A stretch of 64,000 bases of DNA from Streptomyces sp. cg36 (lineage in GTDB: Bacteria; Actinomycetota; Actinomycetes; Streptomycetales; Streptomycetaceae): NCBI RefSeq assembly GCF_041080675.1, contig NZ_CP163520.1, forward strand, positions 1,178,001 to 1,242,000, in the 5' to 3' direction. The position numbers were made by a program, and so were the translations under genes. This document shows, in pieces, positions 1 through 64,000 of this stretch. Position 1 is the stretch's first letter; every line of letters starts with the position of its first letter. The notes under the pieces were generated by a model. It was not told where the DNA came from. It ran no database searches and saw only the letters and a program-made list of their open reading frames with translations.

Positions 1-594
1 ATGGACGTCTTCCTGGCCGACCGCAAGCTGAACATCAGCCCCGCCTATCTGCGGCCCGGCTTCGCCTTCGGCGGCTCCTGCCTGCCCAAGGACCTGCGCA
101 GCCTGGTCCACGCGGCCCGGCGCGCCGATGTCTCCGTCCCCATCCTCGCCCATGTGCTGCCCTCCAACTCCGACCACCTCCAGCGCGCGGTGGACCTGGT
201 GGAGCGCACCGGCAAGCGCCGGGTGGGCCTGTTCGGGCTGTCGTTCAAACCCGGCACCGACGACCTGCGGGAGAGCCCGCTCGTCGAGCTGGCCGAGCGG
301 CTCCACGGCAAGGGGTACGACCTGCGGATCTACGACGCCAATGTGAGCCTGTCCCGGCTGATCGGCGCCAACCGCGAGTACATCGAGACCCGGCTGCCGC
401 ACCTCGCGCAGCTGCTCGCGGACTCCGTCGACGACGTACTGGGGCACGCCGAGGTGTGTCTGGTCGGGACCGGGGACCCGGCCGTGCTCTCGGCGCTGCC
501 GCACGGTGACGGCCCGCTGCTGATCGACCTCATCCGCCTTCCCGACGCCGACAGGCGCCGGGCCGAACCTGGGTACGTGGGCCTTGCTTGGTGA
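1..594 (+). CDS. AlgD-like GDP-mannose/UDP-glucose 6-dehydrogenase, 3' part
   Basis: This is the C-terminal 197 residues of an NAD-dependent nucleotide-sugar 6-dehydrogenase, which oxidises an NDP-hexose twice to the NDP-uronate. The catalytic-cysteine motif FGGSCLPKD (Cys27 of the visible part) is followed by the helical linker and the C-terminal domain beginning with GLSFKPGTDDLRESPLVELAE. That segment and IYDANVSLSRLIGANREYIE resemble AlgD (GDP-mannose dehydrogenase) more than Ugd, from memory of AlgD. Family members have about 430 residues, so roughly 240 are missing upstream and the ATG at base 1 is only an internal Met. The stop overlaps the TTG start of the next gene. It likely supplies a uronic acid for the exopolysaccharide. 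Confidence 0.88.
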   Translation: MDVFLADRKLNISPAYLRPGFAFGGSCLPKDLRSLVHAARRADVSVPILAHVLPSNSDHLQRAVDLVERTGKRRVGLFGLSFKPGTDDLRESPLVELAERLHGKGYDLRIYDANVSLSRLIGANREYIETRLPHLAQLLADSVDDVLGHAEVCLVGTGDPAVLSALPHGDGPLLIDLIRLPDADRRRAEPGYVGLAW

Positions 595-1849
595 CGCAAT
601 ACGTGAGGACCGGCGGAATCGGCGTGCGCTGATTCTGGTGGAGAACCTGTCGGTGCCGTTCGACCGGCGGGTGTGGCAGGAGTGCACGACCCTGCGCGAC
701 GCGGGCTGGGAGGTCCACGTCATCTGCCCCCGGGGCAGCAAGCGGGACACGGAGGCGGAGGCGGAGATCGACGGGGTGCGGATCCACCGCTACCCGCTGC
801 GCGCCGCCACCGGCGGACCGGCCGGCTATCTGCGGGAGTACGGCACGGCGCTGTGGCACACGGCCCGGCTGGCCCGCAAGGTCGGCCCGGTCGACGTCGT
901 CCACGCCTGCAACCCGCCGGACCTGCTGTTCCTGCCCGCGCTGTGGCTCAAGCGGCGCGGCGCCCGGTTCGTCTTCGACCAGCACGACCTGGTGCCCGAG
1001 CTGTACCTGTCCCGGTTCGACCGGGGCCAGGACCTGCTCTACCGGGGCGTGTGCGCGCTGGAGCGGATGACCTACCGGGCCGCCGACGTCGTGCTCGCCA
1101 CCAACGAGAGCTACCGGGACGTCGCGGTGCGCCGGGGCGGGCGACGGCCGCAGGACGTCTTCGTGGTCCGCAGCGCGCCCCAGACCGACCGGTTCCAACC
1201 GGTGCCGCCCGAGCCGGAGTTGAAGCGCGGCAAACCGCATCTGCTCTGCTACCTCGGTGTCATGGGCCCCCAGGACGGCGTGGACTACGCCCTGCGGGCC
1301 CTGGCGAAGCTGCGCGACGAGCGCGGGCGGACCGACTGGCACGCCGTGTTCGTCGGCTCCGGCGACGCCTTCGACGCGATGGTGGAGCTCTCCGGGCGGC
1401 TCGGCCTCTCCGACCAGGTGCAGTTCACCGGGCGCATCCCGGACGCCGATCTGGTGCGCTACCTGTCCACCGCCGACGTGTGCCTCTCCCCCGACCCGCG
1501 CAACCCGCTCAACAACGTGTCGACCATGAACAAGGTCCTGGAGTACATGGCGATGGGCCGCCCGATCGTCTCGTTCGACCTGCGGGAGGCGCGGGTCTCC
1601 GCCGGTGACGCCGCCGTCTACGCGTCCGCCAACGACGAGGCCGAGTTCGCCGGGCTCATCGAGCTGCTCCTGGACGACCCGGACCGGCGGGCCCGGATGG
1701 GCAAGACCGGTCAGGAGCGGATCGGCGGCGAGCTCTCCTGGCGGAACTCGCAGACCGCGCTGCTCGCCGCGTACACCGCGGCCTGCGGCGACCGCGCCCC
1801 GGTGGCGGCGGGCGGCCGGGCCCGGGCAGGGAAGAGGCCGCGCCGTTGA
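584..1849 (+). CDS. Glycosyltransferase family 4 (GT-B fold)
   Basis: A 421-residue GT-B glycosyltransferase, presumably adding one sugar to the lipid-linked repeat unit on the cytoplasmic face. The N-terminal Rossmann half contains ILVENLSVPFDRRVWQE and a DQHDLVPELY segment. The C-terminal half has the nucleotide-sugar binding E-x7-E type region NKVLEYMAMGRPIVSFDLRE. The chosen start is TTG at 584, which overlaps the dehydrogenase stop by 11 bases; it is the only start that keeps the whole conserved N-terminus. The stop overlaps the next TTG start. Donor and acceptor cannot be told from sequence. Confidence 0.85.
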   Translation: MLGDAIREDRRNRRALILVENLSVPFDRRVWQECTTLRDAGWEVHVICPRGSKRDTEAEAEIDGVRIHRYPLRAATGGPAGYLREYGTALWHTARLARKVGPVDVVHACNPPDLLFLPALWLKRRGARFVFDQHDLVPELYLSRFDRGQDLLYRGVCALERMTYRAADVVLATNESYRDVAVRRGGRRPQDVFVVRSAPQTDRFQPVPPEPELKRGKPHLLCYLGVMGPQDGVDYALRALAKLRDERGRTDWHAVFVGSGDAFDAMVELSGRLGLSDQVQFTGRIPDADLVRYLSTADVCLSPDPRNPLNNVSTMNKVLEYMAMGRPIVSFDLREARVSAGDAAVYASANDEAEFAGLIELLLDDPDRRARMGKTGQERIGGELSWRNSQTALLAAYTAACGDRAPVAAGGRARAGKRPRR

Positions 1850-3213
1850 GCGACGACACCATCCGCCTGGTCACGGTGGGACGGATCCTCCGTCGGCGCT
1901 GGAGGCTCCTCGCCGTCCTCACCGTGCTGGGCGCGCTCGTCGGGTACGGCGGCTCGCTGCTGTTCCCGCCCCGCTACACCGCCTCCGTGTCGGTCCTGCT
2001 GCCCGGGCAGTGGGAGGAGCGCGAGCTCCTGACCCAGGCGGAGATCGCCACCAGCTCGGCGGTGGTGGACCGCGCCGCCGCCACGCTCGGCTGGTCCGGC
2101 GTCAGCGGCGCCGAACTGCGCTCCCATGTGAGCGCCAAGGCCGCCGACGGCAACATCCTCAAGATCTCCGGCACCGCCGACAACCCGGGAAGCTCGCAGC
2201 GGCTCGCCGACCAGGTGGCCCAGCAGTTCGTCTCGTTCGCCGCCCGGCTCGCGGGCGACAGCAGCGAACCGGACACCGCGGCCGGGCCCGATTCCCTGCG
2301 CCAGCAGGTGGAGCAGACCAACCGCCGCATCACCGAGCTGGCCAACGCGGCCGACCCCGGCCGGACCGTGGAGAGCGTGCAGGCCCGCACCGAACTCGAA
2401 AAACTGCGCACCGCGCTGCAAGAGGCCATGAAGAAACTGGACCAGGTGAACCCGGCGAGCAGCAAGGCCGGGATGGTCGTCATGGGGCCCGCGCCCCGGC
2501 CGACCAGCGAGGCCCCACCCACCCGCACCCAACTCCTCGTCGGCGGCGCGCTGCTGTTCCTGCTGCTCGGGATCATCGGTCATCTGACCGCCGCGCGGAT
2601 GAACCGGCGGCTGCGCTCCGAAGGGGAGATCACCACCGCGCTGGGCTCGGCGCTGCTGGGCGCCGTCGACGTGCTCGACGAGCGGTCCGCGCCCCGGCCG
2701 GAGAGCCACGGCCGCCGGGCCGTGCTGCGCCGGCTGCTCGGCACCGACACCCGGTGGGACCTGCCCAGCCCCCGGCTCTCCGGCGACGAGGCGGGCAGAC
2801 AGATCCGCTACCGGCGGGTGTGCGACCGCCTGCGGGAGCGACTGCCCGCGCCCCGGCGGCTGCTGGTCGTCGTCCCCGACGGCGACGAGACCGCCCGCCG
2901 GGCGGCGGCGGAGCTGGTCGCCGAGGCGAAGAACGGCCCTCTGCTGCGGGTGGTGGACGTCACCGTGTCCCAGCCTCTGGTGCCGGACCGCGACACCGAG
3001 TCCGGTGCCGTGGTCGTGCTCAGCCCCGGCAGCTGGACCGCGGACGAGCTCGCCGGTGTCGCGGAGGCGTGCGCCGACGCGGGGCACGAGGTCGTCGGCG
3101 TCGTCGTCGCCACCACGGTCCGGGCCCGTCCGGCGCGGTCGCCCGGCCGGTCGCCGGACGACAGCGCTCCGGCGCTCGCGGTTCCCGGCCACGCGCAGGG
3201 GGGGAACGGGTGA
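1846..3213 (+). CDS. Wzz-like polysaccharide co-polymerase, first copy
   Basis: A 455-residue membrane protein of the chain-length-determinant type. An N-terminal transmembrane helix (about residues 18-36) is followed by an extracytoplasmic, largely helical domain with a Q/E/K-rich coiled stretch (about 145-205). A second transmembrane helix (about 226-246) precedes a cytoplasmic tail. The tail, around PRRLLVVVPDGDETARRAAAELV, is laid out like a bacterial tyrosine-kinase domain but has no Walker A GKS/T and no terminal tyrosine cluster. It starts at TTG 1846 in a TTGA overlap. It probably sets polymer length or couples polymerisation to export together with the following paralogue. Confidence 0.75.
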   Translation: MSDDTIRLVTVGRILRRRWRLLAVLTVLGALVGYGGSLLFPPRYTASVSVLLPGQWEERELLTQAEIATSSAVVDRAAATLGWSGVSGAELRSHVSAKAADGNILKISGTADNPGSSQRLADQVAQQFVSFAARLAGDSSEPDTAAGPDSLRQQVEQTNRRITELANAADPGRTVESVQARTELEKLRTALQEAMKKLDQVNPASSKAGMVVMGPAPRPTSEAPPTRTQLLVGGALLFLLLGIIGHLTAARMNRRLRSEGEITTALGSALLGAVDVLDERSAPRPESHGRRAVLRRLLGTDTRWDLPSPRLSGDEAGRQIRYRRVCDRLRERLPAPRRLLVVVPDGDETARRAAAELVAEAKNGPLLRVVDVTVSQPLVPDRDTESGAVVVLSPGSWTADELAGVAEACADAGHEVVGVVVATTVRARPARSPGRSPDDSAPALAVPGHAQGGNG

Positions 3214-4763
3214 CGACCGACAGCACTGCACAGACGTCGGCCGCGGCTCCGCTGATCGATCTTCAGCCCCTGGTGGTGGCCGTCCGCAGGCGCCGCCGCC
3301 TGTGGGCCACCATGGCGCTGCTCGGTCTGCTGATCGGCGCGGCCATGACCGTCCTCATGCCCCCGCCGCCGACCGCGGTGACCAAGGTGCTCGTCACCCA
3401 TCAGGAGGACCAGCCCAACGACCCCGGAACGCTGATCCGTACGGATGTCGCGCTGCTGGGCACCACCCGGATCGCCGAAGAGGCCCTGCGGGCCCTCAAG
3501 TCCCCCGACAGACCGGAGGACTTCATCGGCCAGTACCACGGCGCCGGGCTGACCAACAACCTGATGCAGATCACCGTGACCGGCGACAGCGACGCACAGG
3601 CGGTGGCCCGGGCCAAGGCGCTGGCCGACGCGTTCGTCGCGGACCACGTGAAGCGCATGCGGGACACCGCCAACGCCGAGGCGCAGGCCCTGCTCGACCA
3701 GCGCGACCGGATGCGCACCGAGCTCGCCCAGGTCAACAAGTCAATCGGGTCCCGCACCCCGGGCAGCGACCCGAAGGCGTCGGCGAACATCGAGACGCTC
3801 TTCGCCCGCCGCGCCGAACTCACCGCGCGGATCACCGACTTCGACGAGCGCGCCGCCGAGGCGCGGACCGGCACGCCCAAGCTCATCGCCGGAACGCAGA
3901 TCGTGGACGCCCCGCGCGTGGTGCGGCACTCCGTGTCCAAGTCCGCGCTCACCAGCGCCGTGATCGGCCTCGTCCTGGGGCTCGTCCTCGGGCTGGTGGT
4001 GGCCTCGGTCGGCGCGGTGGTGGCGGACCGGCCCGTGCTGCGCCGGGACATCGCGGCCCATCTGGGCGCCTCGGTCATCTCCGAGCTGCCCGCGTCCTCG
4101 CGGCTCGGCCGGCTGTGGCAGCGCCGCCGGACCCGGGCGGCCCGCGAACGGCTCACCACGACACTGGCCCGTACCGTGCGCGGCTCCTCGGAACCGCTGT
4201 CGCTGCTGGAACTGGGCTGCGCCCGCAGCACCGGCGCCATCGCCCTGGCCCTGGCCGAGGCGCTGGCGGCGGACGGACCGGTGGCGATCGTGGACGGGCT
4301 GCCCGGGCTGCCGCTCGCCGACAGCGCCGGGCCGGGGGGCCCGACCGTGGTCAGCGGGGAGCGCGCCCGGGGCGGCTCGCCCGAGGAGCGCCGGTTCGGC
4401 GTCGGTTCGGTGGCGCCCGGCGCGACCTGGATCGACCTTCCCCACCTCGGCGCCCGGACCGTGCTGGTCGTACGGGCCGGGCACGGCAGTGCCGCCTGGC
4501 TGCACACCGTGGCGCGGCAACTGGCCGAGCTGGGCGTGCCGGTGATCGGTGTGGTGCTCATCGACCCCGATCCGCGCGACCGGACCGACGGCACGCTGTG
4601 GGACGGGCCGCCCACGGCGCCGCGCGGCCACAACGGGCAGGCCCGGCAGAACGAGGGGGCCGCCTCCCACCCCGTCCAGGCGGTGGGGGAAGGCCGGCGG
4701 CGGACGGAGCGGCTGCCCCGATGGGCCGCGCGGGTCCCGGACAGCGACCAGGAGGCGCGGTAG
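3210..4763 (+). CDS. Wzz-like polysaccharide co-polymerase, second copy
   Basis: A 517-residue protein with the same plan as its upstream neighbour. A transmembrane helix lies near residues 31-50, followed by an extracytoplasmic helical domain with a long charged coiled segment (about 150-220) and a second helix near 247-272. The cytoplasmic tail of about 240 residues has GCARSTGAIALALAEALA (about 336-353) where a kinase P-loop would lie, but lacks the lysine. It is therefore unlikely to be an active BY-kinase. GTG 3210 overlaps the previous stop (GTGA). The open frame continues far upstream, but conserved sequence begins only here. The tail after about residue 455 is polar and probably disordered. 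Confidence 0.75.
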   Translation: MTTDSTAQTSAAAPLIDLQPLVVAVRRRRRLWATMALLGLLIGAAMTVLMPPPPTAVTKVLVTHQEDQPNDPGTLIRTDVALLGTTRIAEEALRALKSPDRPEDFIGQYHGAGLTNNLMQITVTGDSDAQAVARAKALADAFVADHVKRMRDTANAEAQALLDQRDRMRTELAQVNKSIGSRTPGSDPKASANIETLFARRAELTARITDFDERAAEARTGTPKLIAGTQIVDAPRVVRHSVSKSALTSAVIGLVLGLVLGLVVASVGAVVADRPVLRRDIAAHLGASVISELPASSRLGRLWQRRRTRAARERLTTTLARTVRGSSEPLSLLELGCARSTGAIALALAEALAADGPVAIVDGLPGLPLADSAGPGGPTVVSGERARGGSPEERRFGVGSVAPGATWIDLPHLGARTVLVVRAGHGSAAWLHTVARQLAELGVPVIGVVLIDPDPRDRTDGTLWDGPPTAPRGHNGQARQNEGAASHPVQAVGEGRRRTERLPRWAARVPDSDQEAR

Positions 4764-4766
4764 ATC

Positions 4767-6701
4767 ATGTGTGGCATCGCAGGCACGTACCGGTGGCCGG
4801 ACGGGAAGGCCGTCACCGACCGGCTCACCGACACCCTCGCCCATCGCGGGCCGGACGGCGCGGGCCGCTACGGCCATCCCGCGGGGGACGGCGAAGTACA
4901 GCTGGGCCACCGTCGGCTGGCCATCATCGACCTGTCCGAGACGGGCGCCCAGCCGATGGTCTCGGGCGGTCTCGTCCTCACGTACAACGGCGAGCTCTAC
5001 AACGCGCCCCAGCTGCGGGCCGAGCTGGCCGCCGCCGGGGTGCGCTTCCGCGGCACCTCCGACACCGAGGTGCTGCTGGAAGCCTGGCGGCGCTGGGGCA
5101 CGGACTGTCTGCCCCGGCTGCGCGGCATGTTCGCGTTCGCGGTCTTCGACGAGCGGACCGGTGAACTGGTGCTGGCCCGCGACCAGCTCGGCATCAAGCC
5201 GCTGTTCCTGCTGCGGCGCGGCGAGGGGCTGGTGTTCGCCTCCGAGCTGAAGGCGCTGGCCGCCGTCACCGGCGGATCGCTCCAGGTGGACCCGGCGGCG
5301 CTGGTGGCCTCTCTCCTGTACTACTGGGTGCCGGACTCGCGCTGCGCCTTTCGCGAGGCGGAGAAGCTGCCGCCGGGGAGCTGGCTGCGGATGCGGCCCG
5401 ACGGCCGGGTGGAGCGCGGGAAGTACTGGAACCTGAAGGACGTCGCCGCCGAGGGCCGGGAACGGGCCCGCAGCGGCGAGCGGCCGGACCTGGCCGCCGT
5501 CGTCGAGGAGTCGACCCGGCGGCACCTGCTCTCCGACGTCCCCGTGGCCACGTTCCTCTCCGGCGGTCTCGACTCCAGCTATCTGACCGCGCTGGCGGCC
5601 CGCCACCAGCCCGGGATCTCCGCCTACACGATCGGGTTCCGCGCCGAGGACGCCAAGTTCGAGGCGATGCCGGACGATCTGCGCTACGCCCGGCAGGTGG
5701 CCGAGCGGTTCGGCGTCGACCTGCACGAGATCGAGATCGCGCCGAACGTGCTCGACCTGCTGCCCCGGATGACGTACCACCTGGACGAGCCGATCGGCGA
5801 CCCGGCCGCGATCAACACGTATCTGATCTGCTCGGCCGCCCGGGAGGCCGGGGTCAAGGTGCTGCTCTCGGGGATGGGCGCCGACGAGCTGTTCGCGGGG
5901 TACCGCAAGCACCTGGCCAATCTGCTGGCGCTGCGCTACCAGCGCGTGCCCCGGCCGCTGCGGCGCGGGGTGTTCGCGGCCGTGGACCGGCTGCCGGTCG
6001 CCACCGCCCGCCGGGGGTTCCGGTCGGTGCGGTTCGCCAAGCGGTTCCTCTCCTTCGCCGAGCTGCCGGAGGAGACCGCGTTCCGGCGCAGCTACACCAT
6101 GTACGACCAGGACGAGCTGCTCGCCCTGATCGATCCGGACCTGGCCGGGACGGTCGACGACGTCCTGACCGAGCACGCGGACGTCTACGGGGACAACGAC
6201 CTCGACGACTTCGTCAACCGCATGTGCCTGGGCGACGCCCGGATGTTCCTGCCGGGGCTGAACCTGGCGTACACCGACCGCTCCAGCATGGCCGCCTCCA
6301 CCGAGGTGCGGGTGCCGTACGTGGACGTCGACGTGGTCCGGGCGGCGTTCGCCGTGCCCGGCGACCGCAAGATCGTGGGCCGGCAGGGCAAGGCTGTCCT
6401 GAAGGAGGCCGCCACCTCGGTCCTGCCCCGCGAGATCGTGTACCGGCCCAAGGGCTTGTTCAGCGCCCCGCTGCGCGCCTGGATGAGCCGGGACCTCGCG
6501 CCGCTGGTGCGCGAGGTCATCAACGACGGCGAACTCGTCCGCTCCGGGTTCCTGCGCCGTGACGCGCTGGCGCGGCTGGTGGCCGAGGACGCTGCCGGGC
6601 AGCGGGACTTCTCCAAACATCTGTGGCACGTGCTGACCCTGGAGTACTGGTATCGCGGCGCGACCTCCGGGTCCGGCCAGCACTCCCCCGTGACGGCGTA
6701 G
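4767..6701 (+). CDS. asnB: Glutamine-dependent amidotransferase, asparagine synthase (AsnB) family
   Basis: A 644-residue, full-length AsnB-type enzyme. The Ntn glutaminase domain begins MCGIAGTY, so Cys2 becomes the nucleophile, and carries HRGPDG and NGELYN. The synthetase domain has the ATP pyrophosphatase loop LSGGLDSS (264-271) and GMGADELFAGY. AsnB proteins make asparagine, but in polysaccharide loci this family amidates sugar carboxylates. Its place directly behind an AlgD-like dehydrogenase suggests that the uronic acid is converted to its amide (inference). The start ATG lies three bases after the Wzz stop. Confidence 0.88.
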   Translation: MCGIAGTYRWPDGKAVTDRLTDTLAHRGPDGAGRYGHPAGDGEVQLGHRRLAIIDLSETGAQPMVSGGLVLTYNGELYNAPQLRAELAAAGVRFRGTSDTEVLLEAWRRWGTDCLPRLRGMFAFAVFDERTGELVLARDQLGIKPLFLLRRGEGLVFASELKALAAVTGGSLQVDPAALVASLLYYWVPDSRCAFREAEKLPPGSWLRMRPDGRVERGKYWNLKDVAAEGRERARSGERPDLAAVVEESTRRHLLSDVPVATFLSGGLDSSYLTALAARHQPGISAYTIGFRAEDAKFEAMPDDLRYARQVAERFGVDLHEIEIAPNVLDLLPRMTYHLDEPIGDPAAINTYLICSAAREAGVKVLLSGMGADELFAGYRKHLANLLALRYQRVPRPLRRGVFAAVDRLPVATARRGFRSVRFAKRFLSFAELPEETAFRRSYTMYDQDELLALIDPDLAGTVDDVLTEHADVYGDNDLDDFVNRMCLGDARMFLPGLNLAYTDRSSMAASTEVRVPYVDVDVVRAAFAVPGDRKIVGRQGKAVLKEAATSVLPREIVYRPKGLFSAPLRAWMSRDLAPLVREVINDGELVRSGFLRRDALARLVAEDAAGQRDFSKHLWHVLTLEYWYRGATSGSGQHSPVTA

Positions 6702-6717
6702 AAACAAGAGGACTTCG

Positions 6718-8898
6718 GTGAAACAGGTCGTACAGAACTACAAGAGCGGCGAGCTGGCGGTGCTCGACGTGCCGGTGCCCGGATGCAAGCCGGGCGGGGT
6801 GCTGGTCCGCAGCGCCTTCTCGCTGATATCCACCGGCACCGAGATGATGAAGGTGTCCGAGGCGGGCATGTCGATGCTCGGCAAGGCCCGCTCCCGCCCC
6901 GACCAGGTGGCCAAGGTCATGCAGAGCGTGGCCACCAACGGGGTGCCCGCCACCTACCGCAAGGTGATGGGCAAGCTGGACTCCTACACCCCGCTGGGCT
7001 ACTCGCTGTGCGGGGTGGTCGAGCAGGTCGGCGGCGGTGTCGACGACGTGAAGCCCGGCGACCTGGTGGCCTGCGCGGGCAACGAGCACGCGCTGCACGC
7101 CGAGCTGAACTGGGTGCCGAAGAACCTCTACACCCCGGTACCGGACGGGCTGGCGCCGCGCCACGCGGCCTTCGGCACCGTCGGGTCGATCGCGCTGCAG
7201 GGCGTGCGCCGCGGCGAGCCCCAGCTGGGCGACGTGGCCCTGGTCATCGGGCTGGGGCTGATCGGGCAGCTGGTGGTGCAGCTCCTCACCGCCGCGGGCG
7301 CCCGGGTCGTCGGGGTCGACCCCGACCCGGTCCGCTGCGAGCTGGCCACCCGGCTGGGCGCCGCGGCCTGCGGCGACCCCGAGTCCGCCGCCGTGGAGAG
7401 CGCCGTCGCCGAGCTGACCGGCGGCCACGGCGTGGACCAGGTGTATCTGGCCGCCGGGGGCGGCAGCAACCAGCCGGTGGAGCTGGCCGCCCGGCTCTGC
7501 CGGGACCGGGGCCGGGTCGTCGACATCGGCAAGTGCCGCCTGGACCTGCCGTGGAACGCGTACTACGAGAAGGAGCTCGACGTCCGGTTCTCCCGCTCCT
7601 ACGGGCCCGGCCGCTACGACCCGGAGTACGAGCTGGAGGGGCGGGACTACCCGATCGGCTATGTGCGCTGGACCGAGCGCCGCAACCTGGCGTGCTTCCT
7701 CGATCTCGCCGCGCGGGGCCGCATCGACGTGGAGCCGCTGGTCTCCCACGTCGCCGACTTCGACGACGCGGTGGAGACGTACCGGAGTCTGAAGGACGGC
7801 GAACTCAAGGCCGTGGCCGTGCTGTTCCGCTATCCGGGACAGCCGCGGGAGGCGGTCCAGACGCAGGCGCCGGTGGTGGCCGTGCCCGCCGTGAAGGCGA
7901 CGTCCGCTCCGGCGCGGTCCGTGCGGGGGCCGGTGCGGCTCGCCTTCGTCGGCGCGGGCAACTACGCCACCTCGATGCTGCTGCCGCACCTGGCCCGGCG
8001 CGAGGGCGTCGAGCTGTCGACGGTCGTCACCACGACGGCGCTCTCGGCGGCCAACGCGCAGCGCAAGTTCGGCTTCACCGGGGCGACCACCGACCTCGAC
8101 GGCGTGCTGGGCGACAAGTCCATCGACGCGGTGTTCGTGGTCACCCGGCACAGCTCGCACGCCGAGCTGGCCCGCAAGGCGCTGCTGGCGGGCAAGACCG
8201 TGTTCGTGGAGAAGCCGCTGGCGCTCGACGAGGACGAGCTGGCCGCCGTGCTCGCGGCGGTCGAGGAGTCCGGCAACGACCGGCTCCAGGTGGGCTTCAA
8301 CCGCCGGTTCGCCCCGCTGCTGCAGGAGGCCAGGACGCAGTTCGGCGACCGGACCGGTCCGGCGAGCCTGCGCTACCTGATCAACGCGGGCCGTCTCGCG
8401 CACGGCAGCTGGTACCTCCAGCAGGGCACCGAGGGCTCGCGGTTCGCGGGCGAGGGCGGCCACTTCATCGACACGGCGAGCTGGCTGCTCGGCGCCGACC
8501 CGGTGTCGGTGTACGCGGTGGCCGCGCCCGGCAACGAGGACCTCCAGATCGTGCTGGGCTACCCCGACGGCTCCACCGCCACCCTCAGCTATGTGACCAC
8601 CGGCGCGCCCGGCTTCCCCAAGGAGACGCTGGACCTCGTGGCCGACGGGAAGGTGCTGCGGCTCGACGACTTCGTGCGCGCCTCGGTGCACAGCCGCAAG
8701 AAGTGGGTGAGTTCGCATCTGCCCAAGGCCCGGGACAAGGGGCAGAACGCCGAACTGGCCGCGTTCGTGCGGGCCGTGCGGACGGGTGGGCCGATGCCGG
8801 TGCCGCTGGAGTCGCTGGTCGCCACCACCGCGGCCACCCTCGCCGTGCACCGGAGCCTGGCCGAGGGCGCACCGGTGACGCTGGCGGCGGCCCGATGA
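6718..8898 (+). CDS. Two-domain oxidoreductase: zinc-type dehydrogenase fused to Gfo/Idh/MocA domain
   Basis: A 726-residue fusion. Residues 1 to about 370 are an MDR/zinc-type alcohol dehydrogenase domain with the NAD(P) loop GLGLIGQLVVQLL (about 177). Residues 410-725 are a Gfo/Idh/MocA oxidoreductase with FVGAGNYATSMLLPHLARR at the N-terminus and the conserved EKPLALDE (about 497) and GFNRRF. Such bi-domain proteins are common next to heparinase-like and AsnB-like genes in exopolysaccharide loci; the substrate is unknown, presumably an NDP-sugar or a polymer end. The start GTG 6718 is 16 bases after the previous stop and preceded by an AAGAGGA ribosome site. It overlaps the next gene by ATGA. 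Confidence 0.85.
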   Translation: MKQVVQNYKSGELAVLDVPVPGCKPGGVLVRSAFSLISTGTEMMKVSEAGMSMLGKARSRPDQVAKVMQSVATNGVPATYRKVMGKLDSYTPLGYSLCGVVEQVGGGVDDVKPGDLVACAGNEHALHAELNWVPKNLYTPVPDGLAPRHAAFGTVGSIALQGVRRGEPQLGDVALVIGLGLIGQLVVQLLTAAGARVVGVDPDPVRCELATRLGAAACGDPESAAVESAVAELTGGHGVDQVYLAAGGGSNQPVELAARLCRDRGRVVDIGKCRLDLPWNAYYEKELDVRFSRSYGPGRYDPEYELEGRDYPIGYVRWTERRNLACFLDLAARGRIDVEPLVSHVADFDDAVETYRSLKDGELKAVAVLFRYPGQPREAVQTQAPVVAVPAVKATSAPARSVRGPVRLAFVGAGNYATSMLLPHLARREGVELSTVVTTTALSAANAQRKFGFTGATTDLDGVLGDKSIDAVFVVTRHSSHAELARKALLAGKTVFVEKPLALDEDELAAVLAAVEESGNDRLQVGFNRRFAPLLQEARTQFGDRTGPASLRYLINAGRLAHGSWYLQQGTEGSRFAGEGGHFIDTASWLLGADPVSVYAVAAPGNEDLQIVLGYPDGSTATLSYVTTGAPGFPKETLDLVADGKVLRLDDFVRASVHSRKKWVSSHLPKARDKGQNAELAAFVRAVRTGGPMPVPLESLVATTAATLAVHRSLAEGAPVTLAAAR

Positions 8899-10859
8899 CC
8901 ATGAGCGCGGCCTGGTACCTGCGGCGGCTGTCCCGGATGGGGCCGCGGGAGGTCGGCGGCCGGGCGGGCGACGCGCTGCGCCGGCGCCGCTGGCGGTCGG
9001 AGCGGCCCGAGTGCCCGGCCGTGACCGGCGCCCGGTTCACCGCGGTCCTGCCCGCCGGGGCGATCGCCGCGGTGCCGCCGGACGCCGCGAAGCGCCTGGT
9101 GGCCGAGGCGGACCGGCTGATGGAGGGGCACGCCGAGTTCTTCGGGGTGGACCGCCACGACCTGGTGGATCCGGACTGGTGGTGCGACCCGAGGACGGGC
9201 CGCCGGGCCCCCTGGGGGTACGCCTTCGACGTGCCTTACCGCGACGAGGACGCGGTCGGCGACATCAAGCAGATCTGGGAGCCGTCCCGGCACCAGTACC
9301 TCACGGTGCTCGCCGCCGCCTACGCGGTCACCGGCGACGAGCGGTACGCCGAGCGGGTCGCCGGGCATCTGCGGCTGTGGTGGACGGCCAACCCCCCGCT
9401 GCGCGGGGTGCACTGGATCAGCGGCATCGAGCTGGGCATCCGGCTGGTGTCCTGGGTGTGGATCCGCCGCCTGCTGGACGGCTGGCCGGGCGCGGCCGAC
9501 CTGTTCGAGGAGAACCCGGTGGCCCGGAACCAGATCTGGCACCACCAGCGCTGGCTGGCCGCCTTCCCCAGCCGGGGGTCCTCGGCCAACAACCACGTCG
9601 TCGCCGAGGCCGCCGGGCAGTTCGCCGCGGCCTGCGCGTTCGGGTGGTTCCCCTCCTCCGCGCGCTGGCGCGCCGACGCGCTGCGCTCGCTGGAGCGGCA
9701 CCTGCGCGCCAACACCTTCCCCTCCGGGCTCAACCGCGAACTGGCCACCGAGTACCACGGGCTGGTCCTCGAACTCGGGCTGGCCGCGCTGGCCGAGGCG
9801 GACGCGGCCGGTGTCCCGGTCCCGTCGACCGTACGGCTGGTGCTGCTGCGGATGACGGACGCGCTCGCGGCCGTGGTGGACAACCGGTTGCGGCCACCGC
9901 GCCAGGGCGACGCGGACGACGGGTACGGGCTGGTCGTGGACGGCGCGGGCACCGACCGGTGGGGCTCACTGCTCGCCACCGGCGGCGCGGTGTTCGGCCG
10001 GCTCGCCTGGTGGCCACGGGTGCCCGGCACCGATGTGCGCACCCCGCTGCTGGCCGCGCTGGTCCGCCCGTACGGCAAGGCGGGATCGGTACCGGCGGTG
10101 ACCCGCCCGGCGAGCCGCCCCGGGCACTTCGCGGACGCGGGGCTCACCGTTCTGCGCGGCCCGGGAGAGATCTGGTGCCGGTGCGACGGCGGCCCGCACG
10201 GCTTCCTGTCGATCGCCGCGCACGCCCACGCGGACGCGCTGTCGCTTGAGGTGCGGCACGACGGCGTCGACGTGCTCGCCGACCCGGGCACGTACTGCTA
10301 CCACGGGCAGCCCGAGTGGCGGCGCTACTTCCGCTCGACGCTGGGCCACAACACGCTGGAGCTGGACGGCGAGGACCAGTCGCTCTCCGGCGGCCCGTTC
10401 CTGTGGACCCGGCACGCCCGCAGCCGCGTCCTGGCCGCCGACACGTCCGGCGGGTCGGGGGTGGCCCGCTGGTCGGCCGAGCACGACGGCTACCGGTCCG
10501 CCACCCATCGGCGACGGGTGGAACTGACCGCCGTGACACGGCAGTTGCGGGTGGTGGACGAGGTGCGCGGCGACGGCCGCCGCGAGGTGCGCCTGGCGTT
10601 CCACCTGGGCCCGGCGATCGCCGTGGAGCTGGTGGAGAACCGGGCGGAGCTCACCTGGACCCGGGACGGCGAGGACCGCTCGGCGGTGCTCGAACTGCCC
10701 GGCCAGCTGCGCTGGCGGGCGCACCGCGGCGAGAGCGAGCCGCCGCTGGGCTGGTACTCCCCGGGGTTCGGGCGCAAGGAGCCCGCCACCACGCTGGTCG
10801 GCACCGGATTCGCCGACGGGGCGCGGGAGTTCACGACCGTACTCGGATTCCACGGCTAG
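8895..10859 (+). CDS. Heparinase II/III (alginate lyase) family protein
   Basis: A 654-residue protein with the two-part layout of polysaccharide lyases of the heparinase II/III class. The N-terminal (alpha/alpha) toroid contains SRGSSANNHVVAEAAGQFAAA. The C-terminal beta-sandwich domain (about from residue 400) contains AAHAHADALSLEVRHDGVDV and DPGTYCYHGQPEWR, the usual His-rich signature of the family. No signal peptide is visible, so it may act in the cytoplasm or at the membrane rather than as an exported degradative lyase. It starts with ATGA inside the end of the oxidoreductase gene. Lyase, editing enzyme or epimerase roles are all possible. Confidence 0.82.
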   Translation: MTMSAAWYLRRLSRMGPREVGGRAGDALRRRRWRSERPECPAVTGARFTAVLPAGAIAAVPPDAAKRLVAEADRLMEGHAEFFGVDRHDLVDPDWWCDPRTGRRAPWGYAFDVPYRDEDAVGDIKQIWEPSRHQYLTVLAAAYAVTGDERYAERVAGHLRLWWTANPPLRGVHWISGIELGIRLVSWVWIRRLLDGWPGAADLFEENPVARNQIWHHQRWLAAFPSRGSSANNHVVAEAAGQFAAACAFGWFPSSARWRADALRSLERHLRANTFPSGLNRELATEYHGLVLELGLAALAEADAAGVPVPSTVRLVLLRMTDALAAVVDNRLRPPRQGDADDGYGLVVDGAGTDRWGSLLATGGAVFGRLAWWPRVPGTDVRTPLLAALVRPYGKAGSVPAVTRPASRPGHFADAGLTVLRGPGEIWCRCDGGPHGFLSIAAHAHADALSLEVRHDGVDVLADPGTYCYHGQPEWRRYFRSTLGHNTLELDGEDQSLSGGPFLWTRHARSRVLAADTSGGSGVARWSAEHDGYRSATHRRRVELTAVTRQLRVVDEVRGDGRREVRLAFHLGPAIAVELVENRAELTWTRDGEDRSAVLELPGQLRWRAHRGESEPPLGWYSPGFGRKEPATTLVGTGFADGAREFTTVLGFHG

Positions 10860-10875
10860 GGCGGAGGGAGGACAC

Positions 10876-12405
10876 GTGGGGATCATGTGGCGGCACTGGG
10901 CGCTGCCCGCGGCGCTGCTGACGCTCGCCCTGCCGGCGGCGACCGGCTGCACCAGCACGCCGGGCGACCCCGCGGCGCAGCCGACCGACCGGCTGTCCAC
11001 GTCCACGTCCGTGGCCCGGGTCTGCGCCAAGCCGCCGGCCGGGCCCGCGCGGGCACCGGCGGGCGCGGTGGAGGTCGACCCGGCGACGGCGGGCGACCTC
11101 GCCACGAAGACCAAGAGCAGCCCGGCGCACACCACGTTCTGGCTGGGGCCGGGCACGCACCGGCTGGCGCCGGACCGCTACGCCCAGGTCGTGCCCAAGG
11201 ACGGGGACACCTATATCGGTGCGCCCGGCGCGGTGCTCGACGGCCGGGGGACCAACCAGTACGCGTTCGGCGGCACCGCCCAGGACGTCACCCTGCGCTA
11301 TCTGACCGTCCAGGGCTTCACCGCGCCGCAGAACGAGGGCGTGGTCAACCACGATTCGGCCGACGGGTGGGTCGTCGAGCACTCGGCGATCCAGCACAAC
11401 TCCGGCGCCGCGCTGATGGCCGGGGCCCGTCAGCAGGTGCGCGCCAACTGCCTGCGCGGCAACGGCCAGTACGGCCTCAACGCGTACAAGGACGGCGCGC
11501 CCCTCACCGGCCTGGTGATCGAGGGCAACGAGATCGTCGGCAACAACACCGACGACTGGGAGCGGCGCAAGCCGGGCTGCGGCTGCACCGGGGGCGCCAA
11601 GTTCTGGGCCGTCAACGGCGCGGACGTACGCGGCAACTGGGTGCACGACAACCGCGGGCCCGGGCTGTGGGCGGACACCAACAACAACGACTTCCGCATC
11701 GAGAACAACGTGCTCGAAGCCAACGACGGGGCCGCGCTCATCTATGAGACCAGCTACAACGCGGTCATCCGCGACAACACGATCCGGCGCAACAACTGGG
11801 TGGAGGGCCGCAAGTACGCCGACCGGGGCGACTCGTTCCCGTATCCGACCATCTACCTCTCCGAGTCCGGCGGCGAGCCACGGATCAAGGCCCGCACCAA
11901 CAAGATCGAGATCTATCGGAACGTGCTGGAGAACAACTGGTCCGGCATCACCCTGTGGGAGAACGCCGACCGGTTCTGCAACAGCCCGGCCAACACCTCC
12001 TCCGGCGACTGCACCCTGCTGGTGCCGCACGCCGACCGGTGCGCGCGTCCGGCGATCACGAGCGCGCCGCTCTACACGGACTGCCGGTGGAAGACCCAGC
12101 GGGTGGACATCCACGACAACCGCTTCCTGCTGGACACCTCCGTCGTCGACTGCACGGCCAAGTGCGACCGCATGGCGGTGCTGGCCAACTACGGCACCTA
12201 CCCGGACTGGTCGCCGTACCAGGGCGAGCGGGTGGCGGACTCCATCACCCTCAAGCAGCAGAACCGCTGGCACGACAACACCTACATCGGGCCGTGGAAG
12301 TTCACCGTCCACGACCCGAGCCGGGTCCTCGACTTCGTGCAGTGGCAGAGCACTCCCTACCAGCAGGACCTGGGGAGCACCTTCACCCCGGCGGCGGGTG
12401 GTTGA
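10876..12405 (+). CDS. Parallel beta-helix lipoprotein
   Basis: A 509-residue exported protein. The N-terminus is a lipoprotein-type signal (hydrophobic stretch ending ALPAATGC, with Cys25 as the lipidation site). The rest is rich in repeating Asn/Asp/Gly strands (VIEGNEIVGNN, VRGNWVHDN, RIENNVLEAND, EIYRNVLENNW), typical of right-handed parallel beta-helix carbohydrate-active proteins such as lyases, epimerases and glycosidases. Six or more cysteines after residue 380 could form disulfides. A strong GGAGGGAGG ribosome site precedes GTG 10876. In this operon it probably modifies or trims the polymer outside the cell. Catalytic residues cannot be assigned. Confidence 0.78.
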   Translation: MGIMWRHWALPAALLTLALPAATGCTSTPGDPAAQPTDRLSTSTSVARVCAKPPAGPARAPAGAVEVDPATAGDLATKTKSSPAHTTFWLGPGTHRLAPDRYAQVVPKDGDTYIGAPGAVLDGRGTNQYAFGGTAQDVTLRYLTVQGFTAPQNEGVVNHDSADGWVVEHSAIQHNSGAALMAGARQQVRANCLRGNGQYGLNAYKDGAPLTGLVIEGNEIVGNNTDDWERRKPGCGCTGGAKFWAVNGADVRGNWVHDNRGPGLWADTNNNDFRIENNVLEANDGAALIYETSYNAVIRDNTIRRNNWVEGRKYADRGDSFPYPTIYLSESGGEPRIKARTNKIEIYRNVLENNWSGITLWENADRFCNSPANTSSGDCTLLVPHADRCARPAITSAPLYTDCRWKTQRVDIHDNRFLLDTSVVDCTAKCDRMAVLANYGTYPDWSPYQGERVADSITLKQQNRWHDNTYIGPWKFTVHDPSRVLDFVQWQSTPYQQDLGSTFTPAAGG

Positions 12406-12406
12406 G

Positions 12407-13693
12407 ATGGACCGGCACGCGATGCGCGGCGGACCGGACACCGGCGACGGGCGGACGGAGGCCGCCCCGCGCCCGGCCGGGGCGCCGAGGGCGGTCGGGA
12501 TCGTCTGGGGGCTGCTGATCCTCAACACGCTCGGCTCCACCGGGGCGAAGACCATCGTGCCGCTGCCGCGCTCCCTGATCCAGCTGGTCACCATGGGTTC
12601 GCTGGTCGCCGCGTTCGCGCTGGCGCTCGCCGTCAACCTGCGGCTGCGCATCCGCTCCAGCTCGTTCCTGCTGCTGCTCACGCTGCTGCTGGTGCCGAGC
12701 CTGATCTCCAGCGCGCATCTGGAGTCCGGGTTCGGCGCGCTGTTCCGGTGCGGCCGGCTGATGCTGTTCGTCGCCACGCTGTGGCTGCTCAGCCGCTGGT
12801 GGGACGGCGGCTCGACGTTCGTGCGGCACCACATCCGCATGTACTTCGCCGTCCTCGGCTCGGTGGCCGCCGGGCTGCTCGTCTCCCCGGGCGCGGCCCT
12901 GCCCGACCTCTACGGCGGACGTCTGGTCGGCGCGCTGTGGCCGCTCACACCGCCGCAGATCGGCCAGTACGCGGCGGTGATCATCGGGCTGAGCGTGCTG
13001 CTCCTGCTGGGCCGCGAGACCGACCGGAAGAGCGCCGCGCTGGTCATCGTGCCCTCGCTCGTCCTGCTCGTGCTCACCCACACCCGCACGGCCACGCTCG
13101 GCCTGATCATCGGTCTGCTGCTGGCGATCGGCTCGCTCGTGCTGACCAGCGCCGCCGCCCGCCGCTTCTTCTCCTGGGCGGTGCTGTGCGCCCTGGTGGC
13201 CGCGGTGGCGCTCAGCTCCCTGCTCCAGGCATGGTTCCTGCGCGGCCAGGACAAGGAGAACTTCTCCAGCCTCACCGGCCGGGCCAAGGTCTGGGACGCC
13301 CTGCTGGCCGCGCCCCGGACGCCCGTGGAGCAGGTGTTCGGGGTGGGCCTGGGCGACAAGTCGTTCGGCGGGCTGCCCATCGACAACAGCTGGCTGGCCG
13401 TCTACAACGAGCAGGGCCTGGCCGGGATCGGCCTGGTGGCGGCGGTCTTCCTGGTCCTGGGCGGCGTCGCGCTGCTGCGCCCGCCGTCGCTGTCGAGGGC
13501 CTGCGCGATCTTCCTGATCAGCTACTGCGCGATCGCCTCGTACACCGAGGCCGGGCTGGGTGACGCCTCGCCGTACCTGCTGCATCTGACCGTCGCCGCC
13601 TCCCTGCTGGCGGCACCCGGCGCGGCCACGGCCCCGTCGGCATCCGCAGTTCCCCGACGACACGTCCCGCGCTGGACCCGGGATCGGAGGTGA
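12407..13693 (+). CDS. O-antigen ligase/polymerase-like membrane protein (Wzy-like)
   Basis: A 428-residue polytopic protein with about ten to twelve hydrophobic segments. A longer periplasmic-type loop (around FLRGQDKENFSSLTGRAKVW to NSWLAVYNEQG) precedes the last helices. The loop sequence SLTGRxxVW, then NSWL and NEQG, matches the layout of the Wzy/O-antigen ligase family, which polymerises lipid-linked repeat units. ATG 12407 follows the beta-helix stop with one base between. The open frame extends much further upstream, but that part lies antiphase inside the previous gene. Together with the Wzx-like and Wzz-like genes it makes this a Wzx/Wzy-type pathway. Confidence 0.8.
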   Translation: MDRHAMRGGPDTGDGRTEAAPRPAGAPRAVGIVWGLLILNTLGSTGAKTIVPLPRSLIQLVTMGSLVAAFALALAVNLRLRIRSSSFLLLLTLLLVPSLISSAHLESGFGALFRCGRLMLFVATLWLLSRWWDGGSTFVRHHIRMYFAVLGSVAAGLLVSPGAALPDLYGGRLVGALWPLTPPQIGQYAAVIIGLSVLLLLGRETDRKSAALVIVPSLVLLVLTHTRTATLGLIIGLLLAIGSLVLTSAAARRFFSWAVLCALVAAVALSSLLQAWFLRGQDKENFSSLTGRAKVWDALLAAPRTPVEQVFGVGLGDKSFGGLPIDNSWLAVYNEQGLAGIGLVAAVFLVLGGVALLRPPSLSRACAIFLISYCAIASYTEAGLGDASPYLLHLTVAASLLAAPGAATAPSASAVPRRHVPRWTRDRR

Positions 13694-13701
13694 CCCCCAC
13701 C

Positions 13702-14943
13702 ATGCACGTCCTCGTGGTGCACAACCGCTACTCCTCGGCGCAGCCGAGCGGGGAGAACAAGGTCGTCGACCAGGAAGTGGAGCTGCTGCGCGCGGCGGGC
13801 CACCGGGTCGGCCTCTTCGAGCGGCGCAGCGACGACATCGCAGCGCGCTCGCTGCCGTCCAAGGCCGCGCTGCCGCTGCTCGTGCCCTGGAACCCGGCGG
13901 TCCGCAAGGAGCTGGCCGCCCGGCTGCGCGCCGAGCGGCCGGACGTGGTCCACGTCCACAACGTCTTCCCGCTGCTGTCGCCCGCGGTGCTCGCCGCGTG
14001 CGCCGACGCCGGGGTGCCCGCCGTCGCCACCCTGCACAACTACACCCAGGTGTGCCCGCCCGGCACGCTCCAGCGGGACGGCGCGCCCTGCACCGAGTGC
14101 GTGGGCGCGACGCCGCTGCCCGCCGTGCGGCACGGCTGCTACCGCGGCTCCCGGCTCGCGACGGTGCCGCTCGCGGTCAGCCTGTCGGTCAACCGGCGCC
14201 GCTGGTGGTCCGGCGTGGAGCGGTTCTTCTGCATCTCCGCGGCGCAGCGCGACGTGCTGGTGCGGGCGGGCATGCCGGCGGAGCGGCTGGCCGTGAAGCA
14301 CAACTTCGTGCCCGAGCCGGGCGTGCACCGGGAGGGCGACGGCGAGCACGTGCTGTATCTGGGGCGGCTCGCGGAGGCCAAGGGCGTACGGCTGCTGATG
14401 GCCGCCTGGGACGCGCTCGCCGCCGACGGCGGGGTGGGCGTGCCGCTCGTGATCGCCGGAACGGGACCGCTGGAGGCGGAGGTCACCGCGTGGGCGGCGG
14501 GCCGCGACGACGTGCGGTTCGTCGGCCTGTACGACACGGACCAGTGCCGGCGGGCCGTCGCCCGCTCGGTCGCCGTGGTGGCCCCCTCGACGTGGCTGGA
14601 GGCGTTCGGCCTGGTGGTGGTGGAGGCGATGGCGGCGGGCGTCCCGGTCGTCGCCGCCGGGCACGGCGCCTTCACCGAACTCGTCGAGGACGGGGTGACC
14701 GGGCTGCTGCACCGGCCGGGCGAGGCCGCCTCGCTGGCGTCGTGCCTGCGCCGGATCACGGCCGGACCGGCCGTCAACCAGGAGATGGGCCGGGCGGCCC
14801 GGAGCCGGTACGAGCGGGGCTTCAGCCCGGCCGTCGGCCTGGAGCGCCTGGTGGAGGAGTACCGGACCGCGATCGCGGGTCGGTCAGCACATGCTCGCGA
14901 CGGGGACGTCCGCGCGGGCAGGGGGGATGGGGGCAGTAAATGA
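13702..14943 (+). CDS. Glycosyltransferase family 4
   Basis: A GT-B glycosyltransferase of about 413 residues starting MHVLVVHNRYSSAQPSGENKVVDQE. The C-terminal donor-binding part reads YLGRLAEAKGVRLLM and LEAFGLVVVEAMAAGVPVV, the GT4 E-x7-E region. ATG 13702 is preferred over GTG 13690 because GGAGGTGA, a near-perfect ribosome site, lies eight bases before it. The other start would make the ribosome site part of the coding sequence. The cysteines at CPPGTLQRDGAPCTECVG are typical of a GT4 subgroup that also carries a short Cys-rich insert. It ends in an ATGA overlap with the methyltransferase. Confidence 0.83.
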   Translation: MHVLVVHNRYSSAQPSGENKVVDQEVELLRAAGHRVGLFERRSDDIAARSLPSKAALPLLVPWNPAVRKELAARLRAERPDVVHVHNVFPLLSPAVLAACADAGVPAVATLHNYTQVCPPGTLQRDGAPCTECVGATPLPAVRHGCYRGSRLATVPLAVSLSVNRRRWWSGVERFFCISAAQRDVLVRAGMPAERLAVKHNFVPEPGVHREGDGEHVLYLGRLAEAKGVRLLMAAWDALAADGGVGVPLVIAGTGPLEAEVTAWAAGRDDVRFVGLYDTDQCRRAVARSVAVVAPSTWLEAFGLVVVEAMAAGVPVVAAGHGAFTELVEDGVTGLLHRPGEAASLASCLRRITAGPAVNQEMGRAARSRYERGFSPAVGLERLVEEYRTAIAGRSAHARDGDVRAGRGDGGSK

Positions 14944-16175
14944 CACATTGCCGACTGTGCGGCTCGGAGGCGATGGCGAGCGTCGTCGACCTCGGGGCGA
15001 CGCCACCGTGCGAGAGCTTCCTCGCCGCGGAACAACTGGATCTCGCGGAGCCCGCGTATCCGCTGCACCTGCGGGTCTGCACCGACTGCTGGCTGGCGCA
15101 GATCCCGCCGCTGATCACGCCGGAGGACACGTTCAGCGAGTACGCGTACTTCTCCTCGTACTCGACGTCGTGGGTGGAGCACGCGCGCGCCTTCGTCGCC
15201 GGCGCGGTGGAGCGGGTGGGGCTCGGCCCCGACGCCTTCGTGGTCGAGGTCGCCAGCAACGACGGATATCTGCTGCGGCACGTCGTGGACCGGGGGATCC
15301 GCTGCCTGGGCATCGAGCCGTCGGTGAACGTCGGAGCCGCCGCGCGCGAGGCGGGCGTGCCCACGCTCACCGAGTTCCTGGGGCCCGGCACCGGCGCGGC
15401 CGTCCGCGCCGAGCACGGCCCGGCGGACCTGGTGGTCGCCAACAACGTGTACGCGCACATCCCCGACGTGGTCGGGTTCACCCAGGGGCTGCGCGCCCTG
15501 GTCGCCGACGACGGCTGGGTCTCCATCGAGGTGCAGCACCTGCTGACCCTGATCGAGGAGAACCAGTACGACACGATCTACCACGAGCACTTCCAGTACT
15601 ACACGGTCGCCGCCGCCGCGCGGGCGCTGGCGAGCGGCGGGCTCACCCTCGTGGACGTCGAGCTGCTGCCCACGCACGGCGGCTCGATCCGGCTGTGGGC
15701 CCGGCCGGCCGAGGTGGCGGGCGCGCCGAGCCGGCAGGTGGCCGAGGTGCTGGACCGGGAGAAGGCGGCCGGGCTCCAGGAGCTGTCCGGGTACACCGAG
15801 TTCTCCGCGCGGGTGGCCAAGGTGCGCCGCGACCTCCTCAAGTTCCTGATCGAGGCGGCCGAGCGCGGTGAGACGGTGGTCGGCTACGGCGCCCCCGGCA
15901 AGGGCAACACCCTGCTCAACCACTGCGGCATCCGGCCCGACCTGCTCGCGTACACGGTCGACCGCAACCCCTACAAGCACGGCAGGTTCACCCCGGGCAC
16001 CCGGATTCCCGTCCTCGCGCCCGAGCGGATCGCCGCGGACAAGCCGGACTACGTCCTGATCCTGCCGTGGAACCTGCGGGCCGAACTGGTCGAGCAGCTG
16101 TCCTATGTGCACGAGTGGGGCGGCCGACTGGTCTTCCCCATACCGGAACTGAGCATTGTCGAGGCGAAGTCATGA
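14940..16175 (+). CDS. Sugar C-methyltransferase (class I SAM, zinc-ribbon type)
   Basis: A 411-residue methyltransferase with the three-part layout of NDP-sugar C-methyltransferases such as TylCIII and NovU. A zinc-binding N-terminus contains CRLCGSE and a second pair in CTDCW. A Rossmann SAM domain has VVEVASNDGYLLRHV (about 100-115). The C-terminal domain has GYGAPGKGNTLLNHCGI, characteristic of this family. Such enzymes methylate a carbon next to a keto group of a 4-keto or 3-keto sugar nucleotide, giving a branched sugar. It overlaps both neighbours by four bases, and the next gene makes an NDP-sugar. Confidence 0.85.
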   Translation: MTHCRLCGSEAMASVVDLGATPPCESFLAAEQLDLAEPAYPLHLRVCTDCWLAQIPPLITPEDTFSEYAYFSSYSTSWVEHARAFVAGAVERVGLGPDAFVVEVASNDGYLLRHVVDRGIRCLGIEPSVNVGAAAREAGVPTLTEFLGPGTGAAVRAEHGPADLVVANNVYAHIPDVVGFTQGLRALVADDGWVSIEVQHLLTLIEENQYDTIYHEHFQYYTVAAAARALASGGLTLVDVELLPTHGGSIRLWARPAEVAGAPSRQVAEVLDREKAAGLQELSGYTEFSARVAKVRRDLLKFLIEAAERGETVVGYGAPGKGNTLLNHCGIRPDLLAYTVDRNPYKHGRFTPGTRIPVLAPERIAADKPDYVLILPWNLRAELVEQLSYVHEWGGRLVFPIPELSIVEAKS

Positions 16176-16981
16176 AGGTCGTTCTTTTCTGCGGCGGTTA
16201 CGGGCTGCGCATGCGCAACGGTGACTCCGACGACATGCCCAAACCGATGGCGATGGTCGGACCCCGGCCGCTGATCTGGCACGTCATGCGCTACTACGCG
16301 TACTTCGGGCACAAGGAGTTCATCCTGTGCCTGGGATACGGGGCCCATCACATCAAGGACTTCTTCCTCAACTACCAGGAGACGACGTCCAACGACTTCG
16401 TCCTGTCCAACGGGCGCGTCGACCTGCTGTCCACCGACATCGCCGACTGGAAGATCACCTTCGCGCAGACCGGCACCGAGTCGCCCATCGGCGAGCGGCT
16501 GCGCCGGGTGCGGCACCATCTGGACGGCGACGAGATGTTCCTCGCCAACTACGCCGACGTGCTCACCGACGCCCCGCTGCCGGAGATGATCGACCGGTTC
16601 GAGCGGCGCGACGCCGGCGCGTCGATGATGGTGGTCCCGCCGCAGTCCTCGTTCCACTGCGTGGAGCTGGGCGACGACGGCCTGGTGGGGGGCATCACCG
16701 CGGTCGGCGAGCTGCCGCTGTGGGAGAACGGCGGCTACTTCGTGCTGCGCCAGGAGGTCTTCGACCACATCCCCGAGAACGGCGACCTGGTGGCCGACGG
16801 ATGCACCGGACTGGCCAAGCAGGGACGGCTGGTGGCGCACCAGCACCGCGGTTTCTGGAAGCCGACCGACACCGTCAAGGAGCGGGCCGCGCTCGACGCC
16901 TCCTACGCCCGGGGCGACCGCCCGTGGGCCGTGTGGGAGCGCGGCGGCGCGGACGCGGGCACCAGAGCGAGGACCGCGTGA
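16172..16981 (+). CDS. rfbF: Glucose-1-phosphate cytidylyltransferase-like nucleotidyltransferase
   Basis: A 269-residue nucleotidyltransferase of the RfbF type. It starts MKVVLFCGGYGLRMR, the nucleotide-binding loop, followed by MPKPMAMVGPRPLIWHVMRYY, and has the RfbF-typical stretch EFILCLGYGAHHIKDFFLNY. The Mg-ligand region is FLANYADVLTD. RfbF makes CDP-glucose from CTP and glucose 1-phosphate, but no recognisable CDP-glucose 4,6-dehydratase follows, so the activated sugar may differ. ATG 16172 overlaps the methyltransferase stop. The last 15 residues are non-conserved. Confidence 0.85.
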   Translation: MKVVLFCGGYGLRMRNGDSDDMPKPMAMVGPRPLIWHVMRYYAYFGHKEFILCLGYGAHHIKDFFLNYQETTSNDFVLSNGRVDLLSTDIADWKITFAQTGTESPIGERLRRVRHHLDGDEMFLANYADVLTDAPLPEMIDRFERRDAGASMMVVPPQSSFHCVELGDDGLVGGITAVGELPLWENGGYFVLRQEVFDHIPENGDLVADGCTGLAKQGRLVAHQHRGFWKPTDTVKERAALDASYARGDRPWAVWERGGADAGTRARTA

Positions 16982-17625
16982 TCCGGCTCGGCACCGGACG
17001 CCTGGACCGGATCGTCGCGGTCGGCGCCCACTGCGACGACATCGCCATCGGCGCGGGCGGCACCCTGCTCACCCTGTGCCGCGCGCATCCGGGCGTGCGC
17101 GTCGAGGCGCTGGTGCTCTCCGGCGGCGGCAGCGAGCGCGAGGAGGAGGAGCGGGCCGCGCTGGCCGCCTTCTGCCCGGGTGCCGAACTCGGCCTGACCG
17201 TGCTGAAGTTGCCGGACGGACGGCTGCCCGCGCGGTGGGAGGAGGCCAAGGCCGCGGTGGAGGAGCTGCGCTCGCGGTGCGAGCCGGACCTGATCCTGGC
17301 GCCGCGCACCGACGACGCGCACCAGGACCACCGGGGCCTGGCGCGGCTGGTGCCCACCGCGTTCCGCGACCACCTCGTGCTCGGCTACGAGATCGTCAAG
17401 TGGGACGGGGACCTCGGCCGCCCGGTGGCCTACCAGCCGCTGTCGACCGAGACCGCCGAGGAGAAGGTGCGGCTGCTGCAGGAGCACTACCCCTCGCAGC
17501 GGCACCGGCCCTGGTACGACCGGGAGGCTTTCCTGGGCCTCGCACGCATCCGCGGTATCGAATGCCACGCGCGTTACGCCGAGGCGTTCGCCGTCACCAA
17601 ACTCACTCTCGACCTGGGGGAATGA
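16978..17625 (+). CDS. PIG-L family (LmbE-like) deacetylase
   Basis: A 215-residue metal-dependent N-deacetylase of the LmbE/PIG-L/MshB fold. The zinc motif appears as GAHCDDIAIGAGG (His18, Asp20, Asp21 in the usual H-x-D-D), and a downstream His ligand sits in RTDDAHQDHRGLARL. These enzymes remove acetyl groups from N-acetyl amino sugars. Here it is sandwiched between a cytidylyltransferase and an epimerase, so an N-acetylated sugar nucleotide or lipid-linked sugar is the likely substrate. The start is GTG 16978 in a GTGA overlap. Confidence 0.85.
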   Translation: MIRLGTGRLDRIVAVGAHCDDIAIGAGGTLLTLCRAHPGVRVEALVLSGGGSEREEEERAALAAFCPGAELGLTVLKLPDGRLPARWEEAKAAVEELRSRCEPDLILAPRTDDAHQDHRGLARLVPTAFRDHLVLGYEIVKWDGDLGRPVAYQPLSTETAEEKVRLLQEHYPSQRHRPWYDREAFLGLARIRGIECHARYAEAFAVTKLTLDLGE

Positions 17626-17628
17626 ACC

Positions 17629-18654
17629 TTGCGCGTACTGCTGACCGGACACCAGGGCTACCTGGGCACCGTGATGGCCCCGGTCCTGGCCGCGGCCGGG
17701 CACGAGGTCGTCGGGCTCGACTCCGGCCTCTTCGCCGACTGCGTCCTGGGCCCGCCGCCCGCCGACCCGGCCGGACACCGGGTGGACCTGCGGGACGTCA
17801 CGGCCGAGCACGTGGCCGGGGTGGACGCCGTGATCCATCTGGCCGCGCTCTCCAACGACCCGCTGGGCTCGCTGGCGCCCGAGCTCACCTACGACATCAA
17901 CCACCACGCGTCCGTACGGCTGGCGCGGCTGGCCCGCGAGGCCGGTGTGCGGCGCTTCCTGTACGCCTCGACGTGCTCGGTGTACGGGGCCGCGGGCGGC
18001 GGCGAGCTGGTGGCCGAGGACGCCCCGCTGCGGCCGGTGACGCCGTACGCGGAGTCCAAGGTGCGGGTGGAGGGCGATCTGCACGATCTGGCCGACGGCG
18101 ACTTCAGCCCGGTGTACATGCGCAACGCCACCGCCTTCGGCTACTCCCCCCGGCTGCGCGCGGACATCGTCCTGAACAACCTGGTGGGCCACGCGCTGCT
18201 CTCCGGCGAGGTCCTGGTGCTCTCCGACGGCACCCCCTGGCGCCCGCTGGTGCACGCGGCCGACATCGCGCGGGCCTTCACGGCCGCGCTGGAGGCGCCG
18301 CGCGAGGCGGTGCACGACCGGGCGTTCAACATCGGCAGCGAGACCAACAACGTCACGGTGGCCGAGATAGCCGAGCGGGTGGCCGACGCGGTGTCCGGGG
18401 CGAAGGTGCGGATCACCGGGGAGAACGGCGCCGACCCGCGCTCCTACCGCGTGGACTTCTCCCGCTTCCGCGCGGCGGTCCCCGGCTTCGACTGCGAGTG
18501 GACGGTCGAGCGGGGCGCGCGCGAACTCGCCGACGCCTACCGCGAGTTCGGGCTGACCAAGGAGGGCTTCGAGCAGCGCTTCACCCGTCTGGCCGTGCTG
18601 CGCGCGGCCTCCGGGGCGGGCACCGTCGACGACACCCTGCGGTGGCGCCGATGA
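17629..18654 (+). CDS. NAD-dependent epimerase/dehydratase (extended SDR)
   Basis: A 341-residue extended SDR protein. It starts with the glycine-rich loop LLTGHQGYLGTVM, then has VDAVIHLAALSNDP and STCSVYG. The catalytic Tyr140-x3-Lys144 lies in PYAESK. The substrate-side sequence RPLVHAADIARA is typical of NDP-sugar 4-epimerases and dehydratases. It lacks the TDEVYG signature of RmlB-type 4,6-dehydratases, so an epimerase or oxidoreductase role is more likely. The start is TTG 17629 behind GGGGGAA, and it overlaps the next gene by ATGA. Confidence 0.85.
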   Translation: MRVLLTGHQGYLGTVMAPVLAAAGHEVVGLDSGLFADCVLGPPPADPAGHRVDLRDVTAEHVAGVDAVIHLAALSNDPLGSLAPELTYDINHHASVRLARLAREAGVRRFLYASTCSVYGAAGGGELVAEDAPLRPVTPYAESKVRVEGDLHDLADGDFSPVYMRNATAFGYSPRLRADIVLNNLVGHALLSGEVLVLSDGTPWRPLVHAADIARAFTAALEAPREAVHDRAFNIGSETNNVTVAEIAERVADAVSGAKVRITGENGADPRSYRVDFSRFRAAVPGFDCEWTVERGARELADAYREFGLTKEGFEQRFTRLAVLRAASGAGTVDDTLRWRR

Positions 18655-19925
18655 CCACGGTCGGCGCACAGATGCACGCCCTGGTGGAACGGCTGTACCC
18701 GCTGTGCCGGAGCATCACCGGCGACGGTGTGCGCGCCACCCTGGACATCGTCGGGGAGTACGTTCCGCTCCAGGTCCACGAGGTGGCGACGGGGACGCAG
18801 GTGCTCGACTGGACGGTTCCGCAGGAGTGGAACATCAAGGACGCGTACGTCGCCGACGCCTCGGGCCGCCGGGTCGTCGACTTCGCCGCGTCCAGCCTGC
18901 ACGTGCTCGGCTACAGCGTGCCGGTGTCGGCGACCATGCCGCTGGCCGAACTGCGCCCGCATCTGCACACCCTGCCGGAGCACCCGGCCTGGGTGCCGTA
19001 CCGCACCAGCTACTACCAGCCGGAATGGGGTTTCTGCCTGGCCCAGGAGACCCTGGACGCGCTGCCCGAGGGCGACTACGAGGTGTGCGTCGACTCCACG
19101 CTCGCCGACGGCCACCTCACCTACGCCGAGCACGTCGTGCCCGGCCGGACCGCCGACGAGGTGATCGTCTCCTGCCACGTCTGCCATCCGTCGCTGGCCA
19201 ACGACAACCTGGCCGGCATCGCGGTGGCGGTGTTCCTGGCCAGGGCGCTCGCGGAGCGGAACCCCCACTACACCTACCGGTTCGTCTTCGCGCCCGGCAC
19301 CATCGGGGCGATCACCTGGCTGGCCCGCAACGCGGAGCGGATCGACCGGGTCAAGCACGGTCTGGTGCTGGCCTGCGCCGGTGACCGGGGGCAGTTGACG
19401 TACAAGCAGAGCAGGCGCGGCGACGCGGAGATCGACCGGGTGCTGCGGCACGTCCTCGCGGAGTCCGAACGCCCGCACCAGATCAAGGAGTTCACTCCGT
19501 ACGGCTATGACGAGCGGCAGTACTGCTCGCCCGGGTTCGACCTCGGCGTGGGCTCGCTCAGCCGGACCCCGTACGCCGGGTATCCCGAGTACCACACCTC
19601 GGCCGACAACCCGGACTTCGTCTCCCCGGAGGCGATGGCGGACACCCTGGCGGTGTGCCGCGAGGCGTTCTCCGTACTCGACCGCAACCGGCGGTACGTC
19701 AACCTCAGCCCGTACGGCGAGCCGCAGTTGGGGCGGCGCGGGCTGTACGACGCGCTCGGTGGCCGCAGCGACACCAAAGAGGCGCAGATGGCCATGTTGT
19801 GGGTGCTCAGCCTCTCCGACGGCGAGTGCTCGCTGCTGGACGTCGCCGAACGGTCCGGGCTGCCGTTCGAGACCGTCGCCGCCGCGGCCGACGCGCTGCG
19901 CGGCGCCGATCTGATCAAGGCGTGA
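18651..19925 (+). CDS. DUF4910/DUF2172 aminopeptidase-like protein with C-terminal winged helix
   Basis: A 424-residue member of a family seen in surface-polysaccharide loci. From memory it has three parts: an N-terminal aminopeptidase-like DUF4910 portion (PLCRSITGDGVRATL, DWTVPQEWNIKDAYV), a DUF2172 insert and a C-terminal winged helix (about 365-424, AQMAMLWVLSLSDGECSLLDVAERSG). SCHVCHPSLANDNLAG (about 173-188) and EYHTSADNPDFV carry His/Asp residues placed like the zinc ligands of M28-type peptidases. The biochemical role is not established as far as I know. It sits among sugar-nucleotide genes, overlapping the epimerase by four bases. Confidence 0.8.
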   Translation: MTTVGAQMHALVERLYPLCRSITGDGVRATLDIVGEYVPLQVHEVATGTQVLDWTVPQEWNIKDAYVADASGRRVVDFAASSLHVLGYSVPVSATMPLAELRPHLHTLPEHPAWVPYRTSYYQPEWGFCLAQETLDALPEGDYEVCVDSTLADGHLTYAEHVVPGRTADEVIVSCHVCHPSLANDNLAGIAVAVFLARALAERNPHYTYRFVFAPGTIGAITWLARNAERIDRVKHGLVLACAGDRGQLTYKQSRRGDAEIDRVLRHVLAESERPHQIKEFTPYGYDERQYCSPGFDLGVGSLSRTPYAGYPEYHTSADNPDFVSPEAMADTLAVCREAFSVLDRNRRYVNLSPYGEPQLGRRGLYDALGGRSDTKEAQMAMLWVLSLSDGECSLLDVAERSGLPFETVAAAADALRGADLIKA

Positions 19926-19930
19926 CGCGG

Positions 19931-21241
19931 ATGACCGCGGAGAGCGAGGAGACGATGGCCGCGGCGGCCCAGGCGGGGCCCGCCCGGTCGACCGCCAAGC
20001 GGGCCATGTTCGGCCGGCTGTCCTGGGGCCTGGCCGACCAGGCGGCCTCCAGCATGTCCAACTTCGCGGTGGGCATCTATGTGGCGCGCTCGCTGGGGCC
20101 GGCCGCGTTCGGCGTCTTCAGCCTGGTGTGGGTGACCTACGGCGTGGTGCTCAACGTCTCCCGGGGGCTGGCCACCGACCCGCTGGTGGTCCGCTTCAGC
20201 GCCGTGCCGCGGGAGTCCTGGCGCGCGGCGGTGGCCCGCTCGTCGGGGACCGCGCTCGGCGTCGGCACCGCGCTCGGCGCGGTGTGCCTGGCGGTCGGGC
20301 TCTGCCTGGGCGGCAGCGTGGGGCCCGCGTTCACCGTCCTGGGCGTCGTGCTGCCCGCGCTGCTGCTCCAGGACTCCTGGCGGTACGCGTTCTTCGCGTC
20401 CGGCGCCGGGCAGAAGGCGTTCGTCAACGACGTCGTGTGGGGCGTCGCCCTCGTCCCGGCCCTGGTGGTGGCGGCCCAGGTGGACAGCGTGGCCGCCTTC
20501 GTGCTCGCCTGGGGCGCCTCCGCCGGGGTGGCCGCGGCCTACGGCTGCCTCCAGAGCGGCATCCGCCCCCGCCCCGCCGAGGCGCGGGGGTGGCTGCGCG
20601 AACAGCGCGACCTGGGCTACCGCTATCTGGTCGAGAACGTCAGCCTCAGCGGCGCGAGCCAGCTGCGGGCGTACGGGCTCGGTGTGATCGTCGGGGTCAG
20701 CGCGGTCGGCGCGGTGCGCGGCGCCGAACTGCTGCTCGGCCCGTTCCTCGCCGTACTGATGGGGCTGTCGCTGGTCACGGTCCCGGAGGCGGCGCGCGTG
20801 CTGCGGCAGGCCCCGCACCGCCTCGGCTCGTTCTGTCTGATGCTGGGCGGCGGGCAGGCCGCCGCGGCACTGCTGTGGGGCGGGGCGCTCCTGGTGATGC
20901 CCGACCGGCTCGGCGAACTGGCGCTGGGCAGCGTCTGGCACGCCTCCTCGCACCTCGTCCTGCCGGTCACCCTCGCCGTCGCGGGCGCGGGCCTCGGCAC
21001 CGGCGCGGCGGCCGGGCTGCGGGCGCTCGGCGCGGCCCGGCTCAGCCTGCGCTGCCAGCTGATCGCCTCCGTCTGCTACGTCAGCGGCGGGCTCGGCGGG
21101 GCGGCCCTGGCGGGCACGGCCGGCTCGGCCTGGGGCGTCGCCACCGCCACCGTCGGCAGCTCGGCCGTGTGGTGGCTGCACCTGCGCGGCGCCCTGCGCG
21201 CGCACCATCACCAAACCATCCCCGAAGTGAGGACCCCATGA
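19931..21241 (+). CDS. Oligosaccharide flippase (Wzx-like, MATE/MOP fold)
   Basis: A 436-residue integral membrane protein with about twelve to fourteen hydrophobic helices. The opening RLSWGLADQAASSMSNFAVG and ARSLGPAAFGVFSLVW is typical of the polysaccharide-exporter branch of the MOP superfamily. It would flip the lipid-linked repeat unit across the membrane for Wzy. ATG 19931 is chosen because AAGG lies about ten bases upstream; GTG 19922, overlapping the previous stop, is the alternative and would add three residues. The gene ends in an ATGA overlap with a GT2 gene. Confidence 0.82.
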   Translation: MTAESEETMAAAAQAGPARSTAKRAMFGRLSWGLADQAASSMSNFAVGIYVARSLGPAAFGVFSLVWVTYGVVLNVSRGLATDPLVVRFSAVPRESWRAAVARSSGTALGVGTALGAVCLAVGLCLGGSVGPAFTVLGVVLPALLLQDSWRYAFFASGAGQKAFVNDVVWGVALVPALVVAAQVDSVAAFVLAWGASAGVAAAYGCLQSGIRPRPAEARGWLREQRDLGYRYLVENVSLSGASQLRAYGLGVIVGVSAVGAVRGAELLLGPFLAVLMGLSLVTVPEAARVLRQAPHRLGSFCLMLGGGQAAAALLWGGALLVMPDRLGELALGSVWHASSHLVLPVTLAVAGAGLGTGAAAGLRALGAARLSLRCQLIASVCYVSGGLGGAALAGTAGSAWGVATATVGSSAVWWLHLRGALRAHHHQTIPEVRTP

Positions 21242-22185
21242 CCGCCCACCCCAGGCTGAGCATCGGCCTGCCCGTGTACAACGGCGAGGAGTACCTGGCC
21301 GAGTCGCTCGACGCGCTGCTCGGCCAGACGTACGAGGACTTCGAGCTGGTCATCTCCGACAACGCCTCGACCGACGGGACCGAGGACCTCTGCCGCCGCT
21401 ACGCCGCGAAGGACTCGCGCATCCGCTATCTGCGCCTGCCCCGCAACATCGGCGCCACCCCGAACCACAACCGGGTGTTCGCCCAGTCCCGCGGCGAGCT
21501 CTTCAAGTGGGCCTCGCACGACGACCTGTACGCCCGGGACCTGCTGCGGCGCTGTGTGGAGGCGCTGGACGAGCGGCCGGACGTGATCCTCGCCCACTCC
21601 GACCAGGCGGTGATCGACGGCGACGGGCGGCTGAAGGTCCCCTACGAGTACAAGATCTCCACGGATTCGCCGCGCGCGCCGGAGCGCTTGCGCGGTCTGC
21701 TCTTCGAGCCCGGCGGCGACGACTTCTACGGGGTGCTCCGTGCCGACGTGCTGCGCCGGGTGAAGCCGCTCGACAGCTACCACCACGCGGACCGCACCTT
21801 CGTCGCCGAGATCGCCCTGCACGGGCGCTTCCACCAGGTGCCGGAGCTGCTGTACTTCCGCCGCGACCACCCCACCCGCGCCGAGCGGGCGAACCCCTCC
21901 AAGCGCGCCCGGTGCGTCAACCTGGACCCGCGCCGGGCGGGCCCGCTCCACCCGACGCCCCGGCTGCTGGCCGAGTACGTCGCGGGCTTCGTCGCGGCGA
22001 TCCGGCGGGCGCCGCTCTCCTCGGCCGACCGGCGCGCCTGCTACCGCCATCTGTCGGCGTGGATGGCCAGCCGGGCCCGGCCGGGCGCGGGCGAGCGGGT
22101 CGAGGACCGCGCCCCCGTCGACCCCGGCCGCATCGACGTCGACATCGACGCCGTCGTCGCCGGGCGCGAGGGGCGGCGGCCATGA
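21238..22185 (+). CDS. Glycosyltransferase family 2
   Basis: A 315-residue GT-A glycosyltransferase. It opens LSIGLPVYNGEEYLAESLDAL, and FELVISDNASTDGTEDLCR has the first conserved Asp motif. KWASHDDLYARDLLRR carries the metal-binding DD (DxD equivalent). A segment near HHADRTFVAEIALHGRFH corresponds to the acceptor and catalytic-base region. The last 60 residues are not conserved. It is the third recognisable transferase of the operon. The start ATG overlaps the flippase stop and is preceded by AAGTGAGGA. Confidence 0.87.
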   Translation: MTAHPRLSIGLPVYNGEEYLAESLDALLGQTYEDFELVISDNASTDGTEDLCRRYAAKDSRIRYLRLPRNIGATPNHNRVFAQSRGELFKWASHDDLYARDLLRRCVEALDERPDVILAHSDQAVIDGDGRLKVPYEYKISTDSPRAPERLRGLLFEPGGDDFYGVLRADVLRRVKPLDSYHHADRTFVAEIALHGRFHQVPELLYFRRDHPTRAERANPSKRARCVNLDPRRAGPLHPTPRLLAEYVAGFVAAIRRAPLSSADRRACYRHLSAWMASRARPGAGERVEDRAPVDPGRIDVDIDAVVAGREGRRP

Positions 22186-23411
22186 CGTCCGTGCGCCGAC
22201 GCCCTTTGAGGGTCGGGGTGTTCGGGCTGCTCGGCTCCGGCAACCTCGGCAACGACGGGTCGCTGGAGGCCGTCCTCGGATATGTGCGCGCCCGGCACCC
22301 GGAGGCGGTCGTGGACGCGCTGTGCGGCGGCCCCGAGGCGGTCCGGGCGCGGTTCGGGATCGCCGCGACACGGCTGCACTGGTACCGCGGCGAGTACCGG
22401 ACCGCGTCGCGCGCGGGCGCGGTCGCGGGCAAGGCGGCGGGCAAGCTCGTCGACGTCTTCCGCACCGCCTCCTGGGTGCGGCGGCACGACGTGGTGATCG
22501 TGCCGGGGATGGGCGTCCTGGAGGCCACCCTGCCGCTGCGGCCGTGGGGCTTCCCGTACGCGCTGTTCCTGCTCTGCGCCTCCGGCCGGGCGTTCGGCAC
22601 CAGGGTCGCGCTGGTCAGCGTCGGCGCCGCCGAGATCCGCGACCGGCCGACCCGCGCCCTGGTGCGCTGGTCGGGGCGGCTGGCCGCCTACCGCTCCTAC
22701 CGGGACGCCCCGTCCCGCGCCGCCATGCGGGCGATGGGCGTGGACACCTCGCGCGACGAGGTCTACCCGGACGTGGCGTTCGCCCTGCCCGCTCCCCCGG
22801 CCGGCCCTCCCGGAACCCCGGGCCTGGTCTGCGTCGGGGTGATGGCCTTCCACGGCGGCAACGACGACCGGGCGCAGGCCGAGGAGATCCACCGGCGCTA
22901 CCTCGACGGGACGATCCGTTTCGTGCGCGCGCTGGTCGAGGCGGGCCGGCCGGTCCGGCTGCTCACCGGTGACGGGGTCGACCGGCCGGTGGTCACCGCG
23001 ATCCTGGAAGCGGTCGGCTCGCCGCTGCTCACCGCCGCCGAACCGGCCTCACTGGCCGATCTGATGACGGAGATGGCCGCCGCCGACACCGTGGTGGCGA
23101 CCCGCTACCACAACCTGATCTGCGCCCTGAAGACCGGCACGCCGACGCTCGCCCTGACCTATGCGGCCAAGAGCGACGCGCTCATGGACCGGATGGGCCT
23201 CGGCGCGTACTGCCATCCGGCGCGCGCGGTCGACGCCGACCGGCTGCTGGAGCAGTTCCGGTCGCTGGAGAAGCAGTCGGCCGAGCTGCGCGAGACCCTC
23301 GTCGAGCGCAACCAGGCCGCCGTACGGCAGCTGGACGACCAGTTCGCCGCCCTGGACTCGGTGCTGTTCGCGGCGACCGACCACGCACACGCGCAGCGGG
23401 AGAGCACATGA
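22182..23411 (+). CDS. Polysaccharide pyruvyl transferase family protein
   Basis: A 409-residue member of the CsaB/WcaK pyruvyltransferase family, which adds ketal-linked pyruvate from phosphoenolpyruvate to sugars. The sequence begins VGVFGLLGSGNLGNDGSLEAVL, the usual glycine/asparagine-rich opening. The C-terminal lobe contains VATRYHNLICALKTGTPTLALTYAAKSDALM, matching the family signature with a conserved His. It suggests a negatively charged pyruvate ketal on the polymer, although other uses of the fold are possible. It has four-base overlaps on both sides. Confidence 0.82.
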   Translation: MTSVRRRPLRVGVFGLLGSGNLGNDGSLEAVLGYVRARHPEAVVDALCGGPEAVRARFGIAATRLHWYRGEYRTASRAGAVAGKAAGKLVDVFRTASWVRRHDVVIVPGMGVLEATLPLRPWGFPYALFLLCASGRAFGTRVALVSVGAAEIRDRPTRALVRWSGRLAAYRSYRDAPSRAAMRAMGVDTSRDEVYPDVAFALPAPPAGPPGTPGLVCVGVMAFHGGNDDRAQAEEIHRRYLDGTIRFVRALVEAGRPVRLLTGDGVDRPVVTAILEAVGSPLLTAAEPASLADLMTEMAAADTVVATRYHNLICALKTGTPTLALTYAAKSDALMDRMGLGAYCHPARAVDADRLLEQFRSLEKQSAELRETLVERNQAAVRQLDDQFAALDSVLFAATDHAHAQREST

Positions 23412-23959
23412 AGGTGACCGAAGTCCCCACGATCGACGGGGCGTTCCTGTTCGAGCCGACGCCCTACGCCGACGAGCGCGGCTTCTTCTGCCGCACCTTC
23501 GACGCCGACGTGGTGCGCTCGGCCGGCCTGGATCCGCACGCCTTCCTCCAGGACAGCGTGTCCCGCTCGGCCCGGGGCGTGCTGCGCGGTCTGCACCTGC
23601 GCTCCGGCGCCGGGGAGGCCAAGCTCGTGCGCTGCTCGTACGGGAGGATCTTCGATGTCGTCGTGGACCTGCGGGCGGACTCGCCGACCTATCTGGGCCG
23701 CGCCTTCTTCGAGCTGTCCGGCGAGACGCAGGCCACCCTGTACATCCCGGCGGGCTGCGCGCACGGCTTCCAGGCCCTGACGGAGACCGCCGACACCTCG
23801 TACCGGATCGACCGGCCGCATGATCCGGCCGAAGACGTGACGATCGCCTTCGACGACCCGGAACTCGCCATTCCGTGGCCGCTGCCGGTCACTTCCGTCT
23901 CCCCGCGTGACCGGGAGGCCCCAAACCTTGCGGAGGTCCTGAAGCAACAGATGAGGTGA
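23408..23959 (+). CDS. rfbC: dTDP-4-dehydrorhamnose 3,5-epimerase (RmlC) family protein
   Basis: A 183-residue cupin of the RmlC family, close to the usual length. It contains DERGFFCRTFD, the active-site LRGLHLRSG with His63, the lysine of EAKLVRCSYGRIFDVVVDLR, and YIPAGCAHGFQALTETAD. RmlC epimerises carbons 3 and 5 of a 4-keto-6-deoxy sugar nucleotide. No RmlA, RmlB or RmlD lies beside it, so its substrate may come from elsewhere in the genome or be a different keto sugar made in this operon. Related branches (3-epimerases) act with C-methyltransferases. Confidence 0.85.
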   Translation: MKVTEVPTIDGAFLFEPTPYADERGFFCRTFDADVVRSAGLDPHAFLQDSVSRSARGVLRGLHLRSGAGEAKLVRCSYGRIFDVVVDLRADSPTYLGRAFFELSGETQATLYIPAGCAHGFQALTETADTSYRIDRPHDPAEDVTIAFDDPELAIPWPLPVTSVSPRDREAPNLAEVLKQQMR

Positions 23960-23963
23960 GGCC

Positions 23964-25307
23964 ATGGACAGCGAACACACTGCACACACCGAAGAGTTCC
24001 ACCTGCCCCGGTCACGGAGGGCGAACGAACGGCTGCACGCGATGATCCCCGGCGGCGCCCACACCTACGCCAAGGGCGACGACCAGTATCCCGAGGGTCT
24101 GGCCCCGGTCATCAGCCACGGCCGCGGCGCCCATGTGTGGGACGTCGACGGCAACCGCTACATCGAGTACGGCTCCGGTCTTCGGTCGGTCAGCCTCGGC
24201 CACGCCCACCCGCGCGTGGTCGAGGCGGTGCGGCGGGAGCTCGACCGCGGCAGCAACTTCGCCAGACCGTCCATAGTGGAGGTCGAGGCGGCCGAGCGCT
24301 TCCTGGCCACCGTGCCGACCGCCGAGATGGTGAAGTTCGCGAAGAACGGCTCCGACGCCACCACCGCCGCGGTGCGGCTGGCCCGCGCGGCCACCGGGCG
24401 GGCGCGGGTGGCGATCTGCGCCGACCATCCGTTCTTCTCCGTCGACGACTGGTTCATCGCCACCACGCCGATGGCCGCGGGCATCCCGGCGACCACCACC
24501 GACCTGACCGTCTCCTTCCCGTACGGGGACCTGGCCGCCACCGAGCAGTTGCTCGACCGGCACCGGGGCGAGATCGCCTGTCTGATCCTCGAACCCGCCA
24601 CGCAGAGCGAGCCGCCGCCCGGCTACCTCGCCGGACTGCGCGAGCTGGCCGACCGGCACGGCTGCGTCCTGGTCTTCGACGAGATGATCACCGGTCTGCG
24701 CTGGTCGGCGGCGGGCGCCCAGGGCCTGTACGGCGTGGTGCCCGACCTCTCCACGTTCGGCAAGGCGCTCGGCAACGGGTTCGCCGTCTCCGCGCTGGCG
24801 GGGCGCCGCGACCTGATGGAGCTCGGCGGGCTGCGCGACACCCGCGAGCGGGTCTTCCTGCTGTCGACCACGCACGGCGCGGAGACGCACTCGCTGGCCG
24901 CCGCGATGGCCGTCCAGAGCACCTATGTGGAGGAGGGCGTCACCGCGCGGCTGCACGCCCTGGGCGACCGGCTGGCCGCCGGGGTCCGCGCCGCCGCGGC
25001 CGGAATGGGCGTCGGCGAGCACGTCCTCGTCCGGGGCCGGGCCAGCAACCTGGTCTTCGCCACCCTGGACGGGAACCTGCGGCCCTCGCAGGAGTACCGC
25101 ACGCTGTTCCTGCGCCAACTGCTCGCGGGCGGGGTGCTGGCGCCGTCGTTCGTGGTGAGCAGCGCGCTCGACGACGCCGACATCGACCACACGGTCGAAG
25201 TGGTGGCCGAGGCGTGCGCGGTGTACCGGAAGGCCCTGGACGCAGGTGATCCCACCCCCTGGCAGGGCGGGCGGCCGGTGAAACCGGTGTTCCGCCGCCT
25301 GGCGTGA
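23964..25307 (+). CDS. Class III aminotransferase, glutamate-1-semialdehyde aminomutase-like
   Basis: A 447-residue PLP enzyme resembling HemL. It has PGGAHTYAKGDDQYP at the N-terminus, FAKNGSDATTAAVRLARAAT for phosphate binding, VFDEMITGLRW with the PLP-interacting Asp, and the Schiff-base lysine in STFGKALGNGFAVSALAG (about Lys266). As the last gene of the sugar operon it is unlikely to be the tetrapyrrole enzyme. It may transfer an amino group to a keto sugar or sugar-acid intermediate (inference). It starts four bases after the RmlC stop, with AGATGAGG as ribosome site. Confidence 0.82.
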   Translation: MDSEHTAHTEEFHLPRSRRANERLHAMIPGGAHTYAKGDDQYPEGLAPVISHGRGAHVWDVDGNRYIEYGSGLRSVSLGHAHPRVVEAVRRELDRGSNFARPSIVEVEAAERFLATVPTAEMVKFAKNGSDATTAAVRLARAATGRARVAICADHPFFSVDDWFIATTPMAAGIPATTTDLTVSFPYGDLAATEQLLDRHRGEIACLILEPATQSEPPPGYLAGLRELADRHGCVLVFDEMITGLRWSAAGAQGLYGVVPDLSTFGKALGNGFAVSALAGRRDLMELGGLRDTRERVFLLSTTHGAETHSLAAAMAVQSTYVEEGVTARLHALGDRLAAGVRAAAAGMGVGEHVLVRGRASNLVFATLDGNLRPSQEYRTLFLRQLLAGGVLAPSFVVSSALDDADIDHTVEVVAEACAVYRKALDAGDPTPWQGGRPVKPVFRRLA

Positions 25308-25369
25308 GGCGAGGCCGCCGTACGGCGGGACGTCGCCGCACGAGGTGAGGTGGCGCCTTCGCCGTACGG

Positions 25370-25389
25370 GGTGAAGGGACACCTTCGCC
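25370..25389 (+). terminator. Possible terminator after the exopolysaccharide operon
   Basis: GGTGAAGG and CCTTCGCC form an 8-bp stem with one G-U pair around a GACA loop, 60 bases after the last operon gene and before the convergent PAP2 gene. It lacks a T tract. The surrounding 100 bases contain further imperfect CCTTCGCCG/CCGTACGG repeats, so alternative folds exist. Confidence 0.35.
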
Positions 25390-25419
25390 GCAAGGCGCGG
25401 CCCCGGCCGCCGGCGGTGT

Positions 25420-26220
25420 TCACGCCGACGGCCGGGCGTCGGCCGTCCGGTCGTCGAGGCGGTGGTCCGGCGGCCGGGGCGGCCGGTCGGCCACCCGGTC
25501 GACCAGCCACCCGGTCGCCGGGACCACCGCCAGCGCCGTGCACCAGCCGCCCAGGGCGTCGGTGGGGTAGTGCGCGCCGAGGACGACCTGCGCCCAGCCC
25601 ATGGCGGCACCGGCGGCCAGCGCGGCGGCGAGCACGAGGGCGACACCGGCCGTCCTGCCGAGGCCGAGCCGGTCGGTCGCGAGCAGCGCCACGACGAGGG
25701 CCAGCGCGGTGGCGAACGCGGTGTGCCCGCTGGGGTAGGAGAGGTTGCCGTCGCCGTGGATGGTGCGTCCCACCACGTGTTTGAGCAGCGTCGCCGTCGC
25801 CACGGCCACCCCGGAGCCCGCCACGGCGAGCACCGCCGCGCGCGGACGCCGCAGCAGCAGGCAGCCCGTCACCACGGCCGCGACCACCAGCGCCGACCCG
25901 GCGGGCTCCCCCAGGAAGTCCAGGACGAGCGCGACGCGCCGCCACGGCGGGCGCACGGGGTCGGTGGTCGGCTGGATGAACCACCTGTCCACCGTGCCGT
26001 ACTCGTGGTGGTCGGCGTAGCCGATGCCGAGCGCGGCGACCACCAGCGCGGCGAGCACCGCGACCGGCGCGAGCCAGGCGCGCAGCCGCTGGGGCAGTGC
26101 GCCGGTCGAAGCTGCCTCCGGCGTCCGCTGGCGCCCACTCCCCACCGACGACCCCCCGTCGTCTCTGCCCCGGCCCGCGCGGGAGCCGTCGGCCCCTGCG
26201 GCCGTCGCGGCCCCGGGCAT
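25420..26220 (-). CDS. PAP2-family membrane phosphatase
   Basis: A 266-residue protein with about six transmembrane helices. It carries the three-part acid-phosphatase signature of lipid phosphate phosphatases: KHVVGR, then YPSGH, then GAHYPTD, with the catalytic histidines in the last two. Such enzymes dephosphorylate undecaprenyl pyrophosphate or phosphatidic-acid-like lipids outside the membrane. The N-terminal 40 residues are polar and probably cytoplasmic. Read on the minus strand, TAGGGT lies about 20 bases before the ATG, followed by GGAG. A role in recycling the lipid carrier of the adjacent polysaccharide pathway is possible but unproven. Confidence 0.85.
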   Translation of the reverse strand: MPGAATAAGADGSRAGRGRDDGGSSVGSGRQRTPEAASTGALPQRLRAWLAPVAVLAALVVAALGIGYADHHEYGTVDRWFIQPTTDPVRPPWRRVALVLDFLGEPAGSALVVAAVVTGCLLLRRPRAAVLAVAGSGVAVATATLLKHVVGRTIHGDGNLSYPSGHTAFATALALVVALLATDRLGLGRTAGVALVLAAALAAGAAMGWAQVVLGAHYPTDALGGWCTALAVVPATGWLVDRVADRPPRPPDHRLDDRTADARPSA

Positions 26221-26369
26221 CGGGGCCGGTCTCCACGCGCCACCCTAGCCAACGGCCCGGCCGCACATACGGCGGTCGGGCGGTCCGGGACGCCCGAGCC
26301 GAGCCAACTGGGCGTGAAACAGCGGCAGTTGAGCCACCGATGGCGAGAACCGACCGGTGGGTGCCCGGT

Positions 26370-27335
26370 TCAGCGCACCCGCCCCCGGGGCTTGAGCGGT
26401 ACCGGCGGGAGCTCCGGGGCGGCCAGCCGGTCTCCGTCGTACCCCTTCACCTCGCCGAAGCGGCTGCCCTCCGCCCACTGCGCACGCGCCTGCTCGATGT
26501 CCGCCTGGGAGCGCCCGATGAAGTTCCACCACATCACGATCTCCTCCTCGAACGGCTCGCCGCCGAGCAGCATGAGGGAGGCGTCCGAGGCGGCGTGCAG
26601 CGGGAGTTCGGTGCGTCCGCAGCCGAGGTAGAGCATGGAGCCGGGGAGCACCGGCACCCCGTCCACCCGGGCCTCGCCGGACATCGAGAGGACCGCGTAC
26701 TCGAAGTCGGCGTCCAGCGGCAGGGACTGCTCGGCCCCGGCCGCCAGGGTCAGGTCGGCGCCGACCAGCGGGGTGTAGACGGTGCCGGGCGAGGCCGCGC
26801 CGTCGAGTTCGCCCAGGATCACCGTGGCCGAGAGGCCGGGGGCTGTCACCACCGGCAGGTCCGTGTGGTGCTGGAAGTGCGGCTCGGTGTGGCGGTGGGC
26901 GTCGGGCAGGGCGACCCACAGCTGGGCGCCGTGCAGGAAGCGGGCGTGCGGGCGGGGGCTCTCCTCGGAGTGGCTGATGGCCCGCCCCGAGGTCATCAGA
27001 CCCAGTTCGCGCGGGCGGACCGTCTGGAGGCTGCCGAGGCTGTCGCGGTGCAGGACCTCGCCCTCGTGCAGCCAGCTCACCGTCTGGAGCCCCATGTGCG
27101 GATGCGGCGGCACCTGCATGCCGGGCTCGTCGGCGATGTCGTCGGGGCCGTAGTGGTCGACGAAGGCCCAGGCCCCGACCATCCGGCGGCCGAGGTTGGG
27201 GAGCAGACGGCGGACCTCGGTGGACTCGCCGAGTTTGACGGTCTTCGGCGACAGCAGCTCGCGCACCGGCTCGGCGACCACGAAGCCACGGCCGCCGCAG
27301 ACCGAGAGGGCGGCTTGACGATCGAGATTGCTCAT
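26370..27335 (-). CDS. Pirin family protein
   Basis: A 321-residue bicupin of the pirin family. The N-terminal cupin carries the metal-binding cluster VPPHPHMGLQTVSWLHEGEVLHRDSLG, and GRAISHSEESP follows. The C-terminal cupin includes MLLGGEPFEEEIVMWWNFIGRS. Bacterial pirins are linked to quercetinase activity, redox sensing or pyruvate metabolism, depending on species. ATG 27335 is chosen because conserved sequence starts there and a TAGGTT box lies seven bases before it, as expected for a leaderless transcript. An in-frame ATG 24 codons upstream would place that promoter inside the gene. Confidence 0.87.
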   Translation of the reverse strand: MSNLDRQAALSVCGGRGFVVAEPVRELLSPKTVKLGESTEVRRLLPNLGRRMVGAWAFVDHYGPDDIADEPGMQVPPHPHMGLQTVSWLHEGEVLHRDSLGSLQTVRPRELGLMTSGRAISHSEESPRPHARFLHGAQLWVALPDAHRHTEPHFQHHTDLPVVTAPGLSATVILGELDGAASPGTVYTPLVGADLTLAAGAEQSLPLDADFEYAVLSMSGEARVDGVPVLPGSMLYLGCGRTELPLHAASDASLMLLGGEPFEEEIVMWWNFIGRSQADIEQARAQWAEGSRFGEVKGYDGDRLAAPELPPVPLKPRGRVR

Positions 27336-27396
27336 GCCGCTCAACCTATTCCCCCCGGGGGCCGCGGGGGCACGGCTCCCACGGCCAGTCTGTTGT

Positions 27397-27422
27397 GGAA
27401 TTTTCAATGAACGGCGGGCGTT
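27397..27422 (+). promoter_or_regulatory. SigR-type promoter of the TPR gene
   Basis: GGAAT at 27397-27401, exactly 18 bases, then GTT at 27420-27422. This is the published SigR consensus of Streptomyces (GGAAT-N18-GTT). It lies 48 bases upstream of the chosen GTG start of the TPR gene, so the expected transcript has a leader of about 40 bases with its own ribosome site. Confidence 0.7.
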
Positions 27423-27469
27423 CCCGGACCCGTAAGACGATCGGAGTGACCGCAGAGAGAGGAACCGTT

Positions 27470-27820
27470 GTGGGCGACACCTACTACTCGCACGGGAGCA
27501 CGGCGGAGCGCTGGGACCGCGCCCGGCTGTTCTTCGAGGCCAAGGAGTACGTGCCGGCCGTGGACATCCTGACCGGCATCGTCGAGGAGGTGCCCGAGCA
27601 GGTGGCGCCGCGGCTGCTGCTGGCCCGCGCCTACTACCACTCCGCCCGGCTCAAGAAGGCGGAGGCGGAGCTGCGCGCGGTGCTGGAGCGCGACCCCGTC
27701 GAGCACTACGCCACGCTGATGCTCGGCCGCACCCTGGAGCGCCAGGGGCGGACCGCGGACGCCGCCCGCTATCTGCGGCTCGCCGCCGCCTTCGACGGGG
27801 ACGTGGCCGCCGGGATGTGA
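27470..27820 (+). CDS. Tetratricopeptide-repeat protein
   Basis: A 116-residue helical protein with about three TPR-like helical hairpins (for example APRLLLARAYYHSARLKKAEAELRAVLERDP and YATLMLGRTLERQGRTADAARYLRLAA). It lacks signal peptide and enzymatic motifs, so it is probably a cytoplasmic protein-protein adaptor. GTG 27470 is preferred because GAGAGAGGAA lies about nine bases upstream and the conserved part begins GDTYYSHGSTAERWDRA. In-frame starts further upstream fall inside the SigR promoter. Thiol-oxidative induction is therefore predicted. It runs divergent to pirin. Confidence 0.82.
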   Translation: MGDTYYSHGSTAERWDRARLFFEAKEYVPAVDILTGIVEEVPEQVAPRLLLARAYYHSARLKKAEAELRAVLERDPVEHYATLMLGRTLERQGRTADAARYLRLAAAFDGDVAAGM

Positions 27821-27938
27821 GCCCCGGTCCGGCGGGGGCGCGGCGCGGCGGGCCCGCGCCCGCGCCCCGGCGGGGTGTGAACATGCCCACGCCCGAGGCC
27901 CGGCGGCCCGCACGGCCGCGCATGGCACACTGACCGCC

Positions 27939-29027
27939 GTGCCCATGATCCGCAACCTCCGCAGGGCGGTGCGCCGCGCGTACCGCCGTACGGTCGACCT
28001 CAGCCACCCCGCCCGCTCGCCGCTGGGCAGCGCCGTGGTGAACTGCGTCGTGTACCGCGACGGCGTGCGCCAGCCCGGCGACTGCCCCGTCGACGAGGCC
28101 GTGCGGCGGGTCCGCAAGGCGGGCGAGGGGTTCGTCTGGGTCGGGCTGCACGAGCCCGCCACCGAGGAGTTCGCCGGGATCGCCGCGCTCTTCGACCTGC
28201 ACCCGCTCGCCGTCGAGGACGCGGTGCGGGCGCACCAGCGGCCGAAGATCCAGCCGTACGACGACGTGCTCTTCGCGGTCTTCAAGACCGTCGGCTACGT
28301 CGAGCACGAGGAGCTCACCGCCACCAGCGAGGTCGTCGGGACCGGGGAGCTGATGGTCTTCGCGGGGCCCGACTTCGTGGTCACCGTGCGGCACGGCAGG
28401 CACGGTTCGCTGGGGCCGCTGCGCGAGGACCTGGAGAAGTCCCCGGACCAGCTCGCCAAGGGCCCGGCCGCGGTGCTGCACGCCATCGCGGACCACGTCG
28501 TGGACGACTACCTGGTGGTCGTCGACGCGATGCAGGACGACATGGACGCCGTCGAGACCGCCGTGTTCAGCGACTCCGCCGGGCGCGCCGACGCGGGCCG
28601 CATCTACCAGCTCAAGCGCGAACTCCTGGAGTTCAAGCGGGCGGTGACCCCGCTGTACCGGCCGCTCCAGGCGCTGGCCGCCGCCCCGGTGCCGCCGGTC
28701 GGCGCCGACACCCAGCCGTACTTCCGTGACGTCTGCGACCATCTGGCCCGGGTCGGCGAGCAGATCACCGCCTTCGACGCGCTGCTCGACTCCATACTCC
28801 AGGCACATCTGGCCCAGGTGACGGTCGCCCAGAACGAGGACATGCGCAAGATCACCGCGTGGGCGGCGATCGTCGCGGTGCCGACGATGGTGTGCGGGAT
28901 CTACGGCATGAACTTCGACAACATGCCGGAGCTCCACTGGCGTTACGGGTATCCCCTCGCCCTCGCCGTCATGGCGCTGGCGTGCTTCGCCATCCACCGG
29001 GGTTTCCGCCGCAACGGCTGGCTCTGA
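27939..29027 (+). CDS. corA: CorA-family magnesium/cobalt transporter
   Basis: A 362-residue protein with the CorA plan: a long N-terminal cytoplasmic alpha/beta funnel domain, a long helix and two C-terminal transmembrane helices. The pore signature YGMNF is present in CGIYGMNFDNMPELHWRYGYP. GTG 27939 is seven bases behind a CACACT box, so the mRNA is probably leaderless, and no magnesium riboswitch leader is possible there. ATG 27945 is an alternative start. The last residues, RGFRRNGWL, form a short basic cytoplasmic tail. Confidence 0.9.
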   Translation: MPMIRNLRRAVRRAYRRTVDLSHPARSPLGSAVVNCVVYRDGVRQPGDCPVDEAVRRVRKAGEGFVWVGLHEPATEEFAGIAALFDLHPLAVEDAVRAHQRPKIQPYDDVLFAVFKTVGYVEHEELTATSEVVGTGELMVFAGPDFVVTVRHGRHGSLGPLREDLEKSPDQLAKGPAAVLHAIADHVVDDYLVVVDAMQDDMDAVETAVFSDSAGRADAGRIYQLKRELLEFKRAVTPLYRPLQALAAAPVPPVGADTQPYFRDVCDHLARVGEQITAFDALLDSILQAHLAQVTVAQNEDMRKITAWAAIVAVPTMVCGIYGMNFDNMPELHWRYGYPLALAVMALACFAIHRGFRRNGWL

Positions 29028-29157
29028 CCGGGCGGTTGCCCGGGGCGTCCGTTCGTCACCCTCCGTAGGAACCGGGCGCTCCGACTCCGCCACCGATTTT
29101 CAGCCAACTCGACTACTCGACTCACTGTTGCCGTCACGCTGTGCCACATTGCTCGGC

Positions 29158-30207
29158 ATGGAGACCAACACCGTGTTCTGCACGATCGTCCCGCCACACG
29201 TCCTCGACAAACTCGCGCAGGCCGAGGACCCCGCCACCTTCGAGCCAGCCCGCCGCACCCTGGAGCACGACGCGCTCCAGCGCACCCGGCGCCGGATCAC
29301 CACCGTGCGTGGCCTCGCCCCGTCCGGCGGCACCGCGTCCGACAAGCCCGTCCGGACCGTCTACGACGCCAAGGGCCAGGAGACGCTGCCCGGCTCCAAG
29401 GTGCACTCCGAGACCGACCAGCCCTCCCAGGACGCCACCGTCAACCGCGCGCACGCCGGGCTGGGTGCCACTTTCGAGCTGTATCTGAAGGCGTACGGCC
29501 GCCACTCGATCGACGACTCCGGCCTGCCGCTCAACGCCACGGTCCACTACGGCGAGAAGTACGACAACGCCTTCTGGAACGGCGAGCAGATGGTGTTCGG
29601 CGACGGGGACGGCGAGCTGTTCGTCGACTTCACCACCTCGGTCGACGTCATCGGCCACGAACTCACCCACGGCGTCACGCAGTACACCGCCAACCTGGAG
29701 TACTTCGGGCAGTCCGGCGCGCTCAACGAGTCGCTCTCCGACGTGTTCGGCTCACTCATCAAGCAGTACGCGCTGGGCCAGACCGCCGACCAGGCCGACT
29801 GGCTCATCGGCCAGGGGCTGCTCGGGCCCCACATCCACGGGGAGGCGCTGCGCTCGATGAAGGCGCCGGGAACGGCGTACGACGACCCGCAGCTCGGCAA
29901 GGACCCGCAGCCCGCCACCATGGACGACTACGTCCGGACCGGCCGCGACAACGGCGGCGTGCACATCAACTCCGGCATCCCCAACCACGCCTTCTACCTG
30001 GTGGCCTCGGCGCTGGGCGGCAACGCGTGGGAGCGGGCCGGGAAGATCTGGTACGCCACGCTGACCGGCGGCGAGCTGGCGAGCGACGCGGACTTCGCGG
30101 CGTTCGCCCGCCTCACGGCCGCGACCGCCCGGAGCCTGTACGGCGAGGGCGACGAGATCCAGGCCGTGCTGAAGGCGTGGAGCCAGGTGGGCGTGCCGAG
30201 CACCTGA
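29158..30207 (+). CDS. M4 family metalloprotease, protealysin-like, no signal peptide
   Basis: A thermolysin-family zinc protease of about 349 residues. The short N-terminal propeptide (CTIVPPHVLDKLAQ) is of the protealysin type rather than the long FTP/PepSY propeptide of secreted thermolysins. The catalytic domain shows HELTH (zinc ligands and catalytic Glu), NESLSDVFGS with the third zinc ligand, and GGVHINSGIPNHAFYL with the active-site His. No signal peptide precedes the propeptide, so it may stay intracellular or leave by another route. ATG 29158 is seven bases after CACATT, a leaderless arrangement; GTG/ATG codons further up are less likely. Confidence 0.88.
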   Translation: METNTVFCTIVPPHVLDKLAQAEDPATFEPARRTLEHDALQRTRRRITTVRGLAPSGGTASDKPVRTVYDAKGQETLPGSKVHSETDQPSQDATVNRAHAGLGATFELYLKAYGRHSIDDSGLPLNATVHYGEKYDNAFWNGEQMVFGDGDGELFVDFTTSVDVIGHELTHGVTQYTANLEYFGQSGALNESLSDVFGSLIKQYALGQTADQADWLIGQGLLGPHIHGEALRSMKAPGTAYDDPQLGKDPQPATMDDYVRTGRDNGGVHINSGIPNHAFYLVASALGGNAWERAGKIWYATLTGGELASDADFAAFARLTAATARSLYGEGDEIQAVLKAWSQVGVPST

Positions 30208-30218
30208 CGGCGCGGACC

Positions 30219-30249
30219 GCGAGCGGGCGCGGACCGCGCGCCCGCTCGC
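30219..30249. terminator. Bidirectional hairpin terminator between convergent genes
   Basis: A perfect 13-bp GC-rich stem (GCGAGCGGGCGCG paired with CGCGCCCGCTCGC) encloses a five-base loop. It lies between the M4 protease and the convergent GNAT gene. No T tract is present, which is usual for high-GC actinomycete terminators. Confidence 0.7.
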
Positions 30250-30261
30250 GCCCCGACCCGC

Positions 30262-30741
30262 TCACACCCCGATCGGGAACTCCAGCTCCGGCCGGTCCCA
30301 CAGCACCGCGGGCGGCCGGGCCGGGGCCGTGCCGGTGCGCCGGGCGCCCACGCTGCGGTAGAAGCCCTCGGCGGGCGGATGGGCCACCACCCGCACGCGG
30401 TCGAGCCCGGCGGCGCGCGCCCGGCCCGTCATGTGGTCGACGAGCCGGCGCCCGATGCCGAGCCCCTGGGCGTCGTCGGCGACGAACATCAGGTCCAGCT
30501 CGGGCGGGGCGAGCAGCAGGGCGTAGAAGCCGAGCACCCGGTCGTCGGCGCCGACCGCCGCGTGCACCTCGTGGGTCTCGATGTAGTCGGGCCCCACCCG
30601 GTAGCCCGCGACCATGGCGGCGTAGGGGCCCTCGTAGGCGCGCGAGGAGCGGACGAGCCGGGTGAGCCGCTGGGCGTCCCGGGCGACCGCGCGGCGGATC
30701 AGCACCGGCTCGCCACCCCGACTCGTAATGTGTGAAGTCAT
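30262..30741 (-). CDS. GNAT family N-acetyltransferase
   Basis: A 159-residue GNAT protein. Opening LIRRAVARDAQRLTRLVRSS is followed by the beta-4 strand LDLMFVADDAQGLGIGRRLVDHM. That carries the acetyl-CoA pyrophosphate loop in the usual Q/R-x-x-G-x-G/A form (AQGLGIGRRL, about 91-100). FYRSVGARRTG is the typical C-terminal motif. The acceptor is unknown. ATG 30741 is supported by a TAATAC box seven bases upstream, suggesting a leaderless mRNA; the open frame continues upstream without conserved sequence. Confidence 0.85.
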   Translation of the reverse strand: MTSHITSRGGEPVLIRRAVARDAQRLTRLVRSSRAYEGPYAAMVAGYRVGPDYIETHEVHAAVGADDRVLGFYALLLAPPELDLMFVADDAQGLGIGRRLVDHMTGRARAAGLDRVRVVAHPPAEGFYRSVGARRTGTAPARPPAVLWDRPELEFPIGV

Positions 30742-30787
30742 AGAGGGAGTATTACTCACCGCCGGGGCCGCGAGCCACCCCCACCCC

Positions 30788-31333
30788 TCACGCCCCTTCG
30801 CGCACCAGCCGTCGCAGGACCACTCCGCAGCGGCGGGCGTACAGGCGCTGGCCGACGGGCACCAGCGGTCCGGCGAGGCGGGTCCAGCGGCTCGCCGGGT
30901 GGCTGAAGGCGGTGACGGTGAACCAGACCCCGTCGTGCCGGTCCAGCTCGACCAGGAACGCCTCCTCGCCGCACTCCGGATGCCCCGGCAGCGTGCCGTA
31001 CGCGAAGCCCACGCGGTGCGGCTCGTCCGCCGTCCACACCACCCGGCACGGCGCCTTCGCCGCGAAGGCGCCCGCACCGAGCCGGATGGTGACGGGAACG
31101 CCCGGCGCGGCCCGCTCGGCGGGCGAATCCACGCCCACCCCCAGGGCCCGGTGCATGCGCCAGTCGGTGATGGCGGCCCCCGCGCGCCGCAGTACGTCGG
31201 GACCATGGCCGATTCTCACCCGGTGCCGGAGGTGGTGGTAGCCGGCCGGGAGCCGGAACCGGGCCGTGGCGCCGACCTCGGGATAGGTGAACGCGGGAAC
31301 CTCGGCGAGGCCGTGCGGGGCGGCGAGGGCCAT
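30788..31333 (-). CDS. DUF1990 family protein
   Basis: A 181-residue protein matching the DUF1990 pattern: FTYPEVGATA near the start, YHHLRHRVRIGHGPDVLRRAG, then WRMHRALGV and a C-terminal GEEAFLVELDRHDGVWFTVTAFSHPASRWTRLAGP. Function is unknown; the fold is thought to resemble lipid-binding START-like barrels (inference). ATG 31333 is chosen over GTG 31336 because GGAGG sits seven bases before it. The promoter region contains two TGAACG-type palindromes, so it is likely repressed by a TetR-like protein not encoded in the window. Confidence 0.8.
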   Translation of the reverse strand: MALAAPHGLAEVPAFTYPEVGATARFRLPAGYHHLRHRVRIGHGPDVLRRAGAAITDWRMHRALGVGVDSPAERAAPGVPVTIRLGAGAFAAKAPCRVVWTADEPHRVGFAYGTLPGHPECGEEAFLVELDRHDGVWFTVTAFSHPASRWTRLAGPLVPVGQRLYARRCGVVLRRLVREGA

Positions 31334-31349
31334 CACCGCACCTCCGTTC

Positions 31350-31361
31350 TGAACGTGTTCA
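31350..31361. promoter_or_regulatory. Palindromic operator, copy 1 (start-proximal to the DUF1990 gene)
   Basis: TGAACGTGTTCA is a 12-bp palindrome with one mismatched pair. It lies 17 bases upstream of the DUF1990 start and downstream of its predicted -10. Its centre is 37 bp from the centre of a second copy. Confidence 0.6.
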
Positions 31362-31386
31362 AGTCCACGTCGAACCTAACGCCCCC

Positions 31387-31398
31387 TGAACGCGTTCA
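31387..31398. promoter_or_regulatory. Palindromic operator, copy 2 (overlaps the -35 region)
   Basis: TGAACGCGTTCA is a perfect 12-bp palindrome. Read on the minus strand it overlaps TTGAAC, a plausible -35, with TAGGTT 15 bases further on as a possible -10. Binding here would block the DUF1990 promoter and could also affect the divergent nuclease-like gene. Confidence 0.6.
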
Positions 31399-31557
31399 AC
31401 AAGGCGGGTCGGCAGGCGGACGCGGAGTACGCGCAACGCCGTACACCGGGGTGCGCGCCGGGGCCCGCCGGACCGTAGGTATCGCCACCGGCGGGCGCCC
31501 CGGACGGCCGGACGCAGGATGCTGGAGGTACCCGGTGTGCGAGCTGAGGAGGCCGTC

Positions 31558-32424
31558 GTGGGAATGCTCGTGATCGAAGGAACCTACCGGGTCACCGGAG
31601 CCCGGCCGGACGGCGACTCCGTCCGCTTCCACCCCGCCGACCCCGCCCAGTGGGACCTGGTCCCCGGGCCCCACCGGGTGCGGCGCAACCGCACCGGCGG
31701 TGCCCAGCTGCGGCTCGACGGCATCGACAGCCTGGAGACCCACTACATCCCCGCGCACGGCCGCGAACTGCACCAGCCGCCGCCGTTCGCGGACGCGGCG
31801 GCGGACGCGCTGACCGCCGCGCTCGGCTTCACCTCCGTGCTGCGCGACGCCCACGGCACGGTCACCGCGTCCGAGCCCGCCCAGGCGCCCGGGTTCGTCC
31901 TCACCCGGGGCGCGGACCTGCACGGCCGCTGTGTCGCCCTGGCGGGCACCGGTCCGGCGCCCGCCCCCAGCGGACAGCAGCACTTCGTGGACGCGGCGCT
32001 GCTGCAACGGACCGCGAACCTGAGCCAGTTGGCGGCCGGGCTCGCCTACCCGACGTACTACACCAAGCTGTTCGTCGAGCTGCGCGCCGCGATGACCACC
32101 GCCGTCCAGGAGGCGCGCACCGCAGCCGAGGGGCTGTGGCCGGTGGACCTCACCACCACGGGCGCCAAGATCGACGGCCTGGCGTCGCTCACGGAGACCG
32201 CGGTGGTGCTGCCCAAGCTCTTCCGGCGCCTCGCCGACTATCTCGTGCTCGGCGCCGGCGACCCCTCGCTGGCCGGGTTCAAGGCGTTCCTCGACCAGCG
32301 CCCCGACCGCCTCCTGGTCGTCTCCAGGGGCCAGTTCACCCAGCTGTCCACGATCGTGGAGGTCACCGACCAGACGGTCCGGCTCACCGAGCCCCCGGAG
32401 AACCTGGTCTTCGACGAGAGCTGA
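31558..32424 (+). CDS. SNase-like (thermonuclease-fold) protein with helical extension
   Basis: About 288 residues. The N-terminal third resembles a staphylococcal-nuclease OB fold: GTYRVTGARPDGDSVRFHP recalls the calcium/active-site DGDT strand, and AQLRLDGIDSLETHY recalls the RLxGIDxPE strand. The rest is mainly helical (AGLAYPTYYTKLFVELRAAMTT) with no recognised motif. Catalytic arginines cannot be placed with certainty, so a real nuclease activity is doubtful. GTG 31558 follows GAGGAGG by five bases; ATG 31564 is the alternative. It has no signal peptide and is divergent to the DUF1990 gene. Confidence 0.65.
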   Translation: MGMLVIEGTYRVTGARPDGDSVRFHPADPAQWDLVPGPHRVRRNRTGGAQLRLDGIDSLETHYIPAHGRELHQPPPFADAAADALTAALGFTSVLRDAHGTVTASEPAQAPGFVLTRGADLHGRCVALAGTGPAPAPSGQQHFVDAALLQRTANLSQLAAGLAYPTYYTKLFVELRAAMTTAVQEARTAAEGLWPVDLTTTGAKIDGLASLTETAVVLPKLFRRLADYLVLGAGDPSLAGFKAFLDQRPDRLLVVSRGQFTQLSTIVEVTDQTVRLTEPPENLVFDES

Positions 32425-32445
32425 CGGCGCGCCGGACCGGCCGTC

Positions 32446-33879
32446 CTACTGGTCCCGGTACGCCTCCAGCAGGCGCAGCCAGATCTCGCTGATCGTGGGG
32501 TACGCCGGGACCGCGTGCCACAGCCGGGCCAGCGGCACCTCGGCGGCGACCGCGATCGTCGCCGAGTGGATCAGCTCGCCCACCCCGGGGCCGACGAAGG
32601 TGACGCCGAGCAGGACCTCGCGGTCCAGGTCGACCACCATCCGGGCGCGGCCCCGGTAGCCGTCCGCGTACAGACCGGCCCCCGCCACCGACCCCAGGTC
32701 CTTGTCGACGGCGCGGACCCGGTGGCCGGCCGCCTCGGCCTCGGCAAGGGTGAGCCCGGCCGAGGCGGCCTCCGGGTCGGTGAAGACGACCTGGGGGACG
32801 GCGGCGCGGTCGGCGGTGGCGCTGTGGGCGCCCCAGGCGTCGGTCTCCAGGAGCGGGACCCCGGCCGCCCGCGCGGCGATCGCGGCGCCCGCGATCCGCG
32901 CCTGGTACTTGCCCTGGTGGGTGAGGAGCGCGCGGTGGTTCACATCGCCGACCGCGTACAGCCAGTCGCTCCCCGACACCTTGCAGGACTCGTCGACCGG
33001 CAGCCACGCGCCGGGCTCCAGGCCGACGGTGTCCAGGCCGATGTCGTCGGTGCGCGGGGCGCGGCCGGTGGCGAAGAGGATCTCGTCCGCCTCGATCCGC
33101 TCGCCGCCGTCCAGGACGACGGTGAGCGGGCCGCCGCCGTCCTCCCGTACGACCTCGGCGACCGAGACACCTGTACGGACCTCCGCGCCCGCCTCGGTGA
33201 GGGCCTCGGCGACCAGCTCGCCCGCGAACGGCTCCATCTTCGGCAGCAGCCCGCCGCCGCGCACCAGGACCGTCACCCGCGACCCGAGCGCCTGCCAGGC
33301 GGTGGCCATCTCGACGCCGACCACTCCCCCGCCCACGACCACCAGCCGGCCCGGCACCTCCTGCGCGCTGGTGGCCTCCCGGCTGGTCCAGGGGCGGGCG
33401 GTGGCCACGCCCGGCAGGTCGGGCACGACCGCGCGGCTGCCCACGCAGACCGCGACCGCGTGCCGGGCGACCAGGACGTGGTGCTCGCCCTCGGGGCTGG
33501 TGACCTCGACCTTGCGGGTGCCGTACAGCCGCCCGTGGCCCCGGTAGAGGTGGGCGCCGATCGAGTCCAGCCAGTCCACCTGGCCGTCGTCCTTCCAGTG
33601 CGAGGCGTACTCGTCCCGGTGCGCCAGGACCTCGCCCGTGTCCAGCGGGCCGCCCACGAAGGGGCGCAGGCCCGGCACCCTGCGGGCGTCGGCCCGGGCG
33701 ATCACCGGCCGCAGCAGCGCCTTGCTGGGCATGCACGCCCAGTACGAGCACTCACCCCCCACCAGTTCGCTCTCCACCACCGCGGCGCTCAGCCCCGCCG
33801 CGCGCACCCGGTCGGCGACGTTCTCCCCGACCGGTCCCGCTCCCAGCACCACTACGTCGTACTCCACTGCTTCCGTCAT
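32446..33879 (-). CDS. FAD/NAD-linked disulfide oxidoreductase with altered active site
   Basis: A 477-residue class I pyridine-nucleotide disulfide oxidoreductase. It has the FAD loop VVVLGAGPVGENVADR and a redox cysteine pair C-x4-C (Cys44, Cys49) in GGECSYWACMPSK. The NAD loop is VVVGGGVVGVEMA, the FAD-binding segment is DWLYAVGDVN, and there is a dimerisation domain. The dimer-interface motif HAHPTxxE of lipoamide dehydrogenases reads PAYPTISE, with Tyr460 where the catalytic His stands. It is therefore not a standard lipoamide dehydrogenase; a quinone or metal reductase is possible. ATG 33879 lies six bases after CAGACT (leaderless). It faces away from the thioredoxin gene. Confidence 0.85.
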   Translation of the reverse strand: MTEAVEYDVVVLGAGPVGENVADRVRAAGLSAAVVESELVGGECSYWACMPSKALLRPVIARADARRVPGLRPFVGGPLDTGEVLAHRDEYASHWKDDGQVDWLDSIGAHLYRGHGRLYGTRKVEVTSPEGEHHVLVARHAVAVCVGSRAVVPDLPGVATARPWTSREATSAQEVPGRLVVVGGGVVGVEMATAWQALGSRVTVLVRGGGLLPKMEPFAGELVAEALTEAGAEVRTGVSVAEVVREDGGGPLTVVLDGGERIEADEILFATGRAPRTDDIGLDTVGLEPGAWLPVDESCKVSGSDWLYAVGDVNHRALLTHQGKYQARIAGAAIAARAAGVPLLETDAWGAHSATADRAAVPQVVFTDPEAASAGLTLAEAEAAGHRVRAVDKDLGSVAGAGLYADGYRGRARMVVDLDREVLLGVTFVGPGVGELIHSATIAVAAEVPLARLWHAVPAYPTISEIWLRLLEAYRDQ

Positions 33880-33946
33880 GGGCACAGTCTGGTGCGAGGA
33901 GTACGCCGGGGCCACAAGGGCATGCGTGGGGCAGCGGAAAACGTAC

Positions 33947-33972
33947 GGAATACCACAACGGCGACCGCCGTT
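33947..33972 (+). promoter_or_regulatory. SigR-type promoter of the thioredoxin gene
   Basis: GGAAT at 33947-33951, 18 bases, then GTT at 33970-33972, an exact match to the Streptomyces SigR consensus. It lies 44 bases before the thioredoxin start. A perfect 10-bp inverted repeat (CACAACGGCG / CGCCGTTGTG, separated by AC, 33954-33975) occupies the spacer and the -10 and could be an operator or a coincidental hairpin. Confidence 0.72.
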
Positions 33973-34016
33973 GTGCGAGACGGCTTCACGGTGAGGCCAG
34001 GAAGAGGGAGTGCGTG

Positions 34017-34412
34017 ATGGCGACTGTGGAGCTGACCAAGGAGAACTTCGACCAGGTCGTGTCGGACAACGAATTCGTCCTGATCGACTTCTGGGCCTCC
34101 TGGTGCGGACCGTGCCGGCAGTTCGGCCCGGTCTACGAGGCCGCCTCCGAGCGCCACGGCGACCTGGTCTTCGCCAAGGTGGACACCGAGGCCCAGCAGG
34201 AGCTGGCGGCGGCGTTCGAGATCCGCTCGATCCCGACCCTGATGATCGTGCGCGACAACGTGGCGATCTTCTCGCAGCCGGGCGCGCTGCCGGAGACGGC
34301 GCTGGAGGACGTCATCGGCCAGGCGCGGGCGCTGGACATGGACGAGGTCCGCAAGTCCGTCGCGCAGGCGCAGGAGGCCGAGCAGGCCAAGCAGGGCGGC
34401 AAGGCGGAGTAG
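34017..34412 (+). CDS. trxA: Thioredoxin
   Basis: A 131-residue thioredoxin with active site FWASWCGPCRQF (Cys30, Cys33), FAKVDTEAQQELA and the cis-proline loop SIPTLMIVRD. It is about 20 residues longer than E. coli TrxA because of a Lys/Gln/Glu-rich C-terminal tail (AQAQEAEQAKQGGKAE). ATG 34017 is six bases after GGGAG; GTG 34014 would be too close. The exact SigR promoter upstream predicts induction by thiol oxidation, as known for Streptomyces thioredoxin genes. The gene ends five bases before the convergent transporter gene. Confidence 0.93.
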   Translation: MATVELTKENFDQVVSDNEFVLIDFWASWCGPCRQFGPVYEAASERHGDLVFAKVDTEAQQELAAAFEIRSIPTLMIVRDNVAIFSQPGALPETALEDVIGQARALDMDEVRKSVAQAQEAEQAKQGGKAE

Positions 34413-34417
34413 CCCGC

Positions 34418-35341
34418 TCAGCCCAGCTGCCAGGCGATGAACGACAGCGACACCATCGACAGCAGCGTCGAGAGCAGCACGGTGTCCCTGGGCAGTTCGG
34501 TGTCCAGGGAGTACTCGGACGCGAAGATGAACGCGTTCTGGGCGGTGGGCAGGCCCGCGCACAGCACGACCGCGAACAGCGCGTGCCCGTCGAGGCCGAA
34601 GGCCCACCGCCCCAGGGCGTAGGCGAGCAGCGGCTGGACGGCGACCTTCAGACCCACCAGGATCAGCCGCTCGGCCCGCCCGTCGGCGCCGGCCCGGGCA
34701 CGGGTGTTCAGTGACATGCCGAGCGCGAAGAGCGCCGAGGGCACGGCGGCGCCGCCGAGGGTCTGGAGCGGCGAGGCCAGGGTGGCGGGCACGCCCACAT
34801 CGAGCCCGGCGAGCAGCAGGCCGCACGCCGAGGCCCCGATCACCGGGTTGCGCAGCGGCAGTTGCAGGATGCGCGTCCAGCGCTCGCGGGCGCCGCGCTG
34901 GGCGTCCAGCTCGATCAGCACCAGGATCAGCGGGGTGATGAAGAGCATCTGGAAGAGCGCGGCGGCGACGATGAACGAGGTGTCGTGCAGGACGTGCACG
35001 GCGACCGGGATGCCCAGGTTCGCCGAGTTCACATAGGACGCGGCCATCGCGCCTATCGCCTGTTCGCCGCGCTTGCGCCGGAACGTCCAGCGGCTGACGA
35101 GGAGTCCGGCCGCGAAGACCGCGCAGAGGCTGACGGCGAAGGCCGCCACACCCGGGCGGGCCAGATCGCCCGGGTGGGAGCGGGACATCGTCAGGAACAG
35201 CAGCGAGGGCATCGCGAAGGTGAACGCGAACCGGCCGAGGACGTGCTGGGCCTGGGCACCCAGCACGTTGTGGCGCCCCGCACCCCAGCCGCACGCCGTG
35301 AGTGCCCAGATGGGGAGGAAGCCAGTGATCACTGAGTGCAC
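34418..35341 (-). CDS. AEC (auxin efflux carrier) family transporter
   Basis: A 307-residue membrane protein with about ten helices in two halves, as in the AEC/BASS superfamily. Conserved stretches are FAMPSLLFLTMS, ASYVNSANLGIPVAVHVLHD with the family's N-x-G-x-P core, LPLRNPVIGA and AGLPTAQNAFIFASEY. These carriers export or import small organic acids. GTG 35341 is six bases after TACGCT, a leaderless start. The frame stays open upstream through a 30-bp tandem repeat, which I take as non-coding. Confidence 0.82.
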   Translation of the reverse strand: MHSVITGFLPIWALTACGWGAGRHNVLGAQAQHVLGRFAFTFAMPSLLFLTMSRSHPGDLARPGVAAFAVSLCAVFAAGLLVSRWTFRRKRGEQAIGAMAASYVNSANLGIPVAVHVLHDTSFIVAAALFQMLFITPLILVLIELDAQRGARERWTRILQLPLRNPVIGASACGLLLAGLDVGVPATLASPLQTLGGAAVPSALFALGMSLNTRARAGADGRAERLILVGLKVAVQPLLAYALGRWAFGLDGHALFAVVLCAGLPTAQNAFIFASEYSLDTELPRDTVLLSTLLSMVSLSFIAWQLG

Positions 35342-35390
35342 CGCGCCAGCGTATGCCGTGCCCCGAACGGACGGTCGGGAGGGTGTGCGA

Positions 35391-35480
35391 CCGCGGGCGG
35401 TCCGCACCGACGCCCGGAGACCGCGGGCGGTCCGTACCGGCTCCCGGAGACCGGGGTCCGTCCGCACCGGCTCCTAGAAC
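35391..35480. repeat. Three imperfect 30-bp tandem repeats
   Basis: Three adjacent 30-base units at 35391-35420, 35421-35450 and 35451-35480. Units 1 and 2 share CCGCGGGCGGTCCG at the start and CCCGGAGA at the end. Unit 3 is more diverged and contains the stop codon and last codons of the aldehyde dehydrogenase gene. The array separates that gene from the AEC transporter on the same strand. Confidence 0.75.
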
Positions 35481-36910
35481 GCGTGGCCCGCCGGCTCGCG
35501 GCGCACCGTCGTCCAGCGCAGGTCCGTGAACGCCTCGATGTTGGACGCCCCGCCGAACCGGGCGCCCGTCCCGGACGCCGCGATGCCGCCGAAGGGGGCC
35601 ACCGCCTCGTCGTTGACCGTCTGGTCGTTGATGTGGGCGATGCCCGTGGGGATGCGGTCGGCGAGCTCCAGGCCGAGGGCCGTGTCCCGGGTGACGATGC
35701 CCAGGGAGAGTCCGTACGGTCCGTCGGCGGCCAGGGCCGCGGCCTCGTCCAGGGTGCGGAAGGCCCGTACGGGGGCGACCGGTCCGAACACCTCCTCCCG
35801 GTACGCCGGGCAGTCGTCGCCCGCGTCCGCGAGGACGGTGGGGCGGTAGAAGAGGTCGCGGTGGGTGCCGCCCGCGGCGACCCGGGCGCCCTGGGCGGTG
35901 CTGGCCTCCACCAGGCCGTGGATCTTGGCCAGTTGGTCCCGGTCGATGATCGGGCCCAGGTGGACCTGCTCGCGGTAGGGGTCGCCGACGGCCAGCGCGT
36001 CGGCCCTGGCCGCGAGGCGCTCCACGTACTCCTCGTACAGCGAGGCGTGCACCAGGTGGCGGCCGGTGGTCATGCAGATCTGGCCCTGGTGGAAGAAGGA
36101 GCCCCAGGACGCCTGGGCGACCGCGCCCTCGATGTCGGCGTCCTCCAGGACCACGAGCGCGGAGTTGCCGCCGAGCTCCAGGTGGACGCGCTTGAGCAGC
36201 CGTCCGGCCGTCTCGCCCACCGCGCGCCCGGCGGCGGTGGAGCCGGTGAAGGAGATGACCGGGACGCCCGGGTCGGCCACCAGGGCCCGCCCCGCCCCGG
36301 CGCCGCCGGGCAGGACGTGCAGCAGACCCTCGGGCAGCCCCGCCTCGGCGAATATCGCGGCGAGCGCGAGGCCGCCGCAGACCGCGGTGCGCGGATCGGG
36401 CTTGAGCACGACGGCGTTGCCGAGCGCGAGGGCGGGGGCCACGGAGCGGATGGAGAGGATCAGCGGGGCGTTGAACGGCGCGATGACCCCGGCCACCCCG
36501 ACCGGCACCCGGCGGGTGAAGCTGAGCCGGGGCTCCTCGCTGGGCAGCACCTCGCCCAGCGGGCGCGAGGCGAGCGCGGCGGCCTCGTAGCACTCCTGGG
36601 CGGCGACGTGCAGCTCGAAGCCCGCCTTGCCGGGGACCGAGCCGGACTCGCGCACCAGCCACTCGCCCAGTTCGTCCGCGTACGCGGCGAACAGGTCGCC
36701 CGCCCGGCGCAGTACGGCCGCGCGGGCGAGGTGCGGGCTGCGCGCCCAGCCGGGCTGCGCCGCGCGGGCCGTCGCCACGGCGTCCGCGATGTCCGCGGCC
36801 GTGGCCAGGGTGATCGCGCCCAGGGCCTCTCCGGTGGCGGGCTCGGTGACCTCGTACTCACCCCCCGACAGCGTGCGCTCCTGCCAGGTCTTGGGGTCGA
36901 GCAGGGTCAT
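35474..36910 (-). CDS. Aldehyde dehydrogenase (benzaldehyde/vanillin dehydrogenase-like)
   Basis: A 478-residue NAD(P)-dependent aldehyde dehydrogenase of normal length. It has the Rossmann segment VVLKPDPRTAVCGG, ISFTGSTAAGR, the general base Glu245 in LELGGNSALVVLEDAD and the nucleophile Cys279 in FFHQGQICMTTGRHL. EEVFGPVAPV and PFGGIAASGTGARFGG follow. The GQICM form and overall pattern are typical of aromatic-aldehyde dehydrogenases (vanillin or benzaldehyde type, from memory). ATG 36910 has GGAG seven bases upstream. A thiolase and an IclR-type regulator next door suggest an aromatic or fatty-acid catabolic set. Confidence 0.86.
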   Translation of the reverse strand: MTLLDPKTWQERTLSGGEYEVTEPATGEALGAITLATAADIADAVATARAAQPGWARSPHLARAAVLRRAGDLFAAYADELGEWLVRESGSVPGKAGFELHVAAQECYEAAALASRPLGEVLPSEEPRLSFTRRVPVGVAGVIAPFNAPLILSIRSVAPALALGNAVVLKPDPRTAVCGGLALAAIFAEAGLPEGLLHVLPGGAGAGRALVADPGVPVISFTGSTAAGRAVGETAGRLLKRVHLELGGNSALVVLEDADIEGAVAQASWGSFFHQGQICMTTGRHLVHASLYEEYVERLAARADALAVGDPYREQVHLGPIIDRDQLAKIHGLVEASTAQGARVAAGGTHRDLFYRPTVLADAGDDCPAYREEVFGPVAPVRAFRTLDEAAALAADGPYGLSLGIVTRDTALGLELADRIPTGIAHINDQTVNDEAVAPFGGIAASGTGARFGGASNIEAFTDLRWTTVRREPAGHAF

Positions 36911-37145
36911 GGAGGATCTCCAGTCTCACTCATGGCGGACCCGGGGCGGGCCCGGACCGGTGGGAAGTCCCGTGCGGTGCGCGGCGGTTCCGGGCCGTCG
37001 CGTGCGGTGTCCGTGCACCCGGGCGCACGGACATCCGGTTGAACGCGCAAACATCCTAGTCGTGCACACCAGAACCGTACGGCCCACCCGCACCCGATGG
37101 GCCGTCATGGGCGGGCGCGGCCCGTACGGTTGAGGAGACCCGGGC

Positions 37146-38330
37146 TCAGCGCTCCAGGACGAGCGCCAGCCCCTGGCCGACGCCGATGCAGAGTGCGGCC
37201 AGCCCCACGCCCGAACCGGCGGCGGCCAGTTGGCGGGCCACCGCCCCGGCGAGCCGGGCGCCCGAGGCGCCGAGCGGATGGCCGATGGCGAGGGCGCCGC
37301 CGCGCGGGTTGACGACGCCGGGGTCCAGCTCGGGCCACTGCGCCAGACACCCCAGCGCCTGCGCGGCGAACGCCTCGTTGAGCTCGAAGACGCTCAGCTC
37401 GCCCAGGCTGCGGCCCGCCTTTGCCAGCGCGCTGCGCACCGCCTCGACGGGGCCGAGCCCGAAGAGCTGCGGCTCGATGCCGGTCACGGCCGACGCGCGG
37501 ATCCGGGCGAGCGGTTCGCGGCCGGTGGCGCGCAGCCCCTCCTCGTCGACGAGCAGCAGGGCCGCGGCGCCGTCGTTGAGGGGCGAGGAGTTCCCGGCGG
37601 TCACCGAACCGTCCGGCCGGAAGGCGGGCTTGAGCCGGGCGAGCGCCTCCATGGAGGTGGACTCGCGCACACACTCGTCGCGGACCAGGTCGACGCCCTC
37701 GTACGGGACGACCTCGTCGTCGTAGAGCCCCTTGGCCCAGGCGTCGGCGGCCTTGCGGTGGCTGTCGAGGGCGAAGGCGTCCTGCTGATCGCGCGTCAGG
37801 GAGTGGCGGTCCGCGATGAGTTCGGCCCCCTCGCCCAGTGCCACCGTCCACTCCTCGGGCATCCGCGGGTTGGTCATCCGCCAGCCGAGCGTGGTCGACC
37901 AGAGCTGCTGGTGGCCCGCCGGGAAGGCGCGCTCGGGCTTCTGCACCACCCAGGGCGCCCGGGACATCGACTCGACGCCGCCCGCGATCGCGAGGTGCGC
38001 GTCGCCCACCGCGATCGCGCGGGCCGCCTGGATCACGGCCTCCAGGCCCGAGCCGCACAGCCGGTTGACGGTGACCCCGGGCACGGTGACCGGCAGCCCC
38101 GCGAGCAGGACGGCCATCCGGGCCACATCGCGGTTGTCCTCCCCGGCCCCGTTGGCGTCGCCGAAGTACACGTCGTCGACGCGGGCCGGGTCGAGCTCGG
38201 GCGAGCGGGCGACGAGCGAGCGGACCACGTGCGCGGCGAGGTCGTCGGGCCGCACTCCGGCGAGCGCTCCCCCGAACTTGCCGATCGGGGTGCGCACGGC
38301 GTCGACGATGTACACGTCCCGGATGCTCAT
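37146..38330 (-). CDS. Thiolase (acetyl-CoA acetyltransferase / 3-oxoadipyl-CoA thiolase type)
   Basis: A 394-residue degradative-type thiolase with all three catalytic sites. Cys92 sits in VNRLCGSGLEAV, His351 in AIGHPLGASGARL and Cys381 in ALCIGVGQG. The NEAF motif is in FELNEAFAAQALG. It cleaves or condenses acyl-CoAs. The IclR-family neighbour and the aromatic-type aldehyde dehydrogenase point to 3-oxoadipyl-CoA thiolase, but acetoacetyl-CoA thiolase is equally possible from sequence alone. ATG 38330 has GGGAGAGAG upstream. It shares its control region with the divergent double-IclR gene. Confidence 0.88.
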   Translation of the reverse strand: MSIRDVYIVDAVRTPIGKFGGALAGVRPDDLAAHVVRSLVARSPELDPARVDDVYFGDANGAGEDNRDVARMAVLLAGLPVTVPGVTVNRLCGSGLEAVIQAARAIAVGDAHLAIAGGVESMSRAPWVVQKPERAFPAGHQQLWSTTLGWRMTNPRMPEEWTVALGEGAELIADRHSLTRDQQDAFALDSHRKAADAWAKGLYDDEVVPYEGVDLVRDECVRESTSMEALARLKPAFRPDGSVTAGNSSPLNDGAAALLLVDEEGLRATGREPLARIRASAVTGIEPQLFGLGPVEAVRSALAKAGRSLGELSVFELNEAFAAQALGCLAQWPELDPGVVNPRGGALAIGHPLGASGARLAGAVARQLAAAGSGVGLAALCIGVGQGLALVLER

Positions 38331-38391
38331 CGGTCTCTCTCCCGCCGGTCGGCCCCGCCCGCGTGGTGCGCGACGCGCCCTGTTCGCCCAG

Positions 38392-38405
38392 TGAACTTTG
38401 GTTCA
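38392..38405. promoter_or_regulatory. Inverted repeat in the thiolase/IclR divergent promoter
   Basis: TGAAC-TTTG-GTTCA is a perfect 5-bp inverted repeat with a 4-bp spacer. It directly precedes CAGAAT (38405-38410), a possible -10 for the IclR gene with TGTTCG 17 bases upstream. Its position suits autorepression and control of the thiolase. Confidence 0.5.
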
Positions 38406-38463
38406 GAATCAAGCCCGAGTCTCGGCCCGCCCCCGCGCGCTGTCAACGGCCCTTGGAGGACCC

Positions 38464-39930
38464 GTGTCCGAAGAACCGCCCGTCGGCCCGCTGGAGCGCG
38501 GCCTCGCGGTGCTGCGGGCGCTGGCCGCCCGGGACGCCGATCGCGGTGCTCTCGTACGGTCCACGGGGCTCGCCCGGGCCACCGTCGACCGGGTGGTGGC
38601 GACCCTGGACCGGCTGGGTCTGGTGCGCGCGGACGGCCGGGAAGTGACCCTCGCGCCGCGCCTGATGGAGCTGTCCGGCGCCTATCTGCGCGGCTGCGGG
38701 CTCCCGGCCGCGCTCGGCCCGCTCGCCGCGCGGCTCGCCGACGAGCTGGACGAATCGGTCTTCGTGGCCGTGCCGGACGGGGCGGGCGCCCGGGTCGTGC
38801 TGCGCACCCCGCGCCGCCGCACGGTGGCCCCGGCGCTGCGCGTGGGCGACCTCCTGCCGGAGCGGGGGCTGCCCCCGGGCGCGCCGTTCCCCGCCGCCGC
38901 CTCCCGGTGGGCGGCGGGCGACGGGCTGCTGGCGGCGGCGGTGCCGGTACGGGACGCGGCGGGACGCACGGTGTGCGCGGTGAGCGTGCTCGGCCGGACC
39001 GGCCCCCGTCCGCCGGGCGAGGTGCCGCAGCCGCTGCGGGCGACGGCGCGGGCGATGGAGCGGGCCCTGGCGGCGCCCCGCGCGGCGGACCCGGACCCGG
39101 TCCGCCGCGCCGACGGCTCCCTGGCGCTCAAGCGCGAACTGGGCCCCGGCTTCCTCCAGTCGCTCGCCCGGGGGCTGGCCGTACTGGTGGCGCTCGGCGG
39201 CGACCGGGGCGACGGGCTGACGCTGTCGGAGGTCTCCGCGGCGACCGGTCTGGCCCGGGCCACGGTCCGGCGCTCCCTGCTCACCCTGGTCCACCTGGAA
39301 TACGCGCACTGCGCCGGGCAGCGCTACCGGCTGCTCCCCCGGGTCCTGGAGCTGGGCTGCGCCCGCCTCTCGGCGCTCGGGCCCGCCGAGGTCGCCCAGC
39401 CCCACCTCGCCCGGCTGGTGGCGCGGACCGGCGAGTCCGCGTCGATGGCCGTGCTGGACGGGGCCGACATCCGCTATGTGGCGCGGGTGCCGACCGTACG
39501 GATCATGAGCATCGACATCACGGTGGGGACCCGGTTCCCGGCGTACGCCACCTCGATGGGGCGGGTGCTGCTCGCCGCGCTGGCGCCCGAGCGGCGCCCG
39601 CCGCTGCCCGCCGGGCTCCCCGCGCTCACCCCGAACACCGTGACCTCGCCCGCCGAGCTCGCCCGGATCCTGGAGCGGGTCGCCGCGAACGGCCACGCGC
39701 TGGTCGCCGAGGAGCTGGAGGAGGGGCTCCGCTCACTGGCCGTGCCGGTGCGCGGCGCCGACGGCCGGGTGGTGGCCGCGCTGAACGTGGCCCAGCCCGC
39801 CGGGCGCGGCACGGCCGCCGAGATGCTGCTCGCCCTGCTGGCGCCGCTGCGGGCGACGGCCGCGCTGGTCGAGGCGGACCTGGCCGCCCTGGCTCACTCC
39901 GGCGGCGCGATCAGCGCGGTCAGACCGTAG
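38464..39930 (+). CDS. Double IclR-family transcriptional regulator (two HTH domains fused)
   Basis: A 488-residue protein made of two IclR units. Residues about 8-215 have a winged HTH (LERGLAVLRALAARD and STGLARATVDRVVATLDRLGLV) and a degenerate, short effector domain. Residues about 228-485 have a second complete HTH (SLARGLAVLVALGGDRGDGLTLSEV and LARATVRRSLLTLVHLEY) and a full effector domain ending ALNVAQPAGRGTA. Such tandem IclR fusions resemble beta-ketoadipate-pathway regulators in actinomycetes. GTG 38464 follows GGAGGA. It likely senses an aromatic acid or CoA intermediate and controls the divergent thiolase and aldehyde dehydrogenase. Confidence 0.85.
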   Translation: MSEEPPVGPLERGLAVLRALAARDADRGALVRSTGLARATVDRVVATLDRLGLVRADGREVTLAPRLMELSGAYLRGCGLPAALGPLAARLADELDESVFVAVPDGAGARVVLRTPRRRTVAPALRVGDLLPERGLPPGAPFPAAASRWAAGDGLLAAAVPVRDAAGRTVCAVSVLGRTGPRPPGEVPQPLRATARAMERALAAPRAADPDPVRRADGSLALKRELGPGFLQSLARGLAVLVALGGDRGDGLTLSEVSAATGLARATVRRSLLTLVHLEYAHCAGQRYRLLPRVLELGCARLSALGPAEVAQPHLARLVARTGESASMAVLDGADIRYVARVPTVRIMSIDITVGTRFPAYATSMGRVLLAALAPERRPPLPAGLPALTPNTVTSPAELARILERVAANGHALVAEELEEGLRSLAVPVRGADGRVVAALNVAQPAGRGTAAEMLLALLAPLRATAALVEADLAALAHSGGAISAVRP

Positions 39931-40157
39931 TCGAGCTCGGCGCCGTCCACCAGGAGCGCCTCGACGGTACGGGTGGCGGGGTCGATGTCGGCGACCAGGC
40001 CGTGCCCGGCGTAGCGCGGGTAGCCGGTCTCGCCCACCTCGCCGGTCGCCCCGACCACCGCGGAGCGGACGGCGCTGTCGGCCACGGACGCGGTGCCACG
40101 GCTGTCGACGTGGGCGGGGACGATGAGGATCTCGAAGCGCGCGGGGTGCGGTTCCAT
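39894..40157 (-). CDS. Small DUF6296-like protein
   Basis: An 87-residue soluble protein beginning MEPHPARFEILIVP. DSAVRSAVVGATGEVGETGYPRYAGHGLVADIDPATRTVEAL recalls the Streptomyces DUF6296 family (from memory). Function unknown. ATG 40157 is seven bases after TAGCGT, a leaderless arrangement that also argues that the short gene is real. Its 3' end overlaps the end of the convergent double-IclR gene by 37 bases. Confidence 0.6.
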   Translation of the reverse strand: MEPHPARFEILIVPAHVDSRGTASVADSAVRSAVVGATGEVGETGYPRYAGHGLVADIDPATRTVEALLVDGAELDYGLTALIAPPE

Positions 40158-40283
40158 GGGGCGCACGCTAGGCGTGGCGGGGGCCGCTCGCCCGGCTGCC
40201 ACTCCCTGACCGGCCGGAATTTCCCCCGCCCCGCCGCCCGCCGGGGGCACTCGGCCGCCGCCCCCGTGCCCGGCCCGGGGCGT

Positions 40284-41315
40284 TCAGCTGGATTCCCGGC
40301 ACACCACGCTGGCGCCCATCAGGTCCCGCCGGTCGCGCACCGAGGAGGGGTCGCGGACCACCGCGTCGACCAGCTCCGCCAGGCGCCGGCCCGCGATCAT
40401 CTCGACGTGGACCGTGCTGAGGCGGGGGCGCAGCAGGCTGCCCAGGAGCAAGTCGTCGGCGCCGACCACGGCCGCCTCGGCGGGCACCTCCACCCCCGCG
40501 TCCTGGAGCGCGCGCATCAGGAGCATCGCGTACTCGTCGTTATACGCGTACACCGCGTCCAGGCCGAGCCCCCGCCAGCGGCGGGCGAGGCCGGCGGCGG
40601 AGTCCTCCGCGTACGCCATGTCCAGCGGCTCGACCACCGCGGCCGTGCCGGAGGCGGCCTCGCGCGCGCCCGCCAGGCGCGGTCCGGCGAAGAAGTGCAG
40701 GGCCGGGTCGGAGGGGACCACCACGCCGATGCGGCGGTGGCCGCGCTCCAGCAGATGGCCGACCGCGCACCGGCCTATCTCGCGCTGGTCCATCACCAGC
40801 GAGTGCGCGCCCTCCACCCGGCGGGGGCCGAGGGTGACGACGGCCCGCGCCCCGGACCGCTTCAGCAACTCGACGCCGTGCGGGGTGAGTTCGATCTCGC
40901 CCAGCGAGATCACCGCGACCGGGCGCAGCTCCGCCCAGGCGCGGGCGGCCTCCTCCGCGCCGAGGCCGAGGCTGCCGTACTGCACCACGGTGTAGTCCAG
41001 CCGCCGCAGCCCCCACTGGAGTTCGTCGAAGAAGCGGCAGTAGAGGGGGCCGAGCGGCTGGCTGGCGCTGGGCAGCAGCACGATCCGGGTGTGCCCGGCG
41101 CGCAGGCTGCGGGCGGCGGCGTGCGGCACATAGCCGAGCTGTTCGGCGGCCTCGCGCACCCGCACCCGGGTGGGCTCGCTGATGCGTACGGCCGAGGTGT
41201 TGTTGAGGACGTAGCTCACCGTCGCGCGCGAGACTCCGGCCAGCCGCGCCACGTCGGCGCTGGTCGGGACGGGACGTTCGGCGGGCTGCCGGGGCTGCTT
41301 CGCTGTATCGCTCAT
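40284..41315 (-). CDS. LacI-family transcriptional regulator
   Basis: A 343-residue LacI-type repressor. The N-terminal HTH reads TSADVARLAGVSRATVSYVLNN, followed by the hinge helix VREAAEQLGYVPHAAARSLRAG. The periplasmic-binding-protein-like sensor domain ends in VVGADDLLLGSLLRPRLSTVHVEMIAGRRLAELV. The ligand is not predictable; sugars are usual. ATG 41315 is favoured, with ATG 41327 in frame four codons earlier. Its targets are not obvious, since the adjacent NfeD-like and flotillin-like genes are transcribed away from it. Confidence 0.86.
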   Translation of the reverse strand: MSDTAKQPRQPAERPVPTSADVARLAGVSRATVSYVLNNTSAVRISEPTRVRVREAAEQLGYVPHAAARSLRAGHTRIVLLPSASQPLGPLYCRFFDELQWGLRRLDYTVVQYGSLGLGAEEAARAWAELRPVAVISLGEIELTPHGVELLKRSGARAVVTLGPRRVEGAHSLVMDQREIGRCAVGHLLERGHRRIGVVVPSDPALHFFAGPRLAGAREAASGTAAVVEPLDMAYAEDSAAGLARRWRGLGLDAVYAYNDEYAMLLMRALQDAGVEVPAEAAVVGADDLLLGSLLRPRLSTVHVEMIAGRRLAELVDAVVRDPSSVRDRRDLMGASVVCRESS

Positions 41316-41423
41316 CGCGTTCGGCATCCTTGCAGAAGCGCGGCCCGCCCCGACGGGCGGATGGCCGAACTCCGCCGGGGCGCAACCGGATATACGCTCC
41401 CCCGGACGGGGAGGGGCACGGGC

Positions 41424-41654
41424 ATGGACAGCGGTGCGGGGGACGACTACATGGTGGGTCTGCTCGGGCGGGTGACCGGCAGGATCGGGCCGGGTCTGGT
41501 GGGCGAGGTGATCGTCCGGATCCGGGGCGGCGCGGAGCACTTCCTGGCCTATCCGGCGGTGCCGGGCGACCGGTTGGAGCCGGGGACGGTGGTGACGGTG
41601 GTGGAGTACCTGCCGCCCCGGACCGTCTACGTGTCGGCGGCGTACGGGGGTTGA
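41424..41654 (+). CDS. Short NfeD-like OB-fold protein
   Basis: A 76-residue protein. LLGRVTGRIGPGLVGEVIVRIRGGAEHFLAYPA and LEPGTVVTVVEYLPPRTVYV follow the pattern of the C-terminal OB domain of NfeD proteins, but there are no transmembrane helices. NfeD proteins are known partners of flotillin/SPFH proteins, and an SPFH gene follows 145 bases downstream. ATG 41424 has GGGGAGGGG upstream. It is easily missed because it lies at the end of a long antiphase open frame. A TATACG box about 27 bases before the start may be the -10. Confidence 0.7.
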   Translation: MDSGAGDDYMVGLLGRVTGRIGPGLVGEVIVRIRGGAEHFLAYPAVPGDRLEPGTVVTVVEYLPPRTVYVSAAYGG

Positions 41655-41799
41655 TCCGGGCCCCGGGAGGGCCGGGCGCACCGCTGTCACCTGGCCGTAT
41701 CAAGATGGCGACAAGGAATCGTCAACGTCTTCTCGATCGCCCCCGGCAGGAGCACACTCCCTTCGTCGGTGCCGCACGGCACCGCTTCGAAGGGGGCGC

Positions 41800-43308
41800 A
41801 TGCCGATGGTCGTCGGCGTCGCGGCGGGGCTCGTTCTCGCCGCCATCATCGTTCTGGTCGGTCTGTTCAAGCTCATGTGGCGGGTGGCCGAACCGAACGA
41901 AGCACTCATCATCTCCGGCTCCAAGCACAAGACCGAGGGTCTCGGCGAGGGCATGGGATTCCGGATCGTCACCGGGCGCGGCACGCTCGTCCTGCCGGGT
42001 GTGCAGGCCGTCCGGAAGCTGTCCCTCGACCTCAACGAGACCGAGCTGTCGGTGGACTGCGTGACGCACCAGGGCATCCCGCTGCGGGTGCGGGGCGTGG
42101 TCATCTTCAAGGTCGGTGACGACTTCGTGTCGATCGCCAACGCCGGCCGGCGTTTCCTGGACCAGCAGAAGATGATGTCGGAGCGCGTCCACAACGTCTT
42201 CGCCGGTCATCTGCGTTCCATCGTGGGCGGGTTGACGGTCGAGGACATGATCCGCGACCGGGAGAAGCTCACCGGTCAGACACGGGCCGCCTGCGGTACG
42301 GAGATGGAGAAGCTCGGGCTGATCGTCGACTCGCTGCAGATCCACGAGATCGAGGACCCGACCGGGTACATCAAGAACCTGGCGATGCCGCACGCGGCGG
42401 CCGTGCAGCGGGACGCGCGGATCGCGCAGGCCGAGGCGAACCTGCTGGCCACCGAGGCCGAACAGCAGGCGTTCGCCCGGATGTCGGAGGCGACCCGGGA
42501 CAGCGAGATCCTCCAGGCGGGCTACCAGGCCGAGCGGGACAAGGCAGCCGCCAAGTCCCAGCAGGCCGGTCCGCTGGCGGACGCGGCGGCCCGCCAGGAG
42601 GTCGTCGTCGAGGAGACCCGGGTGGCCGAACTGGAGGCGCACCGCCGCGAACAGCAGCTCCAGGCTGACGTGCGCAAGCCCGCGGACGCGCAGGCGTACC
42701 AGAAGCGGACAATGGCCGAGGCCGAGCGGGACGCGCGGATCTCGGCCGCGCAGGCCAAGGCGAAGGAGACGGAGCTGGCGTCGGCGGCCGAGGCGACCCG
42801 GGTGAAGGCCGCCGCGGCGGCCGAGGCCCAGGCCACCGAGGCGCGCGGTCTGGCCGCGGCGAAGGCGACCCGGGCGACCGGTGAGGCCGAGGCGGCGGCG
42901 ACCCAGGCCAAGGGCCTGGCGGAGGCCGAGTCGGCCCGGGCCAAGGGCCTGGCCGAGGCCGAGGCGATCAAGGCGCGGGCGGCGGCCCTGGCGGAGAACC
43001 AGGAGGCCGTGGTCGCCCAGCAACTGGCCGAGAACTGGCCCCGGATCGTGGAGGCGGGCGCGGGCGCGTTCGGCAATGTGGAGCACATGGTGCTCCTCAA
43101 CGGCGCCGAGGGCATGTCGGAGATGTTCGCCAAGGCGCTGACGATGGGCGGTACGGGTCTGGGGCTGGCCCGTCAGCTGCTGGCGTCGATGAACCAGAAC
43201 GCCTCCCCGGCGCCCGGCGCCGCCTCCCCGGCCGGCGGCCCCGGGCTCAACGGGCGGGGCGCGGCGGTCTCGACGTCCATCCCGATCGGCGAGGAGGACG
43301 ACAGGTAG
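41800..43308 (+). CDS. SPFH/flotillin-family membrane scaffold protein
   Basis: A 502-residue flotillin-like protein. One N-terminal transmembrane helix (about 4-24) precedes the SPFH/band-7 domain (about 27-190, with IPLRVRGVVIFKVGDD and LRSIVGGLTVEDMIRDREKL). A long Ala/Glu/Lys-rich coiled coil (about 200-400, many AEA repeats) and a flexible Gly/Pro/Ala tail follow. Flotillins organise membrane microdomains and interact with NfeD proteins, which matches the small upstream gene. ATG 41800 follows AAGGGGG. The repetitive AEAxA stretches are coiled coil, not a tandem DNA repeat. Confidence 0.88.
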   Translation: MPMVVGVAAGLVLAAIIVLVGLFKLMWRVAEPNEALIISGSKHKTEGLGEGMGFRIVTGRGTLVLPGVQAVRKLSLDLNETELSVDCVTHQGIPLRVRGVVIFKVGDDFVSIANAGRRFLDQQKMMSERVHNVFAGHLRSIVGGLTVEDMIRDREKLTGQTRAACGTEMEKLGLIVDSLQIHEIEDPTGYIKNLAMPHAAAVQRDARIAQAEANLLATEAEQQAFARMSEATRDSEILQAGYQAERDKAAAKSQQAGPLADAAARQEVVVEETRVAELEAHRREQQLQADVRKPADAQAYQKRTMAEAERDARISAAQAKAKETELASAAEATRVKAAAAAEAQATEARGLAAAKATRATGEAEAAATQAKGLAEAESARAKGLAEAEAIKARAAALAENQEAVVAQQLAENWPRIVEAGAGAFGNVEHMVLLNGAEGMSEMFAKALTMGGTGLGLARQLLASMNQNASPAPGAASPAGGPGLNGRGAAVSTSIPIGEEDDR

Positions 43309-43328
43309 CCCTGGGTGCGGGAGCGGTC

Positions 43329-43357
43329 GGCCCCCGTCCGGATTCCGGGCGGGGGCC
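43329..43357. terminator. Bidirectional hairpin terminator
   Basis: A 13-bp stem (GGCCCCCGTCCGG with CCGGGCGGGGGCC, one G-T wobble) around an ATT loop. It lies between the flotillin-like gene and the convergent permease gene. Confidence 0.7.
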
Positions 43358-43365
43358 GTTCCGCG

Positions 43366-44814
<1,449 letters not shown>

Positions 44815-44905
44815 GGGTGGACCTCCCTGGGGACGCGGGGAACGGGGTTGGGGGGGCGGGCGTTCCCGGCCAGTGCGGGGGTGCGCCCCGGCGTCGGGCG
44901 TGCTC

Positions 44906-44934
44906 AAGTTAAGTACCTTTACTTTGGGCGTCAA
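44906..44934 (-). promoter_or_regulatory. Permease promoter with embedded ROK operator
   Basis: On the minus strand TTGACG (44934-44929), a 17-base spacer and TAACTT (44911-44906) form a good housekeeping promoter. The operator GTTAAG-TAC-CTTTACT (44908-44923, plus strand) covers the -10 and most of the spacer. The same GTTAAG-N3-CTTTACT element occurs at 46202-46217. Confidence 0.72.
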
Positions 44935-44979
44935 GAGGTCGCCGGGAAACCGTCGGGAGCGATGCGTGAGAATGATGCG

Positions 44980-46164
44980 ATGACCAGCAGCGACGAGGGT
45001 GAACAGCCCTGGAACCCCCAGCGTCAGCGAAACAGCAACGAGCGGCTGCTGCTCGACCGGCTGCGCAGCGGCGGTCCGGCGTCGCGGGCCCAACTGGCCC
45101 GGGAGAGCGGTCTGTCCAAGCCGACGGTCTCCAGCGCGCTGGCCGCGCTCGCCGCCACCGGCCTGGTCCGCGAGGCGGGTACGCACACCCCCGAGCGGGG
45201 TCGCTCCGCCGTCCTCTACGCCCCGGACCCGACCGCGGGTTACGCGCTGGGCATCGACATCGGCCGGGCCTGGCTGCGGGTGGCCCTCGCCGATCTGGAC
45301 GGCACGGTGGTGGCCCGCTCCGAGGTCCGCAACCAGGCCCGCACCTCGAACACCATGGCCGACCTCGTGGTCACCACCGCCCACCAGCTGGTCGCCGGGT
45401 CCGGGGTGCCGGCCGCCAAGGTCGTCCAGGCGGTCGTCGGCACTCCCGGGGTGTACGACGAGGAGAAGCGCCGGGTGCGCTACGCCCAGCACCTGCCGGG
45501 CTGGGGCCGCCCCGGCCTCTTCGACCGGATGCGCGACGGGCTCGGCCTGCCGCTGGCGGTGCACAACGACGCCAACCTCGCGGCGCTCGGCGAGTACACC
45601 TTCGGGGTCGGCGCGGGCAGCCGCCTCTTCGTCTACGTGATGATCGGCACCGGTCTCGGCATGGGCGTGGTGAGCGAGGGCCGGCTCTTCACCGGCGCGC
45701 ACGGCGGCGCGGGCGAGATCGGCTTCCTGCCGTGGCCCGGACGGCAGAAGCCGGACACCCTGGAGGACGCGGTCTCGGGGGACGCGGTGGTGGCGGCGGC
45801 CCGGGAGCACGGCATGGCCGGACCGCTCACCGCCAAGGACGTCTTCACCGCCGCCCGGGCCGGGGACCCGGCCGCCGTCAAGGCGGTCGAACTGGAGGGC
45901 GAGCGGCTCGCGCACACCGTGGCGGCGGTGGCGGCCGTGCTCGACCCGGACCTCGTGGTGCTCGGCGGGGGCGTCGGCCACAGCGCGGACCTGCTGCTGC
46001 GGACCGTACGGGAGACGCTGCGCACGCTGACGCCGCTGCGGCCGAAGGTGGCGCCCAGCGGGCTCGGCGAGGACGCGGTGCTGCTGGGCGCGGTGGCGAC
46101 GGCGCTGGACACGGCGCGGGACCTGACCTTCGAGCGACGGACGCACACCCCCGGCGGTCGTTGA
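44980..46164 (+). CDS. ROK-family transcriptional repressor (CsnR-like)
   Basis: A 394-residue ROK regulator. The N-terminal winged HTH (about 18-75) includes ASRAQLARESGLSKPTVSSALAALAATGLV. The sugar-kinase-like domain has LGIDIGRAWLRVALADLDG, VHNDANLAALGEYTFG and GTGLGMGVV. The Cys-rich zinc motif that normally follows GEIGH is missing (GEIGFLPWPGRQKPD). ROK protein CsnR controls chitosanase genes in S. lividans, and a glucosaminidase gene follows here. ATG 44980 is taken; GAGAAT six bases before it would give a leaderless mRNA, while ATG 44962 has a ribosome site too close. Its stop overlaps the -35 of the next gene. Confidence 0.85.
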   Translation: MTSSDEGEQPWNPQRQRNSNERLLLDRLRSGGPASRAQLARESGLSKPTVSSALAALAATGLVREAGTHTPERGRSAVLYAPDPTAGYALGIDIGRAWLRVALADLDGTVVARSEVRNQARTSNTMADLVVTTAHQLVAGSGVPAAKVVQAVVGTPGVYDEEKRRVRYAQHLPGWGRPGLFDRMRDGLGLPLAVHNDANLAALGEYTFGVGAGSRLFVYVMIGTGLGMGVVSEGRLFTGAHGGAGEIGFLPWPGRQKPDTLEDAVSGDAVVAAAREHGMAGPLTAKDVFTAARAGDPAAVKAVELEGERLAHTVAAVAAVLDPDLVVLGGGVGHSADLLLRTVRETLRTLTPLRPKVAPSGLGEDAVLLGAVATALDTARDLTFERRTHTPGGR

Positions 46165-46189
46165 CATGCTTCGCTCACATCTCTACCGT
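46161..46189 (+). promoter_or_regulatory. Promoter of the exo-glucosaminidase gene
   Basis: TTGACA (46161-46166), 17 bases, TACCGT (46184-46189). The -35 overlaps the stop codon of the ROK gene. The predicted transcript start is near 46196, leaving a leader of about 80 bases that begins with the ROK-type operator. Confidence 0.7.
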
Positions 46190-46201
46190 CGGAGTCGAAT
46201 T

Positions 46202-46217
46202 AGTAAAGATTCTTAAC
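46202..46217 (-). promoter_or_regulatory. Second ROK operator copy, in the glucosaminidase leader
   Basis: Read on the minus strand this is GTTAAG-AAT-CTTTACT, identical to the permease-promoter operator in all 13 defined positions. It starts about five bases after the predicted transcription start, a roadblock position. Confidence 0.7.
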
Positions 46218-46277
46218 CAGTACGCTCCCCACCAGTGCGCAGCGCGGCCGTCCGACCGGACCCCCTGGGAGACCACC

Positions 46278-48968
46278 GTGTTCCACCGCCGTCCCGCCCT
46301 CCGAATCCGCCGCCGGACCGCCGCCGCCGTCGCGCTCGGCCTCGCGCTGGCCCTGACGCAAGGCACCTCCTCGGCAACTCCCGCCGCCCGTGCGCCGACC
46401 GCCCCCTCGGCCACCGCGCTCACCGGGTACGCGATCCAGTCCACCGCCAAGGTCACCGACCCGCCCTCGGCCGTCTCGCGGCCCGGATATCCCACCCCGG
46501 GGTGGTACCCGGCGGGAGCGCGCTCGACCGTGCTGGCGGCCCTGCTCGCCCACGGCGACCACCCCGACCCCTTCTACTCCACCCAGCAGAAGCGCATTCC
46601 CGCCGCCGACTTCGCCGTGCCCTGGTGGTACCGCTCCGACTTCACCGTCGCCGACACCTCGGCGCGGACCTACCTCGACTTCAGCGGGGTGATCTCGGCG
46701 GCCGACGTGTACGTGGACGGGCAGCAGGTCGCGGACGCCGCCACCGTCTCCGGCGCGTACACCCGGCACGAGCTGGACATCACCTCCCTGGTCCGTCCCG
46801 GCACCAACACGGTCGCCTTCCGGGTCCGGCCCAACGACCCCCGCAAGAACCTCACCATGGGGTGGATCGACTGGCTCCAGCCGCCGCCCGACGAGAACAT
46901 GGGGATCGTCCGCGACGTGGTGGTCCGGCGCGGCGGCCCGGTGGCCCTGCGGGACGCGCACGTGGTGACCGCGCTGGCCGTGCCCTCCCTGGCTAGCGCC
47001 GACCTGACCGTGAAGGCGCGGGCCCGCAACGACACGGCGGGCCCGGTGACGGCCACCGTCTCCGGCACCATCGGCGCGGTCTCCTTCAGCCAGGACGTGG
47101 CGCTCGCCGCGCACGAGACGAAGACCGTCGCCTTCACCCCCGGCGCCTTCCCCCAACTGCGCCTCTCCGCGCCGCGCGTGTGGTGGCCCGCGGGCATGGG
47201 CGAGCAGGCGCTGTACGACCTCGACCTCACCGCCACGGTCTCCGGCGCCGCCTCGGACACGGCGCACGAGTCGTTCGGCGTCCGCGACGTCAAGGCCCCC
47301 CTCAACGCCGACGGCGCCCGCCAGTACTCCGTGAACGGGCGCCCGCTGCTGATCAAGGGCGGCGGCTGGTCCCCGGACGAGTTCCTGCGCTGGGACCGCG
47401 GCTACGCGGAGGACCGGCTGCGGTACGCGCTCGACCTCGGCCTGAACACCATCCGGCTGGAGGGCCACATCGAGCCCGACGAGTTCTTCGACCTGGCCGA
47501 CCGCTACGGCGTGCTGACCATGCCGGGCTGGGAGTGCTGCGACAAGTGGGAGGGGCAGGTCAACGGCGGCGAGCCGGGCGACAAGTGGACCGCCGCCGAC
47601 TACCCGGTCGCGGCGGCGTCGATGGCCGCCGAGGCGGCCCGGCTGCGCGACCACCCCAGTGTGGTCTCGTTCCTGATCGGCAGCGACTTCGCCCCCGACC
47701 GGACCATCGAGAAGACCTATGTGGACGCGCTGCGGGCGGCCGACTGGCCGACCCCGGTGGTGGCCGCCGCGTCGGACAACTCCGCGCCCCTGAACGGCCG
47801 TTCGGGCATGAAGATGTCCGGCCCCTACGACTGGGTGCCGCCGAACTACTGGTACAACAAGCAGGAGGGCGGGGCCACCGGCTTCAACTCGGAGACCAGC
47901 GCCGGACCCGACGTCCCCACCCTGGACACCCTGCGCCGGATGCTCTCCCCCGCCGAGCTGGACACCCTCTGGAAGGACCCGTCGGCCAAGCAGTACCACC
48001 GCTCCCCCTCGGCCGCCTTCGCCACCCTCAAGCTGTACGACGACGCGCTGGCCGGCCGCTACGGCCCCCCGAGCGGCCTCGACGACTATGTGCGCAAGGC
48101 GCAGCTCGCCCAGTACGAGAACGTGCGCGCCCAGTTCGAGGCGTACGGCCGCAACGCCAAGGACCCCGCCAAGCCCGCCACCGGGGTCGTCTACTGGATG
48201 TTCAACAGCGGCTGGACCTCGCTGCACTGGCAGCTGACGGACCGTTACCTCGACCAGGGCGGCGCCTACTTCGGTGCCAAGAAGGCCAATGAGCCGCTCC
48301 ACGTCCAGTACGGGTACGACAACCGCGCGGTCTCCGTGGTCAACAACCGCCACGCACCCGCCACCGGACTCACCGCCCGGGTGACGCTCTTCCACACCGA
48401 CGGCACCCAGAAGTACGACCGCACGGTGAGCGGGGTGCGGGTGGGCGGCGACGGCGCGAGCACCACCGCGCTGACCCTGCCGGCGGACGTCACCGGCCTC
48501 TCTCCCACGTATCTGGCCCGACTGCTGCTCACCGACGCCTCCGGCAAGGAGGTCAGCCGCAATGTGTACTGGCTCTCCACCAGGCCCGACGTCCTCGACT
48601 ACGAGCACACCGACTGGTACCACACCCCCACCACGGGCTACGCCGATCTGACGGGGCTCGGCTCGATGGCCCGCGCGGAGGTGCGGGCGACCGCCTCCAC
48701 CACCACGGACGCGGGCACCTCCACCACCACCGTGACGCTCACCCGCACCGGCGCGGGCCGGGCCCCGGCGCTGCTCACCGACGCCCATCTGGTGGACGGG
48801 CGGGGCACCCCGGTGCTGCCGGCGCGCTGGTCCGACAATCAGGTCACCCTGTGGCCGGGCGAGTCGGCGACCCTCACGGCCACCTACCGCACGGCCGACC
48901 TGCACGGCTCCGCGCCCCGAGTGCGCGTCTCCGGCTGGAACACCCCGACCGCCACCGTCCCGGGGTGA
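46278..48968 (+). CDS. csxA: Secreted exo-beta-D-glucosaminidase (GH2)
   Basis: An 896-residue secreted glycoside hydrolase family 2 enzyme. It is very similar, from memory, to Amycolatopsis CsxA, which releases glucosamine from the non-reducing end of chitosan oligomers. A long signal peptide (RRPALRIRRRTAAAVALGLALALTQG) precedes the sugar-binding, Ig-like and TIM-barrel domains. The acid/base region reads FLIGSDFAPDR, with Asp in the Ser-Asp form typical of this subfamily instead of Asn-Glu, and the nucleophile Glu is in FNSETSAG. MPGWECCDKWEGQVNG and QYHRSPS are also conserved. The C-terminal CBM35 of CsxA is absent. GTG 46278 follows GGGAG. Confidence 0.92.
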   Translation: MFHRRPALRIRRRTAAAVALGLALALTQGTSSATPAARAPTAPSATALTGYAIQSTAKVTDPPSAVSRPGYPTPGWYPAGARSTVLAALLAHGDHPDPFYSTQQKRIPAADFAVPWWYRSDFTVADTSARTYLDFSGVISAADVYVDGQQVADAATVSGAYTRHELDITSLVRPGTNTVAFRVRPNDPRKNLTMGWIDWLQPPPDENMGIVRDVVVRRGGPVALRDAHVVTALAVPSLASADLTVKARARNDTAGPVTATVSGTIGAVSFSQDVALAAHETKTVAFTPGAFPQLRLSAPRVWWPAGMGEQALYDLDLTATVSGAASDTAHESFGVRDVKAPLNADGARQYSVNGRPLLIKGGGWSPDEFLRWDRGYAEDRLRYALDLGLNTIRLEGHIEPDEFFDLADRYGVLTMPGWECCDKWEGQVNGGEPGDKWTAADYPVAAASMAAEAARLRDHPSVVSFLIGSDFAPDRTIEKTYVDALRAADWPTPVVAAASDNSAPLNGRSGMKMSGPYDWVPPNYWYNKQEGGATGFNSETSAGPDVPTLDTLRRMLSPAELDTLWKDPSAKQYHRSPSAAFATLKLYDDALAGRYGPPSGLDDYVRKAQLAQYENVRAQFEAYGRNAKDPAKPATGVVYWMFNSGWTSLHWQLTDRYLDQGGAYFGAKKANEPLHVQYGYDNRAVSVVNNRHAPATGLTARVTLFHTDGTQKYDRTVSGVRVGGDGASTTALTLPADVTGLSPTYLARLLLTDASGKEVSRNVYWLSTRPDVLDYEHTDWYHTPTTGYADLTGLGSMARAEVRATASTTTDAGTSTTTVTLTRTGAGRAPALLTDAHLVDGRGTPVLPARWSDNQVTLWPGESATLTATYRTADLHGSAPRVRVSGWNTPTATVPG

Positions 48969-49023
48969 AACCCCCGACGTACCGCGCGAGTTCGACCCGG
49001 GGCGCCGCGTACCGCGAGGGTTG

Positions 49024-49044
49024 ACCGCCGGTTCAACCGGCGGT
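49024..49044. promoter_or_regulatory. 21-bp near-perfect palindrome
   Basis: Arms ACCGCCGGTT and AACCGGCGGT flank a single central base. It overlaps TTGACG (49045-49050) by position and lies about 80 bases upstream of the small secreted-protein gene. A hairpin with such a short loop is unlikely, so an operator is the better reading. Confidence 0.55.
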
Positions 49045-49123
49045 TTGACGAAGGCGCGCGGCGGATTCCCTAGCGTTCTCCACGGCCGGGATTCGGCCGT
49101 GGAGAACCCAAGGGGGAACAACC

Positions 49124-49552
49124 GTGAACGTACGCAGGAGTGCCGCCGTGAGCGCCGCGGCGCTGGCGCTGGGCGGCAGCCTCGCCGCCACCACCGCGGC
49201 GACCGCCGCACCCACCAGCCACCCCACCACCTCGGTGACGGCGCTTTCGAGCGGCCAGTGGGGGCCCTACACCCACAAGCCCACCACCTACTGGCCGACC
49301 GGCGACTTCGTGCCCACCGGCCGCCATGTGAGCGCGAGCGCGCAGTGCTGGAACGGCGGCGACGGCACACAGGTCAGGGTCCAGCTCGTCCGCACCAAGG
49401 ACAAGCACGTCATGGCGCAGTCCAGCTACCACTACTGCACCGGTCAGACCGTGTCGGCCTCGGCGAACGTCGCCACGGCCAACGGGTACTACCTGCGCAT
49501 CAGCCTCAAGGGCAAGCCGCACACCATCAAGGCGTGGGCGAACTGGAGCTGA
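49124..49552 (+). CDS. Small secreted protein of unknown function
   Basis: A 142-residue exported protein. The Sec signal peptide (NVRRSAAVSAAALALGGSLAATTAATAA) is cleaved near residue 29. The mature domain of about 110 residues is Thr/Ser/Tyr/Trp-rich, has two cysteines (in SAQCWNGG and YHYCTG) that could form a disulfide, and looks like a small beta protein. I do not recognise the family. GTG 49124 has AAGGGGGAA upstream. The palindrome at 49024 may regulate it. Confidence 0.75.
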   Translation: MNVRRSAAVSAAALALGGSLAATTAATAAPTSHPTTSVTALSSGQWGPYTHKPTTYWPTGDFVPTGRHVSASAQCWNGGDGTQVRVQLVRTKDKHVMAQSSYHYCTGQTVSASANVATANGYYLRISLKGKPHTIKAWANWS

Positions 49553-49569
49553 CCGCACCGCACTTCGCG

Positions 49570-49601
49570 GAGCCCCCGCCCGGTCCGCCGGGCGGGGGCT
49601 C
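49570..49601. terminator. Bidirectional hairpin terminator
   Basis: A perfect 14-bp stem (GAGCCCCCGCCCGG with CCGGGCGGGGGCTC) around a TCCG loop, between the small secreted-protein gene and the convergent GH18-like gene. Confidence 0.8.
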
Positions 49602-49636
49602 CCGTCGTCCCGGGCACGGCCGGCCGCGCGCCTCGA

Positions 49637-50677
49637 TCAGGTCCTCGCGAGCACCGGCCACAGCGCCGGGTCCTCGAAGTCCAGCGCCCACAGGGAAGTG
49701 CCCCGCACGCCGTACCGGGCGAGCAGGGGCAGGCACGCCTCGACGCCCCGGGCGTCCTGGTACCAGACCTCGCGGGCGGTGCCGTTCGCGTCCCGGTAGG
49801 TGAAGTGGGGCGTCTTGGAGACCGGGTCCAGGGCGTAGGGCGCGCCCTGGGCCTTGCGCAGCGCCTCCGCCTCGCGCCAGGTGACGTGCCGGGCCCGGGC
49901 GCCGCCGCCCGCGGGCCAGTCCCAGCCGTAGCCGGGCAGCGCCAGCTCGATGCGGTCGGCCGGGATCAGCGCGGTGGCCCGGCGCAGGATCTCCTCGTAC
50001 CAGTCGACCCCGGCCAGCGGGCCCGGGTCGCCGCCCGACCAGTGCCGGTCGTACGCCATGATCCGCACCCGGTCGGCGGCCCGGCCGAGCGCCGCGTAGT
50101 CCCAGATCCGGCCGGTGGCGGCGGTCTGCGGCGAGACGGTGCTGACGCACTTCTTGGCGAGGGCGTGCAGGCGGGCGCAGAGCCCGGTGACGAAGGCCGC
50201 GTAGTCCGCCCGTACCGCCTGGTAGGCGGCGTCGCCGGTCGGGGCGATCGACTCGTAGTCGATGTCGAGGCCGTCGTAGGCATGGCCGCGGACGATGCCC
50301 ACGAGGGTGTCGACGTGGGCGGCGCGGCGGGCCGGGTCGGCGAGGATCGCGGCGAGGACGCCGGGCTCCATCGTCTCCATGACGGTCGGCACCACCGCGA
50401 TCCCGGCCGCGTGCAGCCCGTCGACGACGCGCCGGTCGCCCGCGCCCGGGTGGCCGTCCACCCGCTCGGCGGCGACCGCCCGGTACCAGAACGGGCTGAC
50501 GGTGTGCAGCTGGGCGGCGTGGCGCAGGGCGTCCTGGTAGGCGCCCTCCTGGTCCCAGTAGGGCAGCCAGGCCGAGACGGTCCCGGGCGGGGCGGGCTCT
50601 TCGGCGAAGGCGGCGGGCGGGCTCGTGAGCAGGGCGAGCAGGGCGGCGCAGAGGGCCGCCAGAACGCGGACGATCAT
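49637..50677 (-). CDS. Secreted GH18-like glycoside hydrolase
   Basis: A 346-residue protein with signal peptide (IVRVLAALCAALLALLTSPPAAFA) and a single GH18 TIM barrel. The catalytic D-x-x-D-x-D-x-E motif is intact as YDGLDIDYES with Glu142. SAWLPYWDQEGAYQDALRHAAQLHTVSPFWY, MAYDRHW and LWALDFEDP fit the branch related to spore-cortex or peptidoglycan glucosaminidases (YaaH/SleL-like) rather than true chitinases. The probable substrate is a GlcNAc-containing wall polymer or chitin oligomer (inference). ATG 50677 begins the signal peptide directly. Confidence 0.82.
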   Translation of the reverse strand: MIVRVLAALCAALLALLTSPPAAFAEEPAPPGTVSAWLPYWDQEGAYQDALRHAAQLHTVSPFWYRAVAAERVDGHPGAGDRRVVDGLHAAGIAVVPTVMETMEPGVLAAILADPARRAAHVDTLVGIVRGHAYDGLDIDYESIAPTGDAAYQAVRADYAAFVTGLCARLHALAKKCVSTVSPQTAATGRIWDYAALGRAADRVRIMAYDRHWSGGDPGPLAGVDWYEEILRRATALIPADRIELALPGYGWDWPAGGGARARHVTWREAEALRKAQGAPYALDPVSKTPHFTYRDANGTAREVWYQDARGVEACLPLLARYGVRGTSLWALDFEDPALWPVLART

Positions 50678-50828
50678 GCGCCGAGCCTGCCCGGGGCGGC
50701 CGTGCCCCGCCGGGCGGACTGCGCCGGGCGGCGCAACGGGGACCGGGCAGTGTGCCGGGCCGCCCGTCGGCGCAGCCGTGTCGACCCGCCGGGTCGGCAG
50801 TGGTCGGGCCTGGCCCCGGCCCGGCCCG

Positions 50829-51653
50829 TCAGGCTTCGGCGAACACCCGCTCGAACGCCCCCAGGGTCGTCCGGCCCGGCGTCCGGTCCAGGACGGCGAA
50901 GACGGTCTCGTCGAAGTGGCGGGCGAACCGGCCCCGCCCCGTCAGATGCGCATGGAAGGCGCCCGCCACCCGCTCCGGGTCGTTGCGGAACACCCCGCAG
51001 CCCCAGGCCCCGAGCACCAGGCGCCGGTAGCCGCAGGCGGCGGCCGTCTCCAGGACCCGCTCGGCCCGGCCCACCAGCGCCGCGGGGATCCGGTCCACGG
51101 CGTGCGGGGTGCGTTGGCGGATCACTCCCGCGTTGGGCGCGGGCGAGGTGAGGAAGCCGACCCGGAACGGCTCGTCCAGGAGCCGGCCGCGGTCGTCCCG
51201 GAAGACCGGCACACCCGGCGAGTGGACCACCCGGTCGCTGTAGAAGACGTCGCGGTCGGCGCGGTGGTGCTCGTAGAACCCGGGCACCGTCAGCAGCGTC
51301 GCGTACAGCGCGGAGGCGCGGCACAGCGCCTCCTCCTGGGCCTGCGCCCCGTTCAGGAAGCCGCCGCCGGGGTTGCGCGCGGAGGCGAAGTTCAGCACGG
51401 CCACCTCGCCCGGGGCCGCCGCGACCATGCGCCGGGCCGCCTCCAGGCTGCTCTCGCCGGTGACCGCGCGTACGCTGGAACCGTCGGTGGCGGGCGTCAC
51501 CGGCACCGGGCCCGGTCCGTACAGCCGGGTTCCGTCGATGGACGCCGTCAGCCAGGCGGCGATCGAGACCGCGGACCCGGCGGGCGTCCCGTACGCGCCG
51601 GCTTCGGTGATCTCCACGGTGTGGCGCGCGAGGTCGCGCAGTCGTGCACTCAT
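50829..51653 (-). CDS. Microbial-type poly(ADP-ribose) glycohydrolase (TIGR02452 family)
   Basis: A 274-residue macrodomain protein of the bacterial PARG type. The signature GGG-x7-QEE is complete in NPGGGFLNGAQAQEEALCR (Gly96-98, Gln106, Glu107, Glu108), so an active hydrolase of ADP-ribose polymers or derivatives is expected. LVLGAWGCGVFRNDP matches the C-terminal family motif. ATG 51653 is chosen; ATG 51662 is three codons earlier. It is divergent from the ergothioneine operon with 134 bases between starts. Confidence 0.87.
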   Translation of the reverse strand: MSARLRDLARHTVEITEAGAYGTPAGSAVSIAAWLTASIDGTRLYGPGPVPVTPATDGSSVRAVTGESSLEAARRMVAAAPGEVAVLNFASARNPGGGFLNGAQAQEEALCRASALYATLLTVPGFYEHHRADRDVFYSDRVVHSPGVPVFRDDRGRLLDEPFRVGFLTSPAPNAGVIRQRTPHAVDRIPAALVGRAERVLETAAACGYRRLVLGAWGCGVFRNDPERVAGAFHAHLTGRGRFARHFDETVFAVLDRTPGRTTLGAFERVFAEA

Positions 51654-51787
51654 ATCCAGCATCGTTGACGCCGGGACGACCCTCCCGCAACATACTTTCC
51701 GTCCGGTTGGGCACTCTTGTGCGAGATGACGGCAGTGGCTTAGGTGGGACAGTGCACCGAAAGAGCCCCCGAGTTGGGGAAGCGACC

Positions 51788-53038
51788 GTGTTGACAACAC
51801 CGTTCACCGAAACGGAAGCGGATGATCTGCTTCGATGTATCTGCTTCAAGACCGGCCCACCCCGCAGGATCGGGGTGGAAGTGGAATGGCTCGTCCATGA
51901 TCTGCACGATGCCCGGTCCCCCGTCCAGCACCACCGACTGGCCGACGCCTACGCCGCCTTGAGCGCGCTGCACCTGCGATCGGCCCTCACCGTCGAACCC
52001 GGCGGCCAGCTGGAGCTCAGCTCGCTACCCGCCGAATCCCTGATGGAGTGCATCGACTCCGTATCGGCCGATCTGACGGCCGTCCGCGGACTCCTGCGCA
52101 CCCGGGACCTCACCCTCGCCGGCTTCGGCCAGGACCCCTGGCAGCCACCGCGCCGCTATCTGCACCAGCCCCGCTACGACGCGATGGAAGCCCACTTCGA
52201 CCGCACCGGCCCCGCCGGGCGCGCCATGATGTGCGCCTCGGCGTCCGTGCAGGTCTGTGTGGACGCCGGGCACGAGGAGCCCGGCCCCCTGGGGTTCGGC
52301 CGGCGCTGGCGGCTGGCCCATCTGCTCGGCGCGGTCCTGGTGGCCGCGTTCGCCAACTCCCCCTACCGGGACGGCAGACCCACCGGCTGGCGGTCCGCCC
52401 GGCAGGCCGTGTGGGCCACCATCGACCCGGTCCGCGCCCTCGCGCCGCCGCTGGACGCCGAGCCCCGGGCCGCCTGGGCGGCGCACGTCCTGGACTCCCC
52501 GGTGATGTGCGTGCGCCGCGCGGACGGGCCGTGGGACGCGCCGCCGGGACTCACCTTCCGCGAGTGGCTGCGCGCCGACGGGCCCGGCCGCCCCACCCGT
52601 GAGGACCTGGCCTACCACCTGACCACGCTCTTCCCGCCGGTCCGGCCGCGCGGCCACCTGGAGCTGCGCATGATCGACGCGCAGCCCGGCGAGGACGGCT
52701 GGATCGTCCCGCTCGCCGTGACCGCCGCGCTCTTCGACGACCAGGCCGCCGCCGAGACCGCCTACCGCGCCGTCAAGTCCCTCGCGGAGAGGGCGGGTGC
52801 GCTGCCCGCGCCGCGCAATCCGCTCTGGCTCGACGCGGCCCGCAGCGGGCTCGCCGACACCGAGCTGCGGGAGGCGGCCGAGCTCTGCTTCGCGGCGGCG
52901 CTCGAAGCGCTGCCCCGGCTCGGCGCCACCCCCGAGGTCCAGCGGGCGGTCGCCGCCTTCACGGACCGCCACGTCGCACGGGGCCTCACCCCCGCGGACA
53001 CCTCGTCCGCCCTCGCCCCCGGGAAGGACCACCACTGA
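51788..53038 (+). CDS. egtA: Glutamate-cysteine ligase EgtA
   Basis: A 416-residue glutamate-cysteine ligase of the GCS2-like EgtA type. It makes gamma-glutamylcysteine, the sulfur donor for ergothioneine. GVEVEWLVHD near the N-terminus contains the metal/ATP-binding glutamates. SALTVEPGGQLELSS, QVCVDAGHEE, FANSPYRDGRPTGWRSARQAVW and HLELRMIDAQPGE are the family's characteristic stretches. GTG 51788 follows GGGGAAG; the upstream frame has no conserved sequence. Its stop overlaps the egtB start by one base (TGATG), indicating translational coupling. Confidence 0.93.
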   Translation: MLTTPFTETEADDLLRCICFKTGPPRRIGVEVEWLVHDLHDARSPVQHHRLADAYAALSALHLRSALTVEPGGQLELSSLPAESLMECIDSVSADLTAVRGLLRTRDLTLAGFGQDPWQPPRRYLHQPRYDAMEAHFDRTGPAGRAMMCASASVQVCVDAGHEEPGPLGFGRRWRLAHLLGAVLVAAFANSPYRDGRPTGWRSARQAVWATIDPVRALAPPLDAEPRAAWAAHVLDSPVMCVRRADGPWDAPPGLTFREWLRADGPGRPTREDLAYHLTTLFPPVRPRGHLELRMIDAQPGEDGWIVPLAVTAALFDDQAAAETAYRAVKSLAERAGALPAPRNPLWLDAARSGLADTELREAAELCFAAALEALPRLGATPEVQRAVAAFTDRHVARGLTPADTSSALAPGKDHH

Positions 53039-54369
53039 TGACCGGCCCCGAACCCACCGGAGCGGACCTCATCGATCCCGAGGCGCTGCGCGAGCGCGCC
53101 CTGACCGCGCTCACCACCGCGCGGGCGCGCACCGCGACGCTCACGTCCTGCGTCGACGACCACGACCTCACCGCCCAGCACTCGCCCCTGATGTCCCCGC
53201 TGGTGTGGGACCTGGCGCACATCGGCAACCAGGAGGAGCAGTGGCTGCTGCGGGCGGTCGCCGGGCGTGACGCGATACGCCCCGAGATCGACTCGCTGTA
53301 CGACGCCTTCGAGCACCCCCGCGCCACCCGCCCCTCACTGCCGCTGCTCTCCCCCGCCGAGGCGCGCCGCTACGCGGCGGAGGTGCGCGGCCGGGCGCTG
53401 GACGTCCTGGAGAGCACCCCGCTGCGGGGCGGTCCGCGCCTGGTCGACTCGGCGTTCGCCTTCGGGATGATCGCCCAGCACGAACAGCAGCACGACGAGA
53501 CCATGCTGATCACCCATCAGCTGCGCAGCGGCCCGCCCGCGCTCTCCGCGCCCGAGCCGCCGGACGCCTCCACCACCGGCCTGCCCGCCGAAGTCCTAGT
53601 CCCCGGCGGCCCGTTCACCATGGGCACCACCGCCGAGCCGTGGGCGCTGGACAACGAGCGGCCCGCCCACCACCGGATCGTCCCGGCCTTCCACCTCGAC
53701 ACCACGCCGGTGACCTGCGGCGCCTATCTGCGGTTCATCGAGGACGGCGGCTACGGCGACGAGCGCTGGTGGGAGCCGAAGGGCTGGGCCATGGTGCGCC
53801 GCCACGAGCTGACCGCGCCGCTGTTCTGGCGCCGGGAGGGCGGCGAGTGGCTGCGGCGGCGGTTCGGGGTGACCGAGCCCGTACCGCTGGACGAGCCGGT
53901 GCTGCACGTGAGCTGGTACGAGGCGGACGCCTACGCCCGCTGGGCCGGGCGGCGGCTGCCCACCGAGGAGGAGTGGGAGAAGGCGGCCCGCTTCGACCCG
54001 GTGTCCGGGCGCTCGCGGCGCTACCCCTGGGGCGACGCCGACCCCACCTCGGACCACGCCAACCTGGGCCAGCGCCATCTGCGGCCCGCCCCCGCCGGGG
54101 CGTATCCGGCGGGCGCCTCCCCGCTGGGCGTGCGCCAGCTGATCGGTGACGTGTGGGAGTGGACGTCCAGCGACTTCATGCCCTATCCGGGCTTCGTGGC
54201 GTTCCCCTACCGCGAGTACTCGGAGGTGTTCTTCGGGCCCGACCACAAGGTGCTGCGCGGCGGTTCGTTCGCCGTGGACCAGGTGGCCTGCCGGGGCACC
54301 TTCCGCAACTGGGACCTTCCGGTGCGCCGCCAGATCTTCGCCGGGTTCCGGACCGCGAGGGACGCCTGA
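53038..54369 (+). CDS. egtB: Hercynylcysteine sulfoxide synthase EgtB
   Basis: A 443-residue non-heme iron sulfoxide synthase that joins gamma-glutamylcysteine (or cysteine) to hercynine with oxygen. The N-terminal DinB-like domain supplies the iron ligands: His61 in [13 protein letters not shown] and the H-x3-H-x-E motif HEQQHDE (His148, His152). The C-terminal FGE-sulfatase-like domain has [30 protein letters not shown] and VLRGGSF. Length and motifs are normal. It overlaps both egtA and egtC by one base. Confidence 0.95.
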
Positions 54370-55148
54370 TGTGCCGTCACCTCGCCTACGCGGGACCGCC
54401 GGTGGCCCTCGGCGAGCTCCTGGTGGCCCCGCCGCACGCGCTGTACCGGCAGTCCTGGGCACCGCGCCGCCAGCGGTACGGGACGGTCAACGCGGACGGC
54501 TTCGGCGTCGGCTGGTACGCGCAGGGCGATCCGGTGCCGGGGCGCTACCGGCGGACCGGGCCGGTGTGGGCCGACCTCTCGTTCGCGGACCTGGCCCGGG
54601 TGGTGCGCTCCGGCGCCCTGCTCGCCGCGGTGCGCGACGCCACCGAGGCGGGCGCCGACGGCGAGGCAGCCGCCGCCCCCTTCGCCGCCGGGAACTGGCT
54701 GTTCAGCCACAACGGGGCGGTCAGGGGCTGGCCCGGCTCGCTCGCGCCGCTCGCCGCCGCGCTGCCCGCCGAGGAGCTGCTGCGCCTCGAAGCGCGCTGC
54801 GACTCCGCGCTGGTGTGGGCACTGGTGCTGCGCCGGCTGCGGGCGGGCGACGACCCGGGCCGGGCGCTCGCCGACACCGTGGCCGAGGTGGCCGCGGCGG
54901 CCCCCGGCTCCCGGCTGAACCTGCTGCTCACCGACGGCACCACGATCGCCGCGACGACGTGGGGCGACACCCTCTGCCACCTCTCCGTACCGGGCGACCG
55001 CACGGTGGTCGCCTCCGAGCCGTACGACGACGATCCGCGCTGGCGCGAGGTCCCCGACCGCACGCTGCTGGTCGCCACCCGCGCCGATGTACTGCTGACC
55101 CCCCTCAAGGAGCCTTCCTCGTGCACCAGTCCCACCCGTTCCAGCTGA
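54369..55148 (+). CDS. egtC: Gamma-glutamyl-hercynylcysteine sulfoxide hydrolase EgtC
   Basis: A 259-residue class II glutamine-amidotransferase-like hydrolase. MCRHLAYAG gives Cys2 as N-terminal nucleophile after Met removal; [11 protein letters not shown] and [12 protein letters not shown] are the substrate-binding motifs. It removes the gamma-glutamyl group from the EgtB product. The gene runs 28 bases into the start of egtD, and the last residues ([10 protein letters not shown]) are low-complexity and specified by that overlap. Confidence 0.93.
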
Positions 55149-56092
55149 CCCGCGCCTTGCCCGAGGACGCGACCGGGGCCGCGCTGCGCGCCGATGTGCT
55201 GCACGGACTGACCGGCACCCCGAAGACCCTGCCGCCCAAGTGGTTCTACGACGCGCGGGGCAGCGAGCTCTTCGAGGAGATCACCCGGCTCGACGAGTAC
55301 TACCCCACCCGCGCCGAGCGGGAGATCCTCACCGCGCGGGCCGCCGAGATCGCCGCCGCGTCCGGCGCCCGCACCCTGGTCGAACTGGGCTCGGGCTCCT
55401 CCGAGAAGACCCGGCTGCTGCTCGACGCCCTGCCGGACCCGCTCACGTACATCCCGGTGGACGTCAGCGAGAGCGCGCTGACCGGGGCGGCCACGGCCCT
55501 CATCGAGGAGCGGCCGAAGCTCGACGTGCACGCCCTGATCGCCGACTTCACCCGGCCGCTGGCGCTGCCCGCCACCCCGGGCCCGCGCCTGGTGGTGTTC
55601 CTGGGCGGCACCATCGGCAATCTGCTGCCCGCCGAGCGCGCGGAGTTCCTGGCCTCGGTCGCGGCGGTGCTGGAGCCGGGCGACGCGCTGCTGCTCGGCA
55701 CCGACCTGGTGAAGGAGGAGCGGGTCCTGGTCCGGGCGTACGACGACGCGCGGGGGGTGACGGCCGAGTTCAACAAGAACGTGCTGGCCGTCATCGACCG
55801 CGAGCTCGGCGCCGACTTCGACCTCGACGACTTCACGCACGTGGCGCGCTGGGACGCCGAGCACGAGTGGATCGAGATGCGGCTGCGGGCCCGGGCCGAC
55901 GTCACGGTGAAGATCCCCGAACTGGATCTGGTGGTCCGCTTCGAGGAGGGCGAGGAGCTGCGCACCGAGGTCTCGGCGAAGTTCCGCCGCGAGGGCGTGC
56001 GCGCCGAACTGGCCGCCGCCGGGCTGACGGTCACCCACTGGTGGACGGATGCCGCGGGCCGGTTCGCGCTCTCCCTGGCGACGGCGGGCTGA
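55121..56092 (+). CDS. egtD: L-histidine N-alpha-methyltransferase EgtD
   Basis: A 323-residue SAM-dependent methyltransferase that trimethylates histidine to hercynine, the first ergothioneine step. It has [31 protein letters not shown], typical of EgtD, the SAM motif [31 protein letters not shown], and LGTDLVKEE near the histidine pocket. GTG 55121 follows AAGGAG and lies inside the end of egtC. It is the last gene of the egtABCD operon; the C-S lyase EgtE is not in the window. Confidence 0.95.
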
Positions 56093-56100
56093 GCCGCCCG

Positions 56101-56138
56101 GGGCCCCCTCCGCGCGAGACGCGTCGCGGAGGGGGCCC
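56101..56138. terminator. Bidirectional hairpin terminator after egtD
   Basis: A perfect 14-bp stem (GGGCCCCCTCCGCG with CGCGGAGGGGGCCC) around a ten-base loop, nine bases after the egtD stop and before the convergent lipoprotein gene. Confidence 0.8.
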
Positions 56139-56194
56139 GGGCGGGCGCGCCGAGCGCCGGGACCCGGGCCGAGCTGGGCTGCCGGGGCAGGCGC

Positions 56195-57451
56195 TCAGGG
56201 GAACAGCAGCGAGGTGATCCGCGAGGACGCCGTCTTCGCCGCCGCCCTGGGGTCGGCGCCCGTGAGCACGGCCGTCATGTACGGCTTGATCGGGTTGTCG
56301 GCCTCGACGGCGGCCCACTGGGGCGAGTTGGGGGTGGCCCGGCCCCGGGCGGCGCCCTGCGCCATCGCGGCCGTGCCCTCTTGGTTCTCGACGGCCGCCG
56401 CGAGCGCGGGCTTGTTCGGCACGTAGCTCATGGTCGCGGCGAGGTCCTGCTGCCACTTGGTGTCGGCGAGCGCCTTGACCACCTCGACGGCCTCGGTGCG
56501 GTGGGAGGAGCGCTTGGGCACGATCAGGTCCGAGCCGCCGGTGAACACCGCGCCGGGCTCGGCGGCCGTCTTGCCCGGGACGGGGAAGTAGCCCAGCTTG
56601 CCAGCGAGGGCGGGGTTGGCCTTCTGGATCGCCTTGGCGGTGCCGGGGACCGCGATGATCTGGGCGACCTTGCCCTTGGCGAACACCTCGGCCTGCGGGG
56701 GCGTGGCCTCGTCGGCGTTCTTGGGGCCGTTGCCGAGGGCCTGGAGGCGGCGGTAGAAGTCCATGCCGCGCAGCGCGGCCGGGGTGGCGAGGGTGCCGGT
56801 CCAGTCGCCCGCGCTCTCCTGGGCCAGCTCGCCGCCCTCGTCCCAGATGAACCCGGCGAGGGTGTACCAGTCCTGTCCGGCGAGGTAGATGCCCTGGGTG
56901 GCGCCGGTGTTGAGCTCGGCGGTGTCGCTCAGCCACTCCGAGCGGGTCCTGGGCGCCTTGGTGAGCCCGGCCGCCTCGAAGAGGTCCTTGTTGTAGATGA
57001 CGACGCGGTTGGCCGCGTACCAGGGGATGCCGTACTGCACCCCGTCGACGTTGCCGGGCTGGGCGAGGCCGGGCAGCCAGTCCTTGCTGCCCCAGTCGCG
57101 CAGCGACTCCAGGGTGAGGTCGAGCAGTCCGCCGCTGGCCGCGTACTGGGCGACCTGGGTGTTGCCGACCTCGATTACGTCGGGCGCCTCGCCCGTCTTG
57201 AGCGCGGCGGAGACCTTGGGGCCGATGCCGGTCCACTCCTGGACGCGGACGTCGAGCTTGATCGAGGGGTGCTCGCGCTGGAACTCCCGGGTGAACCGCT
57301 GGACGAAGTCGTCGGAGGCGCTGTCCTTCATCAGCCAGACGGTCACGGTGGTCTTCGAGGAGTCGTCCCCCATCCCCGGCAGGACCCCGCACCCGCCGAG
57401 CGCGAGGGCCGTGGCGAACACGACGGAGGCATGGACGAACCGGTACTTCAC
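56195..57451 (-). CDS. Sugar ABC transporter substrate-binding lipoprotein (orphan)
   Basis: A 418-residue family-1 solute-binding lipoprotein. The signal KYRFVHASVVFATALALGGC places the lipidated Cys near residue 20. VTVWLMKDSASDDFVQRFTREFQREHP, GEAPDVIEVGNTQVAQYAASGGLLDLT and GGSDLIVPKRSSH are typical of oligosaccharide binders of the MalE/DasA class. GTG 57451 is favoured by AAGGTGA five bases upstream; ATG 57487 is the alternative. No permease genes adjoin, so it must use a transporter encoded elsewhere. A dre-like site overlapping its promoter predicts DasR (GlcNAc) control. Confidence 0.88.
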   Translation of the reverse strand: MKYRFVHASVVFATALALGGCGVLPGMGDDSSKTTVTVWLMKDSASDDFVQRFTREFQREHPSIKLDVRVQEWTGIGPKVSAALKTGEAPDVIEVGNTQVAQYAASGGLLDLTLESLRDWGSKDWLPGLAQPGNVDGVQYGIPWYAANRVVIYNKDLFEAAGLTKAPRTRSEWLSDTAELNTGATQGIYLAGQDWYTLAGFIWDEGGELAQESAGDWTGTLATPAALRGMDFYRRLQALGNGPKNADEATPPQAEVFAKGKVAQIIAVPGTAKAIQKANPALAGKLGYFPVPGKTAAEPGAVFTGGSDLIVPKRSSHRTEAVEVVKALADTKWQQDLAATMSYVPNKPALAAAVENQEGTAAMAQGAARGRATPNSPQWAAVEADNPIKPYMTAVLTGADPRAAAKTASSRITSLLFP

Positions 57452-57554
57452 GGAGGTCACCTTCTGCTTCACGGCACGGGCAGTCATGACCCGACGTGGG
57501 GAAAGCGCAGACGGCTCTTGGGGGAAGCACGGGCGGCTAGTTCGGGTGCGGCTG

Positions 57555-57583
57555 ATTTTGGTCTGTACCAATGGGCCGGTCAA
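57555..57583 (-). promoter_or_regulatory. Promoter of the lipoprotein gene
   Basis: On the minus strand TTGACC (57583-57578), 17 bases, CAAAAT (57560-57555). The spacing is ideal and both hexamers are close to consensus. The start site falls roughly 95 bases before the GTG start, and the -10 is covered by the dre-like palindrome. Confidence 0.7.
57558..57571. promoter_or_regulatory. DasR-type operator (dre site)
   Basis: TTGGTCTGTACCAA fits the DasR-responsive element consensus core TGGTCTAGACCA at 10 of 12 positions and keeps the TGGT/ACCA arms intact. DasR is the GlcNAc-responsive GntR regulator of Streptomyces. The position over the -10 and spacer of the lipoprotein promoter supports repression. 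Confidence 0.65.
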
Positions 57584-57702
57584 GCCCCGTTACGGAACCG
57601 AGGCCCGCGCCCGCCCCGGCGACCGGCCCGGCGGCCGACGCCTCGCGGACCGGGGCGAGGTGGGGCACGGTGGAAGGACGCGACGAAGAGGAGTGCCCCC
57701 GC

Positions 57703-57924
57703 ATGTCCCAGCACACGTACCGCGTCACCGAGATCGTCGGCACCTCGCACGAGGGCGTCGACCAGGCCATCCGCAACGGTGTGGCCCGCGCCGCCCAGAC
57801 CCTGCGCAACCTCGACTGGGTCGAGGTGGTCCAGGTGCGCGGCCACATCGAGAACGGGCAGATCGCGCACTACCAGGTCGGGATGAAGGTCGGTTTCCGG
57901 CTCGACGACGACCAGGAGCTCTGA
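57703..57924 (+). CDS. Dodecin
   Basis: A 73-residue dodecin, the small flavin-storing protein that forms hollow dodecamers. TYRVTEIVGTSHEGVDQAIRN, the flavin-stacking Trp in LDWVEVVQVRGHIE, and AHYQVGMKVGFRLDD all match the family. ATG 57703 has AAGAGGAG about nine bases upstream. It stands alone between the dre-regulated lipoprotein (divergent) and the convergent HAD phosphatase. The 250 bases upstream hold that promoter and nothing else I can recognise. Confidence 0.92.
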   Translation: MSQHTYRVTEIVGTSHEGVDQAIRNGVARAAQTLRNLDWVEVVQVRGHIENGQIAHYQVGMKVGFRLDDDQEL

Positions 57925-57945
57925 CCGGCCCGGCCCGGACGCCGC

Positions 57946-57977
57946 ACGGGCGGCGGGCCCGCGCGGCCCGCGCCCGT
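57946..57977. terminator. Hairpin between dodecin and the HAD gene
   Basis: A 13-bp GC stem with one bulged G (ACGGGCG-G-CGGGCC paired with GGCCCGCGCCCGT) and a CGCGC loop, abutting the stop codon of the convergent HAD gene. Confidence 0.6.
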
Positions 57978-58465
57978 CAGGTGCGCCCCTCCCGCTCCTG
58001 GGCGTCCTTCAGCGCCTCGGAGCCGGCCGCCCACCGCGCCCGTACGACCCGGAAGCCCGCCCGCTCGGCGGCGTCGCACACCAGCTCGTCGTCGTCCACC
58101 AGCATCCGCACCGCGCGGCCCGCGGCGATCCGGCGCAGGGCCTCCAGCTTGGTGGTGCGGGCGGGCCTGCGGTCGGCGTCGGGCCGCATGTGGAGGGCCC
58201 CGGCGGGCAGCCCCTGCGCGGCCAGCCACGCCAGCGTGTCCCGGCGGCAGCGCTCGGGCCTGCCGGTGAGGTAGACGACCTCGCACTCCCCGGCCGAGGC
58301 GAGGCACAGGGCCACACCCCGCTCCAGCGGCGGGTCGGCCGGGGCCGCCGCGAAGAACGCCTTCCAGTCACGGGTGGCGCCCTCCAGGAAGTGCTGGCGG
58401 TGACCGCTGTCCGCGAGCGTGCCGTCCAGGTCGAACACGGCCAGTGGCCTGCTGTTTTCCGTCAT
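57977..58465 (-). CDS. HAD-superfamily phosphatase (polynucleotide kinase 3'-phosphatase-like)
   Basis: A 162-residue HAD hydrolase. Motif I is VFDLDGTLADSG (Asp12 nucleophile, Asp14 acid), motif II YLTGRPE, motif III Lys in ARTTKLEALRRI, motif IV MLVDDDELVCDAA. The TGRPE and VDDDE arrangement and small size resemble the phosphatase domain of T4 polynucleotide kinase and class B acid phosphatases. The substrate is unknown. ATG 58465 is six bases after TAGGCT, a leaderless start. It is divergent to the LLM gene. Confidence 0.82.
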   Translation of the reverse strand: MTENSRPLAVFDLDGTLADSGHRQHFLEGATRDWKAFFAAAPADPPLERGVALCLASAGECEVVYLTGRPERCRRDTLAWLAAQGLPAGALHMRPDADRRPARTTKLEALRRIAAGRAVRMLVDDDELVCDAAERAGFRVVRARWAAGSEALKDAQEREGRT

Positions 58466-58512
58466 GTGCCCAGCCTAGGGAATCCTGGCCCGGCACAGCT
58501 GTTGAACCTTGT

Positions 58513-59532
58513 GTGACCTCAGTGATCGCGTCGACGCGCTTCTCCGTCCTGGACCGTTCCCGGATCCGCGCGGGCCACGACGGCCCGGCCGCCCTGCGGG
58601 ACACTGTCGCCTTCGCCCGGGAGGCCGAACGGCTCGGCTACCACCGGTTCTGGGTGTCGGAGCACCACGGCGTGCCCGGGGTGGCGGGCTCCGCGCCGAC
58701 CGTGCTGGCGGCGGCGGTGGCCGCCGCGACCAGCACGATCCGGGTGGGCACCGGCGGGGTGATGCTCCCCAACCACCAACCGCTGGTGGTGGCTGAGCAG
58801 TTCGGGGTGCTCGAAGCCCTCTTCCCCGGCCGCGTCGACATGGGCCTCGGCCGCTCGGTGGGGTTCACCGGCGGCATCCGCCGCGCGCTCGGCCGGGGCA
58901 AGGACGACGCCGACGACTTCGCGGGGCAGCTCACCGAGCTGCTCGGCTACTTCGACGGCACCCAGACCGCACACCCCCAGGTCCACGCCCGTCCGGCGGA
59001 GGGGCTGCGGGTGCCCGCCTTCGTCCTCGCCACCGGGCAGGGCGCGGCGCTGGCCGCCTCGGCGGGCCTCCCCCTGGTGATCGCGAACGTGCGCGGCGAG
59101 GACGCGATGCTGCGCGCCGTCGACGACTACCGCGACGCCTTCCGCCCCTCCGCGTGGAGCGAGCGGCCCCATGTCGTGCTCTCCGGCACGGTCGCGGTCG
59201 CCGCCACCACCGGGGCGGCCCGCCGCATCCTGCTGCCGGAAGCCTGGTCCACGGCGTACTCGCGCACCCGGGGCGAGTTCCCGCCGCTCTCCCCCGCCGA
59301 GGAGATCGAGGCACGCGCGATGACGGACCGGGAGCGCGGCCTGTACGAGGAGGCGCTGCGCGGCCAGCTGTACGGCACCGAGGACGAGGTGGCCGACGCC
59401 CTGGAGAAGCTGCTCTCGCGCAGCGCGGCCGACGAGTTCCTGGTCACCACCAGTACGTACGACCGGGCCGCGATGCTGGACTCCTACCGGCGGCTCGCCC
59501 GGCTCGCCGGCCTCGGCGGCGGCGGAGCCTAG
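58513..59532 (+). CDS. LLM-class flavin-dependent oxidoreductase
   Basis: A 339-residue bacterial-luciferase-like monooxygenase. It begins with RFSVLDRSRIRAGH and GYHRFWVSEHHGVPGVAGSAP, the signature of the group 1 LLM branch (MsnO8-type, from memory). RVGTGGVMLPNHQPLVVAEQFGVLEALFPGRVDMGLGRS is the flavin/phosphate-binding core. It uses FMN or F420-like flavins on an unknown substrate. GTG 58513 is the likely start, with no clear ribosome site. Its stop codon TAG forms the beginning of the -10 of the following uvrA-like gene. Confidence 0.85.
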   Translation: MTSVIASTRFSVLDRSRIRAGHDGPAALRDTVAFAREAERLGYHRFWVSEHHGVPGVAGSAPTVLAAAVAAATSTIRVGTGGVMLPNHQPLVVAEQFGVLEALFPGRVDMGLGRSVGFTGGIRRALGRGKDDADDFAGQLTELLGYFDGTQTAHPQVHARPAEGLRVPAFVLATGQGAALAASAGLPLVIANVRGEDAMLRAVDDYRDAFRPSAWSERPHVVLSGTVAVAATTGAARRILLPEAWSTAYSRTRGEFPPLSPAEEIEARAMTDRERGLYEEALRGQLYGTEDEVADALEKLLSRSAADEFLVTTSTYDRAAMLDSYRRLARLAGLGGGGA

Positions 59533-59535
59533 AAT
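59530..59535 (+). promoter_or_regulatory. -10 box of the leaderless uvrA-like gene
   Basis: TAGAAT, whose first three bases are the stop codon of the LLM gene, lies six bases before the ATG of the uvrA-like gene. This spacing puts transcription start at the ATG itself. Confidence 0.55.
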
Positions 59536-59541
59536 TCCGGT

Positions 59542-61908
59542 ATGCCGAGCCCCGCCGGACCGACCGAAACCGACCCCGCCCACGACCCGTACGTACGGGT
59601 GCGGGGCGCCCGTGAGCACAATCTGCGCGGGGTCGACGTCGACATCCCCCGGGGCGCGCTCGCCGTGTTCACCGGCGTCTCCGGCTCGGGCAAGTCCTCG
59701 CTGGCCTTCGGCACCCTCTACGCCGAGGCGCAGCGCCGCTACTTCGAGTCGGTGGCGCCCTACGCCCGCCGGCTCATCCACCAGGTGGGCGCGCCGAAGG
59801 TGGCGGAGATCTCGGGGCTGCCGCCCGCCGTCTCGCTGGAGCAGCGCCGCTCCTCGCCGACCTCCCGCTCCTCGGTCGGCACGGTCACCACGCTCTCCAA
59901 CTCGCTGCGGATGCTGTTCTCGCGCGCGGGCACCTATCCGCCGGGGGCCGGGCGGCTCGACTCCGACGCCTTCTCGGCCAACACGGCCGCCGGTGCCTGC
60001 CCGCGCTGCCACGGCCTCGGCCGGGTCCACCGCACCACCGAGGAGCTGCTGGTCCCCGACCCGTCCCGGTCGGTCCGGGACGGCGCGATCGCGGCCTGGC
60101 CGGGCGCCTGGCAGGGCAAGAACCTGCGCGACGTGCTCGACGCGCTCGGCTACGACGTGGACCGGCCCTGGCGCGAACTGGACCCGGCCGACCGCGAGTG
60201 GATCCTGTTCACGGACGAGCAGCCGGTGGTCACCGTGCACCCGGTGCGCGAGGCCGACCGCATCCAACGCCCCTACCAGGGCACGTACATGAGCGCCCGG
60301 CACTATGTGATGAAGACGTTCGCCGAGAGCAGGAGCGCGACGCTGCGGGCCAAGGCGGAGCGGTTCCTCACCTCGGCGCGGTGCGAGGCGTGCGGCGGCA
60401 GCCGGCTGCGCCCGGAGGCGCTCGCGGTCACCTTCGCGGGCCGCACCATCGCCGAACTGGCCGCGCTGCCGCTCGCCTCCCTCGCCGACGTGCTGCGCTC
60501 CGCCGACGGCGGACCGGCCGCCGAGGTGCTGACGGCCGACCTGCTCGGCCGGATCGACCCCGTCACCGAGCTGGGCCTGGGCTATCTCAGCCTGGACCGG
60601 ACGGCGCCCACCCTCTCGGCCGGAGAGCTCCAGCGGCTGCGCCTTGCCACCCAGCTGCGGTCGGGGCTCTTCGGCGTGGTGTACGTGCTGGACGAGCCGT
60701 CGGCGGGGCTGCACCCGGCCGACACGGAGGCCCTCCTCACGGTCCTCGACCGCCTCAAGGCCGCCGGGAACTCGGTGTTCGTGGTGGAGCACCACCTCGA
60801 CGTGGTGCGGCACGCCGACTGGCTGGTGGACGTGGGCCCGTACGCCGGTGTCCACGGCGGCCGGGTGCTGCACAGCGGGCCGCCGCGGGAGCTGGCACGG
60901 GTCGCCGCGTCGCAGACCCGCCGCTTCCTCTTCGACCGCGCCCCGGCGCCGGTGCGCGAGGTGCGCACGCCGAAGGGGCTGCTGACGGTCGGCCCGGTGA
61001 CCCGGCACAATCTGCGCGGGCTCACCGCCGAGCTGCCGCTGGGCACGTTCACGGCCGTCACCGGCGTCTCGGGCTCCGGCAAGTCCACCCTGGTCGGCGA
61101 GATCACCGGGGAACTGCCGGGCGTGGGGCGGCTGGTGACGGTGGATCAGAAGCCGATCGGCCGCACCCCCCGGTCCAACCTGGCGACGTACACCGGTCTC
61201 TTCGACGTCGTGCGCAAGCTCTTCACCGCCACCGGCCAGGCGCGCGAGCGCGGCTACAAGGCGGGCCGGTTCTCCTTCAACGTGCCCGGCGGGCGCTGCG
61301 AGACCTGCCAGGGCGAGGGGTTCGTCTCGGTGGAGCTCCTGTTCCTGCCGAGCACGTACACGCCCTGCCCGGACTGCCACGGCGCCCGGTACAACCCGGA
61401 GACCCTGGAGGTCACCCACCGGGGCCGCACCATCGCCGAGGTGCTGGACCTGACGGTGGAGGCGGCGGCGGAGTTCTTCGCGGACACCCCGGCCGCCGCC
61501 CGCAGCCTCGCCGCGCTGCTCGACGTGGGCCTCGGCTATCTGCGGCTCGGGCAGCCCGCCACCGAGCTCTCGGGCGGCGAGGCCCAGCGCATCAAGCTGG
61601 CGTCCGAGCTCCAGCGGGTACGGCGGGAGCACACCCTGTACCTGCTGGACGAGCCCACGACCGGGCTGCACCCGGCCGATGTGGAGGTGCTGCTGCGCCA
61701 GTTGCACGGGCTGGTCGACGCGGGCCACTCGGTGGTGGTGGTCGAGCACGACATGACGGTGGTGGCGGGCGCGGACTGGGTGGTGGACCTGGGTCCGGGC
61801 GGCGGCGACGAGGGCGGCCGGATCGTGGCGGCGGGTCCGCCGCGCGAGGTCGCCTCGGCGGGGACCGGGCGCACGGCCCCGTACCTGGCGAAGGCGCTCG
61901 GGATCTGA
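59542..61908 (+). CDS. uvrA: Class II UvrA-like ABC ATPase
   Basis: A 788-residue UvrA homologue, about 160 residues shorter than canonical UvrA. It has two ABC modules with Walker A loops GVSGSGKSS (about 45) and GVSGSGKST (about 507), signatures TLSAGELQR and ELSGGEAQR, and Walker B VYVLDEPSAGLHP and LYLLDEPTTGLHP. Zinc-finger-like CPRCHGLG, CEACGGS, CETCQGEG and CPDCHG are present. The region between Walker A1 and the signature lacks the usual UvrB-binding insertion, so it belongs to the UvrA2/DrrC-like class linked to drug tolerance. Its exact DNA-repair role is uncertain. Confidence 0.87.
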   Translation: MPSPAGPTETDPAHDPYVRVRGAREHNLRGVDVDIPRGALAVFTGVSGSGKSSLAFGTLYAEAQRRYFESVAPYARRLIHQVGAPKVAEISGLPPAVSLEQRRSSPTSRSSVGTVTTLSNSLRMLFSRAGTYPPGAGRLDSDAFSANTAAGACPRCHGLGRVHRTTEELLVPDPSRSVRDGAIAAWPGAWQGKNLRDVLDALGYDVDRPWRELDPADREWILFTDEQPVVTVHPVREADRIQRPYQGTYMSARHYVMKTFAESRSATLRAKAERFLTSARCEACGGSRLRPEALAVTFAGRTIAELAALPLASLADVLRSADGGPAAEVLTADLLGRIDPVTELGLGYLSLDRTAPTLSAGELQRLRLATQLRSGLFGVVYVLDEPSAGLHPADTEALLTVLDRLKAAGNSVFVVEHHLDVVRHADWLVDVGPYAGVHGGRVLHSGPPRELARVAASQTRRFLFDRAPAPVREVRTPKGLLTVGPVTRHNLRGLTAELPLGTFTAVTGVSGSGKSTLVGEITGELPGVGRLVTVDQKPIGRTPRSNLATYTGLFDVVRKLFTATGQARERGYKAGRFSFNVPGGRCETCQGEGFVSVELLFLPSTYTPCPDCHGARYNPETLEVTHRGRTIAEVLDLTVEAAAEFFADTPAAARSLAALLDVGLGYLRLGQPATELSGGEAQRIKLASELQRVRREHTLYLLDEPTTGLHPADVEVLLRQLHGLVDAGHSVVVVEHDMTVVAGADWVVDLGPGGGDEGGRIVAAGPPREVASAGTGRTAPYLAKALGI

Positions 61909-61941
61909 GGCCGGGGGCGCCCGGGGCGCCGCGATCAGTAG

Positions 61942-62778
<837 letters not shown>

Positions 62779-62795
62779 CCGGTACGGAGACGGCC

Positions 62796-62824
62796 CGTGC
62801 CCCGGGCCCACGGCCCGGGGCACG
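62796..62824. terminator. Bidirectional hairpin terminator
   Basis: A perfect 13-bp stem (CGTGCCCCGGGCC with GGCCCGGGGCACG) around a CAC loop, between the secreted-protein gene and the convergent sdhB. Confidence 0.78.
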
Positions 62825-62853
62825 GCCCCGCGCACGGCCGCCGAAGCTGCTTC

Positions 62854-63609
62854 TCAGCGGCCGACCTTCTTCGCCTTCCTGGTCGCGCGCAGCCACTCCC
62901 GGTTCATCGCCGCGATCGACGGCAGCGGGATGCCCTTGGGGCAGGCCGTGGCGCACTCGCCGGTGAGGGTGCAGCCGCCGAACCCCTCCGCGTCCATCTG
63001 CCCCACCATGTCGAGCACCCGCGTCTCGCGCTCGGGCGCGCCCTGCGGCAGCACGTTGAGGTGGTTGACCTTGGCCGAGGTGAAGAGCATGGCCGAGCCG
63101 TTGGGGCAGGCCGCCACGCACGCGCCGCAGCCGATGCACTCGGCGTGCTCGAAGGCGGAGTCGGCGTCCGGCTTGGGCACCGGGGTCGCGTGCGCCTCGG
63201 GCGCGGCTCCGGTCGGGGCGCTGATGTAGCCGCCCGCCTGGATGATCCGGTCGAAGGCCGAGCGGTCCACCACCAGGTCCTTGACGACCGGGAAGGCGGC
63301 GGCCCGCCACGGCTCGACGTCGATGGTGTCGCCGTCCCGGAAGGCCCTCATGTGCAGCTGGCAGGTGGTGGTGCGCTCGGGCCCGTGCGCGTCGCCGTTG
63401 ATGACGAGGCTGCACGCGCCGCAGATGCCCTCGCGGCAGTCGTGGTCGAAGGCGACCGGGTCCTCGCCGCCGAGGATGAGCTCCTCGTTGAGCGTGTCGA
63501 GCATCTCCAGGAAGGACATGTCGGCCGAGATGCCGTCGACTTCGTAGGTGGACATCGCTCCGTCGGCGTCGGCGTTCCGCTGCCGCCAGACGCGCAGGGT
63601 GAGCTTCAT
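62854..63609 (-). CDS. sdhB: Succinate dehydrogenase/fumarate reductase iron-sulfur subunit
   Basis: A 251-residue iron-sulfur subunit carrying electrons from the flavoprotein to the membrane quinone site. The plant-ferredoxin [2Fe-2S] ligands are in CREGICGAC (Cys58, Cys63, Cys66) and TTTCQLHM (Cys83). The C-terminal clusters are [15 protein letters not shown] and [17 protein letters not shown]. Its length and the [26 protein letters not shown] stretch fit the non-classical actinobacterial enzyme. It overlaps the flavoprotein stop by ATGA, so both are one operon reading leftwards. Confidence 0.93.
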
Positions 63610-64000
63610 GCGTAGCTCCGCTGGGTGGGGTGGACGTACTCGAAGACGAGGTCTTCCTTGTGCAGGACGGGGGCGGCGCCGGTCTCCCGGAACTCCCAGG
63701 CGGCGGCGTACGAGAACTCCTCGTCGCGCCGGGCCGCCTCGCCGTCCGGGGTCTGGGACTCCTCGCGGAAGTGGCCGCCGCAGGACTCGGCGCGGTGCAG
63801 CGCGTCGAGGCACATCAGCTCGGCCAGCTCCAGGTAGTCGACGATGCGGTTGGCCTTCTCCAGCGACTGGTTGAACTCCTCGCCGGTGCCCGGGACCTTG
63901 ATGCGGCGCCAGAACTCCTCGCGGATCTCGGGGATCCGCTCCAGCGCCTTGCGCAGCCCCTCCTCGGTGCGGGCCATCCCGCAGTACTCCCACATGAGTT
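63606..64000 (-). CDS. sdhA: Succinate dehydrogenase/fumarate reductase flavoprotein subunit, C-terminal part
   Basis: The last 130 or so codons of the flavoprotein subunit; the rest lies beyond the right edge. The visible region is the C-terminal helical domain, with [64 protein letters not shown] and the terminal [29 protein letters not shown], all characteristic of SdhA. The FAD and succinate sites are not in the window. Confidence 0.9.

What the first reader, a model, noticed from the sequence alone, without database searches (positions are those of the whole stretch)
44906..46217. Shared operator links permease, ROK repressor and exo-glucosaminidase
GTTAAG-N3-CTTTACT occurs twice, matching in all 13 defined positions. 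One copy covers the -10 of the permease promoter, the other lies just after the start of the glucosaminidase transcript. The ROK gene sits between them. This defines a small chitosan-response regulon, and implies that the APC permease carries something related.
Basis: partly seen in the sequence, partly recalled or inferred. Interest (0 to 1): 0.7.

Follow-up and report, generated by a model that had tools for sequence, protein, structure and literature searches.

The report
Paired operators of glucosaminidase-permease repressor
A soil bacterium (Streptomyces) appears to use one dedicated repressor protein, acting at two matching DNA sites, to switch on a chitosan-trimming enzyme and a transporter together, and comparison with related genomes hints that this amino-acid-type transporter may actually carry the sugar glucosamine.

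Summary
The two copies are real and look functional. They are the palindrome GTWARG-N3-CYTWAC: copy 1 (44907-44923) between the divergent permease and ROK genes, copy 2 (46203-46217) between ROK and the GH2 exo-beta-D-glucosaminidase. In 80 named loci plus the window the pattern occurs 126 times in 882 kb; 125 fall in these two gaps and the last belongs there by position. Copy 1 always starts 12 bp after the permease TTGAC (78 of 78); copy 2 follows a recognisable GH2 promoter in 60 of 61. In the own genome only these two match the 17-mer with at most one mismatch. The genome also carries a separate CsnR regulon, so this ROK is a CsnR paralogue (36% identical) with its own operator. In most relatives copy 2 also resembles a CsnR box; in the eight loci nearest the window that resemblance has decayed while the palindrome is kept. 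In 5 of 6 distant permease loci examined a ROK-type sugar kinase lies directly downstream, and in 4 of 11 permease loci with no ROK nearby a CsnR-type box stands in front (the other 7 have neither motif). This suggests, without proof, that an APC-family "amino acid" permease imports glucosamine. Binder, inducer and substrate are inferred.

The parts
43366..44814 (-). APC-family permease gene (GTG start), predicted importer of glucosamine or a related amine sugar
   Evidence: PF13520 173.7 bits; nearest solved structures 9h76/6f2g, E about 2e-24
44929..44934 (-). -35 element TTGACG of the permease promoter
   Evidence: TTGAC exactly 12 bp before the 15-mer site in 78 of 78 loci
44907..44923 (.). 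Operator 1, AGTTAAGTACCTTTACT, between divergent permease and ROK genes
   Evidence: of 78 loci with permease, 65 exact to GTWARGNNNCYTWAC, 11 with 1 and 2 with 2 mismatches
44906..44911 (-). -10 element TAACTT of the permease promoter, overlapped by operator 1
   Evidence: 77 of 78 loci with 17-bp spacing
44980..46164 (+). ROK-family repressor gene (alternative in-frame ATG at 44962), CsnR paralogue
   Evidence: PF00480 165.4 bits plus winged helix-turn-helix matches; 36% identical to this genome's CsnR
46161..46166 (+). -35 element TTGACA of the glucosaminidase promoter (overlaps the end of the ROK gene)
   Evidence: TTGAC found upstream of copy 2 in 60 of 61 loci
46184..46189 (+). -10 element TACCGT of the glucosaminidase promoter
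   Evidence: TANNNT at spacing 17 or 18 in 60 of 61 loci
46203..46217 (.). Operator 2, GTAAAGATTCTTAAC, just downstream of the predicted glucosaminidase transcript start
   Evidence: 60 of 61 loci exact, 1 with 1 mismatch
46278..48968 (+). GH2 exo-beta-D-glucosaminidase gene, CsxA-like, with a signal-peptide-like N terminus (by eye)
   Evidence: 1213 bits to 2vzs over residues 7-895, GSDFAPD and NSETSAG blocks identical; PF18368 115.7 bits

Best explanation
The ROK protein is a dedicated repressor that binds the palindrome AGTWARG-N3-CYTWACT. Bound at operator 1 it covers the spacer and -10 of the permease promoter and probably also holds down its own divergent gene; bound at operator 2 it blocks the start of the glucosaminidase transcript. 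A chitosan-derived amine sugar (glucosamine or a short oligomer) most likely binds its ROK domain and releases it, so that the secreted enzyme cuts glucosamine off chitosan ends and the permease takes it up. Shown by sequence: both sites, their rigid promoter placement, their conservation, co-occurrence with this ROK, and distinction from the CsnR box. Inferred: that this ROK is the binder, repression rather than activation, the inducer, and the permease substrate.
For: Across 81 loci (80 named, the best 80 of 294 found, plus the window: 61 with permease and GH2, 17 permease only, 1 GH2 only, 2 neither), the pattern occurs 126 times in 882 kb: 65 in the permease-ROK gap, 60 in the ROK-GH2 gap, 1 (L083) filed elsewhere only because the GH2 start was miscalled; base-shuffled DNA gives 0.1, mean of 10. 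Promoter geometry is fixed. In 20 Streptomyces genomes with a ROK relative 30 of 35 genome-wide matches lie at this locus; the reversed control had 28 in the same genomes, so it is the placement, not the total, that stands out. Of 10 GH2 orthologues seen without an adjacent ROK, 8 lack both this site and a CsnR box. Seven permease orthologues (75-82%) with no ROK or GH2 nearby lack both motifs, 7 of 7. The eight GH2-bearing loci with ROK at least 86% identical (window included) have 7 different copy-2 sequences that all keep the palindrome. A CsnR orthologue with its own box coexists with this ROK in 5 of 7 genomes in which boxes were fetched.
Against: No binding or expression data. The pattern was drawn by eye from the loci, some of which are also among the 80, so the count is not fully independent. 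In G003 and G102, without this ROK, one such site sits between divergent permease and GH2 genes, so CsnR may read it. In G083 the ROK orthologue has neither neighbour nor operator. The permease-ROK pairs of G144 and G237 show no match within 2 mismatches. 17 of 81 loci have no adjacent GH2, so the enzyme is not an obligate partner. In G083 and G045, which have this ROK or a relative, the CsnR boxes fetched had no csnR gene beside them.
Confidence: 0.75

Rival explanations
1. The sites are ordinary CsnR boxes and CsnR, encoded elsewhere in the genome, controls both genes.
For: Copy 2 differs from the published CsnR consensus AGGAAANTTTCCT at only 1 of 12 positions in 46 of 61 loci. The same string AGTAAAGTTTCCT stands in front of a GH46 chitosanase gene in G083 and of a gene with a near-identical protein start in G012 (not Pfam-tested). 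G003, without this ROK, has CsnR and keeps a copy-2-like site. A review section states that GH2 genes can carry CsnR boxes (PMC6097792, section 6).
Against: Copy 1 has 3-5 mismatches in 78 of 78 loci; copy 2 has 2-4 in all eight loci nearest the window, yet all keep GTWARG-N3-CYTWAC. Eight GH2 orthologues elsewhere carry no CsnR box. Perfect CsnR boxes in this genome stand at csnR, at GH46 and at a metallophosphoesterase gene.
Confidence: 0.12
2. Dual control (compatible with the main reading): in most Streptomyces with the locus copy 2 is a composite read by both CsnR and this ROK, so that chitosanase and exo-enzyme are induced together; the loci nearest the window have lost the CsnR half.
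For: The common copy-2 sequence GTTAGTAAAGTTTCCTAAC fits both registers; CsnR coexists with this ROK.
Against: Shared bases may only reflect common descent of two ROK operators; no binding data.
Confidence: 0.4
3. The permease is an ordinary amino acid carrier that merely shares control, for example to balance nitrogen supply while chitosan is used.
For: Its nearest solved relatives are named amino acid transporters; in 7 of 11 loci without a ROK nearby it has neither motif.
Against: In 5 of 6 distant permease loci examined (G045, G112, G144, G237, G502; not G478) a ROK-type kinase gene lies directly downstream, although no NCBIfam kinase model reached its cut-off in the four tested, which include G069. 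D217 is invariant in 11 of 11 aligned permeases and is Ala in the 5 best alignments to solved chains, which cover three carriers.
Confidence: 0.35
4. Chance repeats in AT-rich promoter DNA.
For: Copy 1 includes -10 bases that would be conserved anyway; genome-wide totals barely exceed or fall below controls.
Against: AGTAARG in the spacer is not a promoter element yet is conserved; in the loci 126 matches against 0.1 in shuffles.
Confidence: 0.01

Closest known systems
CsnR / csnREFGHK chitosan regulon of Streptomyces lividans and S. coelicolor (SCO2657)
   Same: ROK-family repressor that also controls its own operon, with a chitosan-related hydrolase and a palindromic operator near the transcript start (PMC3048496 passages and section 5; PMC6097792 passages and section 6)
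   Different: 36-40% protein identity only; operator GTWARG-N3-CYTWAC instead of AGGAAANTTTCCT; APC permease instead of an ABC transporter; exo-glucosaminidase instead of GH46/GH4; both systems present in one genome
CsxA exo-beta-D-glucosaminidase (2vzs; Amycolatopsis orientalis, recalled)
   Same: GH2 enzyme aligned from residue 12 to 897 of the chain, with identical GSDFAPD and NSETSAG blocks
   Different: The window enzyme is 896 residues and lacks the C-terminal extension of the 1032-residue chain
RokB of S. coelicolor
   Same: Streptomyces ROK regulator with several genomic sites
   Different: Different motif (TVCVT core) and proposed role in amino acid metabolism (PMC4856308, passages)
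APC transporters with solved structures (9h76/6f2g, named BasC from recall; LAT2)
   Same: Fold family; Gly-x-Gly near the N terminus aligned
   Different: GIGPF and an Asp at 217 where the aligned carriers have Ala (helix numbering recalled)

Membership tests
CsnR regulon | Operator AGGAAANTTTCCT | tested here: not met
   copy 1: 3-5 mismatches in 78 of 78 loci; window copy 2: 3 mismatches. In 46 of 61 loci copy 2 has only 1 mismatch
CsnR regulon | Regulator is the csnR orthologue heading an ABC transporter/GH4 cluster | tested here: not met
   orthologue is elsewhere (L047) with binding protein and two ABC permeases and a frame that looks GH4-like by eye; this ROK is 36% identical to it
CsnR regulon | Induction by chitosan oligomers | not testable with these tools
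   needs expression data
ROK-family repressor | N-terminal winged helix-turn-helix plus ROK domain | tested here: met
   PF12802, PF09339, PF13412 and PF00480 over their cut-offs
ROK-family repressor | Binds a palindrome at its own promoter | tested here: inconclusive
   palindrome present and conserved upstream of the ROK start; binding not tested
GH2 exo-beta-D-glucosaminidase | CsxA-like domains and catalytic blocks | tested here: met
   PF18368, PF22666, PF00703; alignment to 2vzs; role of the catalytic residues recalled
APC amino acid transporter | PF13520 fold family | tested here: met
   173.7 bits, cut-off 27
APC amino acid transporter | Transports amino acids | not testable with these tools
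   no NCBIfam model reached its curated cut-off; context suggests an amine sugar

The most novel reading that the evidence does not exclude
An APC-family permease, a fold known for amino acids, is a dedicated glucosamine importer. In its ancestral actinomycete module it is co-transcribed with a ROK-type glucosamine kinase and controlled by a divergent ROK repressor that senses the same sugar; Streptomyces later added the exo-glucosaminidase to the operator and, in some lineages without this repressor, placed the permease under CsnR.
Probability: 0.45. Interest if true: 0.68.

Novelty: new variant of a known kind. Interest (0 to 1): 0.52.

Why it matters
In the review section read here (PMC6097792, section 6) chitosan use in Streptomyces is a CsnR matter with ABC uptake of oligomers. 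This locus points to a second, parallel ROK circuit, probably for the end product glucosamine, with its own operator code and an unexpected transporter type. It gives a pair of paralogous repressors with related but distinguishable operators, and natural sequences in which one operator register has decayed while the other is kept, which makes operator divergence after duplication directly testable.

Tried and rejected
Genome-wide counts at 1 or 2 mismatches were not informative: controls were equal or higher; even for the exact pattern the 20 ROK-bearing genomes gave 35 matches against 28 for the reversed control, so the argument rests on placement. The third own-genome match GTAAGGAGTCCTTAC recurs in G003, G007, G022 and G023, which had no match to this ROK, and was set aside as another system's site. 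A kinase orthologue in the window genome was sought and not found; the best match is 36%. In the unnamed family of G502 only 2 of 151 genomes had a close relative of its permease (E <= 1e-120). The Dubeau 2011 CsnR paper is not held, so its list of GH2 genes with CsnR boxes could not be compared. Paper searches for a glucosamine-carrying APC permease or for this ROK and operator: I saw only listings (titles and starts of abstracts), none of which reports them, and opened four papers in part. GH2 protein searches of 150 genomes gave no answer twice and were replaced by a Pfam domain search, of whose matches only 8 unlinked GH2 loci were fetched. No tree and no structure prediction was made; 'nearest the window' means ROK identity.

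Full report
OBSERVATION. The 13-position motif occurs twice exactly as reported, at 44908-44923 (+) and 46202-46217 (-). Both copies are palindromes of the form GTWAAG-N3-CTTWAC, so orientation is not informative. Copy 1 overlaps the permease promoter TTGACG-17-TAACTT (minus strand) and lies just upstream of the ROK gene; copy 2 lies 13 nt after the -10 of TTGACA-17-TACCGT in front of the GH2 gene. In the own genome the 17-mer AGTWARGNNNCYTWACT with at most one mismatch is found only here; at up to two mismatches the reversed control is higher, 22 against 9, so weaker hits mean nothing.

GENES. The three proteins are an APC permease (PF13520), a ROK regulator with a winged helix-turn-helix (PF00480), and a GH2 exo-beta-D-glucosaminidase (PF18368) that aligns to 2vzs with 1213 bits including identical GSDFAPD and NSETSAG blocks. 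The ROK protein carries DIGRAW where the three permease-linked kinases printed have DxGGTK (meaning of the motif recalled).

CONSERVATION. Among 150 Streptomyces genomes, 21 including the own one have a ROK relative at E <= 1e-60; 16 of the others are 77-83% identical, of which 14 have permease-ROK-GH2 in the same order, 1 (G095) permease only and 1 (G083) neither. Their intergenic regions gave the pattern GTWARGNNNCYTWAC. A named set of 80 loci, the best 80 of 294 relatives found, plus the window has permease and GH2 in 61, permease only in 17, GH2 only in 1, neither in 2 (one of the last two, L106, lies on a 5.9-kb contig). The pattern occurs 126 times in 882 kb: 65 in the permease-ROK gap, 60 in the ROK-GH2 gap, and 1 (L083) filed elsewhere only because its GH2 start was miscalled. 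Base-shuffled DNA gives 0.1, mean of 10 shuffles. Allowing mismatches, copy 1 is present in 78 of 78 loci with permease (65 exact, 11 with one, 2 with two) and copy 2 in 61 of 61 loci with a placed GH2 start (60 exact, 1 with one). Copy 1 starts exactly 12 bp after TTGAC in 78 of 78, with TAACTT at spacing 17 in 77; copy 2 follows a TTGAC-17/18-TANNNT promoter in 60 of 61, beginning 7-14 nt after the -10. The named set overlaps the set from which the pattern was drawn, so this is not a fully independent confirmation.

SPECIFICITY. In 20 genomes with a ROK relative 30 of 35 genome-wide matches lie at this locus; the reversed control gave 28 in those genomes. Nineteen genomes without a match to this ROK have 12 matches (control 6), one of them between permease and GH2 (G003), one in front of a GH46 gene by Pfam (G019) and one in front of a protein resembling it (G012). 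Ten GH2 orthologues were seen without an adjacent ROK: eight (72-78%) show neither this site nor a CsnR box near the gene; the other two, in G003 and G102, lie divergent to the permease and share one site with it. Eleven permease loci have no ROK nearby: seven (75-82%) show neither motif, two (G055, G096) a CsnR box with one mismatch, which also fits this palindrome with one and two mismatches, and two are G003 and G102. G112 (70%) has a one-mismatch site, but its contig begins 426 bp before the permease match and a ROK fragment lies on another contig.

NOT CsnR. The CsnR consensus is AGGAAANTTTCCT (PMC6097792, section 6). This genome has three perfect boxes: one at a ROK gene 36% identical to the window's and followed by a binding protein, two ABC permeases and a GH4-like frame (by eye), one at a GH46 chitosanase, one upstream of a metallophosphoesterase gene. 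Boxes were fetched in six other genomes with this ROK or a relative: G101, G040, G117 and G068 hold a CsnR orthologue (79-80% to the own CsnR, 36-39% to this ROK) beside a canonical box; the boxes fetched in G083 and G045 had no csnR beside them, the G045 listing being cut. G003, without this ROK, has CsnR (77%), as has G013. Copy 1 differs from the CsnR consensus at 3-5 of 12 positions in 78 of 78 loci. Copy 2 differs at only one position in 46 of 61, but at 2-4 in all eight GH2-bearing loci whose ROK is at least 86% identical to the window's (window included), where seven different sequences all still fit the palindrome. The simplest reading is that the palindrome is this ROK's operator and that the CsnR-like register of copy 2 reflects either shared use or ancestry.

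PERMEASE SUBSTRATE. Three lines point to an amine sugar. First, six distant permease loci (56-73% identical) were read: in G045, G112, G144, G237 and G502 a ROK-family kinase-like gene lies directly downstream of the permease, in G478 not; in G045, G144, G237, G502 and G478 a ROK regulator is divergent, and in G069 a ROK regulator (45%) is divergent from such a kinase without permease. No NCBIfam kinase model reached its cut-off for the four kinases tested (G045, G112, G144, G069), so their substrate is open. Second, the CsnR-type boxes just described for G055, G096, G003 and G102. Third, D217 is invariant in 11 of 11 aligned permeases (window included) and is Ala in the five best alignments to solved chains, which cover three carriers. 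Against: the nearest solved proteins are named amino acid carriers, the window genome has no kinase orthologue (best 36%), 7 of 11 loci without a ROK nearby have neither motif, and 17 loci keep permease and ROK without an adjacent GH2.

MECHANISM. The likeliest picture is repression by this ROK at both promoters (and its own), lifted by glucosamine or a short chitosan oligomer. Binding, direction of control, inducer and permease substrate are inferred.

NOVELTY. It works like CsnR but is not CsnR. No report of this ROK, its operator, or an APC glucosamine permease showed in the listings of the searches made, which cover only an open-licence library; the main CsnR paper is not held.

Noticed in passing
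L154:1497-1517 (G000:C1:1513299): GGTTAGGAAAGGTTCCTAACC: two perfect 9-bp arms around 3 bases, one mismatch from the CsnR box, about 40 bp upstream of a 337-residue secreted-looking protein with no Pfam match; a candidate new CsnR target.
   Followed up: partly
L045:5980-5992: A perfect CsnR box about 160 bp upstream of a gene with an F5/8 type C domain and a metallophosphoesterase domain.
   Followed up: partly
G000:C1:1708543 (L043:6544): GGGTAAGGAGTCCTTACCC, a palindrome whose 15-base core recurs in G003, G007, G022 and G023, which had no match to this ROK; perhaps the operator of another regulator.
   Followed up: no
L056:6798-8003: ROK orthologue (83%) with no permease, GH2 or operator beside it; its genome G083 has the pattern once, at a GH46 chitosanase.
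   Followed up: partly
L037:1116-1130: Site fitting both the pattern and, with one mismatch, the CsnR box, before a CBM_4_9/fibronectin-III protein in G008, a genome with no match to this ROK.
   Followed up: no
window 49637-50677: GH18-domain protein gene close to the GH2 gene.
   Followed up: no
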